A stretch of DNA of 64,000 nucleotides from Candidatus Roseilinea mizusawaensis. Its GTDB lineage: Bacteria > Chloroflexota > Anaerolineae > J036 > Brachytrichaceae. The translations under genes were made by a program, and so were the position numbers. Location of the stretch: positions 186,001 to 250,000 of the forward strand of contig JAEANN010000054.1 in NCBI GenBank assembly GCA_016841965.1, read 5' to 3'. The notes under the pieces are model-generated. The model made no database searches. It saw nothing but the letters and a program-made list of their open reading frames with translations, and was not told the origin of the DNA. Below are positions 1 through 64,000 of the stretch, piece by piece; position 1 is the first letter of the stretch; the number at the start of each line of letters is the position of its first letter.

Positions 1-283
1 CCAGACCGGCGCCCTTCTTATGAATGCCGGCGAACAGGGGCACGATGGTGCAAGAACACACCGCCAGCACGCTGCCGGCCAGCGCAGCGGCGGGATACGC
101 AATCAACTTGGGCGCTTTGCGCCCCAGGAAGCGCGTGACAGATTCTTTGGGCACCAGCGTGGACAAGCCGCCGGCGATGAAGAAGGCCGGCAACAAGCAC
201 AACAAGACGTGCGCGGCCAGATAGGCGGCCAGATTACCCAGCCCACCCTGCAAGAAGCGGATCAGATAAATGCCGATATCCAT
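1..283 (-). CDS. ArsP/YraQ-type permease (PF03773-like), 3' part outside window
   Basis: The reading frame opens at the ATG at 283 and runs off the left edge of the window, so only about 94 N-terminal residues are visible. They form two hydrophobic segments. Near residues 77-91 the motif CSCTIVPLFAGIHKKGAG is typical of the predicted permease family PF03773 (YraQ/ArsP, formerly DUF318). Members are inner-membrane proteins; ArsP exports methylated or aromatic arsenicals, and many others have no known substrate. The gene lies 108 bp downstream of an ArsR-type regulator on the same strand, with its own operator-like repeat in the gap, which suggests metal- or metalloid-responsive expression. The family call is firm; the substrate is inferred only from the neighbour. 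Confidence 0.85.
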   Translation of the reverse strand, partial: MDIGIYLIRFLQGGLGNLAAYLAAHVLLCLLPAFFIAGGLSTLVPKESVTRFLGRKAPKLIAYPAAALAGSVLAVCSCTIVPLFAGIHKKGAGL

Positions 284-330
284 AAACTGCTCCCTTGCCG
301 CAGGCACTATGTCCTCTCGGCGGTATGTAC

Positions 331-346
331 ATTCGCAGAACCGAAT
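331..346. promoter_or_regulatory. Candidate ArsR operator ATTC-N8-GAAT before the permease
   Basis: ATTC (331-334) and GAAT (343-346) form an inverted repeat with an 8-bp spacer in the arsR-permease gap. The same half-sites with the same spacing occur at 795-810, just upstream of arsR. Finding both copies in the two places an ArsR repressor should bind makes chance less likely. Confidence 0.5.
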
Positions 347-391
347 ATGATCTGCCCGCAGATCAACGTCCCTTCCGGTTGAGTTGAAAGA

Positions 392-784
392 TCAGGCTAT
401 CGTGACGCGCTCGATGGAAATCACGCCGGGGGGCGTGTCGGCGCCCTCGGGGTTGCACTTGGGGCATGGGCAGGCAACAGCAGCATGCTGGCTTGTCCGA
501 GCGGGCGGCCGCGCGCCAACGATCTGCCGCGCACGATCCACAATCTCGTACACCCCCGGTTCGGCGACGCGGTAGAAGACATTCCAGCCTTCGCGCCGGT
601 CTTTAATCAGGCCGGCCGCACGCAGCACGGCCAACTGCTGCGACAGATAGGCCTGTCGATATCCCAGATAAGCTTCCAGGTGGCACACGCATTGCTCGCC
701 ATCGCGCAGCAGATCCAGAATCTGCAAGCGCGCCGGGTGCATTAAGGCTTTAAACAGCCGGGAGAGCTGATCGTCTTCACGCAT
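392..784 (-). CDS. ArsR/SmtB-family metalloregulator
   Basis: This 130-residue winged-helix repressor has the family layout: FKALMHPARLQILDLLRDGE, then the metal-binding helix with Cys32-Val-Cys34, then the recognition region QAYLSQQLAVLRAAGLI. The CVC pair matches the arsenite/antimonite site of classical ArsR proteins. The tail adds a Cys-rich CPCPKC segment near residues 104-109, which could bind a second metal ion. ArsR proteins release DNA when metal or metalloid binds, so the permease downstream is the likely target along with arsR itself. It starts at the ATG at 784. Persulfide sensing is an alternative, because the operator spacing resembles that reported for SqrR/BigR proteins; the adjacent CxC pair favours a metalloid. 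Confidence 0.9.
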   Translation of the reverse strand: MREDDQLSRLFKALMHPARLQILDLLRDGEQCVCHLEAYLGYRQAYLSQQLAVLRAAGLIKDRREGWNVFYRVAEPGVYEIVDRARQIVGARPPARTSQHAAVACPCPKCNPEGADTPPGVISIERVTIA

Positions 785-794
785 GGCAAATCAC

Positions 795-810
795 ATTCAA
801 AACAACGAAT
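795..810. promoter_or_regulatory. Candidate ArsR operator ATTC-N8-GAAT before arsR
   Basis: ATTC (795-798) and GAAT (807-810) flank eight bases, and the match extends to CATTC/GAATG. The site begins 11 bp upstream of the arsR start codon, so a bound repressor would block transcription or translation initiation. It matches the 331-346 site in half-sites and spacing. Confidence 0.5.
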
Positions 811-916
811 GCGATTATAAGCGCGAAACATAGGCGCGCAACTGACAAATGTCATGTGACACTGTGATCGAACGCCAGTCAATGCAGCGGGGGAAAAATG
901 GGCTGGTCTGACCGGC

Positions 917-1774
917 TCAACCAAACCGGCCGCTCACATAGTCCTGTGTGCGCTTATCGCGCGGCCGGCTGAAGATGATGCCGGTCTCGTCCATCTCGAT
1001 CATCTCGCCGGCCCGATCAGGCCGCATCATCATCATGGCAGTGTAGTCGCTCACACGCGCCGCCTGCTGCATGTTGTGCGTGACGATGACGATGGTGTAA
1101 TCCTGTTTCAGCACCTGCATCAGGTCCTCGATCTTCAACGTGGCAATCGGATCCAGGGCCGAGCAGGGTTCGTCCATCAAAATGACTTCAGGTTGCACAG
1201 CGATGGCGCGCGCAATGCACAGACGCTGCTGCTGTCCGCCAGACAGCGCAGTGCCCGGCTGCTTCAGCTTGTCTTTGACCTCATCCCACAGCGCGGCGCG
1301 CCGCAGCGCGGCTTCGACCAGCTCATCCATCTGAGACTTGCTGCCGCGCCAGCCGTTGATGCGCGGGCCAAACGCGACATTCTCGTAGATGCTCTTAGGG
1401 AAAGGATTGGGCTTTTGAAAGACCATGCCGATGCGGCGGCGCACATCGACGACGTTGACGTTGGGCGCGTAGAGGTTCTGGCCGTGGAAGAGCACGCTGC
1501 CCTCCACGCGCGAGCCGGGCACACGATCGTTCATGCGATTGAATGAGCGCAGCAGGGTGCTCTTGCCGCACCCTGACGGACCAATCAGCGCAGTGATCTT
1601 GTTTCTACGCACCGGCAGCGTAACGCTACGCACAGCGCAAAAGCTGCCGTAGAAAACAGACAGATCACGCGCCTCGATCACGTTGGCTGCGTCGCCGGCC
1701 GGCGTGTGAACCGCTTGCGTCTCGGCAGAAGCGGCGACGGTGGCATAGCGTATTTGAGCGTCCAGACGTGTCAT
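917..1774 (-). CDS. pstB: Phosphate ABC transporter ATP-binding protein PstB
   Basis: This ATPase powers high-affinity phosphate import with PstS, PstC and PstA. Walker A is GPSGCGKST, the PstB-specific stretch [20 protein letters not shown] follows, then the signature LSGGQQQRL and Walker B VILMDEP. The ATG at 1774 is chosen because GGGAGG lies 7 bases upstream; this gives 285 residues. PstB is usually about 250-260 residues, and the excess is an N-terminal extension of about 30 residues before the conserved ABC core. It is the last gene of the pstSCAB operon, 15 bp after pstA. No phoU follows; an arsR gene on the same strand comes next. Confidence 0.97.
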
Positions 1775-1789
1775 CAGCAAGCCTCCCGA

Positions 1790-2695
1790 TCAGTAACGTT
1801 TCTGCAGTTTGGCGCGCAACAGCACCGCAATGGCGTTCAACACAAGCAACGTCCCCAGCAAGACAATGATGCCGGCTGCCGCAATATCGTGAAATTCGCG
1901 CTGCGGCTTTGATGTCCAGTTGAAGATCAGAATCGGCAGCACGGTGAAGCGGTCGAGGATATCGCGCGGCAGGAAGGGCACAAAGGTCAGGGCGCCGATG
2001 GTGATGAGGGGGGCTGTCTCGCCAATGGCGCGCGAGGCTGCCAGGATGTTGCCGGTAAGGATGCCGGGCAGGGCGTAAGGGAGCACGTGATTCCAGATCG
2101 TCTGCCAGCGCGTGGCGCCCAGCGCCAGCGACGCCTCGCGGAAACTCTGCGGCACGGCGCGGATGGCCTCGCGCGAGGCGACGATGATGATCGGCAGCAC
2201 CAACAGCGCCATAGTCAGCGCGCCGGCCAGAATACTGCGCCCCATACCCAACCAGCGCACGAACAACTGCAATCCTAGCAACCCGTAGATCACCGAGGGC
2301 ACCGCCGCCAGGTTGTTGATGTTGATCTCGATCAACTGCGTCGTCCAGTGTTTGCCGGCATATTCTTCCAGATACACTGCCGACATCACGCCGAGCGGCA
2401 GGGCGATCACGATGGTCAGAGCCATCATGTATACCGTGCCGACCAGGGCCACTTGAATGCCGGCGCGCTCTGGAAAGCGCGAGTCGGCGCGGGTCAGAAA
2501 ATCCAGATTGAGCCATGGTAGCCCACTGATCAACACATCGAGCACCAAAATGACCAGGGTGCCCAAGGCAATAATCACGGCCAAATTGCTCAGGATGACA
2601 AAAATGACGCCGCGCAACCGGCGGGTCTGGGGCGCAGGCTTGAACTCAAGCTCGCGCGACAGAATATCTGTTGCGGTGGATGGATTACTGCTCAT
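1790..2695 (-). CDS. pstA: Phosphate ABC transporter permease PstA
   Basis: This is a six-helix inner-membrane permease of 301 residues. It has the binding-protein-dependent transport motif [20 protein letters not shown], where the coupling helix contacts PstB, followed by [20 protein letters not shown] periplasmic loop with [20 protein letters not shown] precedes it, as in other PstA proteins. It pairs with PstC to form the phosphate channel. The gap to pstC is 12 bp and to pstB 15 bp, so the genes are co-transcribed. A GAGGGG ribosome-binding site precedes the ATG at 2695. Confidence 0.96.
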
Positions 2696-2707
2696 CAGTC
2701 ATACCCC

Positions 2708-3622
2708 TCACTCATACACCTCGCGGAAGCGGCGCACAAATCGGAAACTCAGAATGTTCATGACAAATGTCAGCGCAAACAACGTAGTGCCAACGGCAAA
2801 GATGGTTTTATACGACAACGAGCCGTAAGGCGTGTCGCCCAGGCTGACCTGCACGATATAGGAGGTCATAGTCATCACCGGCACAGTGGGATTCAGCGTC
2901 AACTGAGGGTTCTGACCCGCGGCGATGGCCACGATCATCGTTTCGCCAACAGCGCGCGACAGGGCCAGCACAATTGCAGCGGCAATGCCCGACAGCGCTG
3001 CCGGCGCGACCACGCGCGTGGCCACCTCGAAGCGTGTGGCGCCCAGCCCAAATGCCCCTTCGCGCAGCGCGTCGGGAACAGCGCTTAGCGCGTCTTCGCT
3101 CAGCGAGGCCACCAGCGGAATGATCATCACGCCCATCACCAAGCCGGCGCTCAACGAGTTGAAGGCGCTGAGTTGCGGGATAAACTGTTTGAGAAACGGC
3201 GTCACCACAATCAGCGCAAAGAAGCCATACACCACGGTGGGCACGCCGGCCAGAATCTCAATCAGCGGCTTGAGGACTGCGCGCACGCGAGGCGAGGCAA
3301 ACTCGCTGAGGTAGATGGCGATCAGCAGTCCGAATGGGATGGCGACCAGCATAGCAATCAGCGAGGTCAGAAATGTCGCTGTCACCAGCGGCCATACACC
3401 GAATTTCTGGTTAGCGAACAGCGGGGTCCACTGCGTCTCTGTCAGATAGCGCCACAGCGGCACTTCGGCAAAGAAGCTAAGTGTGTCGGTCGCCAGCGCC
3501 AGAACGATACCGATTGTGGTGAAGACCGAAATGTTGGCGGCCGCAAACAGCACGGCCCGAATCAGGATGTCGCCGGCGCTTCGCGCGCGCTGGCGTTTCA
3601 TAGGGATGTTCAGAGTGCTCAT
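2708..3622 (-). CDS. pstC: Phosphate ABC transporter permease PstC
   Basis: This is the second phosphate permease subunit, about 304 residues, with six predicted membrane segments and the coupling motif [20 protein letters not shown]. The stretch [17 protein letters not shown] near the middle is characteristic of PstC/PstA proteins. I take the ATG at 3622 as the start; a TTG two codons earlier is possible. It is separated from pstS by 132 bp that contains a strong stem-loop, and it lies 12 bp before pstA. Confidence 0.96.
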
Positions 3623-3687
3623 CGGCAAAAATCCACCTGCCTCGCAAGTCTCATCGGCAACATGACGACATATCAGTCAGGCAAGAA

Positions 3688-3719
3688 CAGGCAAGGCGAT
3701 TACACCATCGCCTTGCCTG
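3688..3719 (-). other. Intercistronic stem-loop between pstS and pstC
   Basis: A perfect 13-bp inverted repeat (3688-3700 and 3707-3719) has a 6-base loop and begins 36 bp past the pstS stop codon. No strong T-run follows on the minus strand, so it is more likely a transcript-stabilising or partially terminating element than a full terminator. Such structures commonly keep binding-protein mRNA in excess over permease mRNA. Confidence 0.7.
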
Positions 3720-3754
3720 CTTCGTCAAACGCTCGTCATCAAGTGATCGGGCAA

Positions 3755-4918
3755 TTATTTGCCGAGATAACGATCCAGAGTAGCGCCGACTTCTTCGCCG
3801 TTCGGGAACAGCGTGCCCAGCACACCATCGTTGAAGCGCTTGGCAACCGCCTCGTAAATCTCGCGCGGCAGCTCGACGTAGCCCACCTCGCGCGATTGGA
3901 TGAGCGGCGTGAATTCTGCGCTGAGATAGAAGTTCACGAACGCCTTAACCTCTGGCCGCTCAGCAGCTTCCTTGCGCACATAGATGAAGATTGGGCGCGA
4001 CAGCGGCTGATACGAGCCATCCTTAACCGTCTCGAAGCTCGGCGCCACGCATTTGCCGGCGGTGGGCATTGGCTCGCCCGTCTTCGGGTTCACATCGTAG
4101 TCCACCGCAGCCGCCTTGATCTTGCCCTCGTTCTCGACCACATAGGCCAGGCCAAAGAAACCCAGCGCGTTCACGTCACCGGAGATGCCCTGCACCAGGA
4201 CGTTGTCATCCTCGCTGGCCTGGAAGTCGCCGCGACTGCTCTTGCCCTTGCCGACAATGGCCTCGGTGAAGTAGTCGAATGTGCCTGAGTCGGTGCCGGC
4301 GCCAAACAGCACCAACGGGCGATCCTCGAAGCCTTCGCGCACCTGAGACCAGTTGGTGATTTTGCCCTGCGCATCCGGTTCCCAGATCTTCTTCAGCTCA
4401 GACACTTTCAAACAGGTCGCCCACGTGTTGTCGGGGTGGAGCACCACGGCCAGGCCGTCGAAGGCAACGGGGATTTCGATGTACTCAATGTTCTTGGCGG
4501 CGCAGGCTTCGCGTTCGGCCGGCAAGATCGGGCGCGAGGCGTTGCTAATATCGGTCTCGCCGTTGCAGAACTTCTTGAAACCGCCGCCCGTTCCAGAGAT
4601 GCCTACGCTAATGCGAGCATTTGGGGCATAGCGACGGAACTCTTCGGCGGCAGCGGCAGTCACCGGATAAACGGTGCTCGAGCCGTCAATGATGATCTCA
4701 CCTTCGATGGCTGCCAAATCGGCTTTGTTGTCTGACTGCGCCGGGGCGGTGGTCGCCGTGGGCGCGGGCTGCTCTTGCGCCGGGGCGGTGGTCGCCGTGG
4801 GCGCGGGCTGCTCCTGCGCCGGAGCGGTGGTTGGAGCCGGGGCAGCCGCCTGGCTGCACGCCGACATCAATAGAGCGAACAAGACACTGCTGACGATAAT
4901 CTTTCTGTTTTTGCTCAT
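3755..4918 (-). CDS. pstS: Phosphate-binding lipoprotein PstS
   Basis: PstS captures phosphate outside the membrane and hands it to PstCA. The signal peptide ends in the lipobox LMSAC, so Cys21 should be lipidated. A low-complexity linker follows with [13 protein letters not shown] given twice, encoded by a 39-bp tandem repeat near 4740-4817. The mature domain starts near [16 protein letters not shown], the phosphate-binding DGSSTVYP motif, with [11 protein letters not shown] and [13 protein letters not shown] as further ligand loops. At 387 residues it is slightly longer than typical PstS because of the linker. It is the first gene of the operon, directly downstream of a Pho-box-like array. 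Confidence 0.97.
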
Positions 4919-4971
4919 AACTTTCGTTCTCCTACTTGCATCTGAGTCGCGCGTGAGGATGAGGCCGGCCA

Positions 4972-5010
4972 GTTAACGGCGATTTAATAGCGCGTTAAGG
5001 GCATGTTAAA
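4972..5010 (-). promoter_or_regulatory. Pho-box-like array: four GTTAA/TTTAA repeats at 11-bp spacing
   Basis: On the plus strand GTTAA, TTTAA, GTTAA and GTTAA start at 4972, 4983, 4994 and 5005, exactly one helical turn apart. Read in the direction of pstS they are TTAAC-type direct repeats. They resemble the 11-bp-periodic boxes bound by PhoB/PhoP response regulators, especially the TTAACA repeats of Bacillus PhoP. The array lies 54-92 bp upstream of the pstS start codon. Phosphate-starvation control is the natural inference; the cognate regulator is not in the window. Confidence 0.75.
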
Positions 5011-5019
5011 CGCAGCATC

Positions 5020-5493
5020 CTCAGCGCCTCGCCCGGCGCCTCGCCCGGCGCCTGTTGACTACTTTGACTTTGCGCCGGCCGATCATTGCCGGACGTGCTA
5101 TCATCTTTTTTCGGGTCGAGCGCGATGATGAACATGCTTGTGTGGGTGCGCAGGGCCATCTTCCTGCCGGCGTTGTTTCTGATTGCTTGTGGCGGTGCGC
5201 CAATCCCGGCTGAATCGTTGCCCGTAGTGCGACTGTCGCAGTTAGAACCCCTGCCGACGCAACCAGCGTTGATGGCCGGCTGGGCCTGTATGGCATGCGT
5301 GAACGCGCCGAACTGTTAGGGGGGAAATTGTCGGTCGAGTCGGCGCCGGGGCAGGGCGCCAGCGTGTTTGTCGAAATCCCTTGCGCGCAGGGCTGAGCCG
5401 CAGCAGGACTGAGCCGCAGCAGGACTGAGCCGCATCGGGCGCCACGGCAGCCCTGCCACAATCAATCCTGGGCAAATGGCTTGAAAGAACCGG
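5020..5493. other. Gene-poor stretch with a decayed kinase end and short tandem repeats
   Basis: No intact gene is visible between the Pho array and modB. From the ATG at 5125 a short frame encodes a lipoprotein-like signal (FLPALFLIACGG) and breaks off after about 65 residues. The last 43 codons of a histidine kinase follow in another frame at 5268-5396. Just after that, a 16-bp unit CTGAGCCGCAGCAGGA occurs two to three times at 5393-5435. The area looks like the result of an internal deletion followed by decay. Confidence 0.6.
5268..5396 (+). pseudogene. C-terminal stump of a NarX/DesK-type histidine kinase
   Basis: This frame reads DGRLGLYGMRERAELLGGKL, then SVESAPGQGASVFVEIP and a TGA stop. 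It is the G2-box end of a HATPase domain from the HisKA_3 kinase group: LGLxGMRERA, then SxPGxGTxV. No start codon, H-box or N-box lies upstream in frame, so the rest has been lost. The same motif occurs intact in the large sensor at 17280-21386 (SVESAPGQGTTLMLEIP), which shows what the complete form looks like. The response regulator at 7113 on the same strand may be its former partner, now separated from it by modBA. Confidence 0.8.
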
Positions 5494-6168
5494 TCAGGCG
5501 TTGGCACTCAAGGTGTTGTTGATTCTGATTGCGACGAATAAAAGCATAAAGGTGATCAGCGACAAAATCAGCACCAGATAGTTGGCGGTTGCGATGTCGT
5601 TGGCCTGTACCGCGTCGTACACGGCCATGGAGAGCGTCTGGGTGCGGCCGGGGATATTGCCGGCCACCAGCAGTGTTGCGCCGAACTCGCCGAGCGCCCG
5701 CAAAAATGCGAGGATGCCGCCGCTGGTCAAACTGCCTCGAATCAACGGCAGCGTGACATGGCGCAACACCTGCACCTCGTTGCACCCATCGACGCGCGCC
5801 GCGTCCTCTGTTTCTCGATTGAGCGTCAGAATGCTGGGCTTGACGGTCTGGATGACCAATGGGAGCGCAGCGATGGTGGCGGCGACGATGGCGCCTGTCC
5901 ACGAAAACACCAGCGTGAAGCCGAAGACCTGCTCGAAGAGCGGCCCGATACCGCGCCGGCCCAGGGCAGTCAACAGGTAGAAGCCCAGCACGGTCGGCGG
6001 CAGGACGAGCGGCAGCATGGTCAGCCCTTCAATGAACCATTTGCCACGAAAAGAGACCCGCGCAAACAACCACGCCAGCATGGCGCCGATCAGCAGCGCT
6101 GCAAGGCCGGCCCACGTCGAAATCCAGATCGAGAGCTCAAGCGGGGACCATTGGCGATTGAACAACAT
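5494..6168 (-). CDS. modB: Molybdate ABC transporter permease ModB
   Basis: This 224-residue permease has five predicted membrane helices. It carries the ModB signatures LPLVLPPTVLGFYLL and EDAARVDGCNEVQVLRHVTL, the coupling loop for the ATPase, then LRALGEFGATLLVAGNIPG, a stretch typical of molybdate/tungstate permeases. It lies 16 bp downstream of modA. No modC ATPase follows: the next 470 bp hold only remnants. It must share an ATPase encoded elsewhere. Confidence 0.95.
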   Translation of the reverse strand: MLFNRQWSPLELSIWISTWAGLAALLIGAMLAWLFARVSFRGKWFIEGLTMLPLVLPPTVLGFYLLTALGRRGIGPLFEQVFGFTLVFSWTGAIVAATIAALPLVIQTVKPSILTLNRETEDAARVDGCNEVQVLRHVTLPLIRGSLTSGGILAFLRALGEFGATLLVAGNIPGRTQTLSMAVYDAVQANDIATANYLVLILSLITFMLLFVAIRINNTLSANA

Positions 6169-6184
6169 GGCTGACGCTCAGGAA

Positions 6185-6997
6185 TTAGCGTGGAATTTCA
6201 TCCGGCAACAGAAACCCATATTGGCGCATGATGGGCCGGCCCTGATCGCCATTGATGAATGCCGCAAATGCGGCGGCGATCTCCTTGTTTTTTGAAGTGG
6301 CCACAACGCCAAGTGCCTGATCCAGCGGCTGATGCAGGCGGTCGTCGATCAACGTGTAGTCGATCTCGGGGACGCTGGCTACCGACAATGCCACAATGCC
6401 GACGGGCGCGTCGCCTGTTTGCACAAACTGGAGCGTCTGGCGCACATTTTCGCCCAGCACGAGTTTGGATTGCACCGCCTCCCACACGCCGGCCGCTTCC
6501 AACGCCTGTTTCGCGACGGCGCCATACGGCGCATGATCTGGATTGGCGATTGCCACACGCCGGATCTCAGCCTGCGTCAGGTCTTCAAGCCGAACTGCCC
6601 TGATCCCGGCTTGCTTGTTCACTGCCAGAACGATGCGCCCACGCGCATACAGAGCAATGGAATCGGGCACGATCAACCCATTGTCTGCCAGCGCCCGCAC
6701 ATACTGGATATTCGCTGCAGCCAGCAGATCGTAGGGCGCGCCATTTTCGATCTGTTGGGCCAGTTGCCCGGTGGACCCGAACACGAGCGTGACGGTGTGG
6801 CCAGTCTGCCTTTCGAACAACCGGGCGATATCGGTGAAGGCAAAATGCAAATCTGCCGCTGCAGCAACGGTGATCTGCGCACGAGGCGACGTGGCCGGCG
6901 CTGCCGGAGCGCTTCTGACGCACCCTGTCAGCGCGATCGCCATGAGCGCGATCCCGAAGGTGAACCCTCGTTCCATCATTCTTGTGTTCAATCTCAT
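6185..6997 (-). CDS. modA: Molybdate-binding lipoprotein ModA
   Basis: ModA binds molybdate or tungstate outside the cell membrane. The N-terminal signal ends in the lipobox ALTGC, so it is a lipid-anchored form as expected for a cell without a classic periplasm. The mature part begins ITVAAAADLHFAFTDIARLF, the family's ASL/AADL oxyanion loop, followed by FGSTGQLAQQIENGAPYDL. The length of 270 residues is normal. The gene is divergent from the response regulator at 7113; the 115-bp gap must hold both promoters. Confidence 0.93.
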   Translation of the reverse strand: MRLNTRMMERGFTFGIALMAIALTGCVRSAPAAPATSPRAQITVAAAADLHFAFTDIARLFERQTGHTVTLVFGSTGQLAQQIENGAPYDLLAAANIQYVRALADNGLIVPDSIALYARGRIVLAVNKQAGIRAVRLEDLTQAEIRRVAIANPDHAPYGAVAKQALEAAGVWEAVQSKLVLGENVRQTLQFVQTGDAPVGIVALSVASVPEIDYTLIDDRLHQPLDQALGVVATSKNKEIAAAFAAFINGDQGRPIMRQYGFLLPDEIPR

Positions 6998-7112
6998 AGC
7001 GCACTATCGCGTCTGCGATGGTTTGACTTGCTCCCTGAGCGTGCACGCGAAGCGCATTGTCGCACGTTCACTCGGGCGCCGCACGGGATGTGACAGTGTA
7101 AGATGCGCCGGT

Positions 7113-7784
7113 ATGTCCGACGCTTCACCTGCTCGCATTCTGTTGGTGGATGATCACAGCGTGTTGCGCGCCGGCCTGCGGTTGTTGCTCAACAGCCAGC
7201 CCGGTCTGACTGTGGTGGGTGAGGCCGGCGAGGCCCGCGAGGCGCTGACGCTGGCCGAGTCGTTGCAGCCTGATCTGATCTTGCTGGATCTGACCATGCC
7301 CGGACTGAGCGGCATCGAGGCGCTGCCGGCGCTGCGGCGTCTGGCGCCGGCAGCACGCATTCTCGTTCTCACCATGCATGACGATGAAAGCTATCTACGT
7401 CAGGCGTTGCGCAGAGGCGCCGCCGGTTACGTATTGAAGAAGGCCGCCGACAGCGAGTTGATCAACGCCATCCAGGCCGTCCTGCGCGGCGAGGTGTATG
7501 TGCACTCTGCCCTGACCCGCGCATTGTTGAACGATCTGGTCACGCCAGCAGACACTCCCTCCTACAACACTGGCCGTGATGAACTGTGGCAGACACTGTC
7601 TGAGCGCGAAGCCGAAGTGCTGCGTCTGGTGGCGCGCGGCCACACGAACGCCGAGATCGCCGAGCGGCTGTCCCTGAGCGTCAAGACAGTCGAGACATAC
7701 CGGGCGCGCGGCATGGAGAAGCTGGGGCTGCGCACGCGTGCGCAGCTAGTGCAGGCGGCGCTGGCAAAGGGCTTTCTCGAATAG
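7113..7784 (+). CDS. NarL/FixJ-type response regulator
   Basis: The 223-residue protein has an intact receiver domain: VDDH acidic pair, phosphoacceptor in LILLDLTMPGLSG, Thr in LVLTMHDD and Lys in YVLKKA. A LuxR-type helix-turn-helix follows (LSEREAEVLRLVARG, then NAEIAERLSLSVKTVETYRA). It should bind DNA as a phosphorylated dimer. The ATG at 7113 begins just before the receiver; a longer frame upstream overlaps modA and looks non-coding. There is no intact kinase beside it; the kinase stump at 5268-5396 may be the lost partner. The target is unknown; the divergent modAB genes are one candidate. Confidence 0.92.
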   Translation: MSDASPARILLVDDHSVLRAGLRLLLNSQPGLTVVGEAGEAREALTLAESLQPDLILLDLTMPGLSGIEALPALRRLAPAARILVLTMHDDESYLRQALRRGAAGYVLKKAADSELINAIQAVLRGEVYVHSALTRALLNDLVTPADTPSYNTGRDELWQTLSEREAEVLRLVARGHTNAEIAERLSLSVKTVETYRARGMEKLGLRTRAQLVQAALAKGFLE

Positions 7785-7836
7785 ACGTGGCTCGCAAAGT
7801 CGCTTGACAGATGACGACAAAAGTTCCTTCGACTGA

Positions 7837-7864
7837 TTGACACCACTGCCCGGTCTCGTATAAT
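7837..7864 (+). promoter_or_regulatory. Sigma-70-type promoter of rpsU
   Basis: TTGACA at 7837-7842 and TATAAT at 7859-7864 are both perfect consensus hexamers, separated by 16 bp. The site lies about 90 bp before the rpsU start codon. A second TTGACA occurs at 7804 without a matching -10 box. A strong constitutive promoter suits a ribosomal protein gene. Confidence 0.85.
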
Positions 7865-7955
7865 CGATTACGCTCGTTATTCGATGGAAACCATGCAGGA
7901 CGGCGATTTCAGGCAGGCCAGCGAGTAACAATCGGGCAAAAAAGAAGGTGAGACT

Positions 7956-8162
7956 GTGACGCGCGTGACCGTCGATGAAGATGAGACCTTTGAGTCTGCG
8001 CTAAGGCGCTTCAACAAGCTGGTACAGGGCGACCGGGTGTTGTCTGAAGTGCGCCGTAGGCGCTTCTACGAAAAGCCCAGCGTTGTTGACAAGCGCAAGC
8101 GCGCTGCCAAGCTGCGCAAGAGCCGCCGGCAGACCTCGCGACTGATCCAGAACGAGATGTAA
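7956..8162 (+). CDS. rpsU: 30S ribosomal protein S21
   Basis: S21 is a small basic protein of the 30S platform that helps mRNA recognition. The 68-residue sequence has the family core FESALRRFNKLVQGDRVLSE, then RRRRFYEKPSVVDKRKRAA and a basic C-terminus. It starts with GTG at 7956, behind the ribosome-binding site AAGAAGGTGAG. It has its own strong promoter and is followed by an intrinsic terminator, with yqeY next, a common rpsU-yqeY pairing. Confidence 0.97.
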   Translation: MTRVTVDEDETFESALRRFNKLVQGDRVLSEVRRRRFYEKPSVVDKRKRAAKLRKSRRQTSRLIQNEM

Positions 8163-8200
8163 TTGCCGCCAGCAATCTGGACAAGCATCGTAATACAATA

Positions 8201-8231
8201 CGAGCGGGCAATAGCCCGCTCGTTTGCTTTT
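8201..8231 (+). terminator. Intrinsic terminator after rpsU
   Basis: CGAGCGGGC (8201-8209) pairs with GCCCGCTCG (8214-8222) around a 4-base loop, followed by TTTGCTTTT. It would end most rpsU transcripts and leave reduced read-through into yqeY 51 bp later. Confidence 0.88.
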
Positions 8232-8281
8232 CGCACGTGAAATTTGCCTGCTGAAACAATAGAAAACTTAAGGAAACCGGC

Positions 8282-8746
8282 ATGGAGTCTACACTCAAAC
8301 AACAGATACAAACCGACTTGAAGCTCGCCATGCGGGAGAACGATGAGCGTCGCAAGGTGGCTATCCGGCAAGTGATTGCCTTGATCAAGAACGCAGAGGT
8401 TGAGGCGCGCGCAGATGGGCGTGGCGGGGTGCTCAGCGACGCGGATATCCTGGCCTTGATCCGCCGCGAAATCAAACAGCACGAGGAATCGCTGCTGGAG
8501 GCGCGCAACGCCGGCCGCAAAGACCTGGAAGCGGAACAGGCTGCTGAACTGGAAATTCTGCGCAGCTATCTGCCTCGGCAAATGAGCCGCGAAGAGATTG
8601 CCGAAGTCGCCAGGCAGGTCATTGCGGAGGTGGGCGCAACATCGCTGAAACAACAGGGCGATGTGATGAAAGTGTTGCTGCCCCGGATCAAAGATCGCGC
8701 AGATGGCCGGCTGGTGAGCGAGATCGTACGCGACTTGCTCAAGTAG
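8282..8746 (+). CDS. GatB/YqeY domain protein
   Basis: This 154-residue helical protein is homologous to the tail domain of GatB, which binds tRNA in the amidotransferase. It matches YqeY in length and in motifs: LKLAMRENDERRKVAIRQVI near the start, a central IRREIKQHEESLLEA, and LPRQMSREEI with a C-terminal GDVMKVLLPRIKDRADGRLV. The role of free-standing YqeY is not firmly known; a link to tRNA amidation is plausible. AAGGAAA precedes the ATG at 8282. Confidence 0.93.
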   Translation: MESTLKQQIQTDLKLAMRENDERRKVAIRQVIALIKNAEVEARADGRGGVLSDADILALIRREIKQHEESLLEARNAGRKDLEAEQAAELEILRSYLPRQMSREEIAEVARQVIAEVGATSLKQQGDVMKVLLPRIKDRADGRLVSEIVRDLLK

Positions 8747-8783
8747 CTGCACAACGGCAAGGGGGAGGAGAGGAGTTTCGATT

Positions 8784-10967
8784 TTGAGGATTAAGCACAG
8801 GCCAGCCATCGTCTCACCGTCAAAGCGCACGACGCTCGCGCTGATCGGCACGGCAGTGTTTGCGTTCGCCGGCATCGTCGCAGCACAACTGTCGCGCTAT
8901 TACGCTACCGGCAACGTCACGATGACCGCCGGCCATGTGGCGTCGCGCGACATTCGCGCCCCGCGCCAGATCACCTACATCAGCGATATCGAAACGAGCC
9001 GCCAGCGTGACTTGGCGGCCGCCTCGGTGGCGCCGATCTTCTCCCCGCCCGATGCGCAGATCGCCCGCCAGCAATTGAGGGCAATGCGCGAGGTGCTGAA
9101 TGACATCGCTGCGATTCGCAGCGACCCAGCCCTGAATGTGACTGAGAAAATCGCTCGCCTGACCAGTCTGCCGGATCTACCCCTGGACTCGGCCACGGCT
9201 GAACGGATTCTGGGCATCAATGATTCGCGCTGGACGCGCGTAGACGCGCACGTCGCAGCGTTGCTGGACGAAGTGTTGCGTTCGCCTATTAAGCCTGACG
9301 ATCTCAACACCATCAGGGCGTCTCTGCCCATACGAATCAGCCTAGAGTTCAGCATTGAAGAGGCGGCGGTCATTGTGGCGCTGGCCGCGCCTATGCTGGC
9401 GCCCAACACCAACTATGACGCGGCAGCCACCGAAGCAGCGCGCCAGATCGCGCGCGAAGCCGTGCAGCCGATTGAGCGCAGATATGAAGCCAATCAGATC
9501 ATCGTGCGCAGCGGCCAGGTGATGAGCGCCCTGGATGTGGAGGCGCTGCAGAAGCTGAACCTGAGCCGGCCCAATCTCACTTGGCCAGATGTGGTCAGCG
9601 CGCTCGTGTTGAGCGCGCTTGCAGTCGCCCTGATCGGTGGCGCCATGCTGCACGGGCCTGACAACGCTCTCACGCGGCGCCCACAGCGCACCGTGCTCAG
9701 CGTGGCCTTGTTTGTTGCCGCGCTGTTTCTGGCCCGCTTGCTGCTGCCCGGCCACAACTTGCTGCTCTACCTTGCCCCCCTGGGGGCAATCAGCATAGCC
9801 ATCGCGAGCTGGTCCGGCGTATTGGCCGGCATCACCAGCGCCATCGTGTTGGGCGGACTGACGGCGATCCCGCTCGACCAGCCGTTTGAGCTGGGCAGCT
9901 ATTACATTGCCGGCGGTGTCATAGCCTGCCTGGTACTGCAGCGCGGCGAACGCATCAGCGACTACTTCAGGGCCGGCCTGGCCATGGCAGTCATTCAAGC
10001 CGCGGTTGTGCTCGCCTTTCACAGCAATCGGATTGTTGATGATGGAAGCGCGGCGCAAGTTGGCTATGTGCTCGTCGCTGCACTGGCCAATGGCCTGCTG
10101 TCGGCAGCAATCGCCCCTGCCCTGCTCTACGTGAGCGGGATTTTGTTCGACATCATCACGCCAATCCAGCTCGTCGAGTTGTCCAGGCCCTCCCACCCGC
10201 TTCTGCAGCAACTGCTGACACGCGCTCCCGGCACTTATCACCACAGCCTGATGGTGGCCAACCTGGCTGAACAAGCCGCCGAACGTATCGGCGCCGACTC
10301 GCTGTTGACACGTGTCGGCGCGTACTATCACGACATTGGCAAGTCGCTGCACCCATATTTCTTCATCGAGAACCAGGTGGACACTGACAACGTGCACGAC
10401 CAGCTCGACCCACAAACCAGCTCGCGCATCTTGCAGAACCATGTGAAGGACGGACTTGAACTGGCCAAGCGATTCCACCTGCCCGGTCGTATTCGCGCCT
10501 TCATCACAGAGCACCACGGCACCACGAAAACCGGCTATCAGTACGCGCGGGCAGCGCAAGCCAACGGCGAGCCGGTGGACGAAACCCGTTTCCGCTATTC
10601 TGGCCCCCGGCCACAATCGCGCGAAACAGCGCTGGTCATGCTGGCAGATAGCTGCGAGGCGGCCATCCGCGCGCGTAAACCGACTGCACCCGAAGAAACC
10701 GAGGCCATTCTGCGCAAAGTCATCAGCGAACGGCTGACCGATCACCAACTGGACGATGTCAACCTGACACTGCGAGACCTTGAGATCGTGCAGCAATCTT
10801 TTCTCGAAACATTGCGGGGGGCGTACCATCCCCGCATCGACTACCCCGAAGCGAATCGCAAGGCTGCGCCGGCATCGCGGCCGGCTCCGCCCCTGACGAC
10901 TATGACTCAGGAATCCATCGCGGATGTGGCGCTACCATCACCGCGTGAACAAGCGTTGCGACCATGA
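8784..10967 (+). CDS. 7TM-HD cyclic-di-AMP phosphodiesterase (PgpH/YqfF-like)
   Basis: PgpH-type enzymes are membrane proteins that hydrolyse cyclic-di-AMP. The 727-residue protein begins with TTG at 8784 behind GGAGGAGAGGAG. One N-terminal membrane helix leads to an extracellular 7TMR-HDED domain (about residues 40-265), then about seven membrane helices (270-470), then a cytoplasmic HD domain with PGTYHHSLMVANLAEQAA, the metal motif YYHDIGKSLHPYFFIENQ and ITEHHGT. All metal ligands appear present. It overlaps ybeY by four bases, the usual pgpH-ybeY arrangement, which supports the call. Confidence 0.93.
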   Translation: MRIKHRPAIVSPSKRTTLALIGTAVFAFAGIVAAQLSRYYATGNVTMTAGHVASRDIRAPRQITYISDIETSRQRDLAAASVAPIFSPPDAQIARQQLRAMREVLNDIAAIRSDPALNVTEKIARLTSLPDLPLDSATAERILGINDSRWTRVDAHVAALLDEVLRSPIKPDDLNTIRASLPIRISLEFSIEEAAVIVALAAPMLAPNTNYDAAATEAARQIAREAVQPIERRYEANQIIVRSGQVMSALDVEALQKLNLSRPNLTWPDVVSALVLSALAVALIGGAMLHGPDNALTRRPQRTVLSVALFVAALFLARLLLPGHNLLLYLAPLGAISIAIASWSGVLAGITSAIVLGGLTAIPLDQPFELGSYYIAGGVIACLVLQRGERISDYFRAGLAMAVIQAAVVLAFHSNRIVDDGSAAQVGYVLVAALANGLLSAAIAPALLYVSGILFDIITPIQLVELSRPSHPLLQQLLTRAPGTYHHSLMVANLAEQAAERIGADSLLTRVGAYYHDIGKSLHPYFFIENQVDTDNVHDQLDPQTSSRILQNHVKDGLELAKRFHLPGRIRAFITEHHGTTKTGYQYARAAQANGEPVDETRFRYSGPRPQSRETALVMLADSCEAAIRARKPTAPEETEAILRKVISERLTDHQLDDVNLTLRDLEIVQQSFLETLRGAYHPRIDYPEANRKAAPASRPAPPLTTMTQESIADVALPSPREQALRP

Positions 10968-11479
10968 CACAGGCCGGCCGCCTTATCACAGTGCGCTGTC
11001 GGGCCAGATACCGCCGCAATGGACGACTAAGCCTGGCCCGCCGTGCCGCGCTGGCTGCCATCACGCAAACGCGCGTGACCGAGCCAGTGGCGCTTTCCAT
11101 TGTCCTCGCCGACGACGCCACACTCCACCAACTCAACCGGCGTTTTCGCGGCATCGATGCGCCGACTGATGTGCTCTCTTTCGGCGGTGACGGCTTTCGT
11201 GAGGGGCGGCGCCGGCGGCCTTCCCCGGTCACGCCTGCATCACAGGCTGGCGAGCCGGCCTACATCGGCGACATTGCCATCTCGATGGAGCGTTGCGCCG
11301 AACAAGCTCGCCGGGGTGGGCATTCGGAGGATGCTGAGCTGGCGCTGCTGGTGGCGCATGGGGTGTTGCACCTGTTGGGTTATGACCACGACACGCCGGC
11401 CCGCAAGTCCCGCATGTGGCAGGCCCAGGCTGCTGCCCTGGCCTTGCTGAGTCTGACAGTCACCCCGCTTGAAGACTGA
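10964..11479 (+). CDS. ybeY: Endoribonuclease YbeY
   Basis: YbeY is a metal-dependent RNase used in 16S rRNA 3' maturation and ribosome quality control. The 171-residue protein has the zinc motif HGVLHLLGYDHD (HxxxHxxxxxH) near residues 131-142 and the earlier LNRRFRGIDAPTDVLSF. A variable insert of about 20 residues, rich in Arg and Pro, separates these two parts near residues 75-95. It overlaps the stop codon of the upstream phosphodiesterase (ATGA), so translation is probably coupled. Confidence 0.95.
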   Translation: MTQAGRLITVRCRARYRRNGRLSLARRAALAAITQTRVTEPVALSIVLADDATLHQLNRRFRGIDAPTDVLSFGGDGFREGRRRRPSPVTPASQAGEPAYIGDIAISMERCAEQARRGGHSEDAELALLVAHGVLHLLGYDHDTPARKSRMWQAQAAALALLSLTVTPLED

Positions 11480-11505
11480 TCCTCCGTGCTCTAGAGTTCC
11501 CACTC

Positions 11506-11550
11506 AAAAGTATGCAGGCGCAGCCTCATGAAAAGGCTGCGCCTGCATAC
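11506..11550 (-). terminator. Strong terminator between ybeY and the large surface protein
   Basis: A perfect 17-bp inverted repeat (11510-11526 and 11534-11550) has a 7-base loop. On the minus strand it is followed by CTTTT, so it best terminates the large surface-protein gene, which ends at 11571. It also sits 30 bp after ybeY and may act on both strands. Confidence 0.85.
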
Positions 11551-11570
11551 AAGCGGTGCAGATCGGACGC

Positions 11571-14500
11571 TTACTTATATGCGACAGGCATGAAGACCTT
11601 ATACGCCACGACATTCACCGTGCTGCTCAGGTCAATGCCGGTGTCGGCGTTGTCCACGTACACCTTGGGCTGATTGAGCACTTGCCCCTCCAGAATTTGC
11701 GCCTGCACGACATAGCTCAGCGTGTGTGATGCCCCACCCGGCAGGTTGCCGGCCCACGTCACTGCGTTCAGCACCGCGCGCGGTCCGAACGGCGTCGCCG
11801 GCCCACCTTCACCCGACAACAACACCACGCTGCTACCAGAGTAGTTGCCGCCGCTGGCCGAGCCGGCCACGTAGGTCGTGCCGCTGGGGATCGGCGCATA
11901 GATCAGTACGTTGTTGAGCTGTCCGGCGCCGGTGTTGGTGACCTGCACCGTGTAGGTGATCAGATTGCCCTTGCGCACCACGCCGAAGGTCTGCGTCAGC
12001 GTGCCCAGCGTGCCCGTCAGCGGCGCCGTGGCCGCCGGCGGGTTGGTGTAGGTGGCCGGCGCCTGTGCGAAGCCCACCCCGCTGACCACCGCGAACACGT
12101 TCTCAATCGCCGGCGTCAGCGAAGTCAGGGTCGCTGTGACTTGGCCGGCCGCGTTCGTCGCGCCGCCGGTCGGGCTGAAGCTGCCCACGCCGGCGAAGAA
12201 GCTCACGCTCACGCCCGGCACAGGGTTGCCGTATTGGTCGGTCACCGTGGCCACGGCCACGCTCTGGCTGATGCCGTTGGCGTAGATGAGGGCCGGCGTC
12301 AGGCTCAGGCTGACGGTGTACGGCGCGCCCGGCGTGAACGTCACCAGCGCGGTGGCATTCAGGCTGCCCACCGTCGCCGTCACCGTCGCCACGCCGGATG
12401 TGGTCGAGTTGAGCGTGTTCACCACCTGGCCGGCGCCGGTGTTCAGCGTGGCGCTACCCAGCGCGCCCAGCGTGGTGACAAAGCTCACCGCCGTGCCATC
12501 GGCCACCGCGTTGCCATACTGGTCGGTCACCGTCGCCGTCAGCGTGCTGCTGTTGCCCACAGCAAGCGTCGTCGGGGCGGCCACCAGCGTCACCGTGTAC
12601 GGCGCGCCCGGTGTGAACGTCACCAGCGCGGTGGCGTTCAAGCTGCCCACCGTCGCCGTCACCGTCGCCACGCCGGATGTGGTCGAGTTGAGCGTGTTCA
12701 CCACCTGGCCGGCGGTGGTGTTCAGCGTGGCGCTGCCCAGCGCGCCCAGCGTGGTGGCGAAGCTCACCACCGTGCCATCGGCCACCGCGTTGCCATACTG
12801 GTCGGTCACCGTCGCCGTCAGCGTGCTGCTGTTGCCCACAACAAGCGTCGTCGGGGCGGCCACCAGCGTCACCGTATACGGCGCGCCCGGCGTGAAGGTC
12901 ACCAGCGCGGTGGCGTTCAGGCTATCCACCGTCGCCGTCACCGTCGCCACGCCGGCGATGTTGCTCGACACCGTCGCGGTCGCCACGCCGCCGAGGGTGG
13001 TCGCGGTGACGGGCGACACGCTGCCCAGGCTGGTGGTGAAGGTCACCACCGTCCCATCGGAGGCCGGATCGCCGTTGGCAATCTGCACGGTGGCCGTCAA
13101 CGTCGCGCTGTTGCCGACCGGCAGGCTGGTCGGGTCGGCGCTGAGCGTGATCGTGGTGGGCAGGGCCGCCTCGAAGTCATAGAGCGTGATCTGATCGCCC
13201 ACGCCCACGCGCAGGCCGTCGGCGTAGCCGGCGCCGGTCGAGCTACCGCCGCCCACGCGGATGCCGATGAAGCCCAACGGGGCGCCAAGCAGATTGTCGG
13301 GATGGATCGCGGCGTTGGGATAGGCGGCGATCAAGTCCGTGAAAGTACAAGTATTGCTCAACGAATTGCAGGCTGTGGCCCCAGATAGCGTGGTGTACCA
13401 GCGCGGCGTCGGGTCGTTGCGCGCATCCACGATGTGCCATGTGTCCGGCGCTAGGCTGCTGTCCGGCGAGTACACCAGCCGGCCGCGGAAGCCGGTGTTG
13501 CCGTCGGTCACGTCGTCGTCCCAGCCGATGTTGATGTAGGGCGTCTGCCCGTTGCTGGCCGGGAAGCGCAGACGATACTCGAAGGCCGTGATGTCGCGCA
13601 GCAAGGCGCCGGTGAAGATCGGCGCGGCGTACATGTGTCGCCAGGTTACATCGGTGAGCACGAAGCGCGCGCTGGCTTCGCCCAGCGTGGGGGCCGGCGG
13701 GGGCAGCACAATGTCGAACGGGATCGGGAAGACGCCGGGGCCAACCGTCTCGGTGATGTACCCCCAGCCGTTGGTCAGCACCGGCGTGACGGTGATCACG
13801 GTCGTAACCGGCGTGATGGTGTTGGTGAAGGTGCAGGTCACGGCGCCGCTCAACGTCAGGCCGATGGCGCTGCCGCCTGTGTCGCCGGTCGAACAGGCGG
13901 ATGCAGCGACGTAGCCGAGCTTGGCGGTCTCGCTGATCAACGTCGGGCCTAGGTCGAGGCCGCTGAGGGTGGCCACGCCGCCGGCAGCGGGCAAGGTGAA
14001 GGCCAGCGTGCCGGTGGACAGGGTTACAGTAAACTGCCAGCTTGTGGTGGGCGTGATCGGCCCGCTGACGATCTTCTCGATCACGAGCGTTGCGCCGGCG
14101 CAGGGGCCGTTCAAGTCGTTGCTCAGCAACCACGGGTTGTAGTCCACGTTGGCCGAGACGCTATCGCCGCTGCCGGGGCCAACGCCGGACGGGCCGCTGG
14201 CGGCGCCGTACCAGTTACACTCAGCCAACACCTGGGCGGTGCTCTGGTTATAGACGCCGGCAGTATTGCTGACGATGGCGTTGCGCGCCAGGTTCAGCCC
14301 CGGCTGGCTACCGAGGAAGACCACCCCCGTGATGTTTTGGGCAAATGTGTTGAGCGTGGCAGTGAGCGGCGTGGGCGCAGTGCCGTTCTCGAAGCTCAAG
14401 CCGGCGCCGTTGCTCAACACATGATTGGCAGAGACGGTAGTGGTCACATATTGGACGAAGATGCCTGCGTCGGCAGCATTGGAGATGATATTGCCGGCGA

Positions 14501-16802
14501 TCAGCCCATCGGACGCGCTGCTGAGATGAACGCCGCGTTGGCCGCCCAGCACGGTGTTGGTCAGGGCGTGAAGCGCACCGATGCCATGCGCATAGATGCC
14601 GCGCTGGGCATGGCCCTGGATGGTGTTCGAGATCACCTGCGCCGTGCCCAGGCTGGTCGCCTCGATGCCTTCCTGGCCGCCCAGCACGGTGTTGGCCAGC
14701 GCGTCAAGCGTGGACATGCTGTAGCCATAGACGCCTGGCCCGGTGTGCCCTTGGATCGTATTCGAGAGCACGTGTGCGGCGTTCATGTTGCCCACCGCGA
14801 TGCCGGCTGCGCCGCCTTGTGCGTCGAGGGCATTGCCCGCAACCATAGCAGTGTTCACCGAGTCCACATACACGCCCCAACCGCCATAGCGCTCGATCTG
14901 GTTATTGGTCACGGTGATCACGCCGAGGTTTGTCGCGCTGATGCCGTGCGCATGGCTGATGATGATATTGCCATCCAGCCGGAGATCCGTGCCGCCGCTT
15001 AAGAAGAGGCCCACGCCTGGGCTGTCGCTAATCGTGTTGTGGGTGATCGTGACGTTGCTGCCAGGCGAGACCCGAACCGCCCCGCCGGTGGACGAGACCC
15101 CTTCGACCAGGTTACCTGCGATCACCAGATCGGTGTCCCCTGCCCCGGCCCCGATGAAAATGCCCTCGCCCCCGGTTTGCTTGACCGTGTTGTTGATGAT
15201 CTGGTTGCCGACGCCGGGCAACGAAGCATTGATAATCTGAATGCCGCGATCGGTGGGATGATTCAGGGCCACGTTGCCGGTGATCAAGTTGCCGCTGTTG
15301 TTGAGGGCCGGCGAGGAAATCAGCGGGGGCGCATCGGGCGCGAAGTAGATCGCATAGGACGCATTGTTCTCGATGAGATTGTTCGCCAGCACGTTGTTGT
15401 CCGCGCCGGCCATGCGCACGCCGGCGATGCCGTAGCGCATCTGATTGCCGATGATCTGGTTCTGGTCGGCGAAGATGCCCACCACCGCATAGCCACTGGC
15501 GGTGAACACGTTGCCGCTGACCAGCACGTTGGTGATCGGCGTGAGCGCGCCGCCGCTCATGCCCACGCCGACGCTGGTGAGGACGTTGGTCAGCGTGAGC
15601 ACGTTGTTTTGGATCACGTGGCTGTGCCCGCCGAGCAGCGCCACGCCTTGGGCGAAGTTGCTGATGTGCACGTTGCTCACCGTCAGGCCGGTCACGCCGA
15701 AGGTGGTGGTGATGCCCACGTCGCTGCCCGTGCCGACGATGGAAGTGTTGCTGACAGTGACGTTGCTCTGCGACACCACCACGCCCGGCGAAAGCGACTG
15801 GATCACGGTTTGGCCGGGGCCGGCGCCGATGATGGCGACCGGCTTTGTGACCGTGATCGTGCCGGTGTACACGCCGGCCGTCACGCTGATGGTGTGGCCG
15901 GCTTGGGTGGCCGGGTCGTCAATGGCCGGCTGGATGCTCAGATAGCCGCGCCCGGTGTCCAGATTGAGCACGCGCCCGCGGTAGTACTTGATGCCGTTGA
16001 AGAACAGGTCAGAGCCAGAACCGCTGCCGGCATTAGCGTTGAAGAGGCGCAGCTTGGCGATCGGCCCTGGATAGTTGCGCAACGCGCCGCTGACGGTGGC
16101 GCCGGCGCTATCCACCAGCCGCGTCAGGGTGGCCTGGTATGTCGTGGCGGTGGTCAGCGTGATGACGACGCGCACCCCTTCGCGGGTGAAAGCGACGCCG
16201 GAGAGGGTCGGCGTATCGCCGTGCACGGTGTATTGCATGGCGCCCCCGACAAAGTAAACCTCCAGCAAGTCTTGATCGGCGGCATTGCGCAGCGCGAAGC
16301 CGACCGTCCCGCCTGACTGCACGTCGCCGTTGTCCATGTAGATCTCGAACACGCTGCCGGGCGTGAACGGTTGAAGGAAGTCGCGCTGGGCGCTGGCCGT
16401 TTGCCCGCTGTTGGCATACAAGCCCCAGGCGCGATTGCCCGGCATTGTGTTCACGTCGCCGTCGGTATTGCTATCGCCCCCCATACCATTGTTGCCGGTC
16501 GAGTTGCCGACGAAGTGGCCATTCTGGGACGGATTGGGGCTAGTGGTGTTCAACGCCCACGGCCCCATGCCGAAGCCGCCGTTGTCGCCGGTTTGCCAGT
16601 TGCCAGGCGGGTCGTAGGTTGCATCACTGGCGGTGTCCTGGGCCGTTGGGGGTGGGAGCTGGGCATGGGCGGTGCGCACACCCACAACCAGCGCCGCCAG
16701 GCTCAGCAGGCCGGCCATCACAATAACTCGTGCAGAAAGTTCCACTGCTCGCTTGTGCTGATGTTCTGAGCAACACGCATCACTCGATCTTGGCTTAAGC
16801 AT
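11571..16802 (-). CDS. Giant secreted beta-helix/Ig-repeat surface protein
   Basis: About 1743 residues. The ATG at 16802 is preferred over the one at 16820 because AGGGAGGAAGAG lies just before it. A signal peptide ends near VGVRTAHAQ. After an N-terminal jelly-roll-like part come many parallel beta-helix repeats (about residues 300-930, NosD/PbH1 style: NNxI and NTI turns), a prealbumin-like domain (TLVIEKIVSGPITPTTSWQF), a globular region, four invasin-type Ig repeats, and a DUF11-like domain near the end. Two Ig repeats are almost identical 279-bp units (from 12322, 12601 and 12880). It ends in YKVFMPVAYK, like the C-terminal tails I associate with Chloroflexota secreted proteins. Adhesion or cell-surface structure is inferred. 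The substrate is unknown. Confidence 0.85.
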   Translation of the reverse strand: MLKPRSSDACCSEHQHKRAVELSARVIVMAGLLSLAALVVGVRTAHAQLPPPTAQDTASDATYDPPGNWQTGDNGGFGMGPWALNTTSPNPSQNGHFVGNSTGNNGMGGDSNTDGDVNTMPGNRAWGLYANSGQTASAQRDFLQPFTPGSVFEIYMDNGDVQSGGTVGFALRNAADQDLLEVYFVGGAMQYTVHGDTPTLSGVAFTREGVRVVITLTTATTYQATLTRLVDSAGATVSGALRNYPGPIAKLRLFNANAGSGSGSDLFFNGIKYYRGRVLNLDTGRGYLSIQPAIDDPATQAGHTISVTAGVYTGTITVTKPVAIIGAGPGQTVIQSLSPGVVVSQSNVTVSNTSIVGTGSDVGITTTFGVTGLTVSNVHISNFAQGVALLGGHSHVIQNNVLTLTNVLTSVGVGMSGGALTPITNVLVSGNVFTASGYAVVGIFADQNQIIGNQMRYGIAGVRMAGADNNVLANNLIENNASYAIYFAPDAPPLISSPALNNSGNLITGNVALNHPTDRGIQIINASLPGVGNQIINNTVKQTGGEGIFIGAGAGDTDLVIAGNLVEGVSSTGGAVRVSPGSNVTITHNTISDSPGVGLFLSGGTDLRLDGNIIISHAHGISATNLGVITVTNNQIERYGGWGVYVDSVNTAMVAGNALDAQGGAAGIAVGNMNAAHVLSNTIQGHTGPGVYGYSMSTLDALANTVLGGQEGIEATSLGTAQVISNTIQGHAQRGIYAHGIGALHALTNTVLGGQRGVHLSSASDGLIAGNIISNAADAGIFVQYVTTTVSANHVLSNGAGLSFENGTAPTPLTATLNTFAQNITGVVFLGSQPGLNLARNAIVSNTAGVYNQSTAQVLAECNWYGAASGPSGVGPGSGDSVSANVDYNPWLLSNDLNGPCAGATLVIEKIVSGPITPTTSWQFTVTLSTGTLAFTLPAAGGVATLSGLDLGPTLISETAKLGYVAASACSTGDTGGSAIGLTLSGAVTCTFTNTITPVTTVITVTPVLTNGWGYITETVGPGVFPIPFDIVLPPPAPTLGEASARFVLTDVTWRHMYAAPIFTGALLRDITAFEYRLRFPASNGQTPYINIGWDDDVTDGNTGFRGRLVYSPDSSLAPDTWHIVDARNDPTPRWYTTLSGATACNSLSNTCTFTDLIAAYPNAAIHPDNLLGAPLGFIGIRVGGGSSTGAGYADGLRVGVGDQITLYDFEAALPTTITLSADPTSLPVGNSATLTATVQIANGDPASDGTVVTFTTSLGSVSPVTATTLGGVATATVSSNIAGVATVTATVDSLNATALVTFTPGAPYTVTLVAAPTTLVVGNSSTLTATVTDQYGNAVADGTVVSFATTLGALGSATLNTTAGQVVNTLNSTTSGVATVTATVGSLNATALVTFTPGAPYTVTLVAAPTTLAVGNSSTLTATVTDQYGNAVADGTAVSFVTTLGALGSATLNTGAGQVVNTLNSTTSGVATVTATVGSLNATALVTFTPGAPYTVSLSLTPALIYANGISQSVAVATVTDQYGNPVPGVSVSFFAGVGSFSPTGGATNAAGQVTATLTSLTPAIENVFAVVSGVGFAQAPATYTNPPAATAPLTGTLGTLTQTFGVVRKGNLITYTVQVTNTGAGQLNNVLIYAPIPSGTTYVAGSASGGNYSGSSVVLLSGEGGPATPFGPRAVLNAVTWAGNLPGGASHTLSYVVQAQILEGQVLNQPKVYVDNADTGIDLSSTVNVVAYKVFMPVAYK
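12322..12930. repeat. 279-bp tandem repeats encoding Ig-like domains
   Basis: The segment starting GGCGCGCCCGG(C/T)GTGAA recurs at 12322, 12601 and 12880, exactly 279 bp (93 codons) apart. The first two full units are nearly identical base for base, differing at a handful of positions. This points to recent duplication or gene conversion, and copy number may vary between strains. Confidence 0.85.
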
Positions 16803-16820
16803 ATGCTCTTCCTCCCTCAT

Positions 16821-17279
16821 AAAAGATGCACAGGATGTATAGAGAGATCTGCCGGGCGAAGCACAATCTCACCCCCAAATACACGGAGCGGCTGCCCAAC
16901 CCGGGCCATTCTAGCGAGAGCAGCCGATTTGTGAATACGGGTTTCCACGTAGCACTGTGATTTTGTGGAACGGCTGGTGCGTTTTGATAAGATCATCAAT
17001 CATTTTATGCCTTAAACGCAGCAATTAGACAACACGTTACACCAACTCGAGCTGGCTGGCCGTGGTCTTGCACATCAGGATCCAGACTCCAGCAAATTCA
17101 AGTTACAGGCCATACAAAGCTTGCCCTGTAGTTTAACTTCTCAGGTAGTATTAAGACACCGTGCTGGCATGCCAAATTGGCGACTCACTGCTGTATGCGA
17201 GGCTGATCGGACTGCTGATATAGAGGGTCATATCGTAACACCGATCGCCTGATCGGATATTGGCGAGATTGTTGTTGCT
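16821..17279. other. Divergent intergenic region, no gene seen
   Basis: This 459-bp gap lies between the leftward surface protein and the rightward sensor kinase and must hold both promoters. It is AT-richer than its surroundings. A small palindrome, CCGATC-GCCT-GATCGG, sits at 17241-17256, 24 bp before the kinase start, and could be an operator or a transcript hairpin. I see no RNA gene or coding frame. Confidence 0.5.
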
Positions 17280-20200
17280 ATGAAGCACGTTGACACAATT
17301 CCAAAGCACAGACACTCCGTCACACTCGGCGATGTATTCGGGCCGGCGGCCGCCCGGCTTCCCCTTCCTGGCGCGCCATCATTGCACATCCTCGACCCAG
17401 ACCTCGCCGGCGAACTCCTGACATCGTCCACAGCGCTGGCCACCGAGGTGTCCCACGTGTTGGGCGACGCCGCGACCGATAGCGCCCCCGATGTGGGCGC
17501 TGCTCCGATGGTTGTTTTGAGCGCGCCCGACACGACAATCCGATATTGCAGTCCTGCCCTCGCATCCCTGCTCGGCTTCGAGTCGGTGGCGGACTTGCTC
17601 AACACCGGCCAGGGCCTCAACCTGCTGCCCCCCAACGAACGGCAGGAAGGCATGGATGACCTCCAAAACATCCTGTCAAGTGGGGGCGCAGCCGGCGTCA
17701 CCTATCACCTGACCCACAAGAACGGCACCCTGTGCCCGGTCGAGATTCACGCTTCGGCGCTGGCGGACGCCCACGGCTCGATCCACGGCATCATCAGCAT
17801 CATCCGAGACGTCCCTAGTCGCATCCCTCCTCAGACGCCGATGCCGGTCGATGCGACGATGTCAGCCGACTGGCACATGGCGTGGGGACATCTGTTCGAC
17901 CAATCACCAATCGGCATGGTCGTCGCCGGCCTCGATGGACGCTGTCTGGCGGCAAACCCTGCTTTCTGCCGCATGATCGGCTATTCCGCGCAGGAACTGG
18001 CCGGGCAGCATTTCCATGCCTTCAGCCACCCGGACGATGTCGCCATCAGTGTGGAAAAGGGCCGCCAAATGATCGAAGGCAGCCTGTCGTCGTTCCAGAT
18101 CGAAAAGCGCTATCTACACAAAGACGGACACACGATCTGGGTCACTCTGAATGCCTCTGTCATTCGCAGTCCCAGCGGCGAAGCTCTCGCAGTGTTGTCT
18201 CAGATTCAGGATGTTACCGCGCACAAACTGGCCGAGCGCCAGGCGAAGATATCTCTGGAACGCTATCGGGCCATCGTCGAAGATCAGACCGAGCTGATCT
18301 GTCGTTACCTGCCCGACACCACCCTGACATTCGTCAACGAGGCGTATTGCCGTTACTTCGGATACCAGCGCCACGAGTTGCTGGGCCGGCGCTTTGCCCA
18401 GCCCGATCTCATCTCTGCCGAGGCGCTGGCCGAGGTGCAACAACGCCTGAGCACACTGAGCGCCGACAATCGCCTGCTTGTTCACGAACATCCTGTCCGG
18501 CGCGCCGACGGCGCCCTGCGTTGGATGCAGTGGGTCAACCGCGCCATCGTGGATGACAGCGGGCAAGTCGTCGAGCTTCAGGCGATTGGCCGCGACATCA
18601 CCGAGCGCAGGGAAATGGAACAAGCCCTGCGCGAAAGCGAGGCGCGTTACCGCGCTCTGGTCGAAACTGCCGCGGACGGAATTCTGATGGCCGACCTGTG
18701 CGGGATCATTCGGTTTGCCAATCCCCAGGCAGCCCGTTTGTATGGCTACGAGAAGCCGGCCGAGATGATCGGCAAATCCATTCTGGAGTTCACGCCGCCG
18801 GCGGAGCGTCCGGCTGTGTTAGAGCGAGCAAGCACGGCCCGCGCACAGGGCATGCTGCAGAATGTCATTCATACCCAAGTACGCTGCGATGGCGCGATTT
18901 TCATTGCAGAAGGTAGCACTGCGCTGATTCACAGCGCCCACAACGCACCAGATGCCTACCTGATCGTGGTGCGCGATGTGACCGAACGTCAACGGGTCGA
19001 ACGCGCCGAGCGCGAGCAACGCCTGCTGGCCGAGGCCCTGCGCGACACAGCCGCTGCCCTGGCCGGCACCCTGGATTATGAGGAAGTTCTTGACCGTATT
19101 CTGGACAACGCAGGGCGTGTGATCGCTCGTGACACCACGCATGCCATCTGCAGCAACATCATGTTGCTCGATCCCCCCTGCCCGCTTGGCGCTGCGCTGC
19201 ATGGTTCAGCCGGCGTTGTAGCCTGCGTCGTGCGAGCCAGAGGATACCCCGCCGATGCTACAGGCCGGCCTGCCTTTAAGCCCGAACTCCCTGTGTCCCA
19301 GATCAACGGTTTCTGCCACATGATCGCCTCAGGCGAGTCGCTGTTGGTGCGCGATACACATGCCGACCCCACCTGGGCGCACTACGCCGAGACAGAATGG
19401 CTACGTTCTCATGTCGGCGCCCCCTTGATCGTCAGGGGCACCGTGCTGGGCTTCCTGAATCTCGACAGCGCCATACCAGAGCTTTTCAGCGCACATGACA
19501 CCAGCCGGCTGCGCGCATTTGCCGACCAGGCCGCCGTTGCCATCTCCAATGCGCAACTGTTTGAATCGCAGCGGCAGAGCGTGGCGCGCCTGACCCGGGT
19601 TCATCAGGCCGGCCTGGCAGTGGCCCAGACGACATCTATGGATGATCTGTTGTCCACCATCGCCCGTCAGGCTGTCCAACTAACCGGCGCCGATGCCGCT
19701 GTGCTCAGCCGCTTCGACGGCGTCGGGCATCTGATCGGCGCGGCAGCGGAGGGCCTGCCCCAGTCGATGATTGGCATGCGCGTGGCGCTCGGCGAAGGAT
19801 TGAGCGGCCGCGCTGCAGCCTTGCGCACCGCGCAGCGGGTCAACGATTATCACAAATGGGGACATCACGTCGATATGCCGAGTAGCCTGGGGTTTGAATC
19901 CGGCGCCGCAGTCCCGCTGGTCTGGCAAGACCGGCTGATTGGCGCGCTGGCCGTCATCAGCCGGCAACATACTGACATGACGGACGAGGATGTCAACATG
20001 CTGGCGCTGTTTGGCACCCTGGCCGCAGCCAGTCTGGCGTTACGCAGCGCACTTGACGACGCCCGCCGGCGCGAGTCAGAGGCGCGCGATCTGGCCCGCG
20101 AGCTGATCACCGCCCGCGACGACGAGCGCAACTGTATTGCCGAACGGCTGCACAACGCGATTGGGCATCTGTTGTTGGCGCTACAAAAAGCAATCCAGTC

Positions 20201-21386
20201 CAACCCTCCTTCGCCAGGCGCCAATGGCGGCGGCAGCGGAACACTTCAGACCCACCTCAGCTTGTTGAACGAAGTCAGCGAGCAGGTGCGCGCACTGGCA
20301 ATGGATTTGGACTCCCAGGTGTTGGAGCAGTCCGGCATCGCCGCAGCCGGCCGGCGCTACGTGGAACGCATCGCTGCCTCGGTGCGCCGGCGCATCCACT
20401 TTCACGTCACCGGCCGCGTCCGGCGCATGCCCATCGAGATCGAGCGCGTCCTTTTTCGCGGACTGAAAGAGGCGCTGACCAATGCGCTGCAACATGCGCA
20501 GGCCGGCGAGATCTCCGCCCAGTTGCACATCGGTTCTCGTTCAGCTCGATTGACGGTGCAGGATGACGGCATCGGCTTCGATTCATCAATCCTCGACCTG
20601 GACACCCACCCGGCCCTGTCATTTGGATTGGCCGGCCTACGCCGCCAGGCAAGCTTGTTGGCCGGCGACTTCAGCGTCGAGAGTGCGCCGGGCCAAGGGA
20701 CTACGCTCATGCTGGAGATTCCCTTGCCGGCGGATCCACCGTGCGATGGGCAGCGTGTGCGCGTCCTCATCGCAGACGCGCACGATGTCACCCGCCGCGG
20801 GCTGGTTGCCACCTTGCACGAGACCGGCGAGTACGAATGCGTCGAAGCCCGTGACGGCCTGTCCGCAGTGCACCTGGCCGAGATAAGCCGACAAGATGTG
20901 GCCCTGATCAGCGTCGACCTGCCCGAACTGAACGGAATCGAAGCAGCGCGGCAGATTGTGGCCACGATGGAGAACACGGCTGTCATCATGCTATCCTTCG
21001 ATCACAGCCAGCAGGCTGTGGAGCAAGCCAGACGAATTGGCGCGCGCGGATTCCTGCTCAAGTCGGCCAGCAGCCAGGAGTTGTTGCAAGCGTTGCGGCG
21101 CGTGCGCGCCGGCGAGATGTTTTACAGCCCCGGCCTGGCCGGGGCCATTCGTAGCCTCCAAGAGGAGCCGGATGCTCACGATGCCTTGGCGTCACTCACA
21201 ACCCGTGAACGCGAAGTCCTCGAATTGATCGTCAACGGCTATCGCAACAGGCAGATCGCTGAGCGGCTGGGGATTAGCGTGCGCACAGTCGAGGTGCATC
21301 GTCGCAACATTATGGACAAGCTCGGTGCAAGAAGCCTGGCTCAACTGATCAAACAGGCTTCCCGCCGCGACGAGGCGCACCTGTAA
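17280..21386 (+). CDS. PAS4-GAF2 histidine kinase fused to receiver and LuxR domain
   Basis: This 1368-residue soluble protein holds a whole two-component pathway. It has four PAS domains (about 78-180, 200-315, 325-440, 450-570), two GAF domains (590-765, 775-925), a HisKA_3/HATPase kinase (940-1150), a receiver (1160-1275) and a LuxR-type HTH (1300-1365). The ATP site looks intact (DDGIGFD, GLAGLRRQA). The H-box reads H958-N959-A-I-G-H963, where the family has H-D/E-xxx-Q. In the receiver the phosphoacceptor Asp is Ser1211 (ALISVDLPELNG) and the acidic pair is Asp1166-Ala1167. Ser/Thr and Lys sites are kept. Phosphorylation-independent DNA binding is therefore likely. No membrane segments are seen, so the stimulus is probably cytoplasmic. 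Confidence 0.93.
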   Translation: MKHVDTIPKHRHSVTLGDVFGPAAARLPLPGAPSLHILDPDLAGELLTSSTALATEVSHVLGDAATDSAPDVGAAPMVVLSAPDTTIRYCSPALASLLGFESVADLLNTGQGLNLLPPNERQEGMDDLQNILSSGGAAGVTYHLTHKNGTLCPVEIHASALADAHGSIHGIISIIRDVPSRIPPQTPMPVDATMSADWHMAWGHLFDQSPIGMVVAGLDGRCLAANPAFCRMIGYSAQELAGQHFHAFSHPDDVAISVEKGRQMIEGSLSSFQIEKRYLHKDGHTIWVTLNASVIRSPSGEALAVLSQIQDVTAHKLAERQAKISLERYRAIVEDQTELICRYLPDTTLTFVNEAYCRYFGYQRHELLGRRFAQPDLISAEALAEVQQRLSTLSADNRLLVHEHPVRRADGALRWMQWVNRAIVDDSGQVVELQAIGRDITERREMEQALRESEARYRALVETAADGILMADLCGIIRFANPQAARLYGYEKPAEMIGKSILEFTPPAERPAVLERASTARAQGMLQNVIHTQVRCDGAIFIAEGSTALIHSAHNAPDAYLIVVRDVTERQRVERAEREQRLLAEALRDTAAALAGTLDYEEVLDRILDNAGRVIARDTTHAICSNIMLLDPPCPLGAALHGSAGVVACVVRARGYPADATGRPAFKPELPVSQINGFCHMIASGESLLVRDTHADPTWAHYAETEWLRSHVGAPLIVRGTVLGFLNLDSAIPELFSAHDTSRLRAFADQAAVAISNAQLFESQRQSVARLTRVHQAGLAVAQTTSMDDLLSTIARQAVQLTGADAAVLSRFDGVGHLIGAAAEGLPQSMIGMRVALGEGLSGRAAALRTAQRVNDYHKWGHHVDMPSSLGFESGAAVPLVWQDRLIGALAVISRQHTDMTDEDVNMLALFGTLAAASLALRSALDDARRRESEARDLARELITARDDERNCIAERLHNAIGHLLLALQKAIQSNPPSPGANGGGSGTLQTHLSLLNEVSEQVRALAMDLDSQVLEQSGIAAAGRRYVERIAASVRRRIHFHVTGRVRRMPIEIERVLFRGLKEALTNALQHAQAGEISAQLHIGSRSARLTVQDDGIGFDSSILDLDTHPALSFGLAGLRRQASLLAGDFSVESAPGQGTTLMLEIPLPADPPCDGQRVRVLIADAHDVTRRGLVATLHETGEYECVEARDGLSAVHLAEISRQDVALISVDLPELNGIEAARQIVATMENTAVIMLSFDHSQQAVEQARRIGARGFLLKSASSQELLQALRRVRAGEMFYSPGLAGAIRSLQEEPDAHDALASLTTREREVLELIVNGYRNRQIAERLGISVRTVEVHRRNIMDKLGARSLAQLIKQASRRDEAHL

Positions 21387-21726
21387 CGATCTCCTCTCCC
21401 CCCAGGGGAGGCGATCCAGATGCGCCTGCCGCGTCCGCAGTCCGCAATGACCCGTGCCACATGTTCTGCCTCAAGTCATGACATGCGGCACGGCATCTGT
21501 TCACGATAATAGTATTCGCAGATCACTTGTGAATACCGATTAGTACGTATCACGAGAAATGACACGCCTGGCCGGCATCGTGGACTTCATCCGGTGCTCG
21601 CCATCTATCCATCCCCCCAAGTTCGCTCACAAGTTGCCCACGTGGGATTGATCAGATGTGATCCATACATACAACTCACAATGACAGGTATAGTGCGCAT
21701 TTGGCACATTTGGATCAAGCGTCCGC
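21387..21726. other. Convergent intergenic region with one weak hairpin
   Basis: This 340-bp gap lies between the sensor kinase (plus) and the alcohol dehydrogenase (minus). CTCCCC (21396-21401) can pair with GGGGAG (21405-21410), but the loop is three bases and no T-run follows, so it is at best a weak terminator. I see no coding frame or RNA gene. Confidence 0.4.
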
Positions 21727-22767
21727 CTACCCCGGCTGCAAGACAACCTTGACCAGATCCTCTGGTTGCGTCACCAGTCGCTCGAAAAACCGCGCCCCCT
21801 CAGACAGTGGCGCAAGATGGATCATATCGCGCACACGCACCTGACCCGACGCAATCAGCTCTACGGCGCGCTGGAAGTCGTCGTCGGTGTAGGCATAGCT
21901 GCCGCGAATGTGCAGCTCTCGATTGACGATGGGGAGGAAATTGAGTGTCGTTTCGCCCTTGCCCAGCCCGATCAACACGAGCGTGCCGCCCGGCGCAAGC
22001 GCGGCCACGCCCTGCTGGCGAGTGACCGGCGCACCGGCGGTATCCACCACGAATTCGGCGCCCCATCCGCCGGTGAGCGCTTTGACCTGCTCGACCACAT
22101 CTTCCTCGCCGCTGTGCAGGGTGTGTGTCGCGCCCAGCCCGCGCGCCATTTCCAGCCGCCGGGCCACCAGATCGGTGACAATGACGGTAGACGCGCCGGC
22201 CAGCCGCGCCAGTTGTGCGGCCAGCAGACCTTGCGGGCCGGCTCCCAGCACCACCACAGTCCGCAGCAGCGGCGGCGTCATCGTCCTGAAGACGTGCGCT
22301 TGCACGGCCAGCGTCTCGGTCATCGTCGCGTCCAGATCGCTGACCTGCACCGGCAATTTGAACACGCGATCGGCCGGCGCGCAGACAAGATCGGCAAATC
22401 CGCCGGCGCGCTCGATCCCCAGAACCGCCATATTCGGACAGATGTTGGTCTGGCCGGCGCGGCAGGCCGGGCACACACCACAGGCAATCAGCGGCTGCAC
22501 CACCACGCGGTCGCCAGGCGCCAGGCTGTCATGTGCGGTGCGGCGCACCTGCTTGCCCACCTCGACCACGTGGCCGGAAAACTCATGCCCCATGATGAGC
22601 GGAATGTGGGCGTTGCGGCGCGGGCTATGGCCCACGTAGCCGCTCAAGTCCGAGCCGCAGATACCGCAGGCATGCACGCGAATCAAGACCTCGCCGGGGC
22701 CGGGCTGTGGCGCAGGCACATCCTCAACTGCGAGTTGGCGAGCGCCGTGAAAGACAAGAGCTTCCAT
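21727..22767 (-). CDS. Zinc-dependent medium-chain alcohol/sorbitol dehydrogenase
   Basis: The protein has 346 residues from the ATG at 22767. The catalytic zinc motif is HACGICGSDLSGY with GHEFSGHVVEVG. Structural zinc cysteines lie in CGVCPACRAGQTNIC. The Rossmann motif VVVLGAGPQGLLAAQLA binds NAD(P), and the sequence ends with the family's C-terminal lobe. It belongs with threonine/sorbitol/galactitol-type dehydrogenases; the exact substrate cannot be read from sequence. It follows a 122-residue hypothetical gene by 14 bp on the same strand and probably shares its transcript. The frame remains open further upstream, but those residues are antisense-like and overlap that gene. Confidence 0.92.
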   Translation of the reverse strand: MEALVFHGARQLAVEDVPAPQPGPGEVLIRVHACGICGSDLSGYVGHSPRRNAHIPLIMGHEFSGHVVEVGKQVRRTAHDSLAPGDRVVVQPLIACGVCPACRAGQTNICPNMAVLGIERAGGFADLVCAPADRVFKLPVQVSDLDATMTETLAVQAHVFRTMTPPLLRTVVVLGAGPQGLLAAQLARLAGASTVIVTDLVARRLEMARGLGATHTLHSGEEDVVEQVKALTGGWGAEFVVDTAGAPVTRQQGVAALAPGGTLVLIGLGKGETTLNFLPIVNRELHIRGSYAYTDDDFQRAVELIASGQVRVRDMIHLAPLSEGARFFERLVTQPEDLVKVVLQPG

Positions 22768-22781
22768 GCACCTATTGTCGC

Positions 22782-23150
22782 TCAGTCTGCGTCGAGCAGC
22801 AGCAAATTGAGCGTCTCGCGCGCGGCCGGCAATGTCTGCATGGCAGCCCAATTGTCCACCACGTCGGCGGCCCGCTCGATCGCCAAAAGCTGCGCCAGCG
22901 GATCCTCTTGCGTCGGCTCGCGCCCGATGCGCGTGCGCGGCCAGTATGCGGCCAGCCGGGCTTCGAAGGCAGGCCACGCTGCCAGCAGCCGGCGCCGCAG
23001 GTGAGCGTGGGCAGCCTCATCGGCCGGCGTGGCCTGGCCCCCGCGATACACGTGCACGATCAACGCTTCCAGGTCATCCCAGTGCTGCACAAATTCGATC
23101 AGCGCCGGATCGGTCACACGCGCGAGCAAAGATTTCGTAAAAGGGTTCAT
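22782..23150 (-). CDS. Small helical protein of unknown function
   Basis: I do not recognise a family. The frame gives 122 residues from the ATG at 23150 (MNPFTKSLLARVTDPALIEF). It is mostly predicted helix, has no signal peptide or membrane segment, and contains WDDLEALIVHVYRGGQAT and a Leu-rich end, LNLLLLDAD. It lies 14 bp upstream of the alcohol dehydrogenase on the same strand, so the two are probably co-transcribed. A start 14 codons earlier is possible but has no conserved look. Confidence 0.65.
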   Translation of the reverse strand: MNPFTKSLLARVTDPALIEFVQHWDDLEALIVHVYRGGQATPADEAAHAHLRRRLLAAWPAFEARLAAYWPRTRIGREPTQEDPLAQLLAIERAADVVDNWAAMQTLPAARETLNLLLLDAD

Positions 23151-23190
23151 GGGTTCACAGTGTAGGCCAAGCCGCCAGACTTGCCCGTTC

Positions 23191-23226
23191 ACGACTACAT
23201 GACTACACGACTACACAGCTACACGA
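23191..23226. repeat. Short tandem repeat of CGACTACA-type units
   Basis: Four 8-9-bp units (CGACTACAT, GACTACA, CGACTACA, CAGCTACA) follow one another in the gap between the minus-strand hypothetical gene and ridA. No clear function; it could arise by slippage. Confidence 0.5.
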
Positions 23227-23327
23227 CACTGCGGCTTCGACTTATACTGCGCCCCACAGTACAGGCGCGCCGTGCGGCAAACTACGCCACAGGCGCCACC
23301 CAAACGCGATTCTGACGGGAGCAGCCC

Positions 23328-23711
23328 ATGTCCAAACAACTGATTGACACACAGGGTGTCGCCCGCGCCGGCGGGGCCTATTCGCCGTGCCTGCGGGCCG
23401 GCGACTTCGTGTTTGTGGCCGGCCAAGGCCCGATTGACCCCGCCACCGGCCAGATAGTCGGCGCAACCATCGAAGAACAGACTGCCCAGGTGTTGGAGAA
23501 CATCAAGAACATCCTGGCGGCAGCCGGCGCGTCTATGGCCGATGTCGTCAAATCCACCGTCCACCTGAGCGACCTCAGCCTGTTCGATCGCTACAACAAG
23601 GTCTATGCAACGTACTTCCCGGATCCTAAGCCGGTGCGCACGACGGTGGGTAGCCAGTTGCTGGGCATCATGGTCGAGATTGATGTGATTGCCTACGTCG
23701 GTGACAAATAG
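23328..23711 (+). CDS. RidA family enamine/imine deaminase
   Basis: RidA proteins hydrolyse reactive 2-aminoacrylate and related enamines that form during amino-acid metabolism. The 127-residue protein has the family layout: GAYSPCLRAGDFVFVAGQGP, then EEQTAQVLENIKNILAAAGAS, and the C-terminal RTTVGSQLLGIMVEIDVIA, where Arg binds the substrate carboxylate. Usual length. A trimer in the cytoplasm is expected. It stands alone between oppositely oriented neighbours. Confidence 0.93.
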   Translation: MSKQLIDTQGVARAGGAYSPCLRAGDFVFVAGQGPIDPATGQIVGATIEEQTAQVLENIKNILAAAGASMADVVKSTVHLSDLSLFDRYNKVYATYFPDPKPVRTTVGSQLLGIMVEIDVIAYVGDK

Positions 23712-23724
23712 GCCGAGGGTCACA

Positions 23725-24000
23725 TCAGGGTCTCTCCAACCCGTGCGCTTCGAGCAGGCGTTCGTCACGCAGCAACGATTCAGTTGGCCCATCTGCCACA
23801 ACGCGCCCCTCGTCCATTGACATTCGTCCATTGACATTGACGGTTCATCCATCACCAGGATGTCCGGCGCGCTTCTTTTCGCCCATGCTGAGATGATGCG
23901 AGACGCGCCGGGCGAAGCCGCTCATCTGTACGGTGGCCAGCGCTTCATCCACGCGCCGGCGCACCTCAGCCTCTGGTTTATCGTGCGTCACGTCATTCAC
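23725..24000 (-). pseudogene. Remnant of a CbiO/NikO-type cobalt/nickel ABC ATPase
   Basis: Three pieces of an energy-coupling-factor ATPase are readable in order on the minus strand but in different frames: EAEVRRRVDEALATVQMSGF with the signature-like HHLSMGEKKRA, then Walker B ILVMDEPSM, then the tail GRVVADGPTESLLRDERLLE ending AHGLERP-stop. Walker A, Q-loop and the residues between Walker B and the tail are missing, and the frame shifts at least twice. The signature has SMGEKK where active proteins have SGGEKK. It is clearly dead. Its 5' end merges into the start region of the glycosidase gene on the other strand. Confidence 0.8.
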
Positions 24001-26334
24001 AAGACCATTCATCTGTCCGATCCGGTTGCCACCACCGGCGACCGGCTGTATGCCATCGGCTCGCAGAACGGATTGTTCCCTGACTCCTGGGGCGGCCATG
24101 TGCCCAACGAAATGTGGGGCATCTGGGCGCACCCGATCAAGCTGCTGGATGGCTTCTGGCTGGGGCTAAGCCACCCAACCCTCGGCAGCGTGCGCTGGCT
24201 GTGCGAAGCCGACGCCTGCCGCGTGTCCCCTGGCTTTACCGAATTCGACTATCGCTTCCCCGGCCTGACGATCACGCGCCGCGACTTCACCCCAGATGGC
24301 CTGCCGGCCCTGGTGGTCTCGCTGCGCATCGCAGCAAGCGGGCAGTGGCCGGCCGGCACGCAGCTCCGCGCCTGCTTTGCGTCGGACTTGCGACCGGCTT
24401 GGCTGGGCGAACGCATTGGATGGCGCGACGCGCCTGACGAGGCCCTGTTCGACGCAGCACATGGCGCCGTGCTGTTCCGCGACCGCGACAATCCGTGGTT
24501 TGCTGTAGTGGGCGCGCTACAAGCTCCGACGCGCGTGGACATCGGCGCGCGCGAGATGGCGCTGCAACAGACCGCCGGCCAGGGGACTGCCGCCGGCCTG
24601 AGCTGGGCGCTTGAACCCGCCCAAGCAAACACCGCCGAAATCACCCTCTTCATCGCCGGCAGCCACGTCTCGGCCGGCGATGCGCTGGCAACCCTGGATC
24701 GGTTGCGCGCCGAACACTCTATCCTGTTCGATGCAAAGCAACGTCGCTATCAGGCTATTCTCGACACCTGCGCGTTGGTCACGCCAGACCAGGCGCTGAA
24801 TGAGGCGTTTGCCTGGTCGAAGCTGAACTGCCAGATGCTGGTGCGCGACGTGCCGGCGCACGGGCATGGGGATGACGTTCGCGCGGTTGGGGCCGGCCTG
24901 CCGGTCTATCCCTGGTGGTTTGGCATCGACATCGCCTATGCTGCGCTGCCCATGTTGCAGGCCGGCTTATTCGATCTGACCCAGGACAGCCTGCGCCTGT
25001 TGCACCGCGCCAGCATGGCTGCCAACCCAGATGAGCCGGGCCGCGTCATCCATGAACTGACCACCACCGGCGTAGTCTTCAACCCTGGCAACCTGGTCGA
25101 GTCGCCGGCCTTTGTGCGCGCCGTTCATCAATACTGGGTGTGGACGGGCGACACCGCTTTTGTGCGCGAACTGTATCCCTTCTGCAAACAGACGCTGCTC
25201 AATTACACGCTGGACGCGTGCGACCCAGACGGCGACCTGTGCGGCGCGGGCCGCAGCATCATCGAGACGCCGGAAATGCACGCCGGCTTTGAATGCATCG
25301 ACGTGGCAACCTATACTTGCGAGGCGTTGCTTGCCCTGGCCGATCTGGCGCAGGCGGTGGGCGACACGGCGACTGCGCCGGCGTTGCGATGCAAGGCCGA
25401 CGAGCTGGCCGGGCGCATTCGGCACGAGTGGTGGCTGGAAAGTGAGGGGCTGTTTGCCGATGTGCGCGCCAGCGTGGGCGACGTGAAGGCCGCGCTTGAC
25501 AGACTGGCTGAGATAGCCCGCGAAGAGCACTGGCTGGGAGATGCGCTGGCGCAGGTCGAGGCCGGGACGCAGCGATTTACCCCATGGCTCGCGCGCTACG
25601 CCGACGCGCCGGCCGATATCGATTTGCCCTGGCTGTTGCGCCACTGGATCGTGCTGTGTCCGTTGGAGGCCGGCCTGGCGACCGACGAGCAGGCTGCGCG
25701 CGCGTTCGCCCGGCTCGAGTCGGCAGAGTTCTGTGACGAATGGGGCATGGTGTTGCATCCCGACCGGCGCGACGTGATGAGCATCAACACCGGCCTGCTG
25801 GCATTGGCCGAGGCGCGCTATGGCCGGCTGGAGCAAGCATTGCGCTACACACGCAAACTGGCCGAGGCGCTGACTGTGCGTATGCCAGGGGCGATCAGCG
25901 AAGCATTACCCGATCAGTGGTGTTTTTTGCAACTGTGGTCGGCGCTGGGGATCGTCTCGCCGATTATGGAGGGCGTGTTCGGGATTGCGCCGCGCGCAGC
26001 CGAGCGGCGCTTGCGCGTGACGGCCAACTTGCCGGCCGACTGGCCACAGGCCGAGCTGCGCCAGATGCGTATCGGAGACGCGATTGTCGATCTGCGCATC
26101 GAACGGCGCGACCTTGACCTGCGCGTGCAGGCGACATGTAACGACCCAACTTACACGCTGGATGTGGGATGCGTAATCCCTGCCGGGGCCGGCGTAGCCG
26201 GGGTATGGCTGAACGGCCAACCGGCGGACTGGCGCGTGGAGCACACCCGCGCCGGGCAAGCGGTTGCCTGCCGGGGGCGCGGGCAGTGCGATCTGGTGGT
26301 GCGTCTGACAGCACCCCTCGGCGCGACAACTTAG
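23983..26334 (+). CDS. Six-hairpin glycosidase-like protein
   Basis: About 783 residues. The central and C-terminal part looks like an (alpha/alpha)6-barrel glycosidase: VYPWWFGIDIAYAALPML, HELTTTGVVFNPGNLVES, ETPEMHAGFECIDVATYTC, followed by a beta-sandwich ending near GQCDLVVRL. It resembles glycogen-debranching, trehalase and rhamnosidase-like enzymes. No signal peptide is seen. The substrate is unknown. The frame stays open back to an ATG at 23860, but those first 41 codons are antisense to the CbiO remnant, so I prefer the GTG at 23983; the native start may have been lost in the same rearrangement. Confidence 0.75.
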   Translation: MRHVIHKTIHLSDPVATTGDRLYAIGSQNGLFPDSWGGHVPNEMWGIWAHPIKLLDGFWLGLSHPTLGSVRWLCEADACRVSPGFTEFDYRFPGLTITRRDFTPDGLPALVVSLRIAASGQWPAGTQLRACFASDLRPAWLGERIGWRDAPDEALFDAAHGAVLFRDRDNPWFAVVGALQAPTRVDIGAREMALQQTAGQGTAAGLSWALEPAQANTAEITLFIAGSHVSAGDALATLDRLRAEHSILFDAKQRRYQAILDTCALVTPDQALNEAFAWSKLNCQMLVRDVPAHGHGDDVRAVGAGLPVYPWWFGIDIAYAALPMLQAGLFDLTQDSLRLLHRASMAANPDEPGRVIHELTTTGVVFNPGNLVESPAFVRAVHQYWVWTGDTAFVRELYPFCKQTLLNYTLDACDPDGDLCGAGRSIIETPEMHAGFECIDVATYTCEALLALADLAQAVGDTATAPALRCKADELAGRIRHEWWLESEGLFADVRASVGDVKAALDRLAEIAREEHWLGDALAQVEAGTQRFTPWLARYADAPADIDLPWLLRHWIVLCPLEAGLATDEQAARAFARLESAEFCDEWGMVLHPDRRDVMSINTGLLALAEARYGRLEQALRYTRKLAEALTVRMPGAISEALPDQWCFLQLWSALGIVSPIMEGVFGIAPRAAERRLRVTANLPADWPQAELRQMRIGDAIVDLRIERRDLDLRVQATCNDPTYTLDVGCVIPAGAGVAGVWLNGQPADWRVEHTRAGQAVACRGRGQCDLVVRLTAPLGATT

Positions 26335-26346
26335 CGTTAGCGCGAG

Positions 26347-27297
26347 TTAGCGCCAGCGCCGACGGCGTAACGCGCTGGCGGAGAGGACACGCGTCGGGTT
26401 GGGCCGGCCGGCCAGAATATCCGCCCAGTTGATCTGCGCCGCCGCTTGCCGGCCAATCTGAATCAGTTCGGCGATATCGTTAATGCCGTCCAGGCCGATG
26501 TCGCGCGGCAACGATGGGTTGATGCGGTACGCGCCGGCTGTCTCGAAGTGGCGCAACACCAGTTCGGTCTGTTGTTCAGCCGGCGACATCAGCAACTCGC
26601 CCACCACCCAGTTGGCCCAGGCCACCAGATTGTTGGGTGAAAATCGGGCATCGTAGACGCCCGTGCCCAGCGAGACGACGATGCACTCTGCCGGCGTGTA
26701 CGCGCCGGGCGGCGTGTAGTAGAACGCCTCGACGCACATCTGATAGACCGGGTTGCCGGCGATGCCAACCCCGCCATCCACACACGGGCCGACGCCGGGC
26801 ACCTCCCACGGCTCGAAGTAGGTCGGCGCTGCGGCAGAGGCCGTCACGCAATCCACCAGGTCGAGTTGTCCGGTGACCTGATCGTTGACCTCGTTGTCGC
26901 GCACGAAGTAGAAGGGGCGGCCATCGGACACGCGCTTGGCGGTGATCAGCAGATCGATCTCTAACTGGTTAAGCGCGCAATGCCCGACTCGTTCGGCCAA
27001 CAGATCGTAGAGCGGCCGGCTGCGATATTTGAACGACCCCAGGCTGAAAATCCAGCCCAGCACATCCTTGCGGAAAATCTTCGGGCCAAGGGTCTGGTAC
27101 AGATCGAGCATCTGCTCGGCGGGTATGCCCCTGGCAAGGCCGGCGGCGATGATGGCGCCGGTGGAGGTGCCGGCGACGAAAGAGATCGATTCGCGGGCCG
27201 ACTTGCCGGTCTGGCGCTCCAACTCGATCAAGGCGCACAAGGGAATGATGCCGCGAATGCCGCCGCCGTCGATGGACAACAGAACCTTGCTGCTCAT
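26347..27297 (-). CDS. Patatin-like phospholipase
   Basis: This 316-residue acyl hydrolase has all the patatin motifs: oxyanion loop DGGGIRG near residue 10, nucleophile elbow GTSTG (Ser near 46), and catalytic Asp in DGGVG near 175. The sequence SIDGGGIRGIIPLCALIELE is the long-loop form found in cytoplasmic patatins. It should cleave acyl chains from membrane lipids. Some patatins of this type are effectors of anti-phage systems, but no cyclase or other partner lies nearby, so a housekeeping lipase is more likely. Confidence 0.93.
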   Translation of the reverse strand: MSSKVLLSIDGGGIRGIIPLCALIELERQTGKSARESISFVAGTSTGAIIAAGLARGIPAEQMLDLYQTLGPKIFRKDVLGWIFSLGSFKYRSRPLYDLLAERVGHCALNQLEIDLLITAKRVSDGRPFYFVRDNEVNDQVTGQLDLVDCVTASAAAPTYFEPWEVPGVGPCVDGGVGIAGNPVYQMCVEAFYYTPPGAYTPAECIVVSLGTGVYDARFSPNNLVAWANWVVGELLMSPAEQQTELVLRHFETAGAYRINPSLPRDIGLDGINDIAELIQIGRQAAAQINWADILAGRPNPTRVLSASALRRRRWR

Positions 27298-27458
27298 AGA
27301 ACCTCCTGAGCGATTTCTACAATGCGCGAGCGCCTCTGTGCGACTATAGCACTAGACGCAGAACGAGGGCATAGATCAGGAGAGGCAATCTGACTACACT
27401 ATGCAGTACGCATTCACGCATTCAATACATTCCGCAGCTTTTCAACGAAGGTTTTAGC

Positions 27459-28367
27459 ATGAGCGACATCATCAAGATCGGCATGATCGGCCTGGACACA
27501 TCACACTGCCCGGCGTTTGCGGATATTCTCCACGATCCGCACCAGGCATGGCATGTGCCGGGCGGGCGCATCGCGGCAGCCATGCCCGGCGGCTCGGAGG
27601 CGTTCTCCCTCAGCCGCACCCGTGTGGCCGGCTTTACCGCAGCGCTGCGCGACAAACACGGCGTGCAGATGGTGGACGACATCGAGACGCTGGCGGCCCA
27701 AGTCGACGCCATTCTGCTCGAAAGTGTGGATGGCCGGCAGCACCTGGAGCAGTTCCGACGCGCGGCGGTGGGCAAACCGGTCTACATCGACAAGCCGTTT
27801 GCCACGTCCACCGACGACGCGCGCGAGATCATTCGCATTGCCGAGCGCACCCACACCCCGCTGATGTCGTGCTCGTCGTTGCGCTACGCCGCCGGCATCA
27901 CAGATCTGATCTCCGACCCGGCAGAGGCCGTGCAGGCGTGTGAGGCGTTCGGGCCGGCGCCGATTCTGGAGGACTACCCCGGCCTGTATTGGTACGGCAT
28001 TCACAGCGCCGAGATGTTGTTTGCTTTCATGGGAGCCGGGTGCGTCCGCGTGCGCTGTGTGGCGACACGCGACGCCGATGTGGCAGTTGGCGAATGGCGC
28101 GATGGACGGGCCGGCGTCATGCGCGGCACGCGGCTGGAACGGGGCGACTTTGGCTGCGTGGTCCACACCAACACTACCACGCGCCTTGCCTTAGCCGGAG
28201 CCACACCCCCCCACTACCACACCCTGCTGACGCGCATCATGGCATTCTTCCGCACCGGCATCTCACCCATACCCCTCGAAGAAACCTTCGAGATTGTGGC
28301 GTTTCTCGAAGCCGCCGAACGCAGCAAAGCCCAGGGCGGCGCAACTCAGACAACGGCAGGGCTGTGA
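27459..28367 (+). CDS. Gfo/Idh/MocA-family oxidoreductase
   Basis: A 302-residue NAD(P)-dependent sugar oxidoreductase-like protein. The N-terminal fold begins IKIGMIGLDTSHCPAFADIL; the glycine motif is altered from GxGxxG. VDAILLESVDGRQHLEQFRR and GKPVYIDKPFA (the family's EKP-type motif, here DKP) follow, and the C-terminal domain keeps YGIHSAEMLFAFMG. Substrate unknown. The altered Gly motif raises doubt about cofactor preference or activity. It is followed after 24 bp by a methyltransferase gene on the same strand. Confidence 0.85.
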   Translation: MSDIIKIGMIGLDTSHCPAFADILHDPHQAWHVPGGRIAAAMPGGSEAFSLSRTRVAGFTAALRDKHGVQMVDDIETLAAQVDAILLESVDGRQHLEQFRRAAVGKPVYIDKPFATSTDDAREIIRIAERTHTPLMSCSSLRYAAGITDLISDPAEAVQACEAFGPAPILEDYPGLYWYGIHSAEMLFAFMGAGCVRVRCVATRDADVAVGEWRDGRAGVMRGTRLERGDFGCVVHTNTTTRLALAGATPPHYHTLLTRIMAFFRTGISPIPLEETFEIVAFLEAAERSKAQGGATQTTAGL

Positions 28368-28391
28368 CGATCCGGTGTACCATTCGCCCTC

Positions 28392-29066
28392 ATGGAACTA
28401 AGGCCCGACAATGTTGCCGAGTGGGATCCTGCATTGTTTGACAAGCAGGACCCCACGCCCGATTACCTGTTCTACGCCCAGGTGCGCAAGGTTGTTCACA
28501 TCGATGAACAAGCCATCCGCACACTGACTACCCTATACCGTGAACTGCTGCCGCCGGGCGGCGCCATTCTCGACCTGATGAGTTCATGGCGTTCGCATCT
28601 GCCGCCTGACATGAGCTTCAGCCGGGTGTCTGGGCTGGGGATGAACAAGGACGAGTTGGCCGACAACCCACAGCTAACAGACTACGTCATTCACGACCTG
28701 AACGTTAGACCGACGCTGCCGTACAGAGACGCCGAGTTCGACGCCGCCTGCTGCGCCGTGTCGGTGCAATATCTGCAAAAGCCGGCCCAGGTGTTCCGTG
28801 AGGTGCGGCGCGTGCTGAAGCCGGGTGGAGTGTTCGTCGTCTCGTTTAGCAACCGTTGCTTTCCAACCAAAGCCGTCAATCTGTGGCTCGAAACGGGCGA
28901 CGAAGAGCATCTGCAATTGGTCGCGCTATACTTTGCCGCATCGGGCGGCTGGTCGCGAATCACGATGCGTGATTGCAGTGCGCCCTGCGCGCGGTTGTTT
29001 CAGTGTGATCCGTTGTACGCGGTGTGGGCGACTGCGCAGGCGCAATCTGCCGGCGCGCCAGATTAA
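28392..29066 (+). CDS. Class I SAM-dependent methyltransferase
   Basis: A 224-residue protein with a Rossmann-type methyltransferase core. Motif I is degenerate (GGAILDLMSSWRSHLP, with Ser-Ser-Trp where Gly-x-Gly is usual). A later strand, FDAACCAVSVQYLQKP, and VRRVLKPGGVFVVSFSNRCF (motifs III/IV) match the Methyltransf_11 family. FSNR and FPTKAV are typical of a subgroup found near sugar or lipid enzymes. The substrate is unknown. The weak motif I suggests altered SAM binding. Confidence 0.82.
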   Translation: MELRPDNVAEWDPALFDKQDPTPDYLFYAQVRKVVHIDEQAIRTLTTLYRELLPPGGAILDLMSSWRSHLPPDMSFSRVSGLGMNKDELADNPQLTDYVIHDLNVRPTLPYRDAEFDAACCAVSVQYLQKPAQVFREVRRVLKPGGVFVVSFSNRCFPTKAVNLWLETGDEEHLQLVALYFAASGGWSRITMRDCSAPCARLFQCDPLYAVWATAQAQSAGAPD

Positions 29067-29095
29067 TCACGCGGCCAACTGTCTGAGGCAGGCTG

Positions 29096-29998
29096 ATGAT
29101 TATCTTCGGAACCGACCCCCGGCAGGCATTGAGATCGGGCTTAGTAGCCATAAGCAGCGCCGCGCTAATACTGCTTGTGTTGTTGGGGCTGGCAATCCTG
29201 CTGCCCCTGTCGTTTCTGACGTTTGCGCTGATTGTGCTGGCGCTGGGGCTAAGCGCTTTCATTGGCTGGGCGGCCTACCATACCTATGCGCTCACCCACA
29301 CCAGTTACGCCATCGACCGCAACGCCTTTGTGATTCGCTGGGGGCCGATCCGCCAGATCGTTCCGATGGGCGATGTGCAGCGCGTCATCGCCGGCTCGGA
29401 CATCGCGGCGGATGTTCGGCTGCTGCGCTTGCCCCTGCCCGGCTGGTGGATTGGGCGTGGATGGCATCCTGAGCTGGGCAGGATTGATTTCTTCAGCGCA
29501 GCGCCTGTCGAAGATCAGATCATCATCGTCACCCAAGAAGCGGGCTATGCTGTATCGCCGCAGGATGCACAGGCGTTTGTGGACGCATTTCGCATCCGGT
29601 TCCAGATGGGTCCCACCCAAATCGTGCGCCCGGCCCGGTTGTTCCCGGCGGTAATGACGTGGCCGATCTGGAAAAGCCCGACCAGCCTGGCGTTGATTAC
29701 GCTGCCGATCGTGCTGAATGCGCTGGTGTTCGGGGTCAGCTTTGCGCTATTCCCCAGCCTGCCCGAACAGATCGTGTTGCACTTCGACGCTGCCGGCGCG
29801 CCAGACCGAATGGGAAGCCCAGCCCAGATCTTCGGGCCGGCAGTGATCGGTCTGGCGCTCATGCTGATCAATCTTGCCATCGGCATCGTCGCTTACCGGC
29901 GCGACCGGCTGGCCGCCTGGTTGGCATGGGGTGGCAGCGCCGGCGTGCAGCTATCGCTGCTGATTGCCACTCTCACTCTGGCGCTGGCGAGGCCGTGA
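29096..29998 (+). CDS. Membrane protein with bacterial PH and DUF1648 domains
   Basis: About 300 residues. Two N-terminal membrane helices lead to a bacterial pleckstrin-homology-like domain (about residues 70-170: SYAIDRNAFVIRWGPIRQIV), followed by a DUF1648 segment with PSLPEQIVLHFDAAGAPDRM and three more helices. Both domains are common in small envelope proteins of Gram-positive and Chloroflexota bacteria; the job is not established. The next gene starts 5 bp after its stop. Confidence 0.8.
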   Translation: MIIFGTDPRQALRSGLVAISSAALILLVLLGLAILLPLSFLTFALIVLALGLSAFIGWAAYHTYALTHTSYAIDRNAFVIRWGPIRQIVPMGDVQRVIAGSDIAADVRLLRLPLPGWWIGRGWHPELGRIDFFSAAPVEDQIIIVTQEAGYAVSPQDAQAFVDAFRIRFQMGPTQIVRPARLFPAVMTWPIWKSPTSLALITLPIVLNALVFGVSFALFPSLPEQIVLHFDAAGAPDRMGSPAQIFGPAVIGLALMLINLAIGIVAYRRDRLAAWLAWGGSAGVQLSLLIATLTLALARP

Positions 29999-30002
29999 AA
30001 GC

Positions 30003-30956
30003 ATGATCCTGGTCACAGGGGCAACCGGCTGTGTCGGGCGAGTAGTTGTCGAACGGCTCACGGCGTGTGGCCATGCTGTCAAATGCCTGTGGCACTGGAA
30101 CCACGAGCATCTGGCCCCGCGCAAAGTGACCATTATCGGCGGCGACACGCGCAATCTCGCCTCGCTGGTCGAGGCGATGGAGGATGTCGACACGGTCGTT
30201 CATCTCGCTTCAATCCGGCGCGAGACCCACACGGACTCGTTCGAGGAGGTGAACATCGGCGGCACGCGCAACGTGGTCGAGGCGATGAAGCAGACCCGCG
30301 CCACACGCTTGATCACCGTGTCGTGTCTGGGCGCAGAGACGCGCTCGGCCTATCCCTTTCTGCGCTCGATCGGCAAAGCCGAAGAGATTGCGCGCGCCAG
30401 CGGGCTGAACTTCACGGTGCTGAAATCGGCGGTGGTGTATGGGCCGGGGGACTGGCTGACCGCGTGGATCACGGGCGTGGCATCGGCGTTGCCGTTCGTG
30501 TTGCCCCTGCCGCACGCTGGCGCCACCCGTCTACAACCGATCTGGGTGGGAGACCTGGCTGCGTGTGTGGAGCGCTGCTTATCTACACGGGCTACTTACC
30601 GCCAGGTGGTGCCGGTCGGCGGGCCGCAGGCGCTGACGCTGGCCGATATCGCCGAGAGCACGCTGAGCGCGCGGGGTGTGCGCCGGCGGCTGGTGCGTGT
30701 GCCCAGCAGCTTGACCCGCCAGATGACGCGCTTTCTGGCGCGTTATCGGGGCGCACTCAATGAACAAGAGATGGAGTCTCTGTCGCACAATCGCACTACC
30801 GAGACGGGCGGGGTGCATCGTGTGTTTGGATTTGCGCCGGCGCGCATGCAGGCCAAACTGGACTATCTGAGGCCGGACTCCCTACCGCCGCCGCTGCCGG
30901 TGCGCTTCCCGGCGTGGTGGCAGGCCGGCCCGCCGCGCATACGCGCCCGGTCATAA
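30003..30956 (+). CDS. NAD(P)-binding epimerase-like protein (NDUFA9/complex I-associated type)
   Basis: A 317-residue atypical short-chain dehydrogenase. The cofactor motif is MILVTGATGCVGRVVVERL, followed by GDTRNLASLVEAMEDVDTVV and LITVSCLGAETRSAYPFLRS. The usual YxxxK active site is replaced by SIGKAEE, the NDUFA9-type pattern. Such proteins bind NADPH and often serve quinone or pigment metabolism or assembly of complex I. The ATG at 30003 is chosen since upstream codons overlap the previous gene. Confidence 0.85.
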   Translation: MILVTGATGCVGRVVVERLTACGHAVKCLWHWNHEHLAPRKVTIIGGDTRNLASLVEAMEDVDTVVHLASIRRETHTDSFEEVNIGGTRNVVEAMKQTRATRLITVSCLGAETRSAYPFLRSIGKAEEIARASGLNFTVLKSAVVYGPGDWLTAWITGVASALPFVLPLPHAGATRLQPIWVGDLAACVERCLSTRATYRQVVPVGGPQALTLADIAESTLSARGVRRRLVRVPSSLTRQMTRFLARYRGALNEQEMESLSHNRTTETGGVHRVFGFAPARMQAKLDYLRPDSLPPPLPVRFPAWWQAGPPRIRARS

Positions 30957-30987
30957 GCCGGCTTCCTCTGCCGGCGCTCGTACCGCT

Positions 30988-32943
30988 TCAGCCTTTGACG
31001 CTGCCGGCGGTCAGCCCTTCAACCAGGAAACGCTGGGCAAAGATATACACCGCCACCACCGGAATTGACATGATGAGCGAAGCCGCCATCAACTGGCCAT
31101 AGGGATAGATATCGGCAAAGACCAGTTTCTGCAACCCGACCGGCAAGGTGATCAACTGTTCGCTGGTGAGGAAGATAAAGGCATACAGGAATTCATTCCA
31201 GGCGTTCGTGAAAGCAATCAACATGACCGCCAGCAGCGCCGGCATGGCCAGCGGCAACGTGACGCGAACAAACGCCACAAAACGCGTTGCGCCATCGATC
31301 TGTGCTGCCTCTTCCAGATCTTCGGGGATGGAACGATAGTAGCCCATCATCACCCAGGCGGCGAACGGGATGAGGAAGGTGGGATAGGTGAGGATTAGCG
31401 CCCAATGCGAGTTGATCACTCCCAGGCCGGTGAGGATGCGATACATCGGGATAAACATTAGCGCGCCGGGCAACAGATAGGTGACCAGCAGCACTGTGGT
31501 CAGACCGCCGGCCCCGCGAAATTTGAGTCGGGCCAGCGCATAGCCGGCCAACGCCGCGAAAAACACCGACATTGCCGTAGTCACCAGGGCAATACTCACC
31601 GTGTTGCGAAACCAGGTGGTGTACTGCGTTCTGTTCAGCAGCGTGTTGAATTGATCAAGCGTCCATGGATCGGGCCAGAACAACGAAACGCGCTGCGCAA
31701 TCTGCAACTCGCCTTTGAAAGCTGTGATTATGATCCAGTAGAACGGGAAAAGCACGAACAACAGAAATGGCAATAACAACAGCAGGCGCCCTGCAACACC
31801 CATTGCGCCCTGCTGTCGCCGAGACAAAAGCGTGTGCCGCGCCCCCCCGCTGACTAGCCCCGCTAGACGCGCAGAGAGGCCGGCCACAAATTGATCTAGA
31901 TAGCGATAACCCGTTTCAAACGGCCAGACGATGGCCGCCAGCGCACGGTTGACCAGCGCGGCAATGCGGCCAAAGAAACGATCCAGCCGGCTGTCGGTAG
32001 CCGGGGCTACGCCTTGGCGCATGAAGCGGGCCAGCGCAAAGATCGCCACAGCCAGAAACGGCGCAGTCGAGATGGACACTGCCGCGCCGGGACCATAGCG
32101 AAATTGCAGCAGCGCCCGTTCGTAGGCCAAAATCGAATAGACGCGCGTCTCGCCGCCCGGCCCGCCGCCGGTCATCAGATAGATCAGGCCAAATGCGTTG
32201 AACGTGGAAATGGTGGAGAGCAGCACCGTGACGGCAACAACATAGCGCAAGCTGGGCAGAGTGATATGCAAAAAGCGCTCCAGCGGATTGGCGCCATCCA
32301 CCTCAGCCGCCTCATACAGCTCCTTGTCAATCGCTTTCATGCCGGCCAGCAGCAGAATCGTGAAGAAGGGAATCCCCTTCCACACATTCACCGCAATCAC
32401 ACTGCCAAGCGCCAGACCCGATTCGGCCAACCAGGCCACATTCCGGTCGATCAACCCCAGAGACTGCAAAATGGGATTCAGGCCGCCAAAGATGGGGTCA
32501 TAAATGCTGCGCCAGGTCAGCGCGGTCACCACCTCGGGCACGATCCACGGCAGCAGCATCAGACCAGACAGCACATTGCGGGCAGGCAGACGACTGTTGA
32601 GCAAGGATGCGATCCCAATCCCCACGATCAGCTTGATGCCAACCGACAGCACAGTGAAACGGATGGTGTTGAGCAACGAGCCCAGGTATTGCTCATCTTC
32701 GAGCAAACGCAGATAGTTGGTCAACCCAATAAACACCTCTTGCCGGTTGATCGTGCGAATGAAGAAGCTGAGCACAATGGCGTTGAAAAAGGGATAGAGA
32801 ATCAATCCGGCGATGAGAATAATCGTCGGCGCCAGGAAAACAGCAGCTATTTTCCAGTCTTTGCCCAGCAGGCGTTGCAGGCGTTTGCCGACGCCGGATG
32901 AGGTGACACGAGTGGCCGAAACCCAGGTTGCCGGTTGGGCCAT
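30988..32943 (-). CDS. Fused two-domain sugar ABC transporter permease (MalF-MalG type)
   Basis: One 651-residue chain holds both permease subunits normally made separately. The first half (about residues 30-320) has the coupling motif EAAEVDGANPLERFLHITLP, and the second half (about 380-651) has EEAAQIDGATRFVAFVRVTL. A linker with several hydrophobic patches joins them. GGAGG lies 7 bases before the ATG at 32943. It should form the membrane pore alone, with two copies of an ATPase encoded elsewhere. It follows the binding-protein gene at 33069-34487 after a 125-bp gap with a stem-loop. Confidence 0.9.
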   Translation of the reverse strand: MAQPATWVSATRVTSSGVGKRLQRLLGKDWKIAAVFLAPTIILIAGLILYPFFNAIVLSFFIRTINRQEVFIGLTNYLRLLEDEQYLGSLLNTIRFTVLSVGIKLIVGIGIASLLNSRLPARNVLSGLMLLPWIVPEVVTALTWRSIYDPIFGGLNPILQSLGLIDRNVAWLAESGLALGSVIAVNVWKGIPFFTILLLAGMKAIDKELYEAAEVDGANPLERFLHITLPSLRYVVAVTVLLSTISTFNAFGLIYLMTGGGPGGETRVYSILAYERALLQFRYGPGAAVSISTAPFLAVAIFALARFMRQGVAPATDSRLDRFFGRIAALVNRALAAIVWPFETGYRYLDQFVAGLSARLAGLVSGGARHTLLSRRQQGAMGVAGRLLLLLPFLLFVLFPFYWIIITAFKGELQIAQRVSLFWPDPWTLDQFNTLLNRTQYTTWFRNTVSIALVTTAMSVFFAALAGYALARLKFRGAGGLTTVLLVTYLLPGALMFIPMYRILTGLGVINSHWALILTYPTFLIPFAAWVMMGYYRSIPEDLEEAAQIDGATRFVAFVRVTLPLAMPALLAVMLIAFTNAWNEFLYAFIFLTSEQLITLPVGLQKLVFADIYPYGQLMAASLIMSIPVVAVYIFAQRFLVEGLTAGSVKG

Positions 32944-32974
32944 GGCATTCCTCCTATAGGATTGTCGCTGCGCC

Positions 32975-32998
32975 AAAGTGCGCACGAAAGTGCGCACG
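32975..32998. repeat. Tandem 12-bp repeat in the sugar-transport gap
   Basis: AAAGTGCGCACG occurs twice in direct succession. Each copy contains the palindrome GTGCGCAC, so the pair could be a twin binding site for a dimeric regulator, or a simple duplication. Confidence 0.5.
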
Positions 32999-33012
32999 AA
33001 TGAGCAGACAGG

Positions 33013-33037
33013 CCGGCGCGCCTATCCGGCGCGCCGG
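33013..33037 (-). other. Intercistronic stem-loop after the sugar-binding-protein gene
   Basis: CCGGCGCGCC (33013-33022) pairs perfectly with GGCGCGCCGG (33028-33037) around TATCC. It lies 31 bp past the binding-protein stop codon and has no T-run. Placement and strength match the pstS-pstC stem-loop. Confidence 0.7.
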
Positions 33038-33068
33038 GAATCGTCTGTGTGGCAGACAGGCTGGCCGC

Positions 33069-34487
33069 CTACTGAGGCAAGCCCTTCTCCTCGAAGATTT
33101 GCACCATTAGCTTGTGGCCGTCGGCCACAGCTTGCGCTGCCGTCTTACGACCGGTGATCACATCGGCCATGATCTCGCTGAGAAAGCCGGTGGCAAAGGC
33201 GGCGTCTATAGCAGCGTTGGGCTTGGCAGGATGCGCAAAGCCGAGGTAGTTGCTGGGGTTGAAGATGATCTCGCGCAGGCCGGCAAAGGCCTGATCGGCC
33301 TTGAGCAGATCTTCTGTCCAGGCGTTCTTATAGGCCGGCATGACCAGCCCGCCGCCCAAAATCGACAAGGGGGTGAAGGTCTGCGGGTCAAGGAAGTGCA
33401 GAATAACCTGCCGGGCAGCATCGACCTGCTTTGCGCCGCGGAAGATGGTGTAGTAGGCGTTGCCGCCGCCGCCCAGCTCCAGTTGTCCGTCGTTGGTGAG
33501 CGGGAACCGCACAATGCCGATGTTGGGCAAGATGGGGTTGTTATCGGCGCGCGCTTTGGCGTAGATGCTAAAGGCATTGGCAGTCATGCCGATTTTGCCG
33601 GCCAAAAATGCCTCGTTATTGCTGGGGTCGGTCCAGCTCTCCACGCCGGGCGGCAGGATGTCTTTGTATTCGGGCTTGCTGTAGATATCGGCCAACCACT
33701 GGATGCCGGCCACCGTTTCGGGCGAGTCGAAGGTGACCTTGGTGCCGGTCTCGTCAACGGCGCGCCCACCAAATGCTTGAAACGCTGTGGTGATCAGCCC
33801 GTGACCGTCGCCGCTCTTGTTGACAGTCAAGCCCCAACCATAGTGCTCTTTGGCCGGGTCAGACATTTTGCGCGCAGCATCCAGGCGATCCTGGAGTGTT
33901 TTGATTGCGGCGAGATCCACGCCGGCTTCTGCGGCCCAGTCTTTGCGCACAAACCATGCCCCAGCATTGGAGCTGTGCGGCACGGAATACCACGCGCCGT
34001 TAAAGCGAGCATTGTCATATACCGAGACAGGCACAGCATCGCCGTATTTCTCGATCAATGTGTTGACGATGTCGCTTTGATCAATGGCCAGATCCAAATT
34101 ATGCAACTGAGAGGGGGCGTTGGTGTGATAGGCCAAATCGGGGGGATTGCCGGCGGCCACTGCGGCTTGCATCTTGGCCATGAAATCGCCAAACACTTCG
34201 GGGTTCACCGTCGAGACATCCGGCTCATACCCCAAGCTGCGGATGTACTCTTCGGTTTGCGCTTTATATTGCGTTTCGAGATCTTTGAAATACTCCTGGC
34301 GATGCAGCACCTGCACTTTGCCGCCGGCCGGCGCAGGGGCTGTCGTTGGCTGGGCCTGAGTGGCTGGTGATTCGGCTGCCGGCGCTTCACCGGCCGGGCG
34401 CACCGCACAAGCTGACAGAGCCACGCCACCACCAACTAATGCGGACAAGCGCAGAAATTGCCTTCGATTCATCTGGGAAGTGATCAT
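33069..34487 (-). CDS. Extracellular sugar-binding lipoprotein of an ABC importer
   Basis: A 472-residue family 1 solute-binding protein. The N-terminus NRRQFLRLSALVGGGVALSA-C combines a Tat-like twin Arg with a lipobox, as often in this phylum. A Pro/Ala/Thr linker precedes the mature domain, which includes FGDFMAKMQAAVAAGNPPDL, the motif typical of MalE-type proteins. The sugar cannot be told from sequence. It is the first gene of the operon with the fused permease. GAGGAGATGGAAAG precedes the ATG at 34487. Confidence 0.92.
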   Translation of the reverse strand: MITSQMNRRQFLRLSALVGGGVALSACAVRPAGEAPAAESPATQAQPTTAPAPAGGKVQVLHRQEYFKDLETQYKAQTEEYIRSLGYEPDVSTVNPEVFGDFMAKMQAAVAAGNPPDLAYHTNAPSQLHNLDLAIDQSDIVNTLIEKYGDAVPVSVYDNARFNGAWYSVPHSSNAGAWFVRKDWAAEAGVDLAAIKTLQDRLDAARKMSDPAKEHYGWGLTVNKSGDGHGLITTAFQAFGGRAVDETGTKVTFDSPETVAGIQWLADIYSKPEYKDILPPGVESWTDPSNNEAFLAGKIGMTANAFSIYAKARADNNPILPNIGIVRFPLTNDGQLELGGGGNAYYTIFRGAKQVDAARQVILHFLDPQTFTPLSILGGGLVMPAYKNAWTEDLLKADQAFAGLREIIFNPSNYLGFAHPAKPNAAIDAAFATGFLSEIMADVITGRKTAAQAVADGHKLMVQIFEEKGLPQ

Positions 34488-34832
34488 CTTTCCATCTCCT
34501 CTGAAATTTCAAATCGGGCTAAGCACACAACTACACTAATCTGTTTTGCAAACACGCGGAGACAAGGGGACAGACGGATTGGGCAAATCAATCTGCAGGA
34601 TGCTCAGGGGCAGCTCTGGGCTTTCAGCTACACCTCCTTCAGCCAACACATCGGCTTGTGCAAGACTGCTCGACAGCAGAGGACAATTATATAAGCACGC
34701 GCCGGAGCACGGCTCTAACACAACGCTAACGCCGCGCCAGCATTGCTTTAGCCCCGCCGGCCTATGGTTCTCGCTAAATCACAACGTGATCATGACACCG
34801 GCCCTTGCAGGCCGGCGCAAGGAGCGGAGCAA
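34488..34832. other. Divergent gap between the sugar importer and dnaK
   Basis: The region must carry the promoters of both operons. I find no CIRCE repeat. A CTGCT-CGAC-AGCAG palindrome lies at 34666-34679 beside an AT-rich ATTATATAAG stretch, possibly part of the dnaK promoter. CCGGCC (34798-34803) can pair with GGCCGG (34810-34815) just upstream of the dnaK ribosome-binding site. Confidence 0.45.
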
Positions 34833-36725
<1,893 letters not shown>

Positions 36726-36735
36726 ACGCCGGCGC

Positions 36736-36772
36736 ATCCTCCCGCAGGATTCTCCCCTGCGGGAGGATTTTC
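36736..36772 (+). terminator. Terminator after dnaK
   Basis: A 13-bp GC-rich hairpin (36736-36748 with 36756-36768) is followed by TTTTCT on the plus strand. The stop codon of the convergent cyclase gene lies immediately beyond it, so the same element may serve both genes. Confidence 0.88.
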
Positions 36773-37389
36773 TATTGGATCAGCACCACGCGCGCCGGCC
36801 CCGCATCGCCATCGATGATCTTCAGCGGCAGCGCGATGAGGTGATAGTCGCCGGCCGGCACGTTGCGCAAGCATAGATTCTCGATCAGCGCGATGGTGTG
36901 ACGCAGAAACATCTTGTGGGCCGGCAGATCGGCGCTGGTCGCCTCATCCACAGAGGGCGCGTCGGTGCCCAGCAAGCGCACCCCGCGCCGGCCCAGGTAA
37001 TCGGCCACGTCGGGCATGAACCAGGCAAAGTCGGGATCGAATACCTCAGACGGCGTGTCGCTGGCCGGCGTGCGCACCAGCAGACGAGTCACCCCGTCCA
37101 GCGGCCAGGTTTGCGCGACAGCCAGCGGGATGGGGCCGGTGGTCGGCACAACCACCACGCGCGCCGGCCCGATCAACACATCCAGGCGCATCGCGTCGAT
37201 GCCGGGAGCGCCAATCGCATAGTGTCGTGGCGCGTCAATGTGTGTGCCGGCGTGCAGGCTCATCGTCAACGCGCTAACAGTGCACGAGTCGCCGCGCGTC
37301 AGCGACAGGGTTTCGACCAACGAGACAGGCGTGTCGCCGGGAAAGACGGCCGTGCCGCCAAACAGGGGGCGCGTGATGTCATAGATCAT
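36772..37389 (-). CDS. Cyclase/arylformamidase (KynB-like)
   Basis: This 205-residue metal-dependent hydrolase of the cyclase family (PF04199) has the motif SLHAGTHIDAPRHY, whose His and Asp bind zinc or manganese, and TDAPSVDEATSADLPAHKMF. KynB members hydrolyse N-formylkynurenine in tryptophan breakdown, but no other kynurenine genes are here, so the substrate remains open. Its ATG overlaps the stop codon of the upstream methyltransferase by four bases. Confidence 0.88.
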   Translation of the reverse strand: MIYDITRPLFGGTAVFPGDTPVSLVETLSLTRGDSCTVSALTMSLHAGTHIDAPRHYAIGAPGIDAMRLDVLIGPARVVVVPTTGPIPLAVAQTWPLDGVTRLLVRTPASDTPSEVFDPDFAWFMPDVADYLGRRGVRLLGTDAPSVDEATSADLPAHKMFLRHTIALIENLCLRNVPAGDYHLIALPLKIIDGDAGPARVVLIQ

Positions 37390-37970
37390 GGCGTTATTTT
37401 TTCAAACGTGAACCAGGCCGAAGGTCGATTGTGGTCCAACCCGTCTTCGCGCAGCGTCAGACGGAACCGGCGCGACAGATCATCAATTTCAACATCCGTC
37501 AGTCCCCGGACATCTGGGCCGGCCTGTTGGCATGGCGGGGCTAAATGCGCATACAACAACCAGCTTCCGCCCGGCATAAGCAAGCGTTCGACATGCGACA
37601 AATAAGCCAGGCGCTCCACGCGGCTGAGGCTATGAAAACAACCGATATCGAGAACCAGATCGAAAGAGCCGCCGAGCCACGCTAGGCGCGTCACATCGCC
37701 CACACGGACACAAGCAGATAGACGCGCGCGGCGCAGCCGGCGCCAGGCGCGCCACACAGCCGGCAACGCATAGTCCACGCCGATGGCGCGCCAGCCATGC
37801 CGGGCCAGCGTAACAAGATTCACGCCGGTCCCGCAGCCGAGATCGAGCGCCCTGCCCGGTGAATGGTGGCGCAAAAAAGCGTACAGCTCCGGTGGAGAGA
37901 TGCCGGTGTCCCACGGCGGATGGCGGTAATACCACCAATTAAATTTGATCCAGCGGCGCACAGAATTCAT
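37386..37970 (-). CDS. Class I SAM-dependent methyltransferase (TehB-like)
   Basis: About 194 residues from the ATG at 37970, where the conserved-looking part begins (MNSVRRWIKFNWWYYRHPPW); starts at 38000 or 38045 are possible. Motif I is clear: ALDLGCGTGVNLVTLARHGW. FDLVLDIGCFHSL and VERLLMPGGSWLLYAH follow. The DTGISPPEL and DIGCFHSL elements resemble thiol or tellurite methyltransferase-like proteins. The substrate is unknown. Translation is probably coupled to the cyclase gene by ATGA overlap. Confidence 0.85.
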   Translation of the reverse strand: MNSVRRWIKFNWWYYRHPPWDTGISPPELYAFLRHHSPGRALDLGCGTGVNLVTLARHGWRAIGVDYALPAVWRAWRRLRRARLSACVRVGDVTRLAWLGGSFDLVLDIGCFHSLSRVERLAYLSHVERLLMPGGSWLLYAHLAPPCQQAGPDVRGLTDVEIDDLSRRFRLTLREDGLDHNRPSAWFTFEKITP

Positions 37971-38116
37971 GTGTGTTACGTGTGTCTGGCTGCGCGTCAT
38001 GATATATGGCGCAAGCGCCCACTGCCGGCCATACCGGCATAGCAAGCCTGTGTATGATAGAGCAAGTCAGCATGCTGAAATTGCACGCTGAAATTGATTG
38101 ATGGAGGCACGCAACC

Positions 38117-38518
38117 ATGCGAGAGACATCTGCCCTGGAGAAATATCGGGATTTGTTCGATAAACGCGCCTTTGCGCACCTGGCGACTCTAATGCCCGAT
38201 GGCAGCCCACAGGTCACGCCGGTGTGGGTAGATTTCGACGGCACACATATCATTGTCAACACCGCGCGCGGCCGGCAGAAAGATCGCAATCTGCGCCGCG
38301 ATGGTCGCGTGGCCATCGAAATCCAGGACCCCGACAATCCCTATCGCTACGTAGAGATTCGCGGTCGCGTGGCAGAGATCACCGAGCAAGGCGCCGACGA
38401 GAGCATCGACCGGCTGGCCTTCAAGTACACCGGCTCGCCAAAGTACCAGTTTCGCCGGGCCGGCGAACAACGCGTGATCTACAAAATCGAGCCGGAGAAG
38501 GTATCCGGCATAGGTTGA
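38117..38518 (+). CDS. PPOX-class F420-dependent oxidoreductase
   Basis: A 133-residue split-barrel flavin/deazaflavin-binding protein. AHLATLMPDGSPQVTPVWVD and NTARGRQKDRNLRRDGRVAI are the hallmarks of the PPOX F420-dependent family, and YRYVEIRGRVAEITEQGADE follows. It probably binds F420 or a related flavin and reduces a small molecule of unknown identity. GGAGG lies 9 bases upstream of the ATG. A 12-bp direct repeat, GCTGAAATTG-type, lies just before the gene at 38074-38098. Confidence 0.9.
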   Translation: MRETSALEKYRDLFDKRAFAHLATLMPDGSPQVTPVWVDFDGTHIIVNTARGRQKDRNLRRDGRVAIEIQDPDNPYRYVEIRGRVAEITEQGADESIDRLAFKYTGSPKYQFRRAGEQRVIYKIEPEKVSGIG

Positions 38519-38575
38519 GCCGATGCCCGTAATTCACTACACAAAGCCATACCCCCTACCCCAGGAGACGACACC

Positions 38576-39004
38576 ATGCCCGGCAATCTCGTTCGTGACT
38601 GGATGACCCCCAACCCCATCACTGTCGGCCCCAAGACCACGGTGCCAGAGGCGCACAAGCTGATGAAAGAACGCAAGTTCCGGCGCCTGCCGGTCGTCGA
38701 TGAGCACAACCGATTGATCGGCATCGTCACCCTCAGCGACTTGCGCGAAGCCGGACCCTCTTCTGCCACCACCCTCAGCATCTTTGAATTGAACTATCTG
38801 CTCGCGCAACTGACCGTTGACAAGATCATGGCCCGCCAGGTTGTCACTGTGTCGCCCGAGGCGACGATCCGCGACGCGGCTCATTTGATGCTCAAGCATG
38901 AGGTGGGGGCGTTGCCGGTGATGGAGGAGGGCAAACTGGTCGGCATCATCACCGAGTCTGACATCTTCCGCGTCATCGTACAGCGGCCCGAAGCGATCGC
39001 GTGA
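38576..39004 (+). CDS. CBS-pair domain protein
   Basis: A 142-residue protein made of two CBS motifs (VRDWMTPNPITVGPKTTVPE, then RRLPVVDEHNRLIGIVTLSD; and VDKIMARQVVTVSPEATIRD, then GALPVMEEGKLVGIITESDI). CBS pairs bind adenine nucleotides and regulate partner proteins. No catalytic domain is attached, so the partner is unknown. AGGAGACGACACC precedes the ATG. Confidence 0.92.
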   Translation: MPGNLVRDWMTPNPITVGPKTTVPEAHKLMKERKFRRLPVVDEHNRLIGIVTLSDLREAGPSSATTLSIFELNYLLAQLTVDKIMARQVVTVSPEATIRDAAHLMLKHEVGALPVMEEGKLVGIITESDIFRVIVQRPEAIA

Positions 39005-39026
39005 GTGCAGGATGTAGAGCAAGCCG

Positions 39027-39290
39027 TTGGGATTGCTGGCGTATCTCGCTGTCCGCCGCGCCCCTCAGATGGGCGACCATCTGCGCGGCCTGCTCTGGCC
39101 CAAATTTGCACCCGACGCCGCACACAAGAATCTGCGCAAGCCCCTGTGCATCAACGGCAGCGCCCAGCACAAAGCGCCGGGCGCCCTAGACAGATTGTTG
39201 GGGGTATCCATTTTGATCGAACGCGCCAACGAGTACTTGTTCGGGGACTTGCGGGTGCCGCACATTGCACCCGCAGGTTACTTGTATTGA
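39027..39290 (+). pseudogene. Fragment of a SARP/BTAD-type transcriptional activator
   Basis: The frame reads GLLAYLAVRRAPQMGDHLRG, then LLWPKFAPDAAHKNLRKPL. This is the winged-helix start of AfsR/SARP-like regulators, normally LLAYLAV-x-SR-LxxLLWPxxxxxxAxxNLRxAL. After residue 40 the similarity is lost, and the frame stops at 88 residues without the bacterial transcriptional activation domain. There is no start codon with a ribosome-binding site. A GC hairpin (GCGGGTGC/GCACCCGC, 39251-39274) lies near its end and may serve as terminator for the CBS gene. Confidence 0.7.
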
Positions 39291-39305
39291 GTAGACTTGC
39301 GCACT

Positions 39306-40994
39306 ATGCGAACACGACAAGACTGGGAACGTGAGACCTTGCAGCCGGCCCTCAAACGCGCCGCCCCGCGCCGCGCCGTATTTGAAACACCGTCCGGCAT
39401 TCCACTCGACGTTGTTCACGGCGATGACGCCGGCGAATTCCCGGGCGAATATCCGTTCACGCGCGGCATCCATCCCACCATGTACCGCTCGCGCTTCTGG
39501 ACGATGCGCCAGTACGCGGGATACGCCACGGCGCAGGAATCCAACCAGCGCTATCGCTATTTGCTGGCGCAGGGACAAACCGGCCTCTCGGTCGCCTTCG
39601 ACCTGCCCACCCAACTGGCAATGGACGCCGACGACCCGCTGGCCGCCGGCGAAGTCGGCAAGGTCGGCGTCAGCATCAGCACACTTGACGACATGCGCGA
39701 GTTGTTCAACCAGATTCCGCTGGACAGGGTCAGCACCTCGATGACCATCAACGCGCCGGCAGCAATTCTGTTGGCCATGTACATTGCTGTGGCCAAAGAA
39801 CAGGCCGGCGGCGCAGCACAGCACACAACAGACCGCGATCCATCGGCAATCGTCAGCCGGCTGCGCGGCACCGTGCAGAACGACATCCTGAAGGAGTATG
39901 CTGCACGCGGGTTATACGTCTTTCCGCCCCAGCCATCCATGCGCTTGGTGACAGACGTGTTCGCCTACTGCAAAGACCATGTCCCGCACTGGAACACCAT
40001 CAGCATCAGCGGCTATCACATCCGCGAAGCCGGCAGCACGGCGGTGCAGGAAGTGGCCTTTACGCTGGCCAACGCCATCGCCTATGTCGAGGCAGCCCGC
40101 GCCGCCGGCCTAAACATCGACGAGTTCGCCGGCCAGTTGGCCTTCTTTTTCAACGCGCACAATCACTTCCTGGAAGAAGTGGCCAAGTTCCGCGCCGCGC
40201 GCCGTCTGTGGGCCAAAATCATGCGCGAGCGATTTGGCGCGCAAGACCCGCGCAGTTGTATGTTGCGCTTCCACGCCCAGACCGGCGGCAGCACCCTGAC
40301 TGCCCAACAGCCGATGAACAACATCGCGCGGGTGACGCTTCAAGCGTTGGCCGCTGTGCTGGGCGGCGCGCAAAGCTTGCACACCAACAGCATGGACGAG
40401 GCGCTCTGGCTGCCCACCGAAGCGTCGGTGCGTGTGGCATTACGCACGCAACAGATCATCGCCCACGAGAGCGGTGTGGCCGACACAGTGGACCCACTGG
40501 GCGGCGCGTTTACCATCGAATATCTGACCGACGAGATCGAAGCGCGCGCCGCCGACCTGATCCGCCAGATCGACGCCATGGGCGGCGCAGTGCGCGCCAT
40601 TGAGAACGGCTGGATGCAGGCACAGATCGCCGAGTCAGCCTATCAATACCAAAAGGAAATCGAATCCGGCGAGCGGGTCATCGTGGGGGTCAACCAGTTT
40701 CAGGATGATGGCCATGCCCCAGACGAGTCTGGGCCGGCCGGCCAGCGGCAGCAGCGTTTTGTCGTCGATCCGGCCGTCGAAGAGCGACAGCGCCAACGGC
40801 TGGCCGCCTGGCGCGCCCAACGCAATCCAGAACACGTGGCAGCGTTGATGCAACGCCTGGAAAATACCGCGCGTGGCAACGACAACATCATGCCCTGCCT
40901 AATCGCGTGTGTGGAGGGCGGGCTGACTGTTGGGGAAATCGGGCGCGTCCTGCGCAACATATTCGGCGAATATCACCCCCCCACGGCAATTTAG
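39306..40994 (+). CDS. Methylmalonyl-CoA mutase large-chain catalytic subunit
   Basis: A 562-residue TIM-barrel acyl-CoA mutase of the short type without a cobalamin-binding domain. Motifs include [51 protein letters not shown] and [20 protein letters not shown], whose His is the conserved active-site residue. It needs a separate small B12-binding subunit, which is not in the window. Methylmalonyl-CoA is the likeliest substrate; isobutyryl-CoA or another branched acyl-CoA cannot be excluded. The ATG at 39306 is taken as start. Confidence 0.9.
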
Positions 40995-41009
40995 CTAGAA
41001 TGTTTGGCC

Positions 41010-41225
41010 ATGGCAGACATCAAACCAACAATCACGGTCAAGTTTCTGGTAGACGGCAATGAGGTGGGCACGATCCTGTTGGCGCCCAAAGACTTCAAGA
41101 CCGGCAGCACCGGCTTTTTTGGCATGGGCAAAATTGCCATCGGCGATGACGCAGAAAAGGGCTACCAGGCGCAAGTGCAGTTGGTTCGCATCGGCAGCAA
41201 GGAAGCCAAGACCAGGGCCGAATGA
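41010..41225 (+). CDS. Small conserved-looking protein of unknown function
   Basis: 71 residues from the ATG at 41010. It looks like an all-beta fold with KPTITVKFLVDGNEVGTILL, then GSTGFFGMGKIAIGDDAEKG and YQAQVQLVRIGSKEA. No signal peptide or membrane segment. I do not recognise a family. It begins 15 bp after the mutase gene on the same strand, and may be co-transcribed with it. The balanced composition argues for a real gene. Confidence 0.6.
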   Translation: MADIKPTITVKFLVDGNEVGTILLAPKDFKTGSTGFFGMGKIAIGDDAEKGYQAQVQLVRIGSKEAKTRAE

Positions 41226-41261
41226 GCACAAGCCGGCCTCTTGAGGCCGACGCTGAATCTC

Positions 41262-41447
41262 ATGGCTACCCAATCCGCGCTCATTCTTGCCGTTGCCGTT
41301 GTGCTGATAGCGGCCGGCCTGATGGAGATACGACGCTCAGGACGCCGGCGCGCAAAAAGCAGGCAGCGCCGCACCGGCGCAGCGCTGGTGTTGATCGGGG
41401 GCCTTCTCATCGTGATTGTATTGGCGACTGGGGGACTGACACTCTAG
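41262..41447 (+). CDS. Small two-helix membrane protein
   Basis: 61 residues from the ATG at 41262. Two hydrophobic helices ([17 protein letters not shown] and [18 protein letters not shown]) flank a short very basic loop, [14 protein letters not shown], which should lie in the cytoplasm. No family recognised. It sits between the small beta protein and the sugar-nucleotide decarboxylase, 19 bp before the latter. Confidence 0.55.
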
Positions 41448-41466
41448 ACGCTACAAAAAGGAACTT

Positions 41467-42414
41467 ATGCGCATTGTTGTGACCGGCGGCGCGGGCTTTA
41501 TTGGCTCGCATGTGTGTGACCGGCTGCTTGCCGAAGGACATCATGTAGTCGCCCTGGACAATTTCCTGACCGGCTCGCCGGACAATATCGCCCATTTGAT
41601 CGAACACGAACGCTTTAAGTTTATTAAAGCCGACATCAGCGTCTGGTGCTGGGTCGAGGGGCCGGTTGATGCGGTGATGAATCTCGCCTCGCCGGCCAGC
41701 CCGGTTGGCTACCTTGACAATCCGATCGAGACCATGATCGTCGGATCGCACGGCACGCACAATGCGCTTGAGCTAGCCTACCAGAAAGGAGCGCGCTTCC
41801 TACAGGCCAGCACCAGCGAAGTGTATGGCGACCCGCTTGAACATCCCCAGCGCGAGGATTACTGGGGCCACGTCAACTGCATCGGCGTGCGGGCTGTATA
41901 TGATGAAGCCAAACGCTTCGCCGAGGCGCTCACGATGGCGTATCATCGGCGGCATGGTGTGCAGACCCGTATCATCCGCATCTTCAACACCTATGGCCCG
42001 CGCATGGCCTTAAACGATGGACGCGTGGTGCCCAATTTTGTCGCCCAGGCCGTGCGCAATCAACCCCTGACCGTGTACGGGGACGGCAAAGCTACCCGCT
42101 CGTTTTGCTATGTCAGCGACCTGGTGGAGGGAATGCTGCGCTTGTTGTGGTCAAACGAGACAAGGCCGGTTAACATAGGCAACCCGCGCGAAATGAGCGT
42201 GTTCGAATTTGCGCAGGCGGTCAAGGCAGCTGCCGGCCCAGCCTGCAGCAGTGAAATCGTGTTCGTGCAACCGAGAGCCGAGCGCATCGCCGACGACCCA
42301 CAACGCCGGCAGCCCGACATCACGCGCGCTCGTACTGTGCTGGGCTGGGAGCCGCAGGTTTCGCTCGAAGAGGGGCTGCGCAGAACGATCGAATACTTCC
42401 GCAAGGTGACGTGA
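41467..42414 (+). CDS. UDP-glucuronate decarboxylase-like NAD-dependent epimerase
   Basis: A 315-residue extended short-chain dehydrogenase. The NAD motif is [20 protein letters not shown]. The active site region [20 protein letters not shown] and [17 protein letters not shown] keep the Thr/Ser, Glu, Tyr and Lys used by UDP-xylose synthases. [10 protein letters not shown] and [18 protein letters not shown] bind the sugar nucleotide. It probably converts UDP-glucuronate to UDP-xylose for surface polysaccharide. The family's usual NPIGPRSCYDEGKR is here [14 protein letters not shown], so a related activity is possible. Confidence 0.88.
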
Positions 42415-42537
42415 ATCGTTCAAGTTGATTTGCCCGAGGCGATTGTCGCGCAGCTCGAGCGGAAGGCGCATTGACAACAGCGAATGCTTGAAGAACAGAA
42501 GCGTCACCCAACACGCGCTTGCTAAGAAACAGCGGGC

Positions 42538-42756
42538 TTGCCTTTTGTGGGACAGCCTTCCAGGCTGTCTAGGACAGGCCAGAAGTCCTGTCCTACGTTT
42601 GGCTGTTTCATGCGGTTGGAAGGCGGGCCGCGCCTGCCAGGGAGTGTTGCAGCCAACCGCTTCGGTGCATTTGCCAAGCAGTCCTTTATCATTACCGTGT
42701 CAGAAAGACCGCGATGCCACATCTTCCTGCCGCTGGTGATGGGAAATGCGCCGTAA
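42538..42756 (+). pseudogene. C-terminal remnant of a secreted Ig-type protein
   Basis: The frame ends in ANRFGAFAKQSFIITVSERP, then RCHIFLPLVMGNAP and a stop. The last strand of an Ig-like domain followed by an FLPLVM tail matches the C-terminal ends of many Chloroflexota secreted proteins, compare VFMPVAYK at the end of the large surface protein. Everything upstream is replaced by the palindromic repeat. It has no plausible start signal, so it is a decayed gene end. Confidence 0.6.
42551..42594. repeat. Double palindrome, REP/MITE-like
   Basis: GACAGCCT-TCC-AGGCTGTC (42551-42569) is followed one base later by AGGACAGG-N8-CCTGTCCT (42571-42594). Both have perfect 8-bp arms, and GGACAG recurs in the two hairpins. 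This is the look of a small dispersed palindromic repeat. Confidence 0.65.
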
Positions 42757-42859
42757 ATCAGCCAGGTCCGCCCATCTACGGGCAGGAAGGCAGTCCATAC
42801 CCATCAAGCCAGGGTCAACCAGTGTTACAGCAAGGGGAGTCGAAGCCGGCAATAGGCAT

Positions 42860-42937
42860 GCATTCCAGTTTGTAGCCGGCAAAGAAGCTCTCTGCTACAG
42901 CCTTGTCGTAGCAGTCCGCGGCACGGCTCATGCTCTG
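42860..42937 (-). pseudogene. Scrap of an IS3-family transposase (OrfB)
   Basis: The stretch QSMSRAADCYDKAVAESFFA-GYKLEC matches the region around the last catalytic Glu of IS3-family transposases (QSMSRxGDCYDNAVxESFFxTLKxEL). The surrounding frame, 42815-43027, has no other similarity that I can see. The element is too short to be active. Confidence 0.7.
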
Positions 42938-43042
42938 GATGTGGTCCAAGAGAGCAGGCATGCAGACGAGCGGGATCGTTAGCGCGTCGCGCGTTCCAAC
43001 ATCGGAGATGCGCACGTTGTAACCCAATACACTTCCCGCGGT

Positions 43043-43456
43043 TCAGAGCGTCGTCACCTGGCACCTGGCAGCCGCCTGCTGCAGGGTGTTGTCCAGCGTT
43101 GCCAGGGGGACGGCCAGGCGCATGGCCAGATCAAGATAGGCGGCATCATAGGTGGAAAGATGATGCGCCCGCGCCAGACTCAGGATTTCACCCCAGGCGC
43201 GGGGATGGGGTGTCTCTTCTACGCGAATGGGCAACTGACGGAGCAATTCCAAAAAACGGATGCTTTCAGCCTGGCTCAACCGACTCCGCCGTTCGGCGCC
43301 GAGCAGGGCATTGCCCACTTCCAGCAACCAGAGGGCTGGCACAACCGCATGCTCATTCTCCAGGCGCTCCAGAATGCCCATGGCATGAGCATTCGACTCG
43401 TCCTCAAAGCACCAGGCCAAGGCGACAGAGGCATCCAGGACAAATTGTGCGCTCAT
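43043..43456 (-). CDS. PIN-domain toxin (VapC-like)
   Basis: A 137-residue PIN-domain ribonuclease. The acidic residues are in place: Asp near residue 8 (FVLDASVALAW), Glu near 46 (LLEVGNALL), Asp in STYDAAYLDLA and Asp in LATLDNTLQQAA. VapC-type toxins cut tRNA or rRNA when their antitoxin is lost. Its ATG overlaps the stop codon of the antitoxin gene by four bases, so the two are translated together. Confidence 0.93.
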   Translation of the reverse strand: MSAQFVLDASVALAWCFEDESNAHAMGILERLENEHAVVPALWLLEVGNALLGAERRSRLSQAESIRFLELLRQLPIRVEETPHPRAWGEILSLARAHHLSTYDAAYLDLAMRLAVPLATLDNTLQQAAARCQVTTL

Positions 43457-43689
43457 AGTCGACCTTCATCAATGAGATCCTTGAGAGGCAAGCCGAGAGA
43501 ACGGCCACGGCGGAACGCCTTGAGCGCTACAATGACCTCGCGGACAGGTTGGGCAGGAACAGGCTCCACAGGCGCCAGCACGGCCACAGGGACACCATGG
43601 TGGGTGATGTAAATGCGTTCGCCGCGCCGGACGCGCTCGAGCAAGTGCGAAAAGTGGGTCTTGGCTTCATAAGCGCCAACATAGGACAT
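43453..43689 (-). CDS. Phd/YefM-type antitoxin
   Basis: A 78-residue protein with the Phd/YefM fold: VGAYEAKTHFSHLLERVRRG, then ERIYITHHGVPVAVLAPV. The C-terminus (ALKAFRRGRSLGLPLKDLID) should wrap around the toxin. It binds its own promoter and neutralises the PIN toxin encoded next. A palindromic repeat lies 30 bp upstream. Confidence 0.92.
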   Translation of the reverse strand: MSYVGAYEAKTHFSHLLERVRRGERIYITHHGVPVAVLAPVEPVPAQPVREVIVALKAFRRGRSLGLPLKDLIDEGRL

Positions 43690-43718
43690 AAAAACTCATC
43701 CTTTTCTCATTTCAGACA

Positions 43719-43743
43719 TTCGACCGGTCTTCGACCGGTCGAA
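43719..43743. promoter_or_regulatory. Candidate operator of the toxin-antitoxin pair
   Basis: TTCGACCGGTC occurs twice in tandem (43719-43729, 43730-43740), and the second copy extends to the perfect 14-bp palindrome TTCGACCGGTCGAA. It begins 30 bp upstream of the antitoxin start, the usual site for autoregulation by Phd-type antitoxins. Confidence 0.7.
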
Positions 43744-44210
43744 GTGTATGCGAGGAATGGTCATCCTGTCAAGGTCGTTAGGGTGCGCCTCAGCCAACCA
43801 TCGCGGAGGGCTTGATACGGCCGCGCATGATTCCCTTTGCGCGCAAACACATCCTCACCCTGCGCCGCTTGATGTGGCGCGCGTTTCGCTTTTGGGCGTG
43901 CGCCGCGTCGGTGACCACCTCATGCCGAGCACCTCAGGCCACGCCACAATCTCGTTTGTGGGCTGCTTCTGGACGCGCTACGCCCTGGCAGTCTCGTCAT
44001 TCATCGCCGTAATTCTCCCCTGCTGTGATGCGTAAGCGCTGGGATTGCGGGCTTTCCCTCTTGCGCCCGGCATGCCGGGGGAGTAAAAACAGAGACGGGA
44101 GCAGACATGAAGCCGGTCGAGCGTGGGCAACATCCTAAGCGCCGGAAGGAGCGGAACGGGCAAGACTCGCAAGAGCATCCCGTTTAGGGCTGGATCGGCC
44201 ATATGCGGAT

Positions 44211-44287
44211 TATGCAGAAGTAAAGGCCGATTCGAGTCTGCATAACCTAGGAAATGGGCTGACTTAGGCCGACCAGGGTCGGCCTAA
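44211..44287. repeat. Two inverted repeats, possibly ends of a lost mobile element
   Basis: The 8-bp arms TATGCAGA and TCTGCATA are 18 bp apart. Twenty bases later a perfect 10-bp hairpin containing TTAGGCCGAC follows, and AGGCCGA also lies inside the first repeat. Repeated GGCCGA and TATGC elements suggest recombinase or transposase binding sites. Confidence 0.5.
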
Positions 44288-44598
44288 ATCGGCAGGTGAT
44301 TTAGTCTGTCTAATACTTGTTGGGCGGCCATTCGGGTAGGGCATGGCGGTTCTGGCAACTTGACACAGGAGTTGTTCATGAATCGCGGGTTCACCGCAGC
44401 AGGGTGAAAATGAGGCATGTCACTGATGGCCGCACACACACAGGTGATGCTCGCGCCGGCCACGGTCACCGGCTGAGCGCATTTCATTGGAGTTCCGACA
44501 AGATTGGAGAAATGCTGCCGCATGTGTACGCGCGGTTGTACAGCACCCGCAAAGGGCAGATCACTCGGGAGACGCCGGAACGACTGTCGCGTGCGCAA
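44284..44598 (-). pseudogene. Possible ISL3-type transposase scrap
   Basis: The frame contains RRLPSDLPFAGAVQPRVHMR, which loosely matches the zinc-finger start of ISL3-family transposases (RxLxDLPxxGxxVxLxLxxRRFFC). The Cys pairs expected there are not clear, and the frame lacks the catalytic domain. I rate this as weak. It sits directly beside the inverted repeats at 44211-44287. Confidence 0.3.
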
Positions 44599-44667
44599 AG
44601 GCGATGGCCGATGACACTCTTGGATTAAGCCGCGACGGCACTACCGACCGTGCTCGACATTACAGAC

Positions 44668-45333
44668 TCAGACCGTCGTCGTGCTGTTATCAGAACCTCC
44701 GGGCGTGAGCGCAGAAATCACCTGCTCGTCTGTCACCTGCTCAAAGCGCAGGTAAAAGCGGCCCACGGCGTAGAACGGCTCGGGGGTTGCCAGCACCACC
44801 ACTTCGTCACAGGCCGGCGCCAGCGCTTCCAGGCTTTTAGGGGGGCCGACGGGCACGGCCAGGATGACACGCGCCGGCTGCTGCTTGCGCAATGCTTGCA
44901 GAGCGGCGAGCGCCGTCGCGCCGGTAGCAATGCCGTCATCGCACAGGATGACACACCGGCCCTGTACATCGATAGGCGGGCGTCCCTGTCGGTAGCGCTC
45001 GGCGCGCGCCTGCATACTGCGCAACTGGGCGTCGCGCTCGCGCTCGATATAAGAATGGGGGATGCCCAGGTCGCGCACAAGCTGCTCGTCCAACAGCAGT
45101 GCGCCATCGCCGGCGACCGCACCGATGGCCAGTTCAGGGTTGCCCGGCGCGCCGAGCTTGTGTGTCAGAAACACATCCAGCGACGCATGGAGCCGGGCCG
45201 CGATCTCCGCCGCCACAATCACGCCGCCGCGCGGAATGCCGAGCACGACAACCCCAACATCGTGTCGATCGGCCCAATCGAGCAAGCGCAGCGCCAACAG
45301 CCGGCCTGCCTCGCGGCGATCCTTGAAATACAT
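44668..45333 (-). CDS. Phosphoribosyltransferase domain protein
   Basis: 221 residues from the ATG at 45333, chosen because GGAGG precedes it by 7 bases. The PRPP-binding motif CVILCDDGIATGATALAALQ lies near residue 120, with GIPRGGVIVAAEIAARLHAS before it. This is the small PRTase type (YrhK/erythromycin-esterase-linked group), often called phosphoribosyltransferase without a known base. A 49-bp gap separates it from the upstream thpR gene. Confidence 0.9.
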   Translation of the reverse strand: MYFKDRREAGRLLALRLLDWADRHDVGVVVLGIPRGGVIVAAEIAARLHASLDVFLTHKLGAPGNPELAIGAVAGDGALLLDEQLVRDLGIPHSYIERERDAQLRSMQARAERYRQGRPPIDVQGRCVILCDDGIATGATALAALQALRKQQPARVILAVPVGPPKSLEALAPACDEVVVLATPEPFYAVGRFYLRFEQVTDEQVISALTPGGSDNSTTTV

Positions 45334-45382
45334 GCCGCCGCCTCCTTTACCCCAATACCCCAACTCTGACATCGGGCGCGCT

Positions 45383-45964
45383 TCAGCCCAGGGACACCTT
45401 TTGCAGGACTGAATATACCGCCCCGGCCGGCCTCAGCTCGCTGCGCATCAGGTAAACCGCATCGACCGGCAACAGGCCGATCTCGCCGACGCGCTGCCGG
45501 CGCACGCTATCGCCAATCTGCCGGCGCGCGTCTGGGGCAGCCTCGCGCTGCACCCGGCCCAGGGTAAGATGGGGCGAAAATGGCCGCTCTTCGCGCGGAA
45601 TGCCAAGCGCGGCGCAACCGTCTTCCAGCCGGCGGGCGATGCGCGCCGCCGCATCAGTCGGGCCGCTCAGACCGGCCCAGATCACATTTGGGCGCTGCAA
45701 GCTGGGAAATGCCCCCAGGCCGCTCACCGTGAGGGCAAACGCATGTTCGCCGGCGATGCTGTCGCGCAGCACGGCAACCAGCCTGGGGATCAGCGTGCGA
45801 TCAATCTCGCCCAGAAACTTCAGCGTGAGATGGATGCCGGCCGGCGCAACCCACTTCACCAATTGCGCGCCCGGCTCTCGCTTTAGCTGCAGTTGCAGGC
45901 CGGCCAGCGCGTCGATAGTCTGTTGATCCAGTTCAATGGCTATGAATGCGCGCACGCCGGACAT
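45383..45964 (-). CDS. thpR: RNA 2',3'-cyclic phosphodiesterase ThpR
   Basis: A 193-residue 2H phosphoesterase that opens 2',3'-cyclic phosphates to 2'-phosphates. Both catalytic HxT motifs are present: HLTLKFLGE and HLTLGRVQRE. The N-terminal VRAFIAIELDQQTIDALAGL is typical. The ATG at 45964 is chosen over a TTG two codons earlier. It lies 24 bp downstream of the VWA-protein gene. Confidence 0.93.
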   Translation of the reverse strand: MSGVRAFIAIELDQQTIDALAGLQLQLKREPGAQLVKWVAPAGIHLTLKFLGEIDRTLIPRLVAVLRDSIAGEHAFALTVSGLGAFPSLQRPNVIWAGLSGPTDAAARIARRLEDGCAALGIPREERPFSPHLTLGRVQREAAPDARRQIGDSVRRQRVGEIGLLPVDAVYLMRSELRPAGAVYSVLQKVSLG

Positions 45965-45988
45965 AGTCAATCTGTCGTCTGTGCTCTG

Positions 45989-47764
45989 CTAGAAATAGCT
46001 GCCGATAATCTCCAGAATACGCCTGATGTTCTGCACGTCGCCCGATTGCACACGCGTGTCGGAGGCGCGCGCAATATTGCTCAGCGCATTGATATCGGCG
46101 TCACTGCCATACGCCACCGGAATCACCAGCACCGGCGTGCGGCTGTTGCGCGCGTTCGCGATCACACGCACCGCCTCGTTCAGGGTCGCCTGACTTGCCG
46201 TGTCCTGCCCATCCGACAACAGAAGCACAGCCTTGATGCGCGATGAATCAGGGTCGGCAGTCAGTTGCTGAACCGCCTGGATCAGCGCGTCGTACAACGC
46301 AGTGTTGCCCCGCGCGCGCAGATTCTGTACCTGCGCCAGAATCTCCTCTCGATTCGTCTCCAGGCTGGCCATTGGCGTCAGCGTTTCCACGCGCGTGTCG
46401 AAACGCATCAGACTGACGTTGTTCTGGCTGGGTTGGTCCTCCAGAAAGATGGTGATGGCGGCTTTGGCCTGGCCAATCTTGTCGTCTTCATTCATGGAAC
46501 CAGAGGTATCAATCAGGATAACGACATCGGCCTGCTTCTTGACCAGTTGCCAGGATTGCTGCACGGCTGCCAGGACAGCCGGATCGGGCACAGGCAGCAA
46601 CACTTTGGGCTGCGCAGGATCAACACCCAGTTCAGATACGATGGGGTATCCCAACGGCACATCGGGATTGGCCGGGCGGAAACCACTTTCCAGCACTTTG
46701 AGCTGGTTCTCTGTCATCAACATGAAATCCGTGAAGACGCCGGCGGCCTGGCGTTGCTCCTCGGTCACCCAGGGCGCATTTGGCACGGCAAAGGGATGAT
46801 CGTGCAGGAATGTACCCTCTTTGGGATACAGCGCGACCAGCTTTTCGGGCGGCTTGTATTCAGTCTTGCCCTGGTTGATGTAGATCAGATCGTTCTCTTC
46901 CAGCGCCACAAAGTCAAGGTAATCCGGCCCCTGCGCGATATACTCTTTAAACTCGGTCGTGCGTTGTGAATAATGCTTGATCAGCTTCTCGATCTGGCGC
47001 ACGCCCTCTTGCACTTTGGGATCGTTGACCTGATCCATCGTCAGCTTGTCAGCATTCACGTTGCCGGCGTTGTAGCGCGAGCTGGCGTAGAACTCGGCCA
47101 GCAAGGTGGAAAGGGCCGTCGAGGAGACAAAGGGGTCGGTGTGGCCGTAGTACACGGCCTGCCGGCCGCTCAAGCCATACGCGCGCCAGCCGTCGGGTGC
47201 ATTGAACACCTCGAACAGCTCTTGCCAGCCAATGTCCTGACCTGGATGCTTGGCTTTGATGGCGTTCAGGCGCGATTCCCAGATGGCAACGACGACCGGC
47301 GCGACGGCAGTCGCGCGCGCCGCGTTCACATCGAAAATCTGCCGGCCTGTCTGGTAATTCACCAGCGCCAGCCAGTGCCGCACCGAGGGTGCGTAGATTG
47401 TCGGGCGCTCCACATTTGCGTTATTGGGGGCGAGAATCGCGTTGATGATGCCCTGCGCCACAGTGCCCGACGAGGCGTTTTTGCCTTCCACCCACACCGG
47501 CCGCTCGTTTACCCCAAGCGCCTGGCCGGTCACCGGGTGGCGGCCCTGCGCGTAGGAACGATTGAAAGCCGTGATGACATCCCGGATGTACAGCTCCATT
47601 TCCGGCGCGTAGACCAACTGCACCTCGACAGCATTCGCCGGCTTACTGAACTGCCCCGTCGCCGTGCTAATGACGTTGCTGACGCTGCGATAGAGCAATG
47701 TCACGAGCACAATCACAATTGCCAGACCGACAATCAGCCCGAATACTATTTTCTGCCGATTCAC
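45989..47764 (-). CDS. Membrane-anchored solute-binding/VWA-domain protein
   Basis: 591 residues from the GTG at 47764, which has GAGGAGG 4 bases upstream. One N-terminal membrane helix (VFGLIVGLAIVIVLVTLLY) anchors it. Residues about 60-380 form a periplasmic type II solute-binding domain (VEVQLVYAPEMELYIRDVIT). Residues about 410-591 are a von Willebrand factor A domain with the metal-site motif DTSGS (VVILIDTSGSMNEDDKIGQA). Such fusions appear across Chloroflexota; the VWA domain probably binds a partner protein in a metal-dependent way. Function unknown. Confidence 0.88.
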   Translation of the reverse strand: MNRQKIVFGLIVGLAIVIVLVTLLYRSVSNVISTATGQFSKPANAVEVQLVYAPEMELYIRDVITAFNRSYAQGRHPVTGQALGVNERPVWVEGKNASSGTVAQGIINAILAPNNANVERPTIYAPSVRHWLALVNYQTGRQIFDVNAARATAVAPVVVAIWESRLNAIKAKHPGQDIGWQELFEVFNAPDGWRAYGLSGRQAVYYGHTDPFVSSTALSTLLAEFYASSRYNAGNVNADKLTMDQVNDPKVQEGVRQIEKLIKHYSQRTTEFKEYIAQGPDYLDFVALEENDLIYINQGKTEYKPPEKLVALYPKEGTFLHDHPFAVPNAPWVTEEQRQAAGVFTDFMLMTENQLKVLESGFRPANPDVPLGYPIVSELGVDPAQPKVLLPVPDPAVLAAVQQSWQLVKKQADVVILIDTSGSMNEDDKIGQAKAAITIFLEDQPSQNNVSLMRFDTRVETLTPMASLETNREEILAQVQNLRARGNTALYDALIQAVQQLTADPDSSRIKAVLLLSDGQDTASQATLNEAVRVIANARNSRTPVLVIPVAYGSDADINALSNIARASDTRVQSGDVQNIRRILEIIGSYF

Positions 47765-47937
47765 GTGCACCTCCTCGATTTGCGCCGGGCACACCCGCGC
47801 TAGAAGCCGCATTGAGATTGAGAATAGCTCCAATTCTCGCGCATTTTCAGGCTAGCGAATCGAGGGGAAATTACCACAATGCAAGGCGGCGCGCACGTTT
47901 ACATGGCTGACAAGTAACCGATAGCCGGCTGCCTGCA

Positions 47938-48414
47938 TTACAGCAGCCCGCGCCGTCTGGCCAGGTGAACGGCTTCCACGCGCCCATCGGCGCCCAGCTT
48001 CGACAACACATTGCCAACGTGGAAGGTAGCCGTGCGCTCCGAGATGCCCAGGCGCGCGGCGATCTCCTTGTTGCGCAAGCCCTGCGCCATGAGCCGCAGT
48101 ACTTCTTCCTCGCGCAGCGTCAGCGCCGGCATGGGGGGCAGGTAATCCTCGCCGCTTTGACGCGGCGCGACATCGCCCAGCGCGCTGTCGCCAGCCGGCT
48201 GTTGGGCTTGATGGGCGATGCGGATTGCCGACTCCAATAACTGCCGGGCGACGGTGATCTCGTGCGTGTCCGGGGGCAGTGACGCCAGCGCACGATCGAG
48301 CCGCTCAACGGCGCGCGCGATCATGTCTCCGACCGCGTCGAGGGCAGCTTGCAACGGCGGGTCGGAAAATGAAGTTAGCCCCTCTTCGGGGCGTTCGGGG
48401 GAATCGAAGATCAT
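47938..48414 (-). CDS. LuxR-type helix-turn-helix regulator without receiver
   Basis: 158 residues. A helical N-terminal part (about 1-90) has no recognised sensor domain. The C-terminal LuxR HTH is complete: LTLREEEVLRLMAQGLRNKE, then IAARLGISERTATFHVGNVL. It could act through a partner protein or by an unknown ligand. It is on the same strand as the VWA gene and 173 bp upstream of it. Confidence 0.88.
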   Translation of the reverse strand: MIFDSPERPEEGLTSFSDPPLQAALDAVGDMIARAVERLDRALASLPPDTHEITVARQLLESAIRIAHQAQQPAGDSALGDVAPRQSGEDYLPPMPALTLREEEVLRLMAQGLRNKEIAARLGISERTATFHVGNVLSKLGADGRVEAVHLARRRGLL

Positions 48415-48508
48415 GGCTGCTCAGGCTAGCAGAACAGAATGTGAGCAGCATTGGAGAGCGCCGGGACTCCGCACTGGCGAAGCCCCGGCGTGACACGGCA
48501 TCCTAGAC

Positions 48509-48778
48509 TTAGACCTTGACCTCGCCTTTGATCGGTTTGGCCGGCTCCGGCGATTCGCCTTCAGCCAGCGGGCGCTTGAAGACATAGAAGGCCGTGCCCA
48601 TCGGCTGCATGTGAATCCCTGCCAGCTCCCACCCTTTCATGCCAAGATCGTTCAGGATGCGCTTTCCGAACGCGGTCATGCGCTCGCCGTCCTGGATCAA
48701 GATTTCCTCGCCCTCGGACGACACGCGCCCGCGCATATCCACGTACACGACTTTGTATTCAAAATGTTGCTTGCTCAT
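48509..48778 (-). CDS. Small DUF4177-like protein
   Basis: 89 residues from the ATG at 48778. FEYKVVYVDMRGRVSSEGEE and LNDLGMKGWELAGIHMQPMG are the pattern of DUF4177 and related small proteins (YKVV...GWEL). Function is not known for the family. An acidic/proline tail of about 20 residues follows. The frame continues upstream but without conserved sequence. Confidence 0.75.
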   Translation of the reverse strand: MSKQHFEYKVVYVDMRGRVSSEGEEILIQDGERMTAFGKRILNDLGMKGWELAGIHMQPMGTAFYVFKRPLAEGESPEPAKPIKGEVKV

Positions 48779-48932
48779 GCTGCGACTATACGGGCTTGAG
48801 GGTCGGCGCACACCGGCGAAAACTACAGGCCCTGCTACAGATTTCATACAGGTTGACAGGCGCGCCTGCGGTTTGCCGGTCTTGCGAACCTTACAAGGCT
48901 CAACAACCCTCAAGCACCTTAGCCATCTGCAC

Positions 48933-50093
48933 TTACCCATGCCGCCGCATGAAGCGTTGCATGCGTTCCAGAGCCTGCTCGATCTTCTCGTAGGCTGTGG
49001 CGTAGCACATGCGCACAAAGCCCTCGCCGCCGACGCCAAAGGCGCTGCCCGGAATGCAGGCGACCTGTTCTTCCAGCAGCAGCTTGTCGGCAAATTCCTC
49101 GTCGGTCATGCCGGTGCGCCGCACAGCGGGGAATGCGTAGAACGCTCCGCGCGGCTCGAAGCAGTCTAGGCCCAGGGCGTTCAGGCCGCCGACGATCAAC
49201 TTGCGCCGGCGATCATATTCGGCCAGCATGCGTTGCACATGCGGCTCGCCCTGCTCCAACGCCACCAGCGCGGCCACCTGGGCTGTGGTGGGCGCGGACA
49301 TGATGGTGTATTGGTGCACCTTGCGTGTGGGAGCAACCAGCTCGGCCGGGCCGGCTACATAGCCAATCCGCCAGCCGGTCATGGCGTAATCTTTGCTAAA
49401 GCCGCCCAGCAGGAGGGTGCGCGCCTTCATGCCTGGCAGCGCCGCGAAACAGACATGCTCGACGCCGTACACCAGCCGGTCGTAAATCTCATCGCTGATG
49501 ACCAGCAAATCGTGCTTTTCGGCCACGGCGGCCACTTCGAGCATCCGTTCGCGGCTCATCACGGCGCCGGTCGGGTTGTTGGGATAGCCGATCAGGATGG
49601 CCTTGGTTCTGGGCGTGATGCGCGCCTCGATCTCGGCGCCGGTCACCATGAAGTCGTTTTCGACCCGGCAGGGAATGGTGACGGGCACGCCGCCGGCAAA
49701 CACCACTTCGGCGGTATAGGCCACAAAGCAGGGCTGCGGCACGATCACTTCATCGCCGGGGTCGCAGATGGCGGTCAGGGCCAGGTAAAGCGCCTCGCTC
49801 ACGCCGACGGTGATCAACACTTCATCTTCAGGGTGATAGCTGACACCGTAAAGACGGTTGAGGTGCCGGCTGACTGCCTGGCGCAATTCGATTGTGCCGG
49901 AATTGCTGGTGTAGTGGGTCTCGCCACGCTGCAGCGATGCCACCCCTTCTGCGATGATCGGCTCTGGTGTGACAAAATCCGGCTCGCCGATACCCAGTGA
50001 GATTACGTCCGGCATAGTGGCGGCAATGTCGAAATACTTGCGGATGCCCGATGGCGGCACCGACGCAACACGTTTGGAAATGAACTGTCTCAT
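48933..50093 (-). CDS. Pyridoxal-phosphate aminotransferase, class I/II
   Basis: About 386 residues from the ATG at 50093 (MRQFISKRVASVPPSGIRKY). Motifs are SLGIGEPDFVTPEPI, the PLP pocket ILIGYPNNPTGAVMS, DEIYDRLVYG, and the PLP lysine in GGFSKDYAMTGWRIGYVAGP. The C-terminal Arg (GEGFVRMCYA) binds the substrate carboxylate. It is an aspartate/aromatic aminotransferase-type enzyme; aspartate as substrate is plausible but not certain. It lies 81 bp after the nucleotidyltransferase gene on the same strand. Confidence 0.92.
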   Translation of the reverse strand: MRQFISKRVASVPPSGIRKYFDIAATMPDVISLGIGEPDFVTPEPIIAEGVASLQRGETHYTSNSGTIELRQAVSRHLNRLYGVSYHPEDEVLITVGVSEALYLALTAICDPGDEVIVPQPCFVAYTAEVVFAGGVPVTIPCRVENDFMVTGAEIEARITPRTKAILIGYPNNPTGAVMSRERMLEVAAVAEKHDLLVISDEIYDRLVYGVEHVCFAALPGMKARTLLLGGFSKDYAMTGWRIGYVAGPAELVAPTRKVHQYTIMSAPTTAQVAALVALEQGEPHVQRMLAEYDRRRKLIVGGLNALGLDCFEPRGAFYAFPAVRRTGMTDEEFADKLLLEEQVACIPGSAFGVGGEGFVRMCYATAYEKIEQALERMQRFMRRHG

Positions 50094-50174
50094 GGATGGA
50101 TTGCAACATTCGGCCATCGACTCATCGAGTCATTGAGGCAATCGCTCAATCACCCAACGGGCCAAGGGCGAAAT

Positions 50175-51176
50175 CTACTCGGAGTCGAAGCCGACGATGC
50201 TCGAATCGCCGACGTTGAAGCGCCGGGGCCGGCCGATCACCAACGCATCGCGCCCAATCAGCGAACGGGCCAGCACATGATCGGTGACGCGCGCGCCGGC
50301 GTCCACAATGCTGTCGCGCACCACGCTGCTCTCGATCTGGCAGCCTTCGGCGATGGTGGCATACGGGCCGATGACACTGCGGGTGATCGTGGCAGAGGGA
50401 TGAATATGCACCGGCGGCACAATCACACAGTCACAGTGATCCCAGGCGCTGCTGTTGTCGTGGCCGTGCTCCAACAAATAGCGATTGGTTTCCAGTACTG
50501 TGTCGGGTTTGCCGCAGTCCAGCCACACATCCACCTGGCTGGTGCGCAGTTTGGCGCCTGCCTCGATCATCAGGTTGAAGGCGTCGGCCAGAAAATACTC
50601 GCCCTGCGTTTTGATGTCGCGCGCGATCAGTTCTGCGCAGGCGTTCATCAACCTGGCCGCATCCCGAACGTAGTACATGCCGATGACGGCCAGACGATTG
50701 TCCATGCTGGCCGGCTTCTCGATAAAGCGGACGATGGTGCCGGCGGCGTCGAGCTGCACCACCCCGAAGCGGCGCGGGTCTTCGACCTCTTTGACAAAGA
50801 TCACGCCATCGGACTGCTCGTCCCTCAATGAGGACAGATTCACGTGCGCCAGGGTGTCAACAAAGACGACGAAGGTCGGCCCGGCCACCAAGTCGCGCGC
50901 CAGCAAGATGGCCGGCGCCTGGCCGTTCAGCTCCTTCTGCTCCACGTAGTGCGCGCGCAACTGCGGATAGTTGCGGCTCACGTAGTCGTGAATCTGGTCG
51001 CCCAGAAACCCGACCACAAACACCACCGTGTCGATTTCTGTTCCGTTCGCCACAATGCGGTCGAGGATATGACCGAGCACCGGCTTGCCGGCCACATTGA
51101 TCAACGGTTTGGGCTTGGTGTAGGTATGGGGCCGCAGGCGCGTCCCGAAGCCGGCCAAAGGAATGATCAAGTTCAT
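50175..51176 (-). CDS. Sugar-phosphate nucleotidyltransferase
   Basis: 333 residues. The nucleotidyltransferase motif is MNLIIPLAGFGTRLRPHTYT-KPKPLINVAGKPV. FVVFVDTLAHVNLSSL holds the metal-binding Asp, and GEYFLADAFNLMIEAG and VDWLDCGKPDTVLETNRYL-type elements follow (here VDVWLDCG). A C-terminal left-handed beta-helix (VHIHPSATITRSVIGPYATI) is added. It is close to glucose-1-phosphate thymidylyl/uridylyltransferases. The product is unclear. It serves cell-surface sugar synthesis. Confidence 0.9.
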   Translation of the reverse strand: MNLIIPLAGFGTRLRPHTYTKPKPLINVAGKPVLGHILDRIVANGTEIDTVVFVVGFLGDQIHDYVSRNYPQLRAHYVEQKELNGQAPAILLARDLVAGPTFVVFVDTLAHVNLSSLRDEQSDGVIFVKEVEDPRRFGVVQLDAAGTIVRFIEKPASMDNRLAVIGMYYVRDAARLMNACAELIARDIKTQGEYFLADAFNLMIEAGAKLRTSQVDVWLDCGKPDTVLETNRYLLEHGHDNSSAWDHCDCVIVPPVHIHPSATITRSVIGPYATIAEGCQIESSVVRDSIVDAGARVTDHVLARSLIGRDALVIGRPRRFNVGDSSIVGFDSE

Positions 51177-51277
51177 AAGCAGTAAGCAGAGGTCGCGAGT
51201 GAGTATTCTGATGCCTGATTAGAACACAACTGATCCACACCCGGCAGGCTGTCGGCGCCCACAGGATGCCGGTCAGG

Positions 51278-52747
51278 TCACAGCGCAGGCTTGCGCAGAT
51301 GCCACTCCGTGTTGCGCTGGAATGCGTCGGCGGCGCGCAGCACGGTTTTCTCGTCGAACGCCGCGCCCATCAACTGCATACCAATGGGCAGGCCGGCCGT
51401 GTCGAAGCCGCACGGGATGCTCACACCACAAATGCCGGCCAGGTTCATCGTCAGTGTGAAAATGTCCGAGAGATACATCTGAATCGGATCGTCGGCCTTC
51501 TCGCCGATCTTGAAGGCGGTGGTCGGCGAGGTGGGCGCCACGATCAGATCGACCTGGGCGAAGGCGCGCTCAAATTCTTGCTTGATCAACGTGCGCACTT
51601 TCTGCGCCCGCACGTAGTAGGCGTCGTAATAGCCGGCGCTGAGGGCATATGTGCCCAGCATGATGCGGCGCTTGACCTCGGCGCCGAAGCCTGCGCCGCG
51701 CGTCTTGCGGTAGGTGTCCACCAGGTCTGCGCCGGGGACGCGCAAGCCATAGCGCACGCTGTCAAAGCGGGCCAGATTGGCCGACGCCTCGGCGGTGGCG
51801 ATCAGGTAATACACCGGCAGCGCCAGAGTGGTGCTGGGCAGGCTGATGTCGATCACGCTTGCGCCCAGGCTGCGCAGGGTTTCAATGCCGGCGCGCACGG
51901 CCTCGGTCACTTCAGGCTGCATGCCGGGGATGAAATACTCACGCGGCACGCCGATACGCAGCCCGCGTATGTCGCCGTTCAAAGCCTGTTCCCAGCCCTC
52001 TACCGGCCTGGCGGCGCTGGTCGAATCGTGCGGGTCATGCCCGGCGATCACCTCCAGCATGATTGCAGCGTCGCGCGCGTCTTTGGCCAGCACGCCCACC
52101 GAGTCCAGCGATGAGGCATAAGCGATCAAGCCATAGCGCGAGACACGGCCATACGAGTTTTTGAGGCCGGTGATGCCGCACAACGCCGCCGGCTGGCGCA
52201 CGCTGCCGCCGGTGTCGCTGCCCAACGCAGCGCAGCACAGATCGGCGGCTACCGCAGCCGCGCTGCCGCCCGACGACCCACCCGGCACACGCGCCTCGTC
52301 CCACGGATTGCGCGTGACGCCAAAAGCCGAGTTCTCGGTGGAGGAACCCATAGCAAACTCGTCGGTGTTGGTTTTACCCAGCAAGACGGCGCCGGCTGCG
52401 CGCAAACGGGCCACGCAGGTGGCATCCCAGGCCGGTGTGTAGTGCTCCAGAATGCGCGAACCGGCTGTGGTGCGCAGCCCGCGCGTGCTCAACACATCCT
52501 TGATGCCGAGAGGAACGCCGAGCAGCGGTTGATCGTTGAACGCCGCTGCGCCCTCGCGCCTCAGGCGCTCGTCCGCTGCAGCGGCCTGTTGCAGCGCCTC
52601 GTCTGCATTTACCGTCAGAAAAGCGTTCAGGCGTGGGTTCAGCGCGTGGATGCGCGTCAGACAAGCGCGGGTGAGCGCGGTTGCAGTAACATGGCCGGCG
52701 CCCAGGCTGGCGCGGGCTTCGTGGATTGTAAGAGCGCAAAGGTTCAT
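51278..52747 (-). CDS. gatA: Glutamyl/aspartyl-tRNA amidotransferase subunit A
   Basis: GatA releases ammonia from glutamine for the conversion of Asp-tRNA(Asn) and Glu-tRNA(Gln). The 489-residue protein has the amidase triad: Lys in LGIKDVLSTRGLRTTAGSRI, the Ser pair in GSDTGGSVRQPAALCGITGL, and PGGSSGGSAAAVAADLC. Length is standard. It follows gatC by 20 bp. gatB, which completes the complex, is not in the window. Confidence 0.97.
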   Translation of the reverse strand: MNLCALTIHEARASLGAGHVTATALTRACLTRIHALNPRLNAFLTVNADEALQQAAAADERLRREGAAAFNDQPLLGVPLGIKDVLSTRGLRTTAGSRILEHYTPAWDATCVARLRAAGAVLLGKTNTDEFAMGSSTENSAFGVTRNPWDEARVPGGSSGGSAAAVAADLCCAALGSDTGGSVRQPAALCGITGLKNSYGRVSRYGLIAYASSLDSVGVLAKDARDAAIMLEVIAGHDPHDSTSAARPVEGWEQALNGDIRGLRIGVPREYFIPGMQPEVTEAVRAGIETLRSLGASVIDISLPSTTLALPVYYLIATAEASANLARFDSVRYGLRVPGADLVDTYRKTRGAGFGAEVKRRIMLGTYALSAGYYDAYYVRAQKVRTLIKQEFERAFAQVDLIVAPTSPTTAFKIGEKADDPIQMYLSDIFTLTMNLAGICGVSIPCGFDTAGLPIGMQLMGAAFDEKTVLRAADAFQRNTEWHLRKPAL

Positions 52748-52767
52748 GGCGGAGGTGCGGGCAAAGA

Positions 52768-53088
52768 CTAGTCGCCGTTGTCAAAAGTCGCCTGCACTTC
52801 AAAGCTGGCGCCGTCGGTGCGCGGCGCGTTGGCCAGCGCCTCCTCGCGCGAGAGGCCAGGGGCAGGGATGTCTTCGGCCCGCATCACATTGCGCGCATCG
52901 AGCACAGTAGCCGTGGGGGGAATATCGTCCACATTCACCGTCATCAGCGTAGCGGCGTATTCCAGGATGGCTGACAACTGGCCGGCGTAGCGCGATTTCT
53001 CATCCTCGGTCAAGTCGAGCCGCGCCAGCAGGGCGATGCGCTCGACTTCAGCCGGGCTGAGCGTGGGGGCAGGCGTGGGATCAGGCAT
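52768..53088 (-). CDS. gatC: Glutamyl/aspartyl-tRNA amidotransferase subunit C
   Basis: GatC is the short protein that clamps GatA and GatB together. The 106-residue sequence starts after a Pro-rich lead with LSPAEVERIALLARLDLTED and continues SRYAGQLSAILEYAATLMTV, with LREDxP-type MRAEDIPAPGLSREEALANA near the end. It lies between bactofilin (18 bp) and gatA (20 bp) on the same strand. Confidence 0.96.
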   Translation of the reverse strand: MPDPTPAPTLSPAEVERIALLARLDLTEDEKSRYAGQLSAILEYAATLMTVNVDDIPPTATVLDARNVMRAEDIPAPGLSREEALANAPRTDGASFEVQATFDNGD

Positions 53089-53106
53089 GATGTCGGCAGA
53101 TCAGGC

Positions 53107-53613
53107 TCACTCTGTTTCTTCGGGTTGCAGCGCAGGCGCAACAGGACGTGGAGGCAACACTTGGGGAGTGTCGAACAGGGGCGGCTCCACATCACCATTC
53201 ATGTTGGTCTGCCCGCGCAGAAAAGCGCCTTCGTTCAGCAACAGGGTGTTCACGTTGAGGTCGCCGAAAAGTTTGCCGGTCTCGGTAATCTCGACACGAT
53301 TGGCGGTCACATTGCCCTTGATCTGCCCCGACACCACCACGTTATAAGCCTGGATGTCGGCAACAACCCGCGCCGACTCGGCCACAATCAGATTGCCGGC
53401 AGTTTGAATCTGGCCCTCAAACAGGCCCTCGACACGAATGCCGCCGTCACTCTGCAAGACACCGTTCATGCGGCAGTTTGCGCCGATGACTGTTTCGATC
53501 TTGGCAGCCTGGCTGCCGGCCACAGCCGGCGCAGACGCCGAGTCAAAGCGAGCCGCCGCCGGGGCGGTTGGCACAGGCTGAGACGCCGGCGCAGGCTTCT
53601 CTCTTCCAAACAT
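53107..53613 (-). CDS. Bactofilin
   Basis: A 168-residue polymer-forming cytoskeletal protein. Disordered Pro/Ala-rich ends flank a right-handed beta-helix core, about residues 38-140 (TVIGANCRMNGVLQSDGGIR, VEGLFEGQIQTAGNLIVAES, VVVSGQIKGNVTANRVEITE). Bactofilins form filaments without nucleotide at the membrane and guide cell-wall growth or curvature. It lies between ftsB-like and gatC, all on one strand. Confidence 0.93.
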   Translation of the reverse strand: MFGREKPAPASQPVPTAPAAARFDSASAPAVAGSQAAKIETVIGANCRMNGVLQSDGGIRVEGLFEGQIQTAGNLIVAESARVVADIQAYNVVVSGQIKGNVTANRVEITETGKLFGDLNVNTLLLNEGAFLRGQTNMNGDVEPPLFDTPQVLPPRPVAPALQPEETE

Positions 53614-53740
53614 GCGTTTGTCCTCCAGTCGTTACTCAGAGTCGTCGGTTCCGATGACCGGAACAACAGCCTATATATACCATGCGCCTGTTCAGGCGCG
53701 CTGGGGCGCGCTTTGAGAGCGCACAGAAGCCGGCCAGGCG

Positions 53741-54112
53741 TCAGCGGGCCGGCTGCGGGGGCGTGGCGTCCAACCAGATCGCGCGCGGGGGCGCTGCATT
53801 CTGAACAGATGGCGGGACCACGGCAATCTCGCCGCGCCGCACCAGGCGATACTCGACGCGCGCCCGGCGCTCCACGTAAGCCTCGCTGGTCACATAATCC
53901 AGCCTGGCCTTGAGTTGATCGCGCCTGGCCTCGGCCTGGGCAACCTGAGTGGACAACTGATCAACCGCTGTTCGCACATGGGCTTCGGCATCGAGCCGGC
54001 CCATGAGATTGAACAACAGCGGCAGCGACAGGATCAGCAAAATGAGGGCCGTCCACGTCAACAGGCGCGCCGGGCCGGCCGAGGGGTCTTGAACGGGAGT
54101 TGCCGGCTGCAT
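53741..54112 (-). CDS. FtsB/DivIC-type septum formation initiator
   Basis: 123 residues from the ATG at 54112. A short cytoplasmic part is followed by one membrane helix (LLTWTALILLILSLPLLFNL) and a coiled coil (LSTQVAQAEARRDQLKARLD) that ends in YVERRARVEYRLVRRGEIAV, the conserved FtsB/DivIC end (YIExxARxxxxxxxxGE). It should act with FtsL and FtsQ-like proteins in division. It begins 30 bp after the tRNA-Leu gene. Confidence 0.88.
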   Translation of the reverse strand: MQPATPVQDPSAGPARLLTWTALILLILSLPLLFNLMGRLDAEAHVRTAVDQLSTQVAQAEARRDQLKARLDYVTSEAYVERRARVEYRLVRRGEIAVVPPSVQNAAPPRAIWLDATPPQPAR

Positions 54113-54142
54113 GTGCGTGTCCTGGGCTGAAAAAAGAGAGTA

Positions 54143-54226
<84 letters not shown>

Positions 54227-54275
54227 ATTTTGGGCCGCAACAGCCTGTCGCCCGGCTGCTGAAACCGCGACAGGT

Positions 54276-54281
54276 ATTATA
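54276..54281 (-). promoter_or_regulatory. -10 box of the tRNA-Leu promoter
   Basis: TATAAT on the minus strand lies 50 bp before the tRNA 5' end. The -35 region is weak. The primary transcript would carry a 40-base leader with a CCTGTCGC/GGCGACAGG hairpin. Confidence 0.6.
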
Positions 54282-54399
54282 GCACGATCCTGTCGGCAGG
54301 TGGGTGGTGAAGTGAATTTGGCCGCTTGGCCGCAAAAACCAATTGCCCCTCTCACGAGGTTGCAATCTAGCCCCTGACAGATTTCGACTGCGTCCGGTT

Positions 54400-54425
54400 C
54401 GCCGGCCTCGTCCTCGAGGCCGGCG
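54400..54425 (-). other. GC hairpin after aspS
   Basis: CGCCGGCCTCG (54400-54410) and CGAGGCCGGCG (54415-54425) form a perfect 11-bp stem with a 4-base loop, 69 bp downstream of the aspS stop codon. It has no T-run, so it may stabilise the transcript end or act as a weak terminator. Confidence 0.55.
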
Positions 54426-54493
54426 AGCAGTTGGTAATCCGCTCCGCTCTCACGGCGCGTCCGTTGTCAAGTCGGCCTTTTAGTCCACAATTT

Positions 54494-56251
54494 TTAGTCC
54501 ACAATCTTGATGTGCAGCTCTTTGAGCTGCTTATCGTAGACCGGCGACGGCGCGCCGGCCATCACGTCCATAGCCTGCTGATTCTTCGGGAAGGCGATCA
54601 CTTCGCGAATATTCGGCTCGTCGCAGAACAGCATAGTCAGGCGGTCGACGCCAGGGGCAATGCCGCCATGGGGGGGCGCGCCATACTCGAACGCTTCCAA
54701 CAAATGCCCGAACTTGCGCCGCGCGTCTTCCATCTCCAGGCCGATCAAGCGCATGATGATCTCTTGAATGTCGCGGCGGTGAATTCGGACGCTGCCACCG
54801 CCGACTTCGTAACCATTGCACACCAGGTCATACTGCTTGCTGAGCACTTTGCCCGGCTCGCTCTCCAGCATGGGGATGAACTCGTCTTTCGGCGCAGTGA
54901 ACATGTGGTGCGAGGGGTCCCAGCGATTTTCTTCTTCGTTCCACTCAAAGAGCGGGAAGTCCACGATCCAGGCGAACGCCAGCACGCCGGGGTCGGCCAG
55001 TTTGAGCCGGCGGCCCATCTCCAACCGCAACTCGCTCATCACCTCGTTGACCACTGTGGGCGTGTCGGCCACCAGCATGAGCAGGTCGCCGGGATGTGAG
55101 CCGGCAGCAGCCAGAATGGCAGCTTTCTCGGCGTCACCTAGTTTAGCGCCGGCGCCCTGGCTGCGAATGCCGCTTTCGTCATGCACCAGCGTGACCAGAC
55201 CTTTAGCGCCTTCGCGCTTGGCGAACTCGGTCAATTCGTCAATCTGTTTGCGGGTGTAGTTGCCGCAGCCGGGCGCAACCAGCCCTTTGACCATCGGCGC
55301 GCCGGCGAAGACATTAAAAGCCGAGCCGCGCGTCGCCGCTGTCACATCGAACAACTCCAGGCCAAAGCGCAAGTCGGGCTTGTCGTTGCCGTATTTGGCG
55401 ATCACTTCGGCGTACGAAAGACGCTTGAAGGGTTTGAACAGCAATTGCTTGCCGACATGCTGTTCGACAAATTCGGTGAGCAGCCCCTCTACCAGATCAA
55501 GCACGTCATCGCGGTCAACAAAGCTCATTTCGATGTCGAGCTGGGTGAATTCGGGTTGACGGTCGGCGCGCTGATCTTCGTCGCGGAAGCAGCGGGCAAT
55601 CTGGAAGTAACGTTCGACGCCGGCCACTTGCAAGAGTTGCTTGAGCTGCTGGGGACTTTGCGGCAGGGCGTAGAAAGTTCCCGGATAGATACGGCTGGGC
55701 ACCAGATAGTCGCGCGCGCCTTCGGGCGTGGTCTTGAACAGAATGGGCGTTTCAATCTCCAGAAATCCGCGCGCGTCGAGATAATCGCGGATGAACTTGC
55801 AGAAGCGATGGCGCATGGCCAAATTGCGCTGCATGCGTTCGCGGCGCAGGTCAAGGTAACGATACTTCAGGCGCAGGGTCTCGTCCACGTCGCGAGCATC
55901 ACTATCGATCAGGAAGGGTGGCGTTTTGGCCGGGTTGAGAATTTCCACGGCATCGGCCATCACTTCGATATCGCCAGTAGCCATGCGCGGGTTGTGCATG
56001 CCTTCGGGGCGCAATTGCACCTTGCCCTGGACTTGCACCACAAACTCGCTGCGCAGCGACTCGCCAAGTTTGAACTGCTCTGGCGTCACGTTGGCCGGGT
56101 TGATAACCACCTGGGCAATGCCCCAGCGATCGCGCAGATCGATGAAGATGACGCCGCCATGGTCGCGCCGACGGTGCACCCAGCCGGCGAGTGTGACACA
56201 GTGTCCGGCATGCTCAGCCCTTAACTCGCCACATCGATGTGTCTTGAACAT
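54494..56251 (-). CDS. aspS: Aspartyl-tRNA synthetase, predicted non-discriminating
   Basis: A 585-residue class II bacterial-type AspRS. The N-terminal anticodon-binding domain ([19 protein letters not shown]) is followed by motif 2 ([20 protein letters not shown]), a GAD insertion near 290-400 and motif 3 (GVDRLTMLF). In the anticodon loop it has RRRDH31GG and RPEG84, residues known from non-discriminating enzymes, where discriminating ones have RRRDLG. It should therefore charge both tRNA-Asp and tRNA-Asn, leaving GatCAB to amidate Asp-tRNA(Asn). GatC and gatA lie downstream. The leader contains an Asn/Asp-rich peptide and a terminator, suggesting attenuation control. Confidence 0.96.
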
Positions 56252-56277
56252 GTGCCTTGCTCCTCATTTTTAGTGCC

Positions 56278-56305
56278 AAAAAAAAGCCGCCTGGTGGGGC
56301 GGCTT
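56278..56305 (-). terminator. Intrinsic terminator in the aspS leader
   Basis: On the minus strand AAGCCGCC-CCACCA-GGCGGCTT is followed by an uninterrupted T-tract (eight T in total, two of them in the stem). The tract ends 27 bases before the aspS ATG, too close for a separate promoter in between, so aspS must be transcribed through this terminator. Confidence 0.88.
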
Positions 56306-56377
56306 CCGTCTCTACGCTGCTGCTCGCTGTGTGTTGCGCGCGACAGATCTAGCGACGCCCCGCTTAGCGGGCGGCGT
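56278..56377 (-). promoter_or_regulatory. Predicted ribosome-mediated transcription attenuator of aspS
   Basis: Three alternative pairings are visible on the minus strand. Segment 1 (56377-56367, ACGCCGCCCGC) pairs with segment 2 (56363-56355, GCGGGGCGT) over 9 bp with a 2-base bulge and UAA, the leader stop codon, as loop. Segment 2 can instead pair through GGGGCG with CGCCCC in segment 3, the 5' arm and loop of the terminator. Stalling on the Asn/Asp codons would cover segment 1, free segment 2 and block the terminator. Ribosome release at the UAA would mask segment 2 and allow termination. Confidence 0.72.
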
Positions 56378-56420
56378 TATTGTCGTCGTTGTTATTGGCG
56401 CGCAGAATTCGTGCAAACAT
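56364..56420 (-). CDS. aspS leader peptide rich in Asn and Asp
   Basis: An 18-codon frame encodes MFARILRANNNDDNNAAR. Residues 9-15 are Asn-Asn-Asn-Asp-Asp-Asn-Asn, exactly the two amino acids whose tRNAs a non-discriminating AspRS charges. The frame ends at a TAA in the loop of a hairpin and is followed by an intrinsic terminator before aspS. It starts 49 bases after the guaB stop codon. No strong ribosome-binding site precedes the ATG; a TATCAT hexamer 8 bases upstream might be the -10 box of a promoter, giving a leaderless or nearly leaderless transcript. Confidence 0.7.
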   Translation of the reverse strand: MFARILRANNNDDNNAAR

Positions 56421-56469
56421 TGTGGGATATGATACCGCAAATCCACGCGGGCAAATCTGGGAGCTATCT

Positions 56470-57915
56470 TTACTGTAGGGCGACATCGTGCGCGCCGCTT
56501 TCGGCCCGGCCCGCCGCGGTGATCGGGACAAACTCGGCTTTGTCCCACAACTCGGCGATCGTCGCCGCGCCGGCATAGCTCAGACCAGAGCGCAGCCCGC
56601 CGACCAGTTGATAGACGATGTCTTTCGCCGGCCCGCGCGCCGGCACCATGGCCTCCACACCTTCGGGGACCACTTGCTCCCAGTCGTCGGGATCGACCTC
56701 GCGGCCGCGCTCGATTTCTTGGCGGTCGATGTTGGCTGTCAACGAAGCCATACCGCGCACGACTTTGTAGCGTTGGCCGTTGCGCACGACGCTGGCGCCG
56801 GGAGCTTCATCGGTGCCGGCCAGCAGGCTGCCCAACATCACTGTGCTGGCGCCGGCGGCCAGCGCCTTGGTAATATCCCCAGAGGTGCGGATGCCGCCAT
56901 CAGCAATGATGGGCACACCTAGCGCGCGGGCGGCCTCGGCACACTCCATAACAGCCTGAAGTTGCGGCACGCCAAAGCCAGTGACGATGCGGGTAATGCA
57001 GATCGAGCCAGCGCCCACACCCACCTTGACTGCATCGGCTCCGGCTTCCACCATATCGCGCACGCCCTCGGCGGTTGCCACATTGCCGCCAATAATGTCC
57101 ACTTGCGGGAAGCGCTGCTTGAGATTGCGCACCATATCTAGCGCATTGTCCGAGTGGCCATGTGCAATATCTACCACCAGCGCGTCGGCGCCGGCGTTCA
57201 CACAGGCTACTGCTCGATCCATATCGGAGGGCCGCACGCCAATTGCGGCCGCCACCCGCAAACGCCCGCGGGCGTCTTTGGTGGCGTTGGGCCACTGTTC
57301 CAGCTTGGCGATATCCTGAGCGGTGATCAGCCCGCACAGGCGGCCGTGCTCGTCGAGCACCGGCAATTTCTCGATGCGATGCCGATGCAGAATGTCACGT
57401 GCTGTCTCGAGGGTGGTGTCTTCGTCTGCCACAATTAAGCGATCGCGTGGAGTCATCACTTCGACTACAGGGCGGTTGGGATTGCGCTCGAACATCACAT
57501 CGCGGTTGGTCACCAGACCCAACACGTCATCGTGTGGGCCGGTGACGACTAGGCCGCCGATGTGGTGCTCGTCCATACAGGCGCGGGCATCCTGTACAGT
57601 GGCGCTGGCCGGCAGCTTGTAGGGCCGCTCGACCAGGAATCCCTCGGTGCGTTTGACGCGCTGAACTTCGGCTGCCTGGCGCTCGATAGTCATGAAACGA
57701 TGAATGACGCCCAGACCGCCCAGCCGCGCCATGGTGCGCGCCATCATCGCTTCGGTCACGGTGTCCATGTTTGACGAGATGATGGGAATGTTCAGCGCAA
57801 TATTGCGGCTGAACCAGGTGCGCGTGTTAACAGCGTGGCGCGAGCGAACGGGCGATCGTTTCGGGACAAGCAACACGTCGTCAAAGGTCAGCGCCGGCTG
57901 TTGGCGTAGTTTCAT
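56470..57915 (-). CDS. guaB: IMP dehydrogenase
   Basis: GuaB oxidises IMP to XMP, the committing step to GTP. The 481-residue protein begins [20 protein letters not shown]. Two CBS motifs (about 95-210) are inserted in the barrel. The catalytic loop is [18 protein letters not shown] with the active Cys, followed by [19 protein letters not shown] and the flap RGMASLTAN. Length is normal. It lies upstream of the aspS leader on the same strand and is divergent from the penicillin-binding-protein gene. Confidence 0.97.
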
Positions 57916-57967
57916 AGATCACTGTCACTCCTTCGCAATTGGATTGGGCCAGGGCGGCCAGCAAGCA

Positions 57968-57996
57968 TTCATGCTAGCATATCGGCTGGTTATAAT
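57968..57996 (+). promoter_or_regulatory. Candidate promoter of the penicillin-binding-protein gene
   Basis: A perfect TATAAT at 57991-57996 is preceded at 17 bp by TTCATG (57968-57973), a modest -35 match. It lies in the 185-bp divergent gap to guaB. Confidence 0.6.
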
Positions 57997-58100
57997 CTCC
58001 GCCGCATCGTGTGTGGCCGGGCTGTGCTCGTCTGGATAGCCGCCCCCTTTGCTGTAAGCCCGGACGCATGCGCGGTTTGAGCGCCGATTCACGCAAGCCT

Positions 58101-61100
58101 ATGAATGCCAATCACTTGATTTCCATGCGCCACCACCGGCGGCACAAGTCGCATCACAGCGTGGCTAAAAAGCTGTTGCAAGTGGCGCTGATCGCCGGCA
58201 TCATTTTTGCCATTGTCAGCGTCAGCGTGCCGGCAGCGGCTTTTGCAGCAGCAGCAGCCGTCTACAACGCCTTTACCGCCGATCTGCCCGATCCCTCCCA
58301 GATCGTCAAGGTTCAGAGCGATTTCCAGACCAGCAAACTATACGACCGCACCGGCAAGCTGTTGTACGAGATCATCGATCCCACCGGGGGGGACCGGCAA
58401 TGGGCACCATTCGACGAGATCTCGCCGTTTCTGCGTTGCGCCACTGTCGCCAACGAAGACCGTCGTTTCTACGAGACGGAAGGGATCGACATTCGCGGCC
58501 TGGCGCGCGCGCTGGTGAATAATTTGCAGGGTGGCCCCACCCAAGGCGCGTCGAATATCGCGCAGCAATTGGTCAAGAACGTCATCACTCCACCTGAAGA
58601 GCGGGCCGGCCCCAAACGCACGCTTACCGTCAAAGTGCGCGAGGCGTTGCTGGCCATGGAGGTCAGCCGGCGCTACGAGAAGAAAACCTTGCTGGAGTGG
58701 TACGTGAACACCAACTTCTACGGCAACCTGGCGTATGGAATCGAGGCGGCGGCGCGGGTCTACTTTAACAAGAGTGCACGCGACCTGACGCTGGCCGAAG
58801 CGGCCATGCTGGCGCCCATCCCGCAGTTTCCTAAGCTCAACCCTTTCGACAATCCAACCAGCGCCAAAGATCGGCAGGCCATCACGCTGGACGCGATGGT
58901 GCAGGCAACACGCGACAGCGTGCCAGACTGCAACGTGACGCCACAGATGGCGACAGTCGCCAAACGCGAAACGCTCAAGTTGTCGAATCGCCAGGAACGT
59001 TTCAATATTCTCGCCCCGCACTTCTCCGTGTTCGCGCGCGACCGCGCCATCGAGCTGTTGGGCGATCATCTGGGCATTGGCATCGACGCCGCCACACAAC
59101 TCGTCAACCGGGGTGGCCTGAAGATCTACACCACGCTCGACCTGGACGCCGACACCGAAATCCGGCGCATGGCCAATGCGCGCATCGCTGCCTTGCAGGC
59201 AGAGGGGAAGAATGTCAACAACGCCTCGGTCGTGGTGATCAAACCCGATACAGGCGAAGTGATCGCCATGGTGGGCAGCCTGGATTACTTCAATGACGCC
59301 ATCGACGGCAAATTCAACGTAGCGACCGGCTTGCGCCAACCCGGCTCATCGTTCAAGCCGATCGTGTACCTGGAGTTGTTGCGTCAGGGAGGATCGCCGG
59401 CCACGCTGTTCTGGGACGTGCGCACAGCCTTCGATGTGGGCGGGCTGGCGCCTTACACGCCGGAGAACTACGACCGCAAGTACCACGGGCCGGTGCGCAT
59501 GAGGCAGGCGCTGGCACGTTCGTACAACATTCCTGCTGTTGATGCCCTGAACCGCGTCGGCATCGGCAATGCGCTGCGCACAGCCCACAAATTGGGCATC
59601 AACGACCTGGACAAAGGCTTGCAGTTCTATGGGTTGGCGCTGGTGTTGGGCAGCGGCGAGGTCAAGCTGCTGGATATGACCTACGTGTACGCCACCTTTG
59701 CGAATGGCGGCTCGATGATTGGCGCGCCGCGCCCGGCCAATCTAAAACGCGCCGGCTACCGCGACCTGGACCCGGCGGTGATTGTGCGCGTCGAAGACGC
59801 CAGGGGCAATGTGTTGTACCAGTACCAGCCGGCGGTCAATCCCAACCTGCTGGGGCCAAACAGCGCACAATTGACCTATTTGATCACCAGTATGTTGAGC
59901 GACCCCCAGGCGCGCGCAGCGGCGTTCGGGTATCCCAGCGTGCTCGACTTGAGCGGAGGCCGGCCAGCAGCCGTCAAGACCGGCACCACCAACGACAACA
60001 AAGATAACTGGACGATGGGCTATACCCCCGACTATGTGGTGGGTGTATGGGTCGGCAACACCGACAACAGCCCCATGAACCGCAGCGTCACCGGCCTGAC
60101 CGGCGCAGCGCCTATCTGGAACGATGTAATGGAGTACTTGCACCGCGACCGGCCTGTTCAATACTTCGTCCAGCCGCCAGGTCTGCTGGAAATGACCGTG
60201 TGTGAGATTGATGGCCTGAAGGCAAACGGCGTGTGCCCCGGCGTGCGCGAACTGTTTGTGCCCGGCAGCGAGCCAACCCAGGAGAGCACCCTGGTGCAGA
60301 AATTCCCCATCAACCGCGAGACGGGCCGGCTGGCCTTGCCCGGCACCCCGCCAGAACTGGTCGAAGAACGCGTGATGTATGTCTTTCCGCCACAGGCGCA
60401 AGACTGGTGGATGTCGCTCAGCGACGAAGACAAGCAGAAGTATCCCCAGCCGCCGGCTGAGTTTGACCTGCAATACGGTGGCGTGGCGGCAGCCAGTGGC
60501 GATGTCGCCATCATCTCGCCGGCCAACGGCGGTTACGTCAGCGGCCTGTTGGCAGCCGAGAACGGCGGCAACATCGAAATTCGCGGCAATGCCAAAGGCG
60601 GCGACTGGATGTCCTATCGCATCTCCATCGGCGCCGGCTACGACGTGCCGCCCGAAGGCTGGGTGCAGATCGGCCCTGATCACGGCGAACAGGTGGACAA
60701 TAACCTGTTGGAACTTTGGAACGTGTCCGGTTTCCAGCCGGGCGTGTACAGCATCCGGCTGACCCGCTTCGAGCGCAACGGCACAGCCACCGACGCCGTC
60801 GTGCAAGTCACGCTCGACAACACCGCCCCGACCATCAAACTGATCCAACCCCAGGACAGCGAGTTCTTTGACATCAAGCAGGATGAATGGGTCGATGTGA
60901 ACGCCCAGGTGCAAGACGACCACACCATCAGCCGCGTCGAGTTCTTCACGAATAGCGCCCCAGATACGCCCTTTGTGGTTAAGACGGTTGCGCCCTTTAG
61001 CGTGAAATGGACCATCCCACGCGGCACGAGCGGCACCGTCGAGTTCTGGGCGGTGGCATACGATGGAGCCGGCAACAAGACCGAAAGCGCGCGGGTCAGA

Positions 61101-61121
61101 GCAGTGCTCGGCGTGCGCTAG
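58101..61121 (+). CDS. Class A penicillin-binding protein
   Basis: A bifunctional cell-wall synthase of about 1006 residues. After a His/Arg-rich cytoplasmic tail and one membrane helix (LLQVALIAGIIFAIVSVSVP), the glycosyltransferase domain has ANEDRRFYETEGIDIRGLAR and QGASNIAQQLVKN. The transpeptidase domain has SSFK (PGSSFKPIVYLELL), SYN and KTGTT. The C-terminal 250 residues carry two Ig-like domains (ISPANGGYVSGLLAAENGGN and TAPTIKLIQPQDSEFF), longer than in most family members. The start is uncertain: ATGs at 58068, 58101 and 58125 all lack a clear ribosome-binding site. Confidence 0.95.
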   Translation: MNANHLISMRHHRRHKSHHSVAKKLLQVALIAGIIFAIVSVSVPAAAFAAAAAVYNAFTADLPDPSQIVKVQSDFQTSKLYDRTGKLLYEIIDPTGGDRQWAPFDEISPFLRCATVANEDRRFYETEGIDIRGLARALVNNLQGGPTQGASNIAQQLVKNVITPPEERAGPKRTLTVKVREALLAMEVSRRYEKKTLLEWYVNTNFYGNLAYGIEAAARVYFNKSARDLTLAEAAMLAPIPQFPKLNPFDNPTSAKDRQAITLDAMVQATRDSVPDCNVTPQMATVAKRETLKLSNRQERFNILAPHFSVFARDRAIELLGDHLGIGIDAATQLVNRGGLKIYTTLDLDADTEIRRMANARIAALQAEGKNVNNASVVVIKPDTGEVIAMVGSLDYFNDAIDGKFNVATGLRQPGSSFKPIVYLELLRQGGSPATLFWDVRTAFDVGGLAPYTPENYDRKYHGPVRMRQALARSYNIPAVDALNRVGIGNALRTAHKLGINDLDKGLQFYGLALVLGSGEVKLLDMTYVYATFANGGSMIGAPRPANLKRAGYRDLDPAVIVRVEDARGNVLYQYQPAVNPNLLGPNSAQLTYLITSMLSDPQARAAAFGYPSVLDLSGGRPAAVKTGTTNDNKDNWTMGYTPDYVVGVWVGNTDNSPMNRSVTGLTGAAPIWNDVMEYLHRDRPVQYFVQPPGLLEMTVCEIDGLKANGVCPGVRELFVPGSEPTQESTLVQKFPINRETGRLALPGTPPELVEERVMYVFPPQAQDWWMSLSDEDKQKYPQPPAEFDLQYGGVAAASGDVAIISPANGGYVSGLLAAENGGNIEIRGNAKGGDWMSYRISIGAGYDVPPEGWVQIGPDHGEQVDNNLLELWNVSGFQPGVYSIRLTRFERNGTATDAVVQVTLDNTAPTIKLIQPQDSEFFDIKQDEWVDVNAQVQDDHTISRVEFFTNSAPDTPFVVKTVAPFSVKWTIPRGTSGTVEFWAVAYDGAGNKTESARVRAVLGVR

Positions 61122-61235
61122 CGCGCCGGGCGGACGATACGCGCGAGGATATGCCTGACGATACGCGCCATGTTTTGCGGTTAATGATGGCCCCCCACCT
61201 CGCCGCGAAGGCGGATCGGCGGATCCGCAATGCAC

Positions 61236-61263
61236 TTGACAAGCATCGGCCTTTGCGTATTCT
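61236..61263 (+). promoter_or_regulatory. Candidate gltB promoter
   Basis: TTGACA (61236-61241) and TATTCT (61258-61263) are separated by 16 bp. It is 395 bp before the gltB start codon. Confidence 0.55.
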
Positions 61264-61493
61264 TGCCCGTTTAATACGCTGGGCTGGCCGAGCCAACAGT
61301 ACACAGATCACCCGCGGATAACGGCCAGGACGCCGTTTCCTAGCGTGGCCGTTCGACGCGCCAACATGACGCCGGCCAGGTGTATGCCGAAAGTTGTGTA
61401 AATTCTTGGCGCAAAACGAATCATGCGCCACTTTGATACAAAAATCCAGACACCGCCCGACTTAAGCGGCCAATCTCAAACCAACCGGTCAAC

Positions 61494-61537
61494 GCCATTG
61501 CAAGGCCATTGACAGGCCATTGACAAGCCATTGACAG
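61494..61537. repeat. Four 11-bp tandem repeats GCCATTGACAG upstream of gltB
   Basis: Copies start at 61494, 61505, 61516 and 61527; the first is GCCATTGCAAG and the third GCCATTGACAA. On the minus strand they read CTGTCAATGGC. One-helical-turn spacing suggests binding of a response-regulator-type activator, but slippage is a simple alternative. Confidence 0.7.
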
Positions 61538-61657
61538 GCGCGCGTTGGCTGCATCGGCAAGATGCGTGCTGTGGGTAAGCGCGCCAACAGACGCGCAGCA
61601 AGTGCAGCAACGTCGGGCAGCAAGCTGGAATTGGTAGTGGCACCGAAAGGTGGAAAC

Positions 61658-64000
<2,343 letters not shown>

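Follow-up and report, generated by a model that had tools for sequence, protein, structure and literature searches.

Gene and domain organization

We analyzed a window of 64,000 nucleotides from contig C34 of a 3.86-Mb genome (G000), in which one long gene joins sensor, kinase, receiver, and DNA-binding domains. The features of this gene and the evidence used to place them were as follows.

17280..21386, + strand: fused gene (PAS4-GAF2-kinase-receiver-LuxR); ATG start, single open reading frame, 1368 aa
17502..18989, + strand: four PAS domains, approximately residues 75-570 (Pfam PAS, four stretches)
19047..20036, + strand: two GAF domains, approximately residues 590-919 (Pfam GAF_2, two stretches)
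20082..20414, + strand: HisKA_3-like DHp helices with H958, N959, H963, and K970 (profile alignment; two long helices in the predicted model)
20151..20168, + strand: H-box, His958-Asn959...His963 (residues and codons read)
20187..20189, + strand: Lys970 (H+12), at the receiver-docking position of DesK Leu200 (alignment; PMC5231405)
20415..20729, + strand: ATP-binding CA domain with intact N, G1, and G2 boxes (Pfam HATPase_c; alignment)
20757..21119, + strand: pseudo-receiver domain (Pfam Response_reg; predicted model; Foldseek match to the DesR receiver)
20775..20780, + strand: Asp1166-Ala1167, second Mg-binding acid lost (residues, alignment, and codons)
20790..20792, + strand: Thr1171, the pocket position receiving the kinase docking residue, with the DesR Leu13 position inferred from spacing (alignment)
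20910..20912, + strand: Ser1211, codon AGC, at the phosphoacceptor site (residue and codon read)
21192..21353, + strand: LuxR/GerE DNA-binding domain (Pfam GerE, 75.5 bits)

A preliminary description of this locus had reported replaced phosphorelay residues beside intact ATP-binding motifs and an intact LuxR domain. The codons of the 1368-aa frame bear out every residue that it named (His958 CAC, Asn959 AAC, His963 CAT, Asp1166 GAC, Ala1167 GCG, and Ser1211 AGC), and the three ATP-binding boxes and the GerE score agree with the rest. The T/S and Lys sites of the receiver were retained as Ser1239 and Lys1261. With 66.8 bits against a cut-off of 30.2 for Response_reg, the receiver belongs to PF00072, and a receiver followed by a GerE/LuxR helix-turn-helix, with a full-length fold in the predicted model, is the arrangement of a NarL/FixJ response regulator. 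Pfam HisKA_3 was not detected in the window protein at E<=0.01 and fell just under its cut-off of 24 in two relatives (22.4 bits in G132 and 23.5 in G002); the window kinase aligns over DHp and CA with unfused HisKA_3-type relatives. It departs from the H-D-xxx-Q/H motif in that the His is kept and the Asp is replaced by N959, H963 being an accepted variant. Among the matches listed, none of the six proteins had an NCBIfam equivalog above cut-off.

Distribution of the fusion

The fused gene was found in 7 of the 28 genomes of the family, belonging to two genera (G000, G002, and G001 in one; G018, G022, G024, and G009 in the other). Open frames of 1078-1368 aa were present in G000, G018, G022, and G024. 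The G001 copy consists of the N-terminal 524 residues and stops at the contig end, and the G009 gene, like that of G109 below, is split over two contigs and was counted as one gene by inference. The G002 copy has a frameshift ahead of the LuxR domain, which may be an error since this is a metagenome-assembled genome with a stated contig coverage of approximately 4. The second genus has a fifth genome, G014, which holds only a receiver and LuxR remnant with two in-frame stops. Together with the G002 frameshift, this indicates that copies can be lost.

The class was also searched beyond the family (298 and 396 genomes). Two members of a second family carry the fusion: G132 and, of the same genus, G109, whose copy is split over contig ends. 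Most other class-level matches were kinases and regulators encoded as separate adjacent genes with a stop between them. G171 (726 aa) and perhaps G203 (710 aa) carry independent single-frame fusions with canonical motifs. No second copy of the fusion was seen among the matches listed for the G000 genome, and a plasmid search gave only matches below 60%. An MDR dehydrogenase gene lies convergently downstream in both genera; it belongs to a very common family, its identity is only about 32-35%, and the upstream gene differs, so no regulatory target was claimed from the neighborhood.

Residue states in fused and unfused proteins

The residue states of the fused proteins, with kinase positions counted from His958, are given in the order G000, G002, G018, G022, G024, G009, and G132.

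H+1: N, N, A, E, D, D, D
H+5: H, H, Y, Y, S, F, G
Receiver acid pair: DA, EG, DS, DS, DP, DH, DD
Phosphoacceptor site: S, D, E, E, D, D, D
T/S site: S, S, S, A, A, A, T (for G002, L in the profile alignment owing to a local shift and S in direct alignment)
Receiver Lys: K in all seven

In G109, H+1 is D and H+5 is G, and the covered part of its receiver shows D, T, and K. The second Mg-binding acid, described as a direct metal ligand that is non-acidic in approximately 80% of pseudo-receivers (PMC12632262), was absent from all six family orthologs with that part sequenced (A, G, S, S, P, H), and the receiver of G132, from the second family, was canonical. The phosphoacceptor Asp was lost in three of the six (S, E, E), as was the H-box acid at 959 (N, N, A). 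By residues, the window protein is therefore a pseudo-receiver (A1167 and S1211) and, lacking the phosphoacceptor Asp, an aspartate-less receiver (ALR), as are G018 and G022 with Glu; G002, G024, G009, and G132 do not fall into this ALR class. His958 and the ATP site were retained in every fused kinase covering them.

These states were compared with unfused relatives from loci fetched by similarity to the window protein; identical ORFs were removed, and one gene present in two loci may count twice. The second acid and the phosphoacceptor Asp were both kept in 116/116 unfused REC-LuxR records of the same subfamily, which also had T or S in 116/116 and Lys in 115/116. Among 128 unfused kinase records, H+1 was Asp in 126, Glu in 1, and a gap in 1, and H+5 was Q in 103, H in 12, S in 6, other residues in 6, and a gap in 1. 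One fragment of the fused G009 gene (L118) was left out of the 116 records, and five fused-family fragment loci (L014, L019-L022) were left out of the 128.

The preliminary description had taken the replacements on both sides of the phosphorelay as a coordinated loss. Replacement is lineage-wide on the receiver side at the second acid, but at Asp1211 and at 959 it reaches only half of the family, and the sites do not change in concert: in G002, the nearest relative, 1211 is Asp and 959 is Asn, and G024 and G009 retain Asp at both, their losses being limited to the second Mg-binding acid, Q, and the T/S residue. The preliminary description had also read His963 as abnormal, which we dropped as a sign of loss because the HisKA_3 motif is written DxxxQ/H (PMC11502775) and the 12 unfused records with His make it a natural variant. 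Asp at 1211 and an acid at 959 in close homologs had been named as pointing to a single decayed copy or a sequencing error. Some relatives do have one or both of these, but that explanation was rejected, as six orthologs share the absence of the second acid and the Ser1211 codon lies at least two bases from either Asp codon.

In the column of Asp1213 (D+2), an acid was found in five of the six family orthologs (D, D, E, E, D), with N in G024. Asp1213 was considered as an alternative acceptor and set aside, since unfused records vary at D+2 and we saw no structural reason for such a role.

Kinase-receiver docking face

In the DesK-DesR complex, DesK Leu200 (H+12) is described as entering a hydrophobic receiver pocket formed by Leu13, Ala16, Leu17, and Leu20; Gln193 (H+5) and Ser196 (H+8) share that face of the helix (PMC5231405). 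The H+12 position is Lys in all eight fused kinases, including G132 and G109. This lysine was absent from the 128 unfused records, which have L/M/V/I/F in 119, Q in 4, Y in 3, D in 1, and a gap in 1. On the receiver, the position four residues after the second acid was taken to correspond to DesR Leu13, judging from how the active-site residues are spaced. It is Thr in five of the six family orthologs, Met in G024, and Leu in G132; unfused records had V/I/F/L/M/A in 116/116 and Thr in 0/116. A review of pseudo-receivers lists DD+4 among the positions with the most changed couplings (PMC12632262), which is probably the same position. Because the Lys is already present in G132 and G109, whose receivers are canonical where covered, the change of docking face looks older than the loss of receiver chemistry.

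Phylogeny and selection

The tree was built from 33 of 98 non-redundant rows, the 98 having been kept from 108 of 115 pairs, with the trait columns left out. The six fused sequences included formed one clade (support 100/99), within which the canonical G132 grouped with the second genus of the family (99/95). Forcing the two genera of the family together was disfavored (AU p = 0.028). If the placement of G132 is right, the second acid would have been lost twice, although a single test at this p value is not proof.

It was noted that dN lay far under dS in all domains compared, which points to purifying selection on the fused gene. Between G018 and G022, which both lack the second acid and the Asp, dN was 0.13 and dS 1.23 for the receiver, and 0.08 and 0.58 for LuxR; dN/dS for the PAS domains of G000 and G001 was approximately 0.11-0.37. 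A reciprocal comparison of G000 and G002 gave 56% identity for the fused receiver and 73% for LuxR against 89% and 93% in two control ortholog pairs, and 60% for the DHp and 73% for the CA against 70% and 81% in control kinases, only two clean control pairs being available. The kinase parts thus lie closer to their controls, and the output half is less constrained than usual in the genus of G000 and G002.

Predicted structure

A predicted model of the receiver and LuxR domains (mean pLDDT 93.6, pTM 0.72) contains all five beta-alpha units, and Foldseek placed the predicted receiver on DesR receivers at 1.2-1.5 A over approximately 130 residues. The receiver fold thus appears, in the model, to be retained despite the residue losses. 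The predicted model of kinase, receiver, and LuxR (pLDDT 89.6, pTM 0.56), in which the relative placement of domains is unreliable, has a pair of long DHp helices, and in it approximately 11 residues link the ATP-binding domain to the receiver. The alpha4-beta5 face had earlier been named as the dimer surface; NarL/FixJ-type receivers are described as dimerizing through alpha1-alpha5 instead (PMC12632262).

Proposed mechanism and alternatives

On balance, and by a small degree, we favor the reading that this is a former hybrid two-component protein that has lost phosphotransfer and would now act as a phosphorylation-independent pseudo-receiver regulator, with its kinase core coupled directly to LuxR. 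A DesK/NarX-type sensor kinase would have gained its NarL-type partner regulator at the C-terminus by fusion, after which the phosphotransfer step may have become unnecessary and then been lost. The kinase part would stay a dimer with its ATP-binding domain, and the fused receiver would keep its fold. PAS/GAF input would most likely shift the conformation of the dimeric kinase core, probably in a nucleotide-bound state, and this shift would set the pairing of the two LuxR domains on DNA without Asp phosphorylation, since the receiver and LuxR are tethered only about a dozen residues past the ATP-binding domain. Tethering to a dimeric kinase has been argued as a means of pairing DNA-binding domains in Bacteroides HTCSs (PMC11253607).

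The phosphorylation-independent mode raised in the preliminary description thus stands as the best reading of the sequences, given the loss of the second acid in all six orthologs, the constraint on the gene, and the altered docking face. What does not carry it is the DxxxQ change alone: DxxxQ is described as the phosphatase motif of HisKA_3 kinases (PMC3510030, PMC5231405), so its loss would not by itself kill the kinase, and such a loss is in keeping with a receiver that has ceased to be phosphorylated. Against a phosphorylation-free reading, His958 and the ATP site are kept and G002, G024, and G009 retain Asp at the phosphoacceptor site, so that some phosphorylation could persist. A fuller history is offered tentatively and is open to more doubt than the reading itself. 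Here fusion would have made phosphotransfer dispensable. The docking face would have gone first, followed by the second Mg acid (probably on two independent occasions, one per genus) and later by the phosphoacceptor and H-box acid. The outcome would be a one-component regulator in which the histidine-kinase core works as a conformational switch that depends on ATP and is coupled directly to DNA binding by LuxR.

The conserved His958 and ATP boxes could also mean that the kinase is still active and serves a separate, canonical response regulator in trans, its own pseudo-receiver being autoinhibitory or ligand-binding as in ShkA and CikA, whose pseudo-receivers are described as inhibiting their kinases (PMC12632262). 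Several unfused NarL-type regulators are encoded in the genome, one of them, at 7107-7784 of the window, without an intact adjacent kinase. We consider this unlikely: Lys at H+12 in all eight fused kinases should hurt docking to other NarL-type receivers as well, the retained LuxR domain gives the protein an output of its own, and among the neighbors listed no conserved partner regulator lies beside the fused gene across the clade. Weak but real phosphorylation in cis, with tethering raising the local concentration and so relaxing selection on the docking and Mg residues, would account for the Asp in G002, G024, G009, and G132 and for the faster divergence of the fused receiver than of controls, and phosphorylation may survive substitutions at DD, T, or K (PMC12632262). 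It seems less probable again, as the window protein, G018, and G022 have Ser or Glu in place of the acceptor, and none of the six family orthologs retains the direct Mg ligand. That the gene is simply decaying, with the fused regulator on its way out, we regard as the least likely of these options and very unlikely. The broken copies in G002 and G014 and the faster divergence of receiver and LuxR speak for it, but four genomes keep long open frames, dN stays well under dS, the LuxR motifs are conserved, and the G002 frameshift may be a low-coverage error.

Comparison with known systems

Pseudo-receivers make up approximately 6% of bacterial receivers (PMC12632262), and fused kinase-regulators have been described before (PMC11253607). 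Each is therefore known separately; the stepwise series of losses within one fused clade is new, as is the lysine at the docking position H+12 of the fused kinases. A literature search of titles and abstract beginnings, with most subscription journals outside its scope, found no description of a kinase, pseudo-receiver, and LuxR fusion or of such a graded series. A 2025 review called the on/off switching of pseudo-receivers a mystery (PMC12632262). In a single fused architecture, the clade spans stages from the canonical receiver of G132 to that of the window protein, which is missing the Asp and one Mg acid; such a series would allow direct measurement of the point where output ceases to rely on phosphate. 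It also suggests that a two-component pair can be released from phosphotransfer once its domains are fused.

The output domain of the Bacteroides HTCSs is of the AraC type. Like the window protein, these systems combine a sensor kinase, a receiver, and a DNA-binding domain within a single polypeptide, but they have a membrane sensor and are described as acting by receiver phosphorylation (PMC11253607). Here the sensors are PAS and GAF domains, the output is LuxR, and the receiver chemistry is lost, residues that such control requires being absent. DesK-DesR and NarX-NarL share the kinase and regulator subfamily, and the unfused relatives are such adjacent pairs; the window protein differs in being fused, in its altered DxxxQ, in the Lys at the DesK Leu200 position, and in lacking the second Mg acid.

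DivL lacks the histidine, whereas the window kinase retains it, and neither DivL nor ShkA is known to carry a DNA-binding output. The Caulobacter pseudo-kinase DivL and ShkA otherwise resemble the window protein in having repurposed kinase and receiver modules (PMC4211667, PMC7010744). The closest likeness on the receiver side is with the bacterial pseudo-receivers (PsR/ALR), which keep the receiver fold and the Pfam match while missing active-site residues, most usually the second Mg acid, with Glu at the Asp site also common (PMC12632262, PMC4395418). Unlike these, the window receiver is joined covalently to a HisKA_3-type kinase with alterations of its own, and its losses form part of a graded series within one fused clade that includes a canonical relative.

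Genomic neighborhood and altered copies of the fused gene

A zinc-type MDR dehydrogenase, convergent with the fused kinase-receiver gene, lies immediately 3' of it in each of the two genera; the two dehydrogenases are only approximately 33% identical to each other.

Zinc-type MDR dehydrogenases directly 3' of the fused gene
Window 21727-22977, minus strand, convergent
L151 (fused-gene locus of the second genus) 10484-11506, minus strand, convergent

Upstream, a divergently oriented repetitive protein of 1749 aa (window 11571-16820, minus strand) is common to the window and the congeneric genome G001, with approximately 68% identity over the aligned part; none was seen upstream of the fused gene in G002, also of this genus. 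The second genus carries a ManC-like nucleotidyltransferase (L151:6064-7149, plus strand) immediately 5' of the fused gene, on the same strand and almost abutting it.

It was noted that the G002 orthologue (loci L024/L152) changes frame at the receiver/LuxR junction, leaving the LuxR domain out of frame with the receiver. Because the stated coverage of its contig is approximately 4, this may be an assembly error. In G014, from the second genus, the receiver-LuxR half survives as a remnant (G014:C95:9795-10274; loci L195 and L199) that is interrupted by two in-frame stop codons and has Glu as the residue at the phosphoacceptor site (Ser1211 in the window protein).

Elsewhere in the window, a canonical NarL-type regulator (7107-7784, plus strand) was found without an intact adjacent kinase. 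Approximately 1.7 kb before it, a histidine-kinase ATP-binding domain remnant (5280-5384, plus strand), some 35 residues long and centered on the G2 box region, is likely its broken partner kinase.

Follow-up and report, generated by a model that had tools for sequence, protein, structure and literature searches.

Ribosome-mediated attenuators are known to control the amino-acid operons trp, his, leu and ilv, and in E. coli a tRNA synthetase, pheST, is also controlled by a leader-peptide attenuator. In Firmicutes, aspS and asnS are controlled by T-box riboswitches, and mycobacteria possess attenuators with leaderless poly-cysteine ORFs. Attenuators of the ribosome-mediated kind have reportedly been surveyed by Lopatovskaya et al. 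in 2010. Published accounts include those of the his and ilvB attenuators (PMC9413887, PMC10272879). In the literature that we searched, no leader-peptide attenuation of aspS was found; subscription papers, including Lopatovskaya et al. 2010, were outside the scope of the search. In the present study, we analyzed a 64-kb stretch of Chloroflexota DNA (the window) and its relatives. As judged from sequence comparison and modelling, aspS is preceded by a device that is very probably a translation-coupled transcription attenuator sensing charged Asn and Asp tRNAs. This indicates that in Chloroflexota a leader peptide controls a tRNA synthetase, using a pair of codons that we did not find described in the literature searched.

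The mechanism is of a known kind; it is new in acting on aspS, in pairing Asn with Asp codons, in occurring in Chloroflexota and in its predicted near-leaderless start. Like the attenuators of amino-acid operons, the device combines a codon-rich short leader ORF with 1:2, 2:3 and 3:4 pairings and with an intrinsic terminator that precedes the gene, but here the gene encodes an aminoacyl-tRNA synthetase, two amino acids are read, and the ORF mostly lacks a Shine-Dalgarno sequence and lies 6-13 nt from a -10 box. It is similar to pheST, by description and not by sequence, in being a leader-peptide attenuator of a tRNA synthetase, whereas pheST reads only Phe codons, and thus one tRNA, in Proteobacteria. 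The T-boxes of Firmicutes act on the same gene by antitermination and respond in effect to the same signal, uncharged tRNA, but they bind the tRNA directly through a conserved stem I and T-box sequence. In the mycobacterial attenuators, too, translation of the leader peptide begins leaderless, as is predicted here; they differ in using Cys codons before cysteine genes in Actinobacteria.

Sequence inspection of the window revealed, on the minus strand, the order guaB (57915-56470), leader device and aspS (56251-54494); the identity of guaB was confirmed by a protein family search. The first-pass annotation had described an 18-residue frame with Asn-Asn-Asn-Asp-Asp-Asn-Asn at residues 9-15, and this leader ORF (MFARILRANNNDDNNAAR*) was indeed present at 56420-56364, running from the ATG at 56420 to the end of the TAA at 56364 and translated as M F A R I L R A N N N D D N N A A R stop. 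The regulatory codons AAT AAC AAC GAC GAC AAT AAC (Asn3 Asp2 Asn2) occupy 56376-56396 of the same strand. Upstream, a predicted leader promoter contains the -10 element TATCAT (56429-56434, minus strand), 8 nt before the leader ATG, and the ORF has no Shine-Dalgarno sequence, so its translation is predicted to start at or very near the 5' end of the mRNA.

Three further segments of the minus strand complete the device. According to folding, region 1 (GCGCGCC, 56397-56403) pairs with GUCGCGCGC in region 2 if it is not covered by a ribosome; this 1:2 pairing was counted on alignment A1, which consists of 20 leaders of the window's family. Region 2, the antiterminator strand (GGGGCGUCGCUAGAUCUGUCGCGCGC, 56336-56361), pairs with the 5' arm of the terminator, as supported by covariation. 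The intrinsic terminator (regions 3:4, GGAAGCCGCC CCACCA GGCGGC TTTTTTTT, 56278-56307) folds with -16.3 kcal/mol, its arms being arranged around the loop as GGAAGCCGCC-CCACCA-GGCGGCUUUUUUUU. This minus-strand terminator is absent from the list of a generic terminator scanner, and folding nonetheless gives the above energy. The terminator claimed earlier was therefore found, but it ends 26 bases, not 27, before the aspS ATG at 56251. A hairpin that had been noted directly behind the Asn/Asp codons, CCCGC-TAA-GCGGG, whose loop is the stop codon, is present at 56371-56359 and is a genus-specific addition, seen only in the three genomes of the window's genus (L002-L004 in A1). A 6-bp GGGGCG/CGCCCC pairing had also been reported; GGGGCG at 56361-56356 can pair with CGCCCC in the 5' half and loop of the terminator, but the antiterminator of most relatives exceeds 6 bp, for example GGGCG-C-CUUAGUC with GACUAAG-G-CGCCC. 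The codon run, a terminator 5' of the gene and an antiterminator that shares the 5' arm of that terminator, and so excludes it, were thus all present.

Behind the device, the ribosome-binding site and start codon of aspS (AGGAGCAAGGCACATG) lie at 56249-56264, and the gene (54494-56251) encodes an aspartyl-tRNA synthetase with H31 and G84 (TIGR00459, 712 bits). The amidotransferase subunit genes gatC (52768-53088; TIGR00135 above cut-off) and gatA (51278-52747; TIGR00132 above cut-off) follow on the minus strand. A tRNA-Leu (CAG) gene lies between aspS and gatC on this strand (54142-54227). In the window, no Rfam family, T-box included, was matched, and among 16 related leader loci Rfam matched only RNase P RNA and a tRNA and no leader; the search for a known element suggested by the first-pass annotation thus returned none. 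At E-values up to 1, a covariance model of the family's leaders, which includes the window's own leader sequence, matched the window's genome only once, at the leader (E 8.5e-21).

The proposed mechanism is as follows. RNA polymerase would start from the predicted leader promoter; as only 8 nt separate its -10 box from the leader ATG, the 5' untranslated region of the translated leader mRNA would be very short or missing. When charged Asn- and Asp-tRNA are plentiful, the ribosome would pass the run and, once close to the stop codon, cover or release region 2, whereupon the terminator would form and leave aspS untranscribed. A shortage of one or the other charged tRNA would make the ribosome stall on the Asn/Asp codons and cover region 1, allowing region 2 to pair with the 5' arm of the terminator and transcription to continue into aspS. 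Without translation, region 1 would pair with region 2 and the terminator would form.

To follow the device among relatives, we oriented and read the aspS loci of 24 genomes of the window's family. The same device was found at 20 of the 24, with differing and nearly always Asn/Asp-rich peptides, including MFARPARANNNDDNDAAR, MRRTLRTNNDDDNDAFYQAGVA, MQNYVSNNNNDNNGA and MNWGLNANDNDNNGASPGAA; a few were poorer in these residues (MHSLNVSSGDNDGALRLGVA, MRSEAANNRRNDAA). The order was Asn/Asp ORF, mostly a conserved GGCGTCGCYTRGTC...GTCGCGCGC block, terminator and aspS. No leader was present at the remaining four aspS loci, which belong to genera g3 and g6. The gene 5' of the leader varies (guaB, tRNA-Lys and others) while the leader stays, indicating that the device belongs to aspS. 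At L021, L022, L023 and L025, a tRNA-Lys gene ends just 5' of the leader ORF and may be co-transcribed with it. In the alignment proposed earlier as a check, relatives kept the Asn/Asp run, the alternative pairings and the terminator, and the other leader residues and the upstream gene varied.

The alternative structures were evaluated on alignment A1. The terminator showed standard pairs in 93.8% of cells and six pairs with double changes across the 20 sequences. The covariation score of the antiterminator was reached by none of 500 shuffles and lay above that of slid versions. Column 142 takes part in both helices and changes together with column 76 (GC:10, AU:9) and with column 151 (UA:8, CG:7). 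Since these covariation counts include relatedness, they support the helices rather than prove them. In folds of single sequences, the antiterminator appeared in most leaders.

We further modelled the position of the ribosome by placing its edge 11 nt past the A-site codon and calculating, for each A-site position, the probability that the 5' arm is sequestered; the model uses equilibrium folding, and co-transcriptional kinetics are outside its scope. The median sequestration was 0.73 over the Asn/Asp codons and 0.44 afterwards, i.e., from three codons past the run to the stop. In 38 of 40 leaders, sequestration was higher over the Asn/Asp codons than after them, the direction expected if stalling favours the antiterminator; at L258, for example, it dropped from 0.70 to 0.10 as the modelled ribosome left the run. 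The window's own leader responded weakly and was one of the two exceptions (0.38 over the Asn/Asp codons and 0.44 after), perhaps because of the genus-specific CCCGC-UAA-GCGGG hairpin. In this equilibrium model, its sequestration was close to 0.50 with codons 13-16 in the A site and 0.13 with codon 17 there.

Beyond the family, a class-wide search yielded the sequences upstream of aspS at 120 loci of other families. Of these sequences, 18 contain a short ORF in which five or more of eight residues are Asn or Asp; across 20 dinucleotide shuffles, such sequences numbered 0.4 on average (range 0-3). The comparison confirmed, at the level of sequence, that the Asn/Asp leader before aspS is real and far beyond chance. 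Most of the 18 belong to family f27, whose leaders are of the type FANNNNNDNDD...VGRSLAG and lie 3' of a perfect TGCTATAAT box. A covariance model built from 13 f27 leaders gave one strong match at the aspS leader in each of 24 f27 genomes, all 24 with an Asn/Asp run, and in the window's family it also detected four leaders (E 2e-6 to 9e-3). In f27, the antiterminator (CGUUGGGCGA with UCGCCCAACG), the terminator (UCGCCC with GGGCGA) and the 1:2 pairing (GCUUCGCC with GGGCGAAGC) are nearly invariant, and comparison with the pairs of the window's family therefore points to one architecture for which the two families use different sequences. Divergent leaders with a terminator occurred in families f9, f21, f54, f55 and f60 and in the Anaerolineales record L036. 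When the strict filter was applied to 80 aspS loci of a genome collection covering many phyla, only Chloroflexota passed (L032, L033, L036 and L039). Two sets of model matches were rejected: those of model R2 below 40 bits in other genomes were plain terminators with no leader ORF in the cases inspected, and that of model R1 in G242 (L295) had no Asn/Asp ORF.

The run itself behaves as coding sequence. Among the Asn/Asp codons of the relatives' runs, third bases are almost equally C (133) and T (122), and the run stays in frame with the ATG and varies in length by whole codons. The RNA behind the run is conserved in f27 and yet read in two frames, as VGRSLAG or as YRWAKPC, showing that the RNA and not the peptide is kept there. 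In most leaders, the ATG lies 6-13 nt after a -10-like box matching TATAAT at 5-6 of 6 positions, and most have no Shine-Dalgarno sequence; these leaders are therefore predicted to be leaderless or nearly so. The f27 leaders L151, L196 and L200 have a longer spacing (16-20 nt) and GAGG before the ATG. A GAGG in genus g7 abuts the -10 box and was taken as promoter sequence. The g2 genomes have no clear -10 box beside the leader ATG, and a tRNA-Lys gene lies just upstream there.

In genome G238, the f27 model also matched at a second place, before asnA, the asparagine synthetase gene (E 2.4e-7; locus L299, minus strand). Its leader peptide MFDYSFANFNNNNNNNNAVLRGVGRSASNLQT, starting MFDYSFANFNNNNNNNNAVLRGVGRS, has the FAN and VGRS framing of the f27 aspS leaders, but its run consists of eight consecutive Asn and no Asp, and a terminator precedes asnA. 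G238 also has an aspS leader, with the sequence FANDNNNDNDD. The asnA leader looks like a copied and retuned attenuator; with an Asn-only run before asnA, the codons follow the gene. This single case supports the prediction of codon-specific sensing. Within the f27 sample, asnA was found in G238 only. A second asnA, in G349 (L308), has a Shine-Dalgarno-led leader, MKTHIHTVTNNNHNPRARLWEGDS, and a terminator, and is possibly independent in origin; no Asn/Asp ORF was present at the other 21 asnA loci examined. Swapping Asn and Asp codons, or comparing the aspS and asnA leaders, would make codon-specific sensing directly testable.

The specificity of AspRS was assessed by aligning the window's enzyme to P. 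aeruginosa AspRS (4wj3), with which it agrees at H31 and G84, unlike T. thermophilus AspRS1. His31 and Gly, both anticodon-domain positions, are what we take to be diagnostic of a non-discriminating AspRS of the P. aeruginosa type, and in one set of 26 loci with a leader, 22 had them. The window's AspRS is thus most likely non-discriminating and would charge both tRNA-Asp and tRNA-Asn, after which GatCAB would complete Asn-tRNA-Asn, so that Asp-tRNA-Asp and Asn-tRNA-Asn are both supplied; this is most likely why the leader reads Asn and Asp. The codon mix of a leader could then serve as a natural readout of the tRNAs served by an AspRS. The tRNA-Asn begins with T, which pairs with A72 (U1-A72), and U1-A72 in tRNA-Asn is named as a requirement in one study (PMC4206432). 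AspRS as the only source of Asn-tRNA was ruled out, as AsnRS was over the cut-off in 54 of 60 relatives. The window genome also encodes AsnB, so charging of tRNA-Asn need not rest on AspRS alone. AsnB over the cut-off is missing in several leader-bearing relatives (e.g., G017 and G020), no AsnA was found in 28 genomes of the window's family, and several of the leader-bearing relatives lack both. According to PMC4206432, the only AspRS of Bdellovibrio is non-discriminating although AsnRS is present as well, and in bacteria with AsnRS and GatCAB the tRNA specificity of AspRS still needs clarifying. The dual Asn-tRNA routes of Bdellovibrio resemble the present case in having one bacterial-type AspRS beside AsnRS and GatCAB and a U1-A72 tRNA-Asn; the difference is that enzyme activity was demonstrated there, and the accessible text describes no leader regulation (PMC4206432).

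Several explanations compete with a ribosome-mediated attenuator. Short ORFs and terminators are common, and 54 of the 120 other-family upstream regions contain some terminator, so one could imagine a chance ORF in a GC-rich spacer next to the terminator of the upstream gene; the excess of filtered ORFs over shuffles, the constant order at 20 of 24 family loci and the covariation of terminator and antiterminator leave this a practically negligible prospect. A riboregulator binding tRNA or protein (a T-box or AspRS autoregulation), with the ORF incidental, would fit the strong conservation of region 2 (GGCGTCGCYTRGTC...GTCGCGCGC) in the family. That conservation is already explained by its two pairing partners, and the frame and AAY/GAY identity are kept while the sequence varies, the run at asnA is purely Asn, and Rfam, T-box included, matched neither the window nor any of the 16 related leaders, making such a riboregulator very unlikely. 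It is more doubtful still, to the point of being scarcely credible, that the leader senses queuosine, whose modified tRNAs read the NAY codons of Asn, Asp, His and Tyr: a single Tyr or His does lie inside some runs (NNYDDND, NYRDDDND, THNDDDND), but both are rare and unsystematic, and the genes controlled are aspS and asnA, not queuosine genes. The earlier reading as ribosome-mediated attenuation is, in contrast, supported by the conservation, the pairings and the pure-Asn leader of asnA, with the weak modelled stall effect in the window's own leader as a reservation; stalling and antitermination in the cell are predicted.

A closer rival accepts the attenuator but holds that it senses only Asp status through biosynthetic coupling, with an AspRS specific for tRNA-Asp; Asn is made from Asp, and the Asn codons would just add sensitivity. 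The wide occurrence of AsnRS suits this reading, as do G006, G152, G169 and G238, which have Phe at AspRS position 31 and, like locus L039, lack the non-discriminating residues while their leaders keep Asn codons. In G238, Phe31 is accompanied by Asp in place of Gly. A simple correlation between Asn codons and His31 is thus incomplete and was rejected. His31/Gly84, as in the Asp/Asn enzyme of P. aeruginosa, nevertheless occur in most leader-bearing genomes, and we regard the Asp-only reading as possible but rather unlikely. On balance, it is probable, with some reserve, that one leader gauges how well two tRNAs together are charged, since one non-discriminating synthetase and GatCAB supply both, that it starts leaderless, and that a copy moved to asnA and was retuned to Asn only.

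Two minor observations concern AspRS and asnS. L280, L282, L285 and L039 form an f27-type AspRS subgroup with Phe/Asp for His/Gly, in which the aspS leader keeps Asn codons. Upstream regions of asnS at 30 loci contained no Asn/Asp leader; at L124, L125 and L133, asnS appears to have little 5' untranslated region and lies right behind a GTATACT box.
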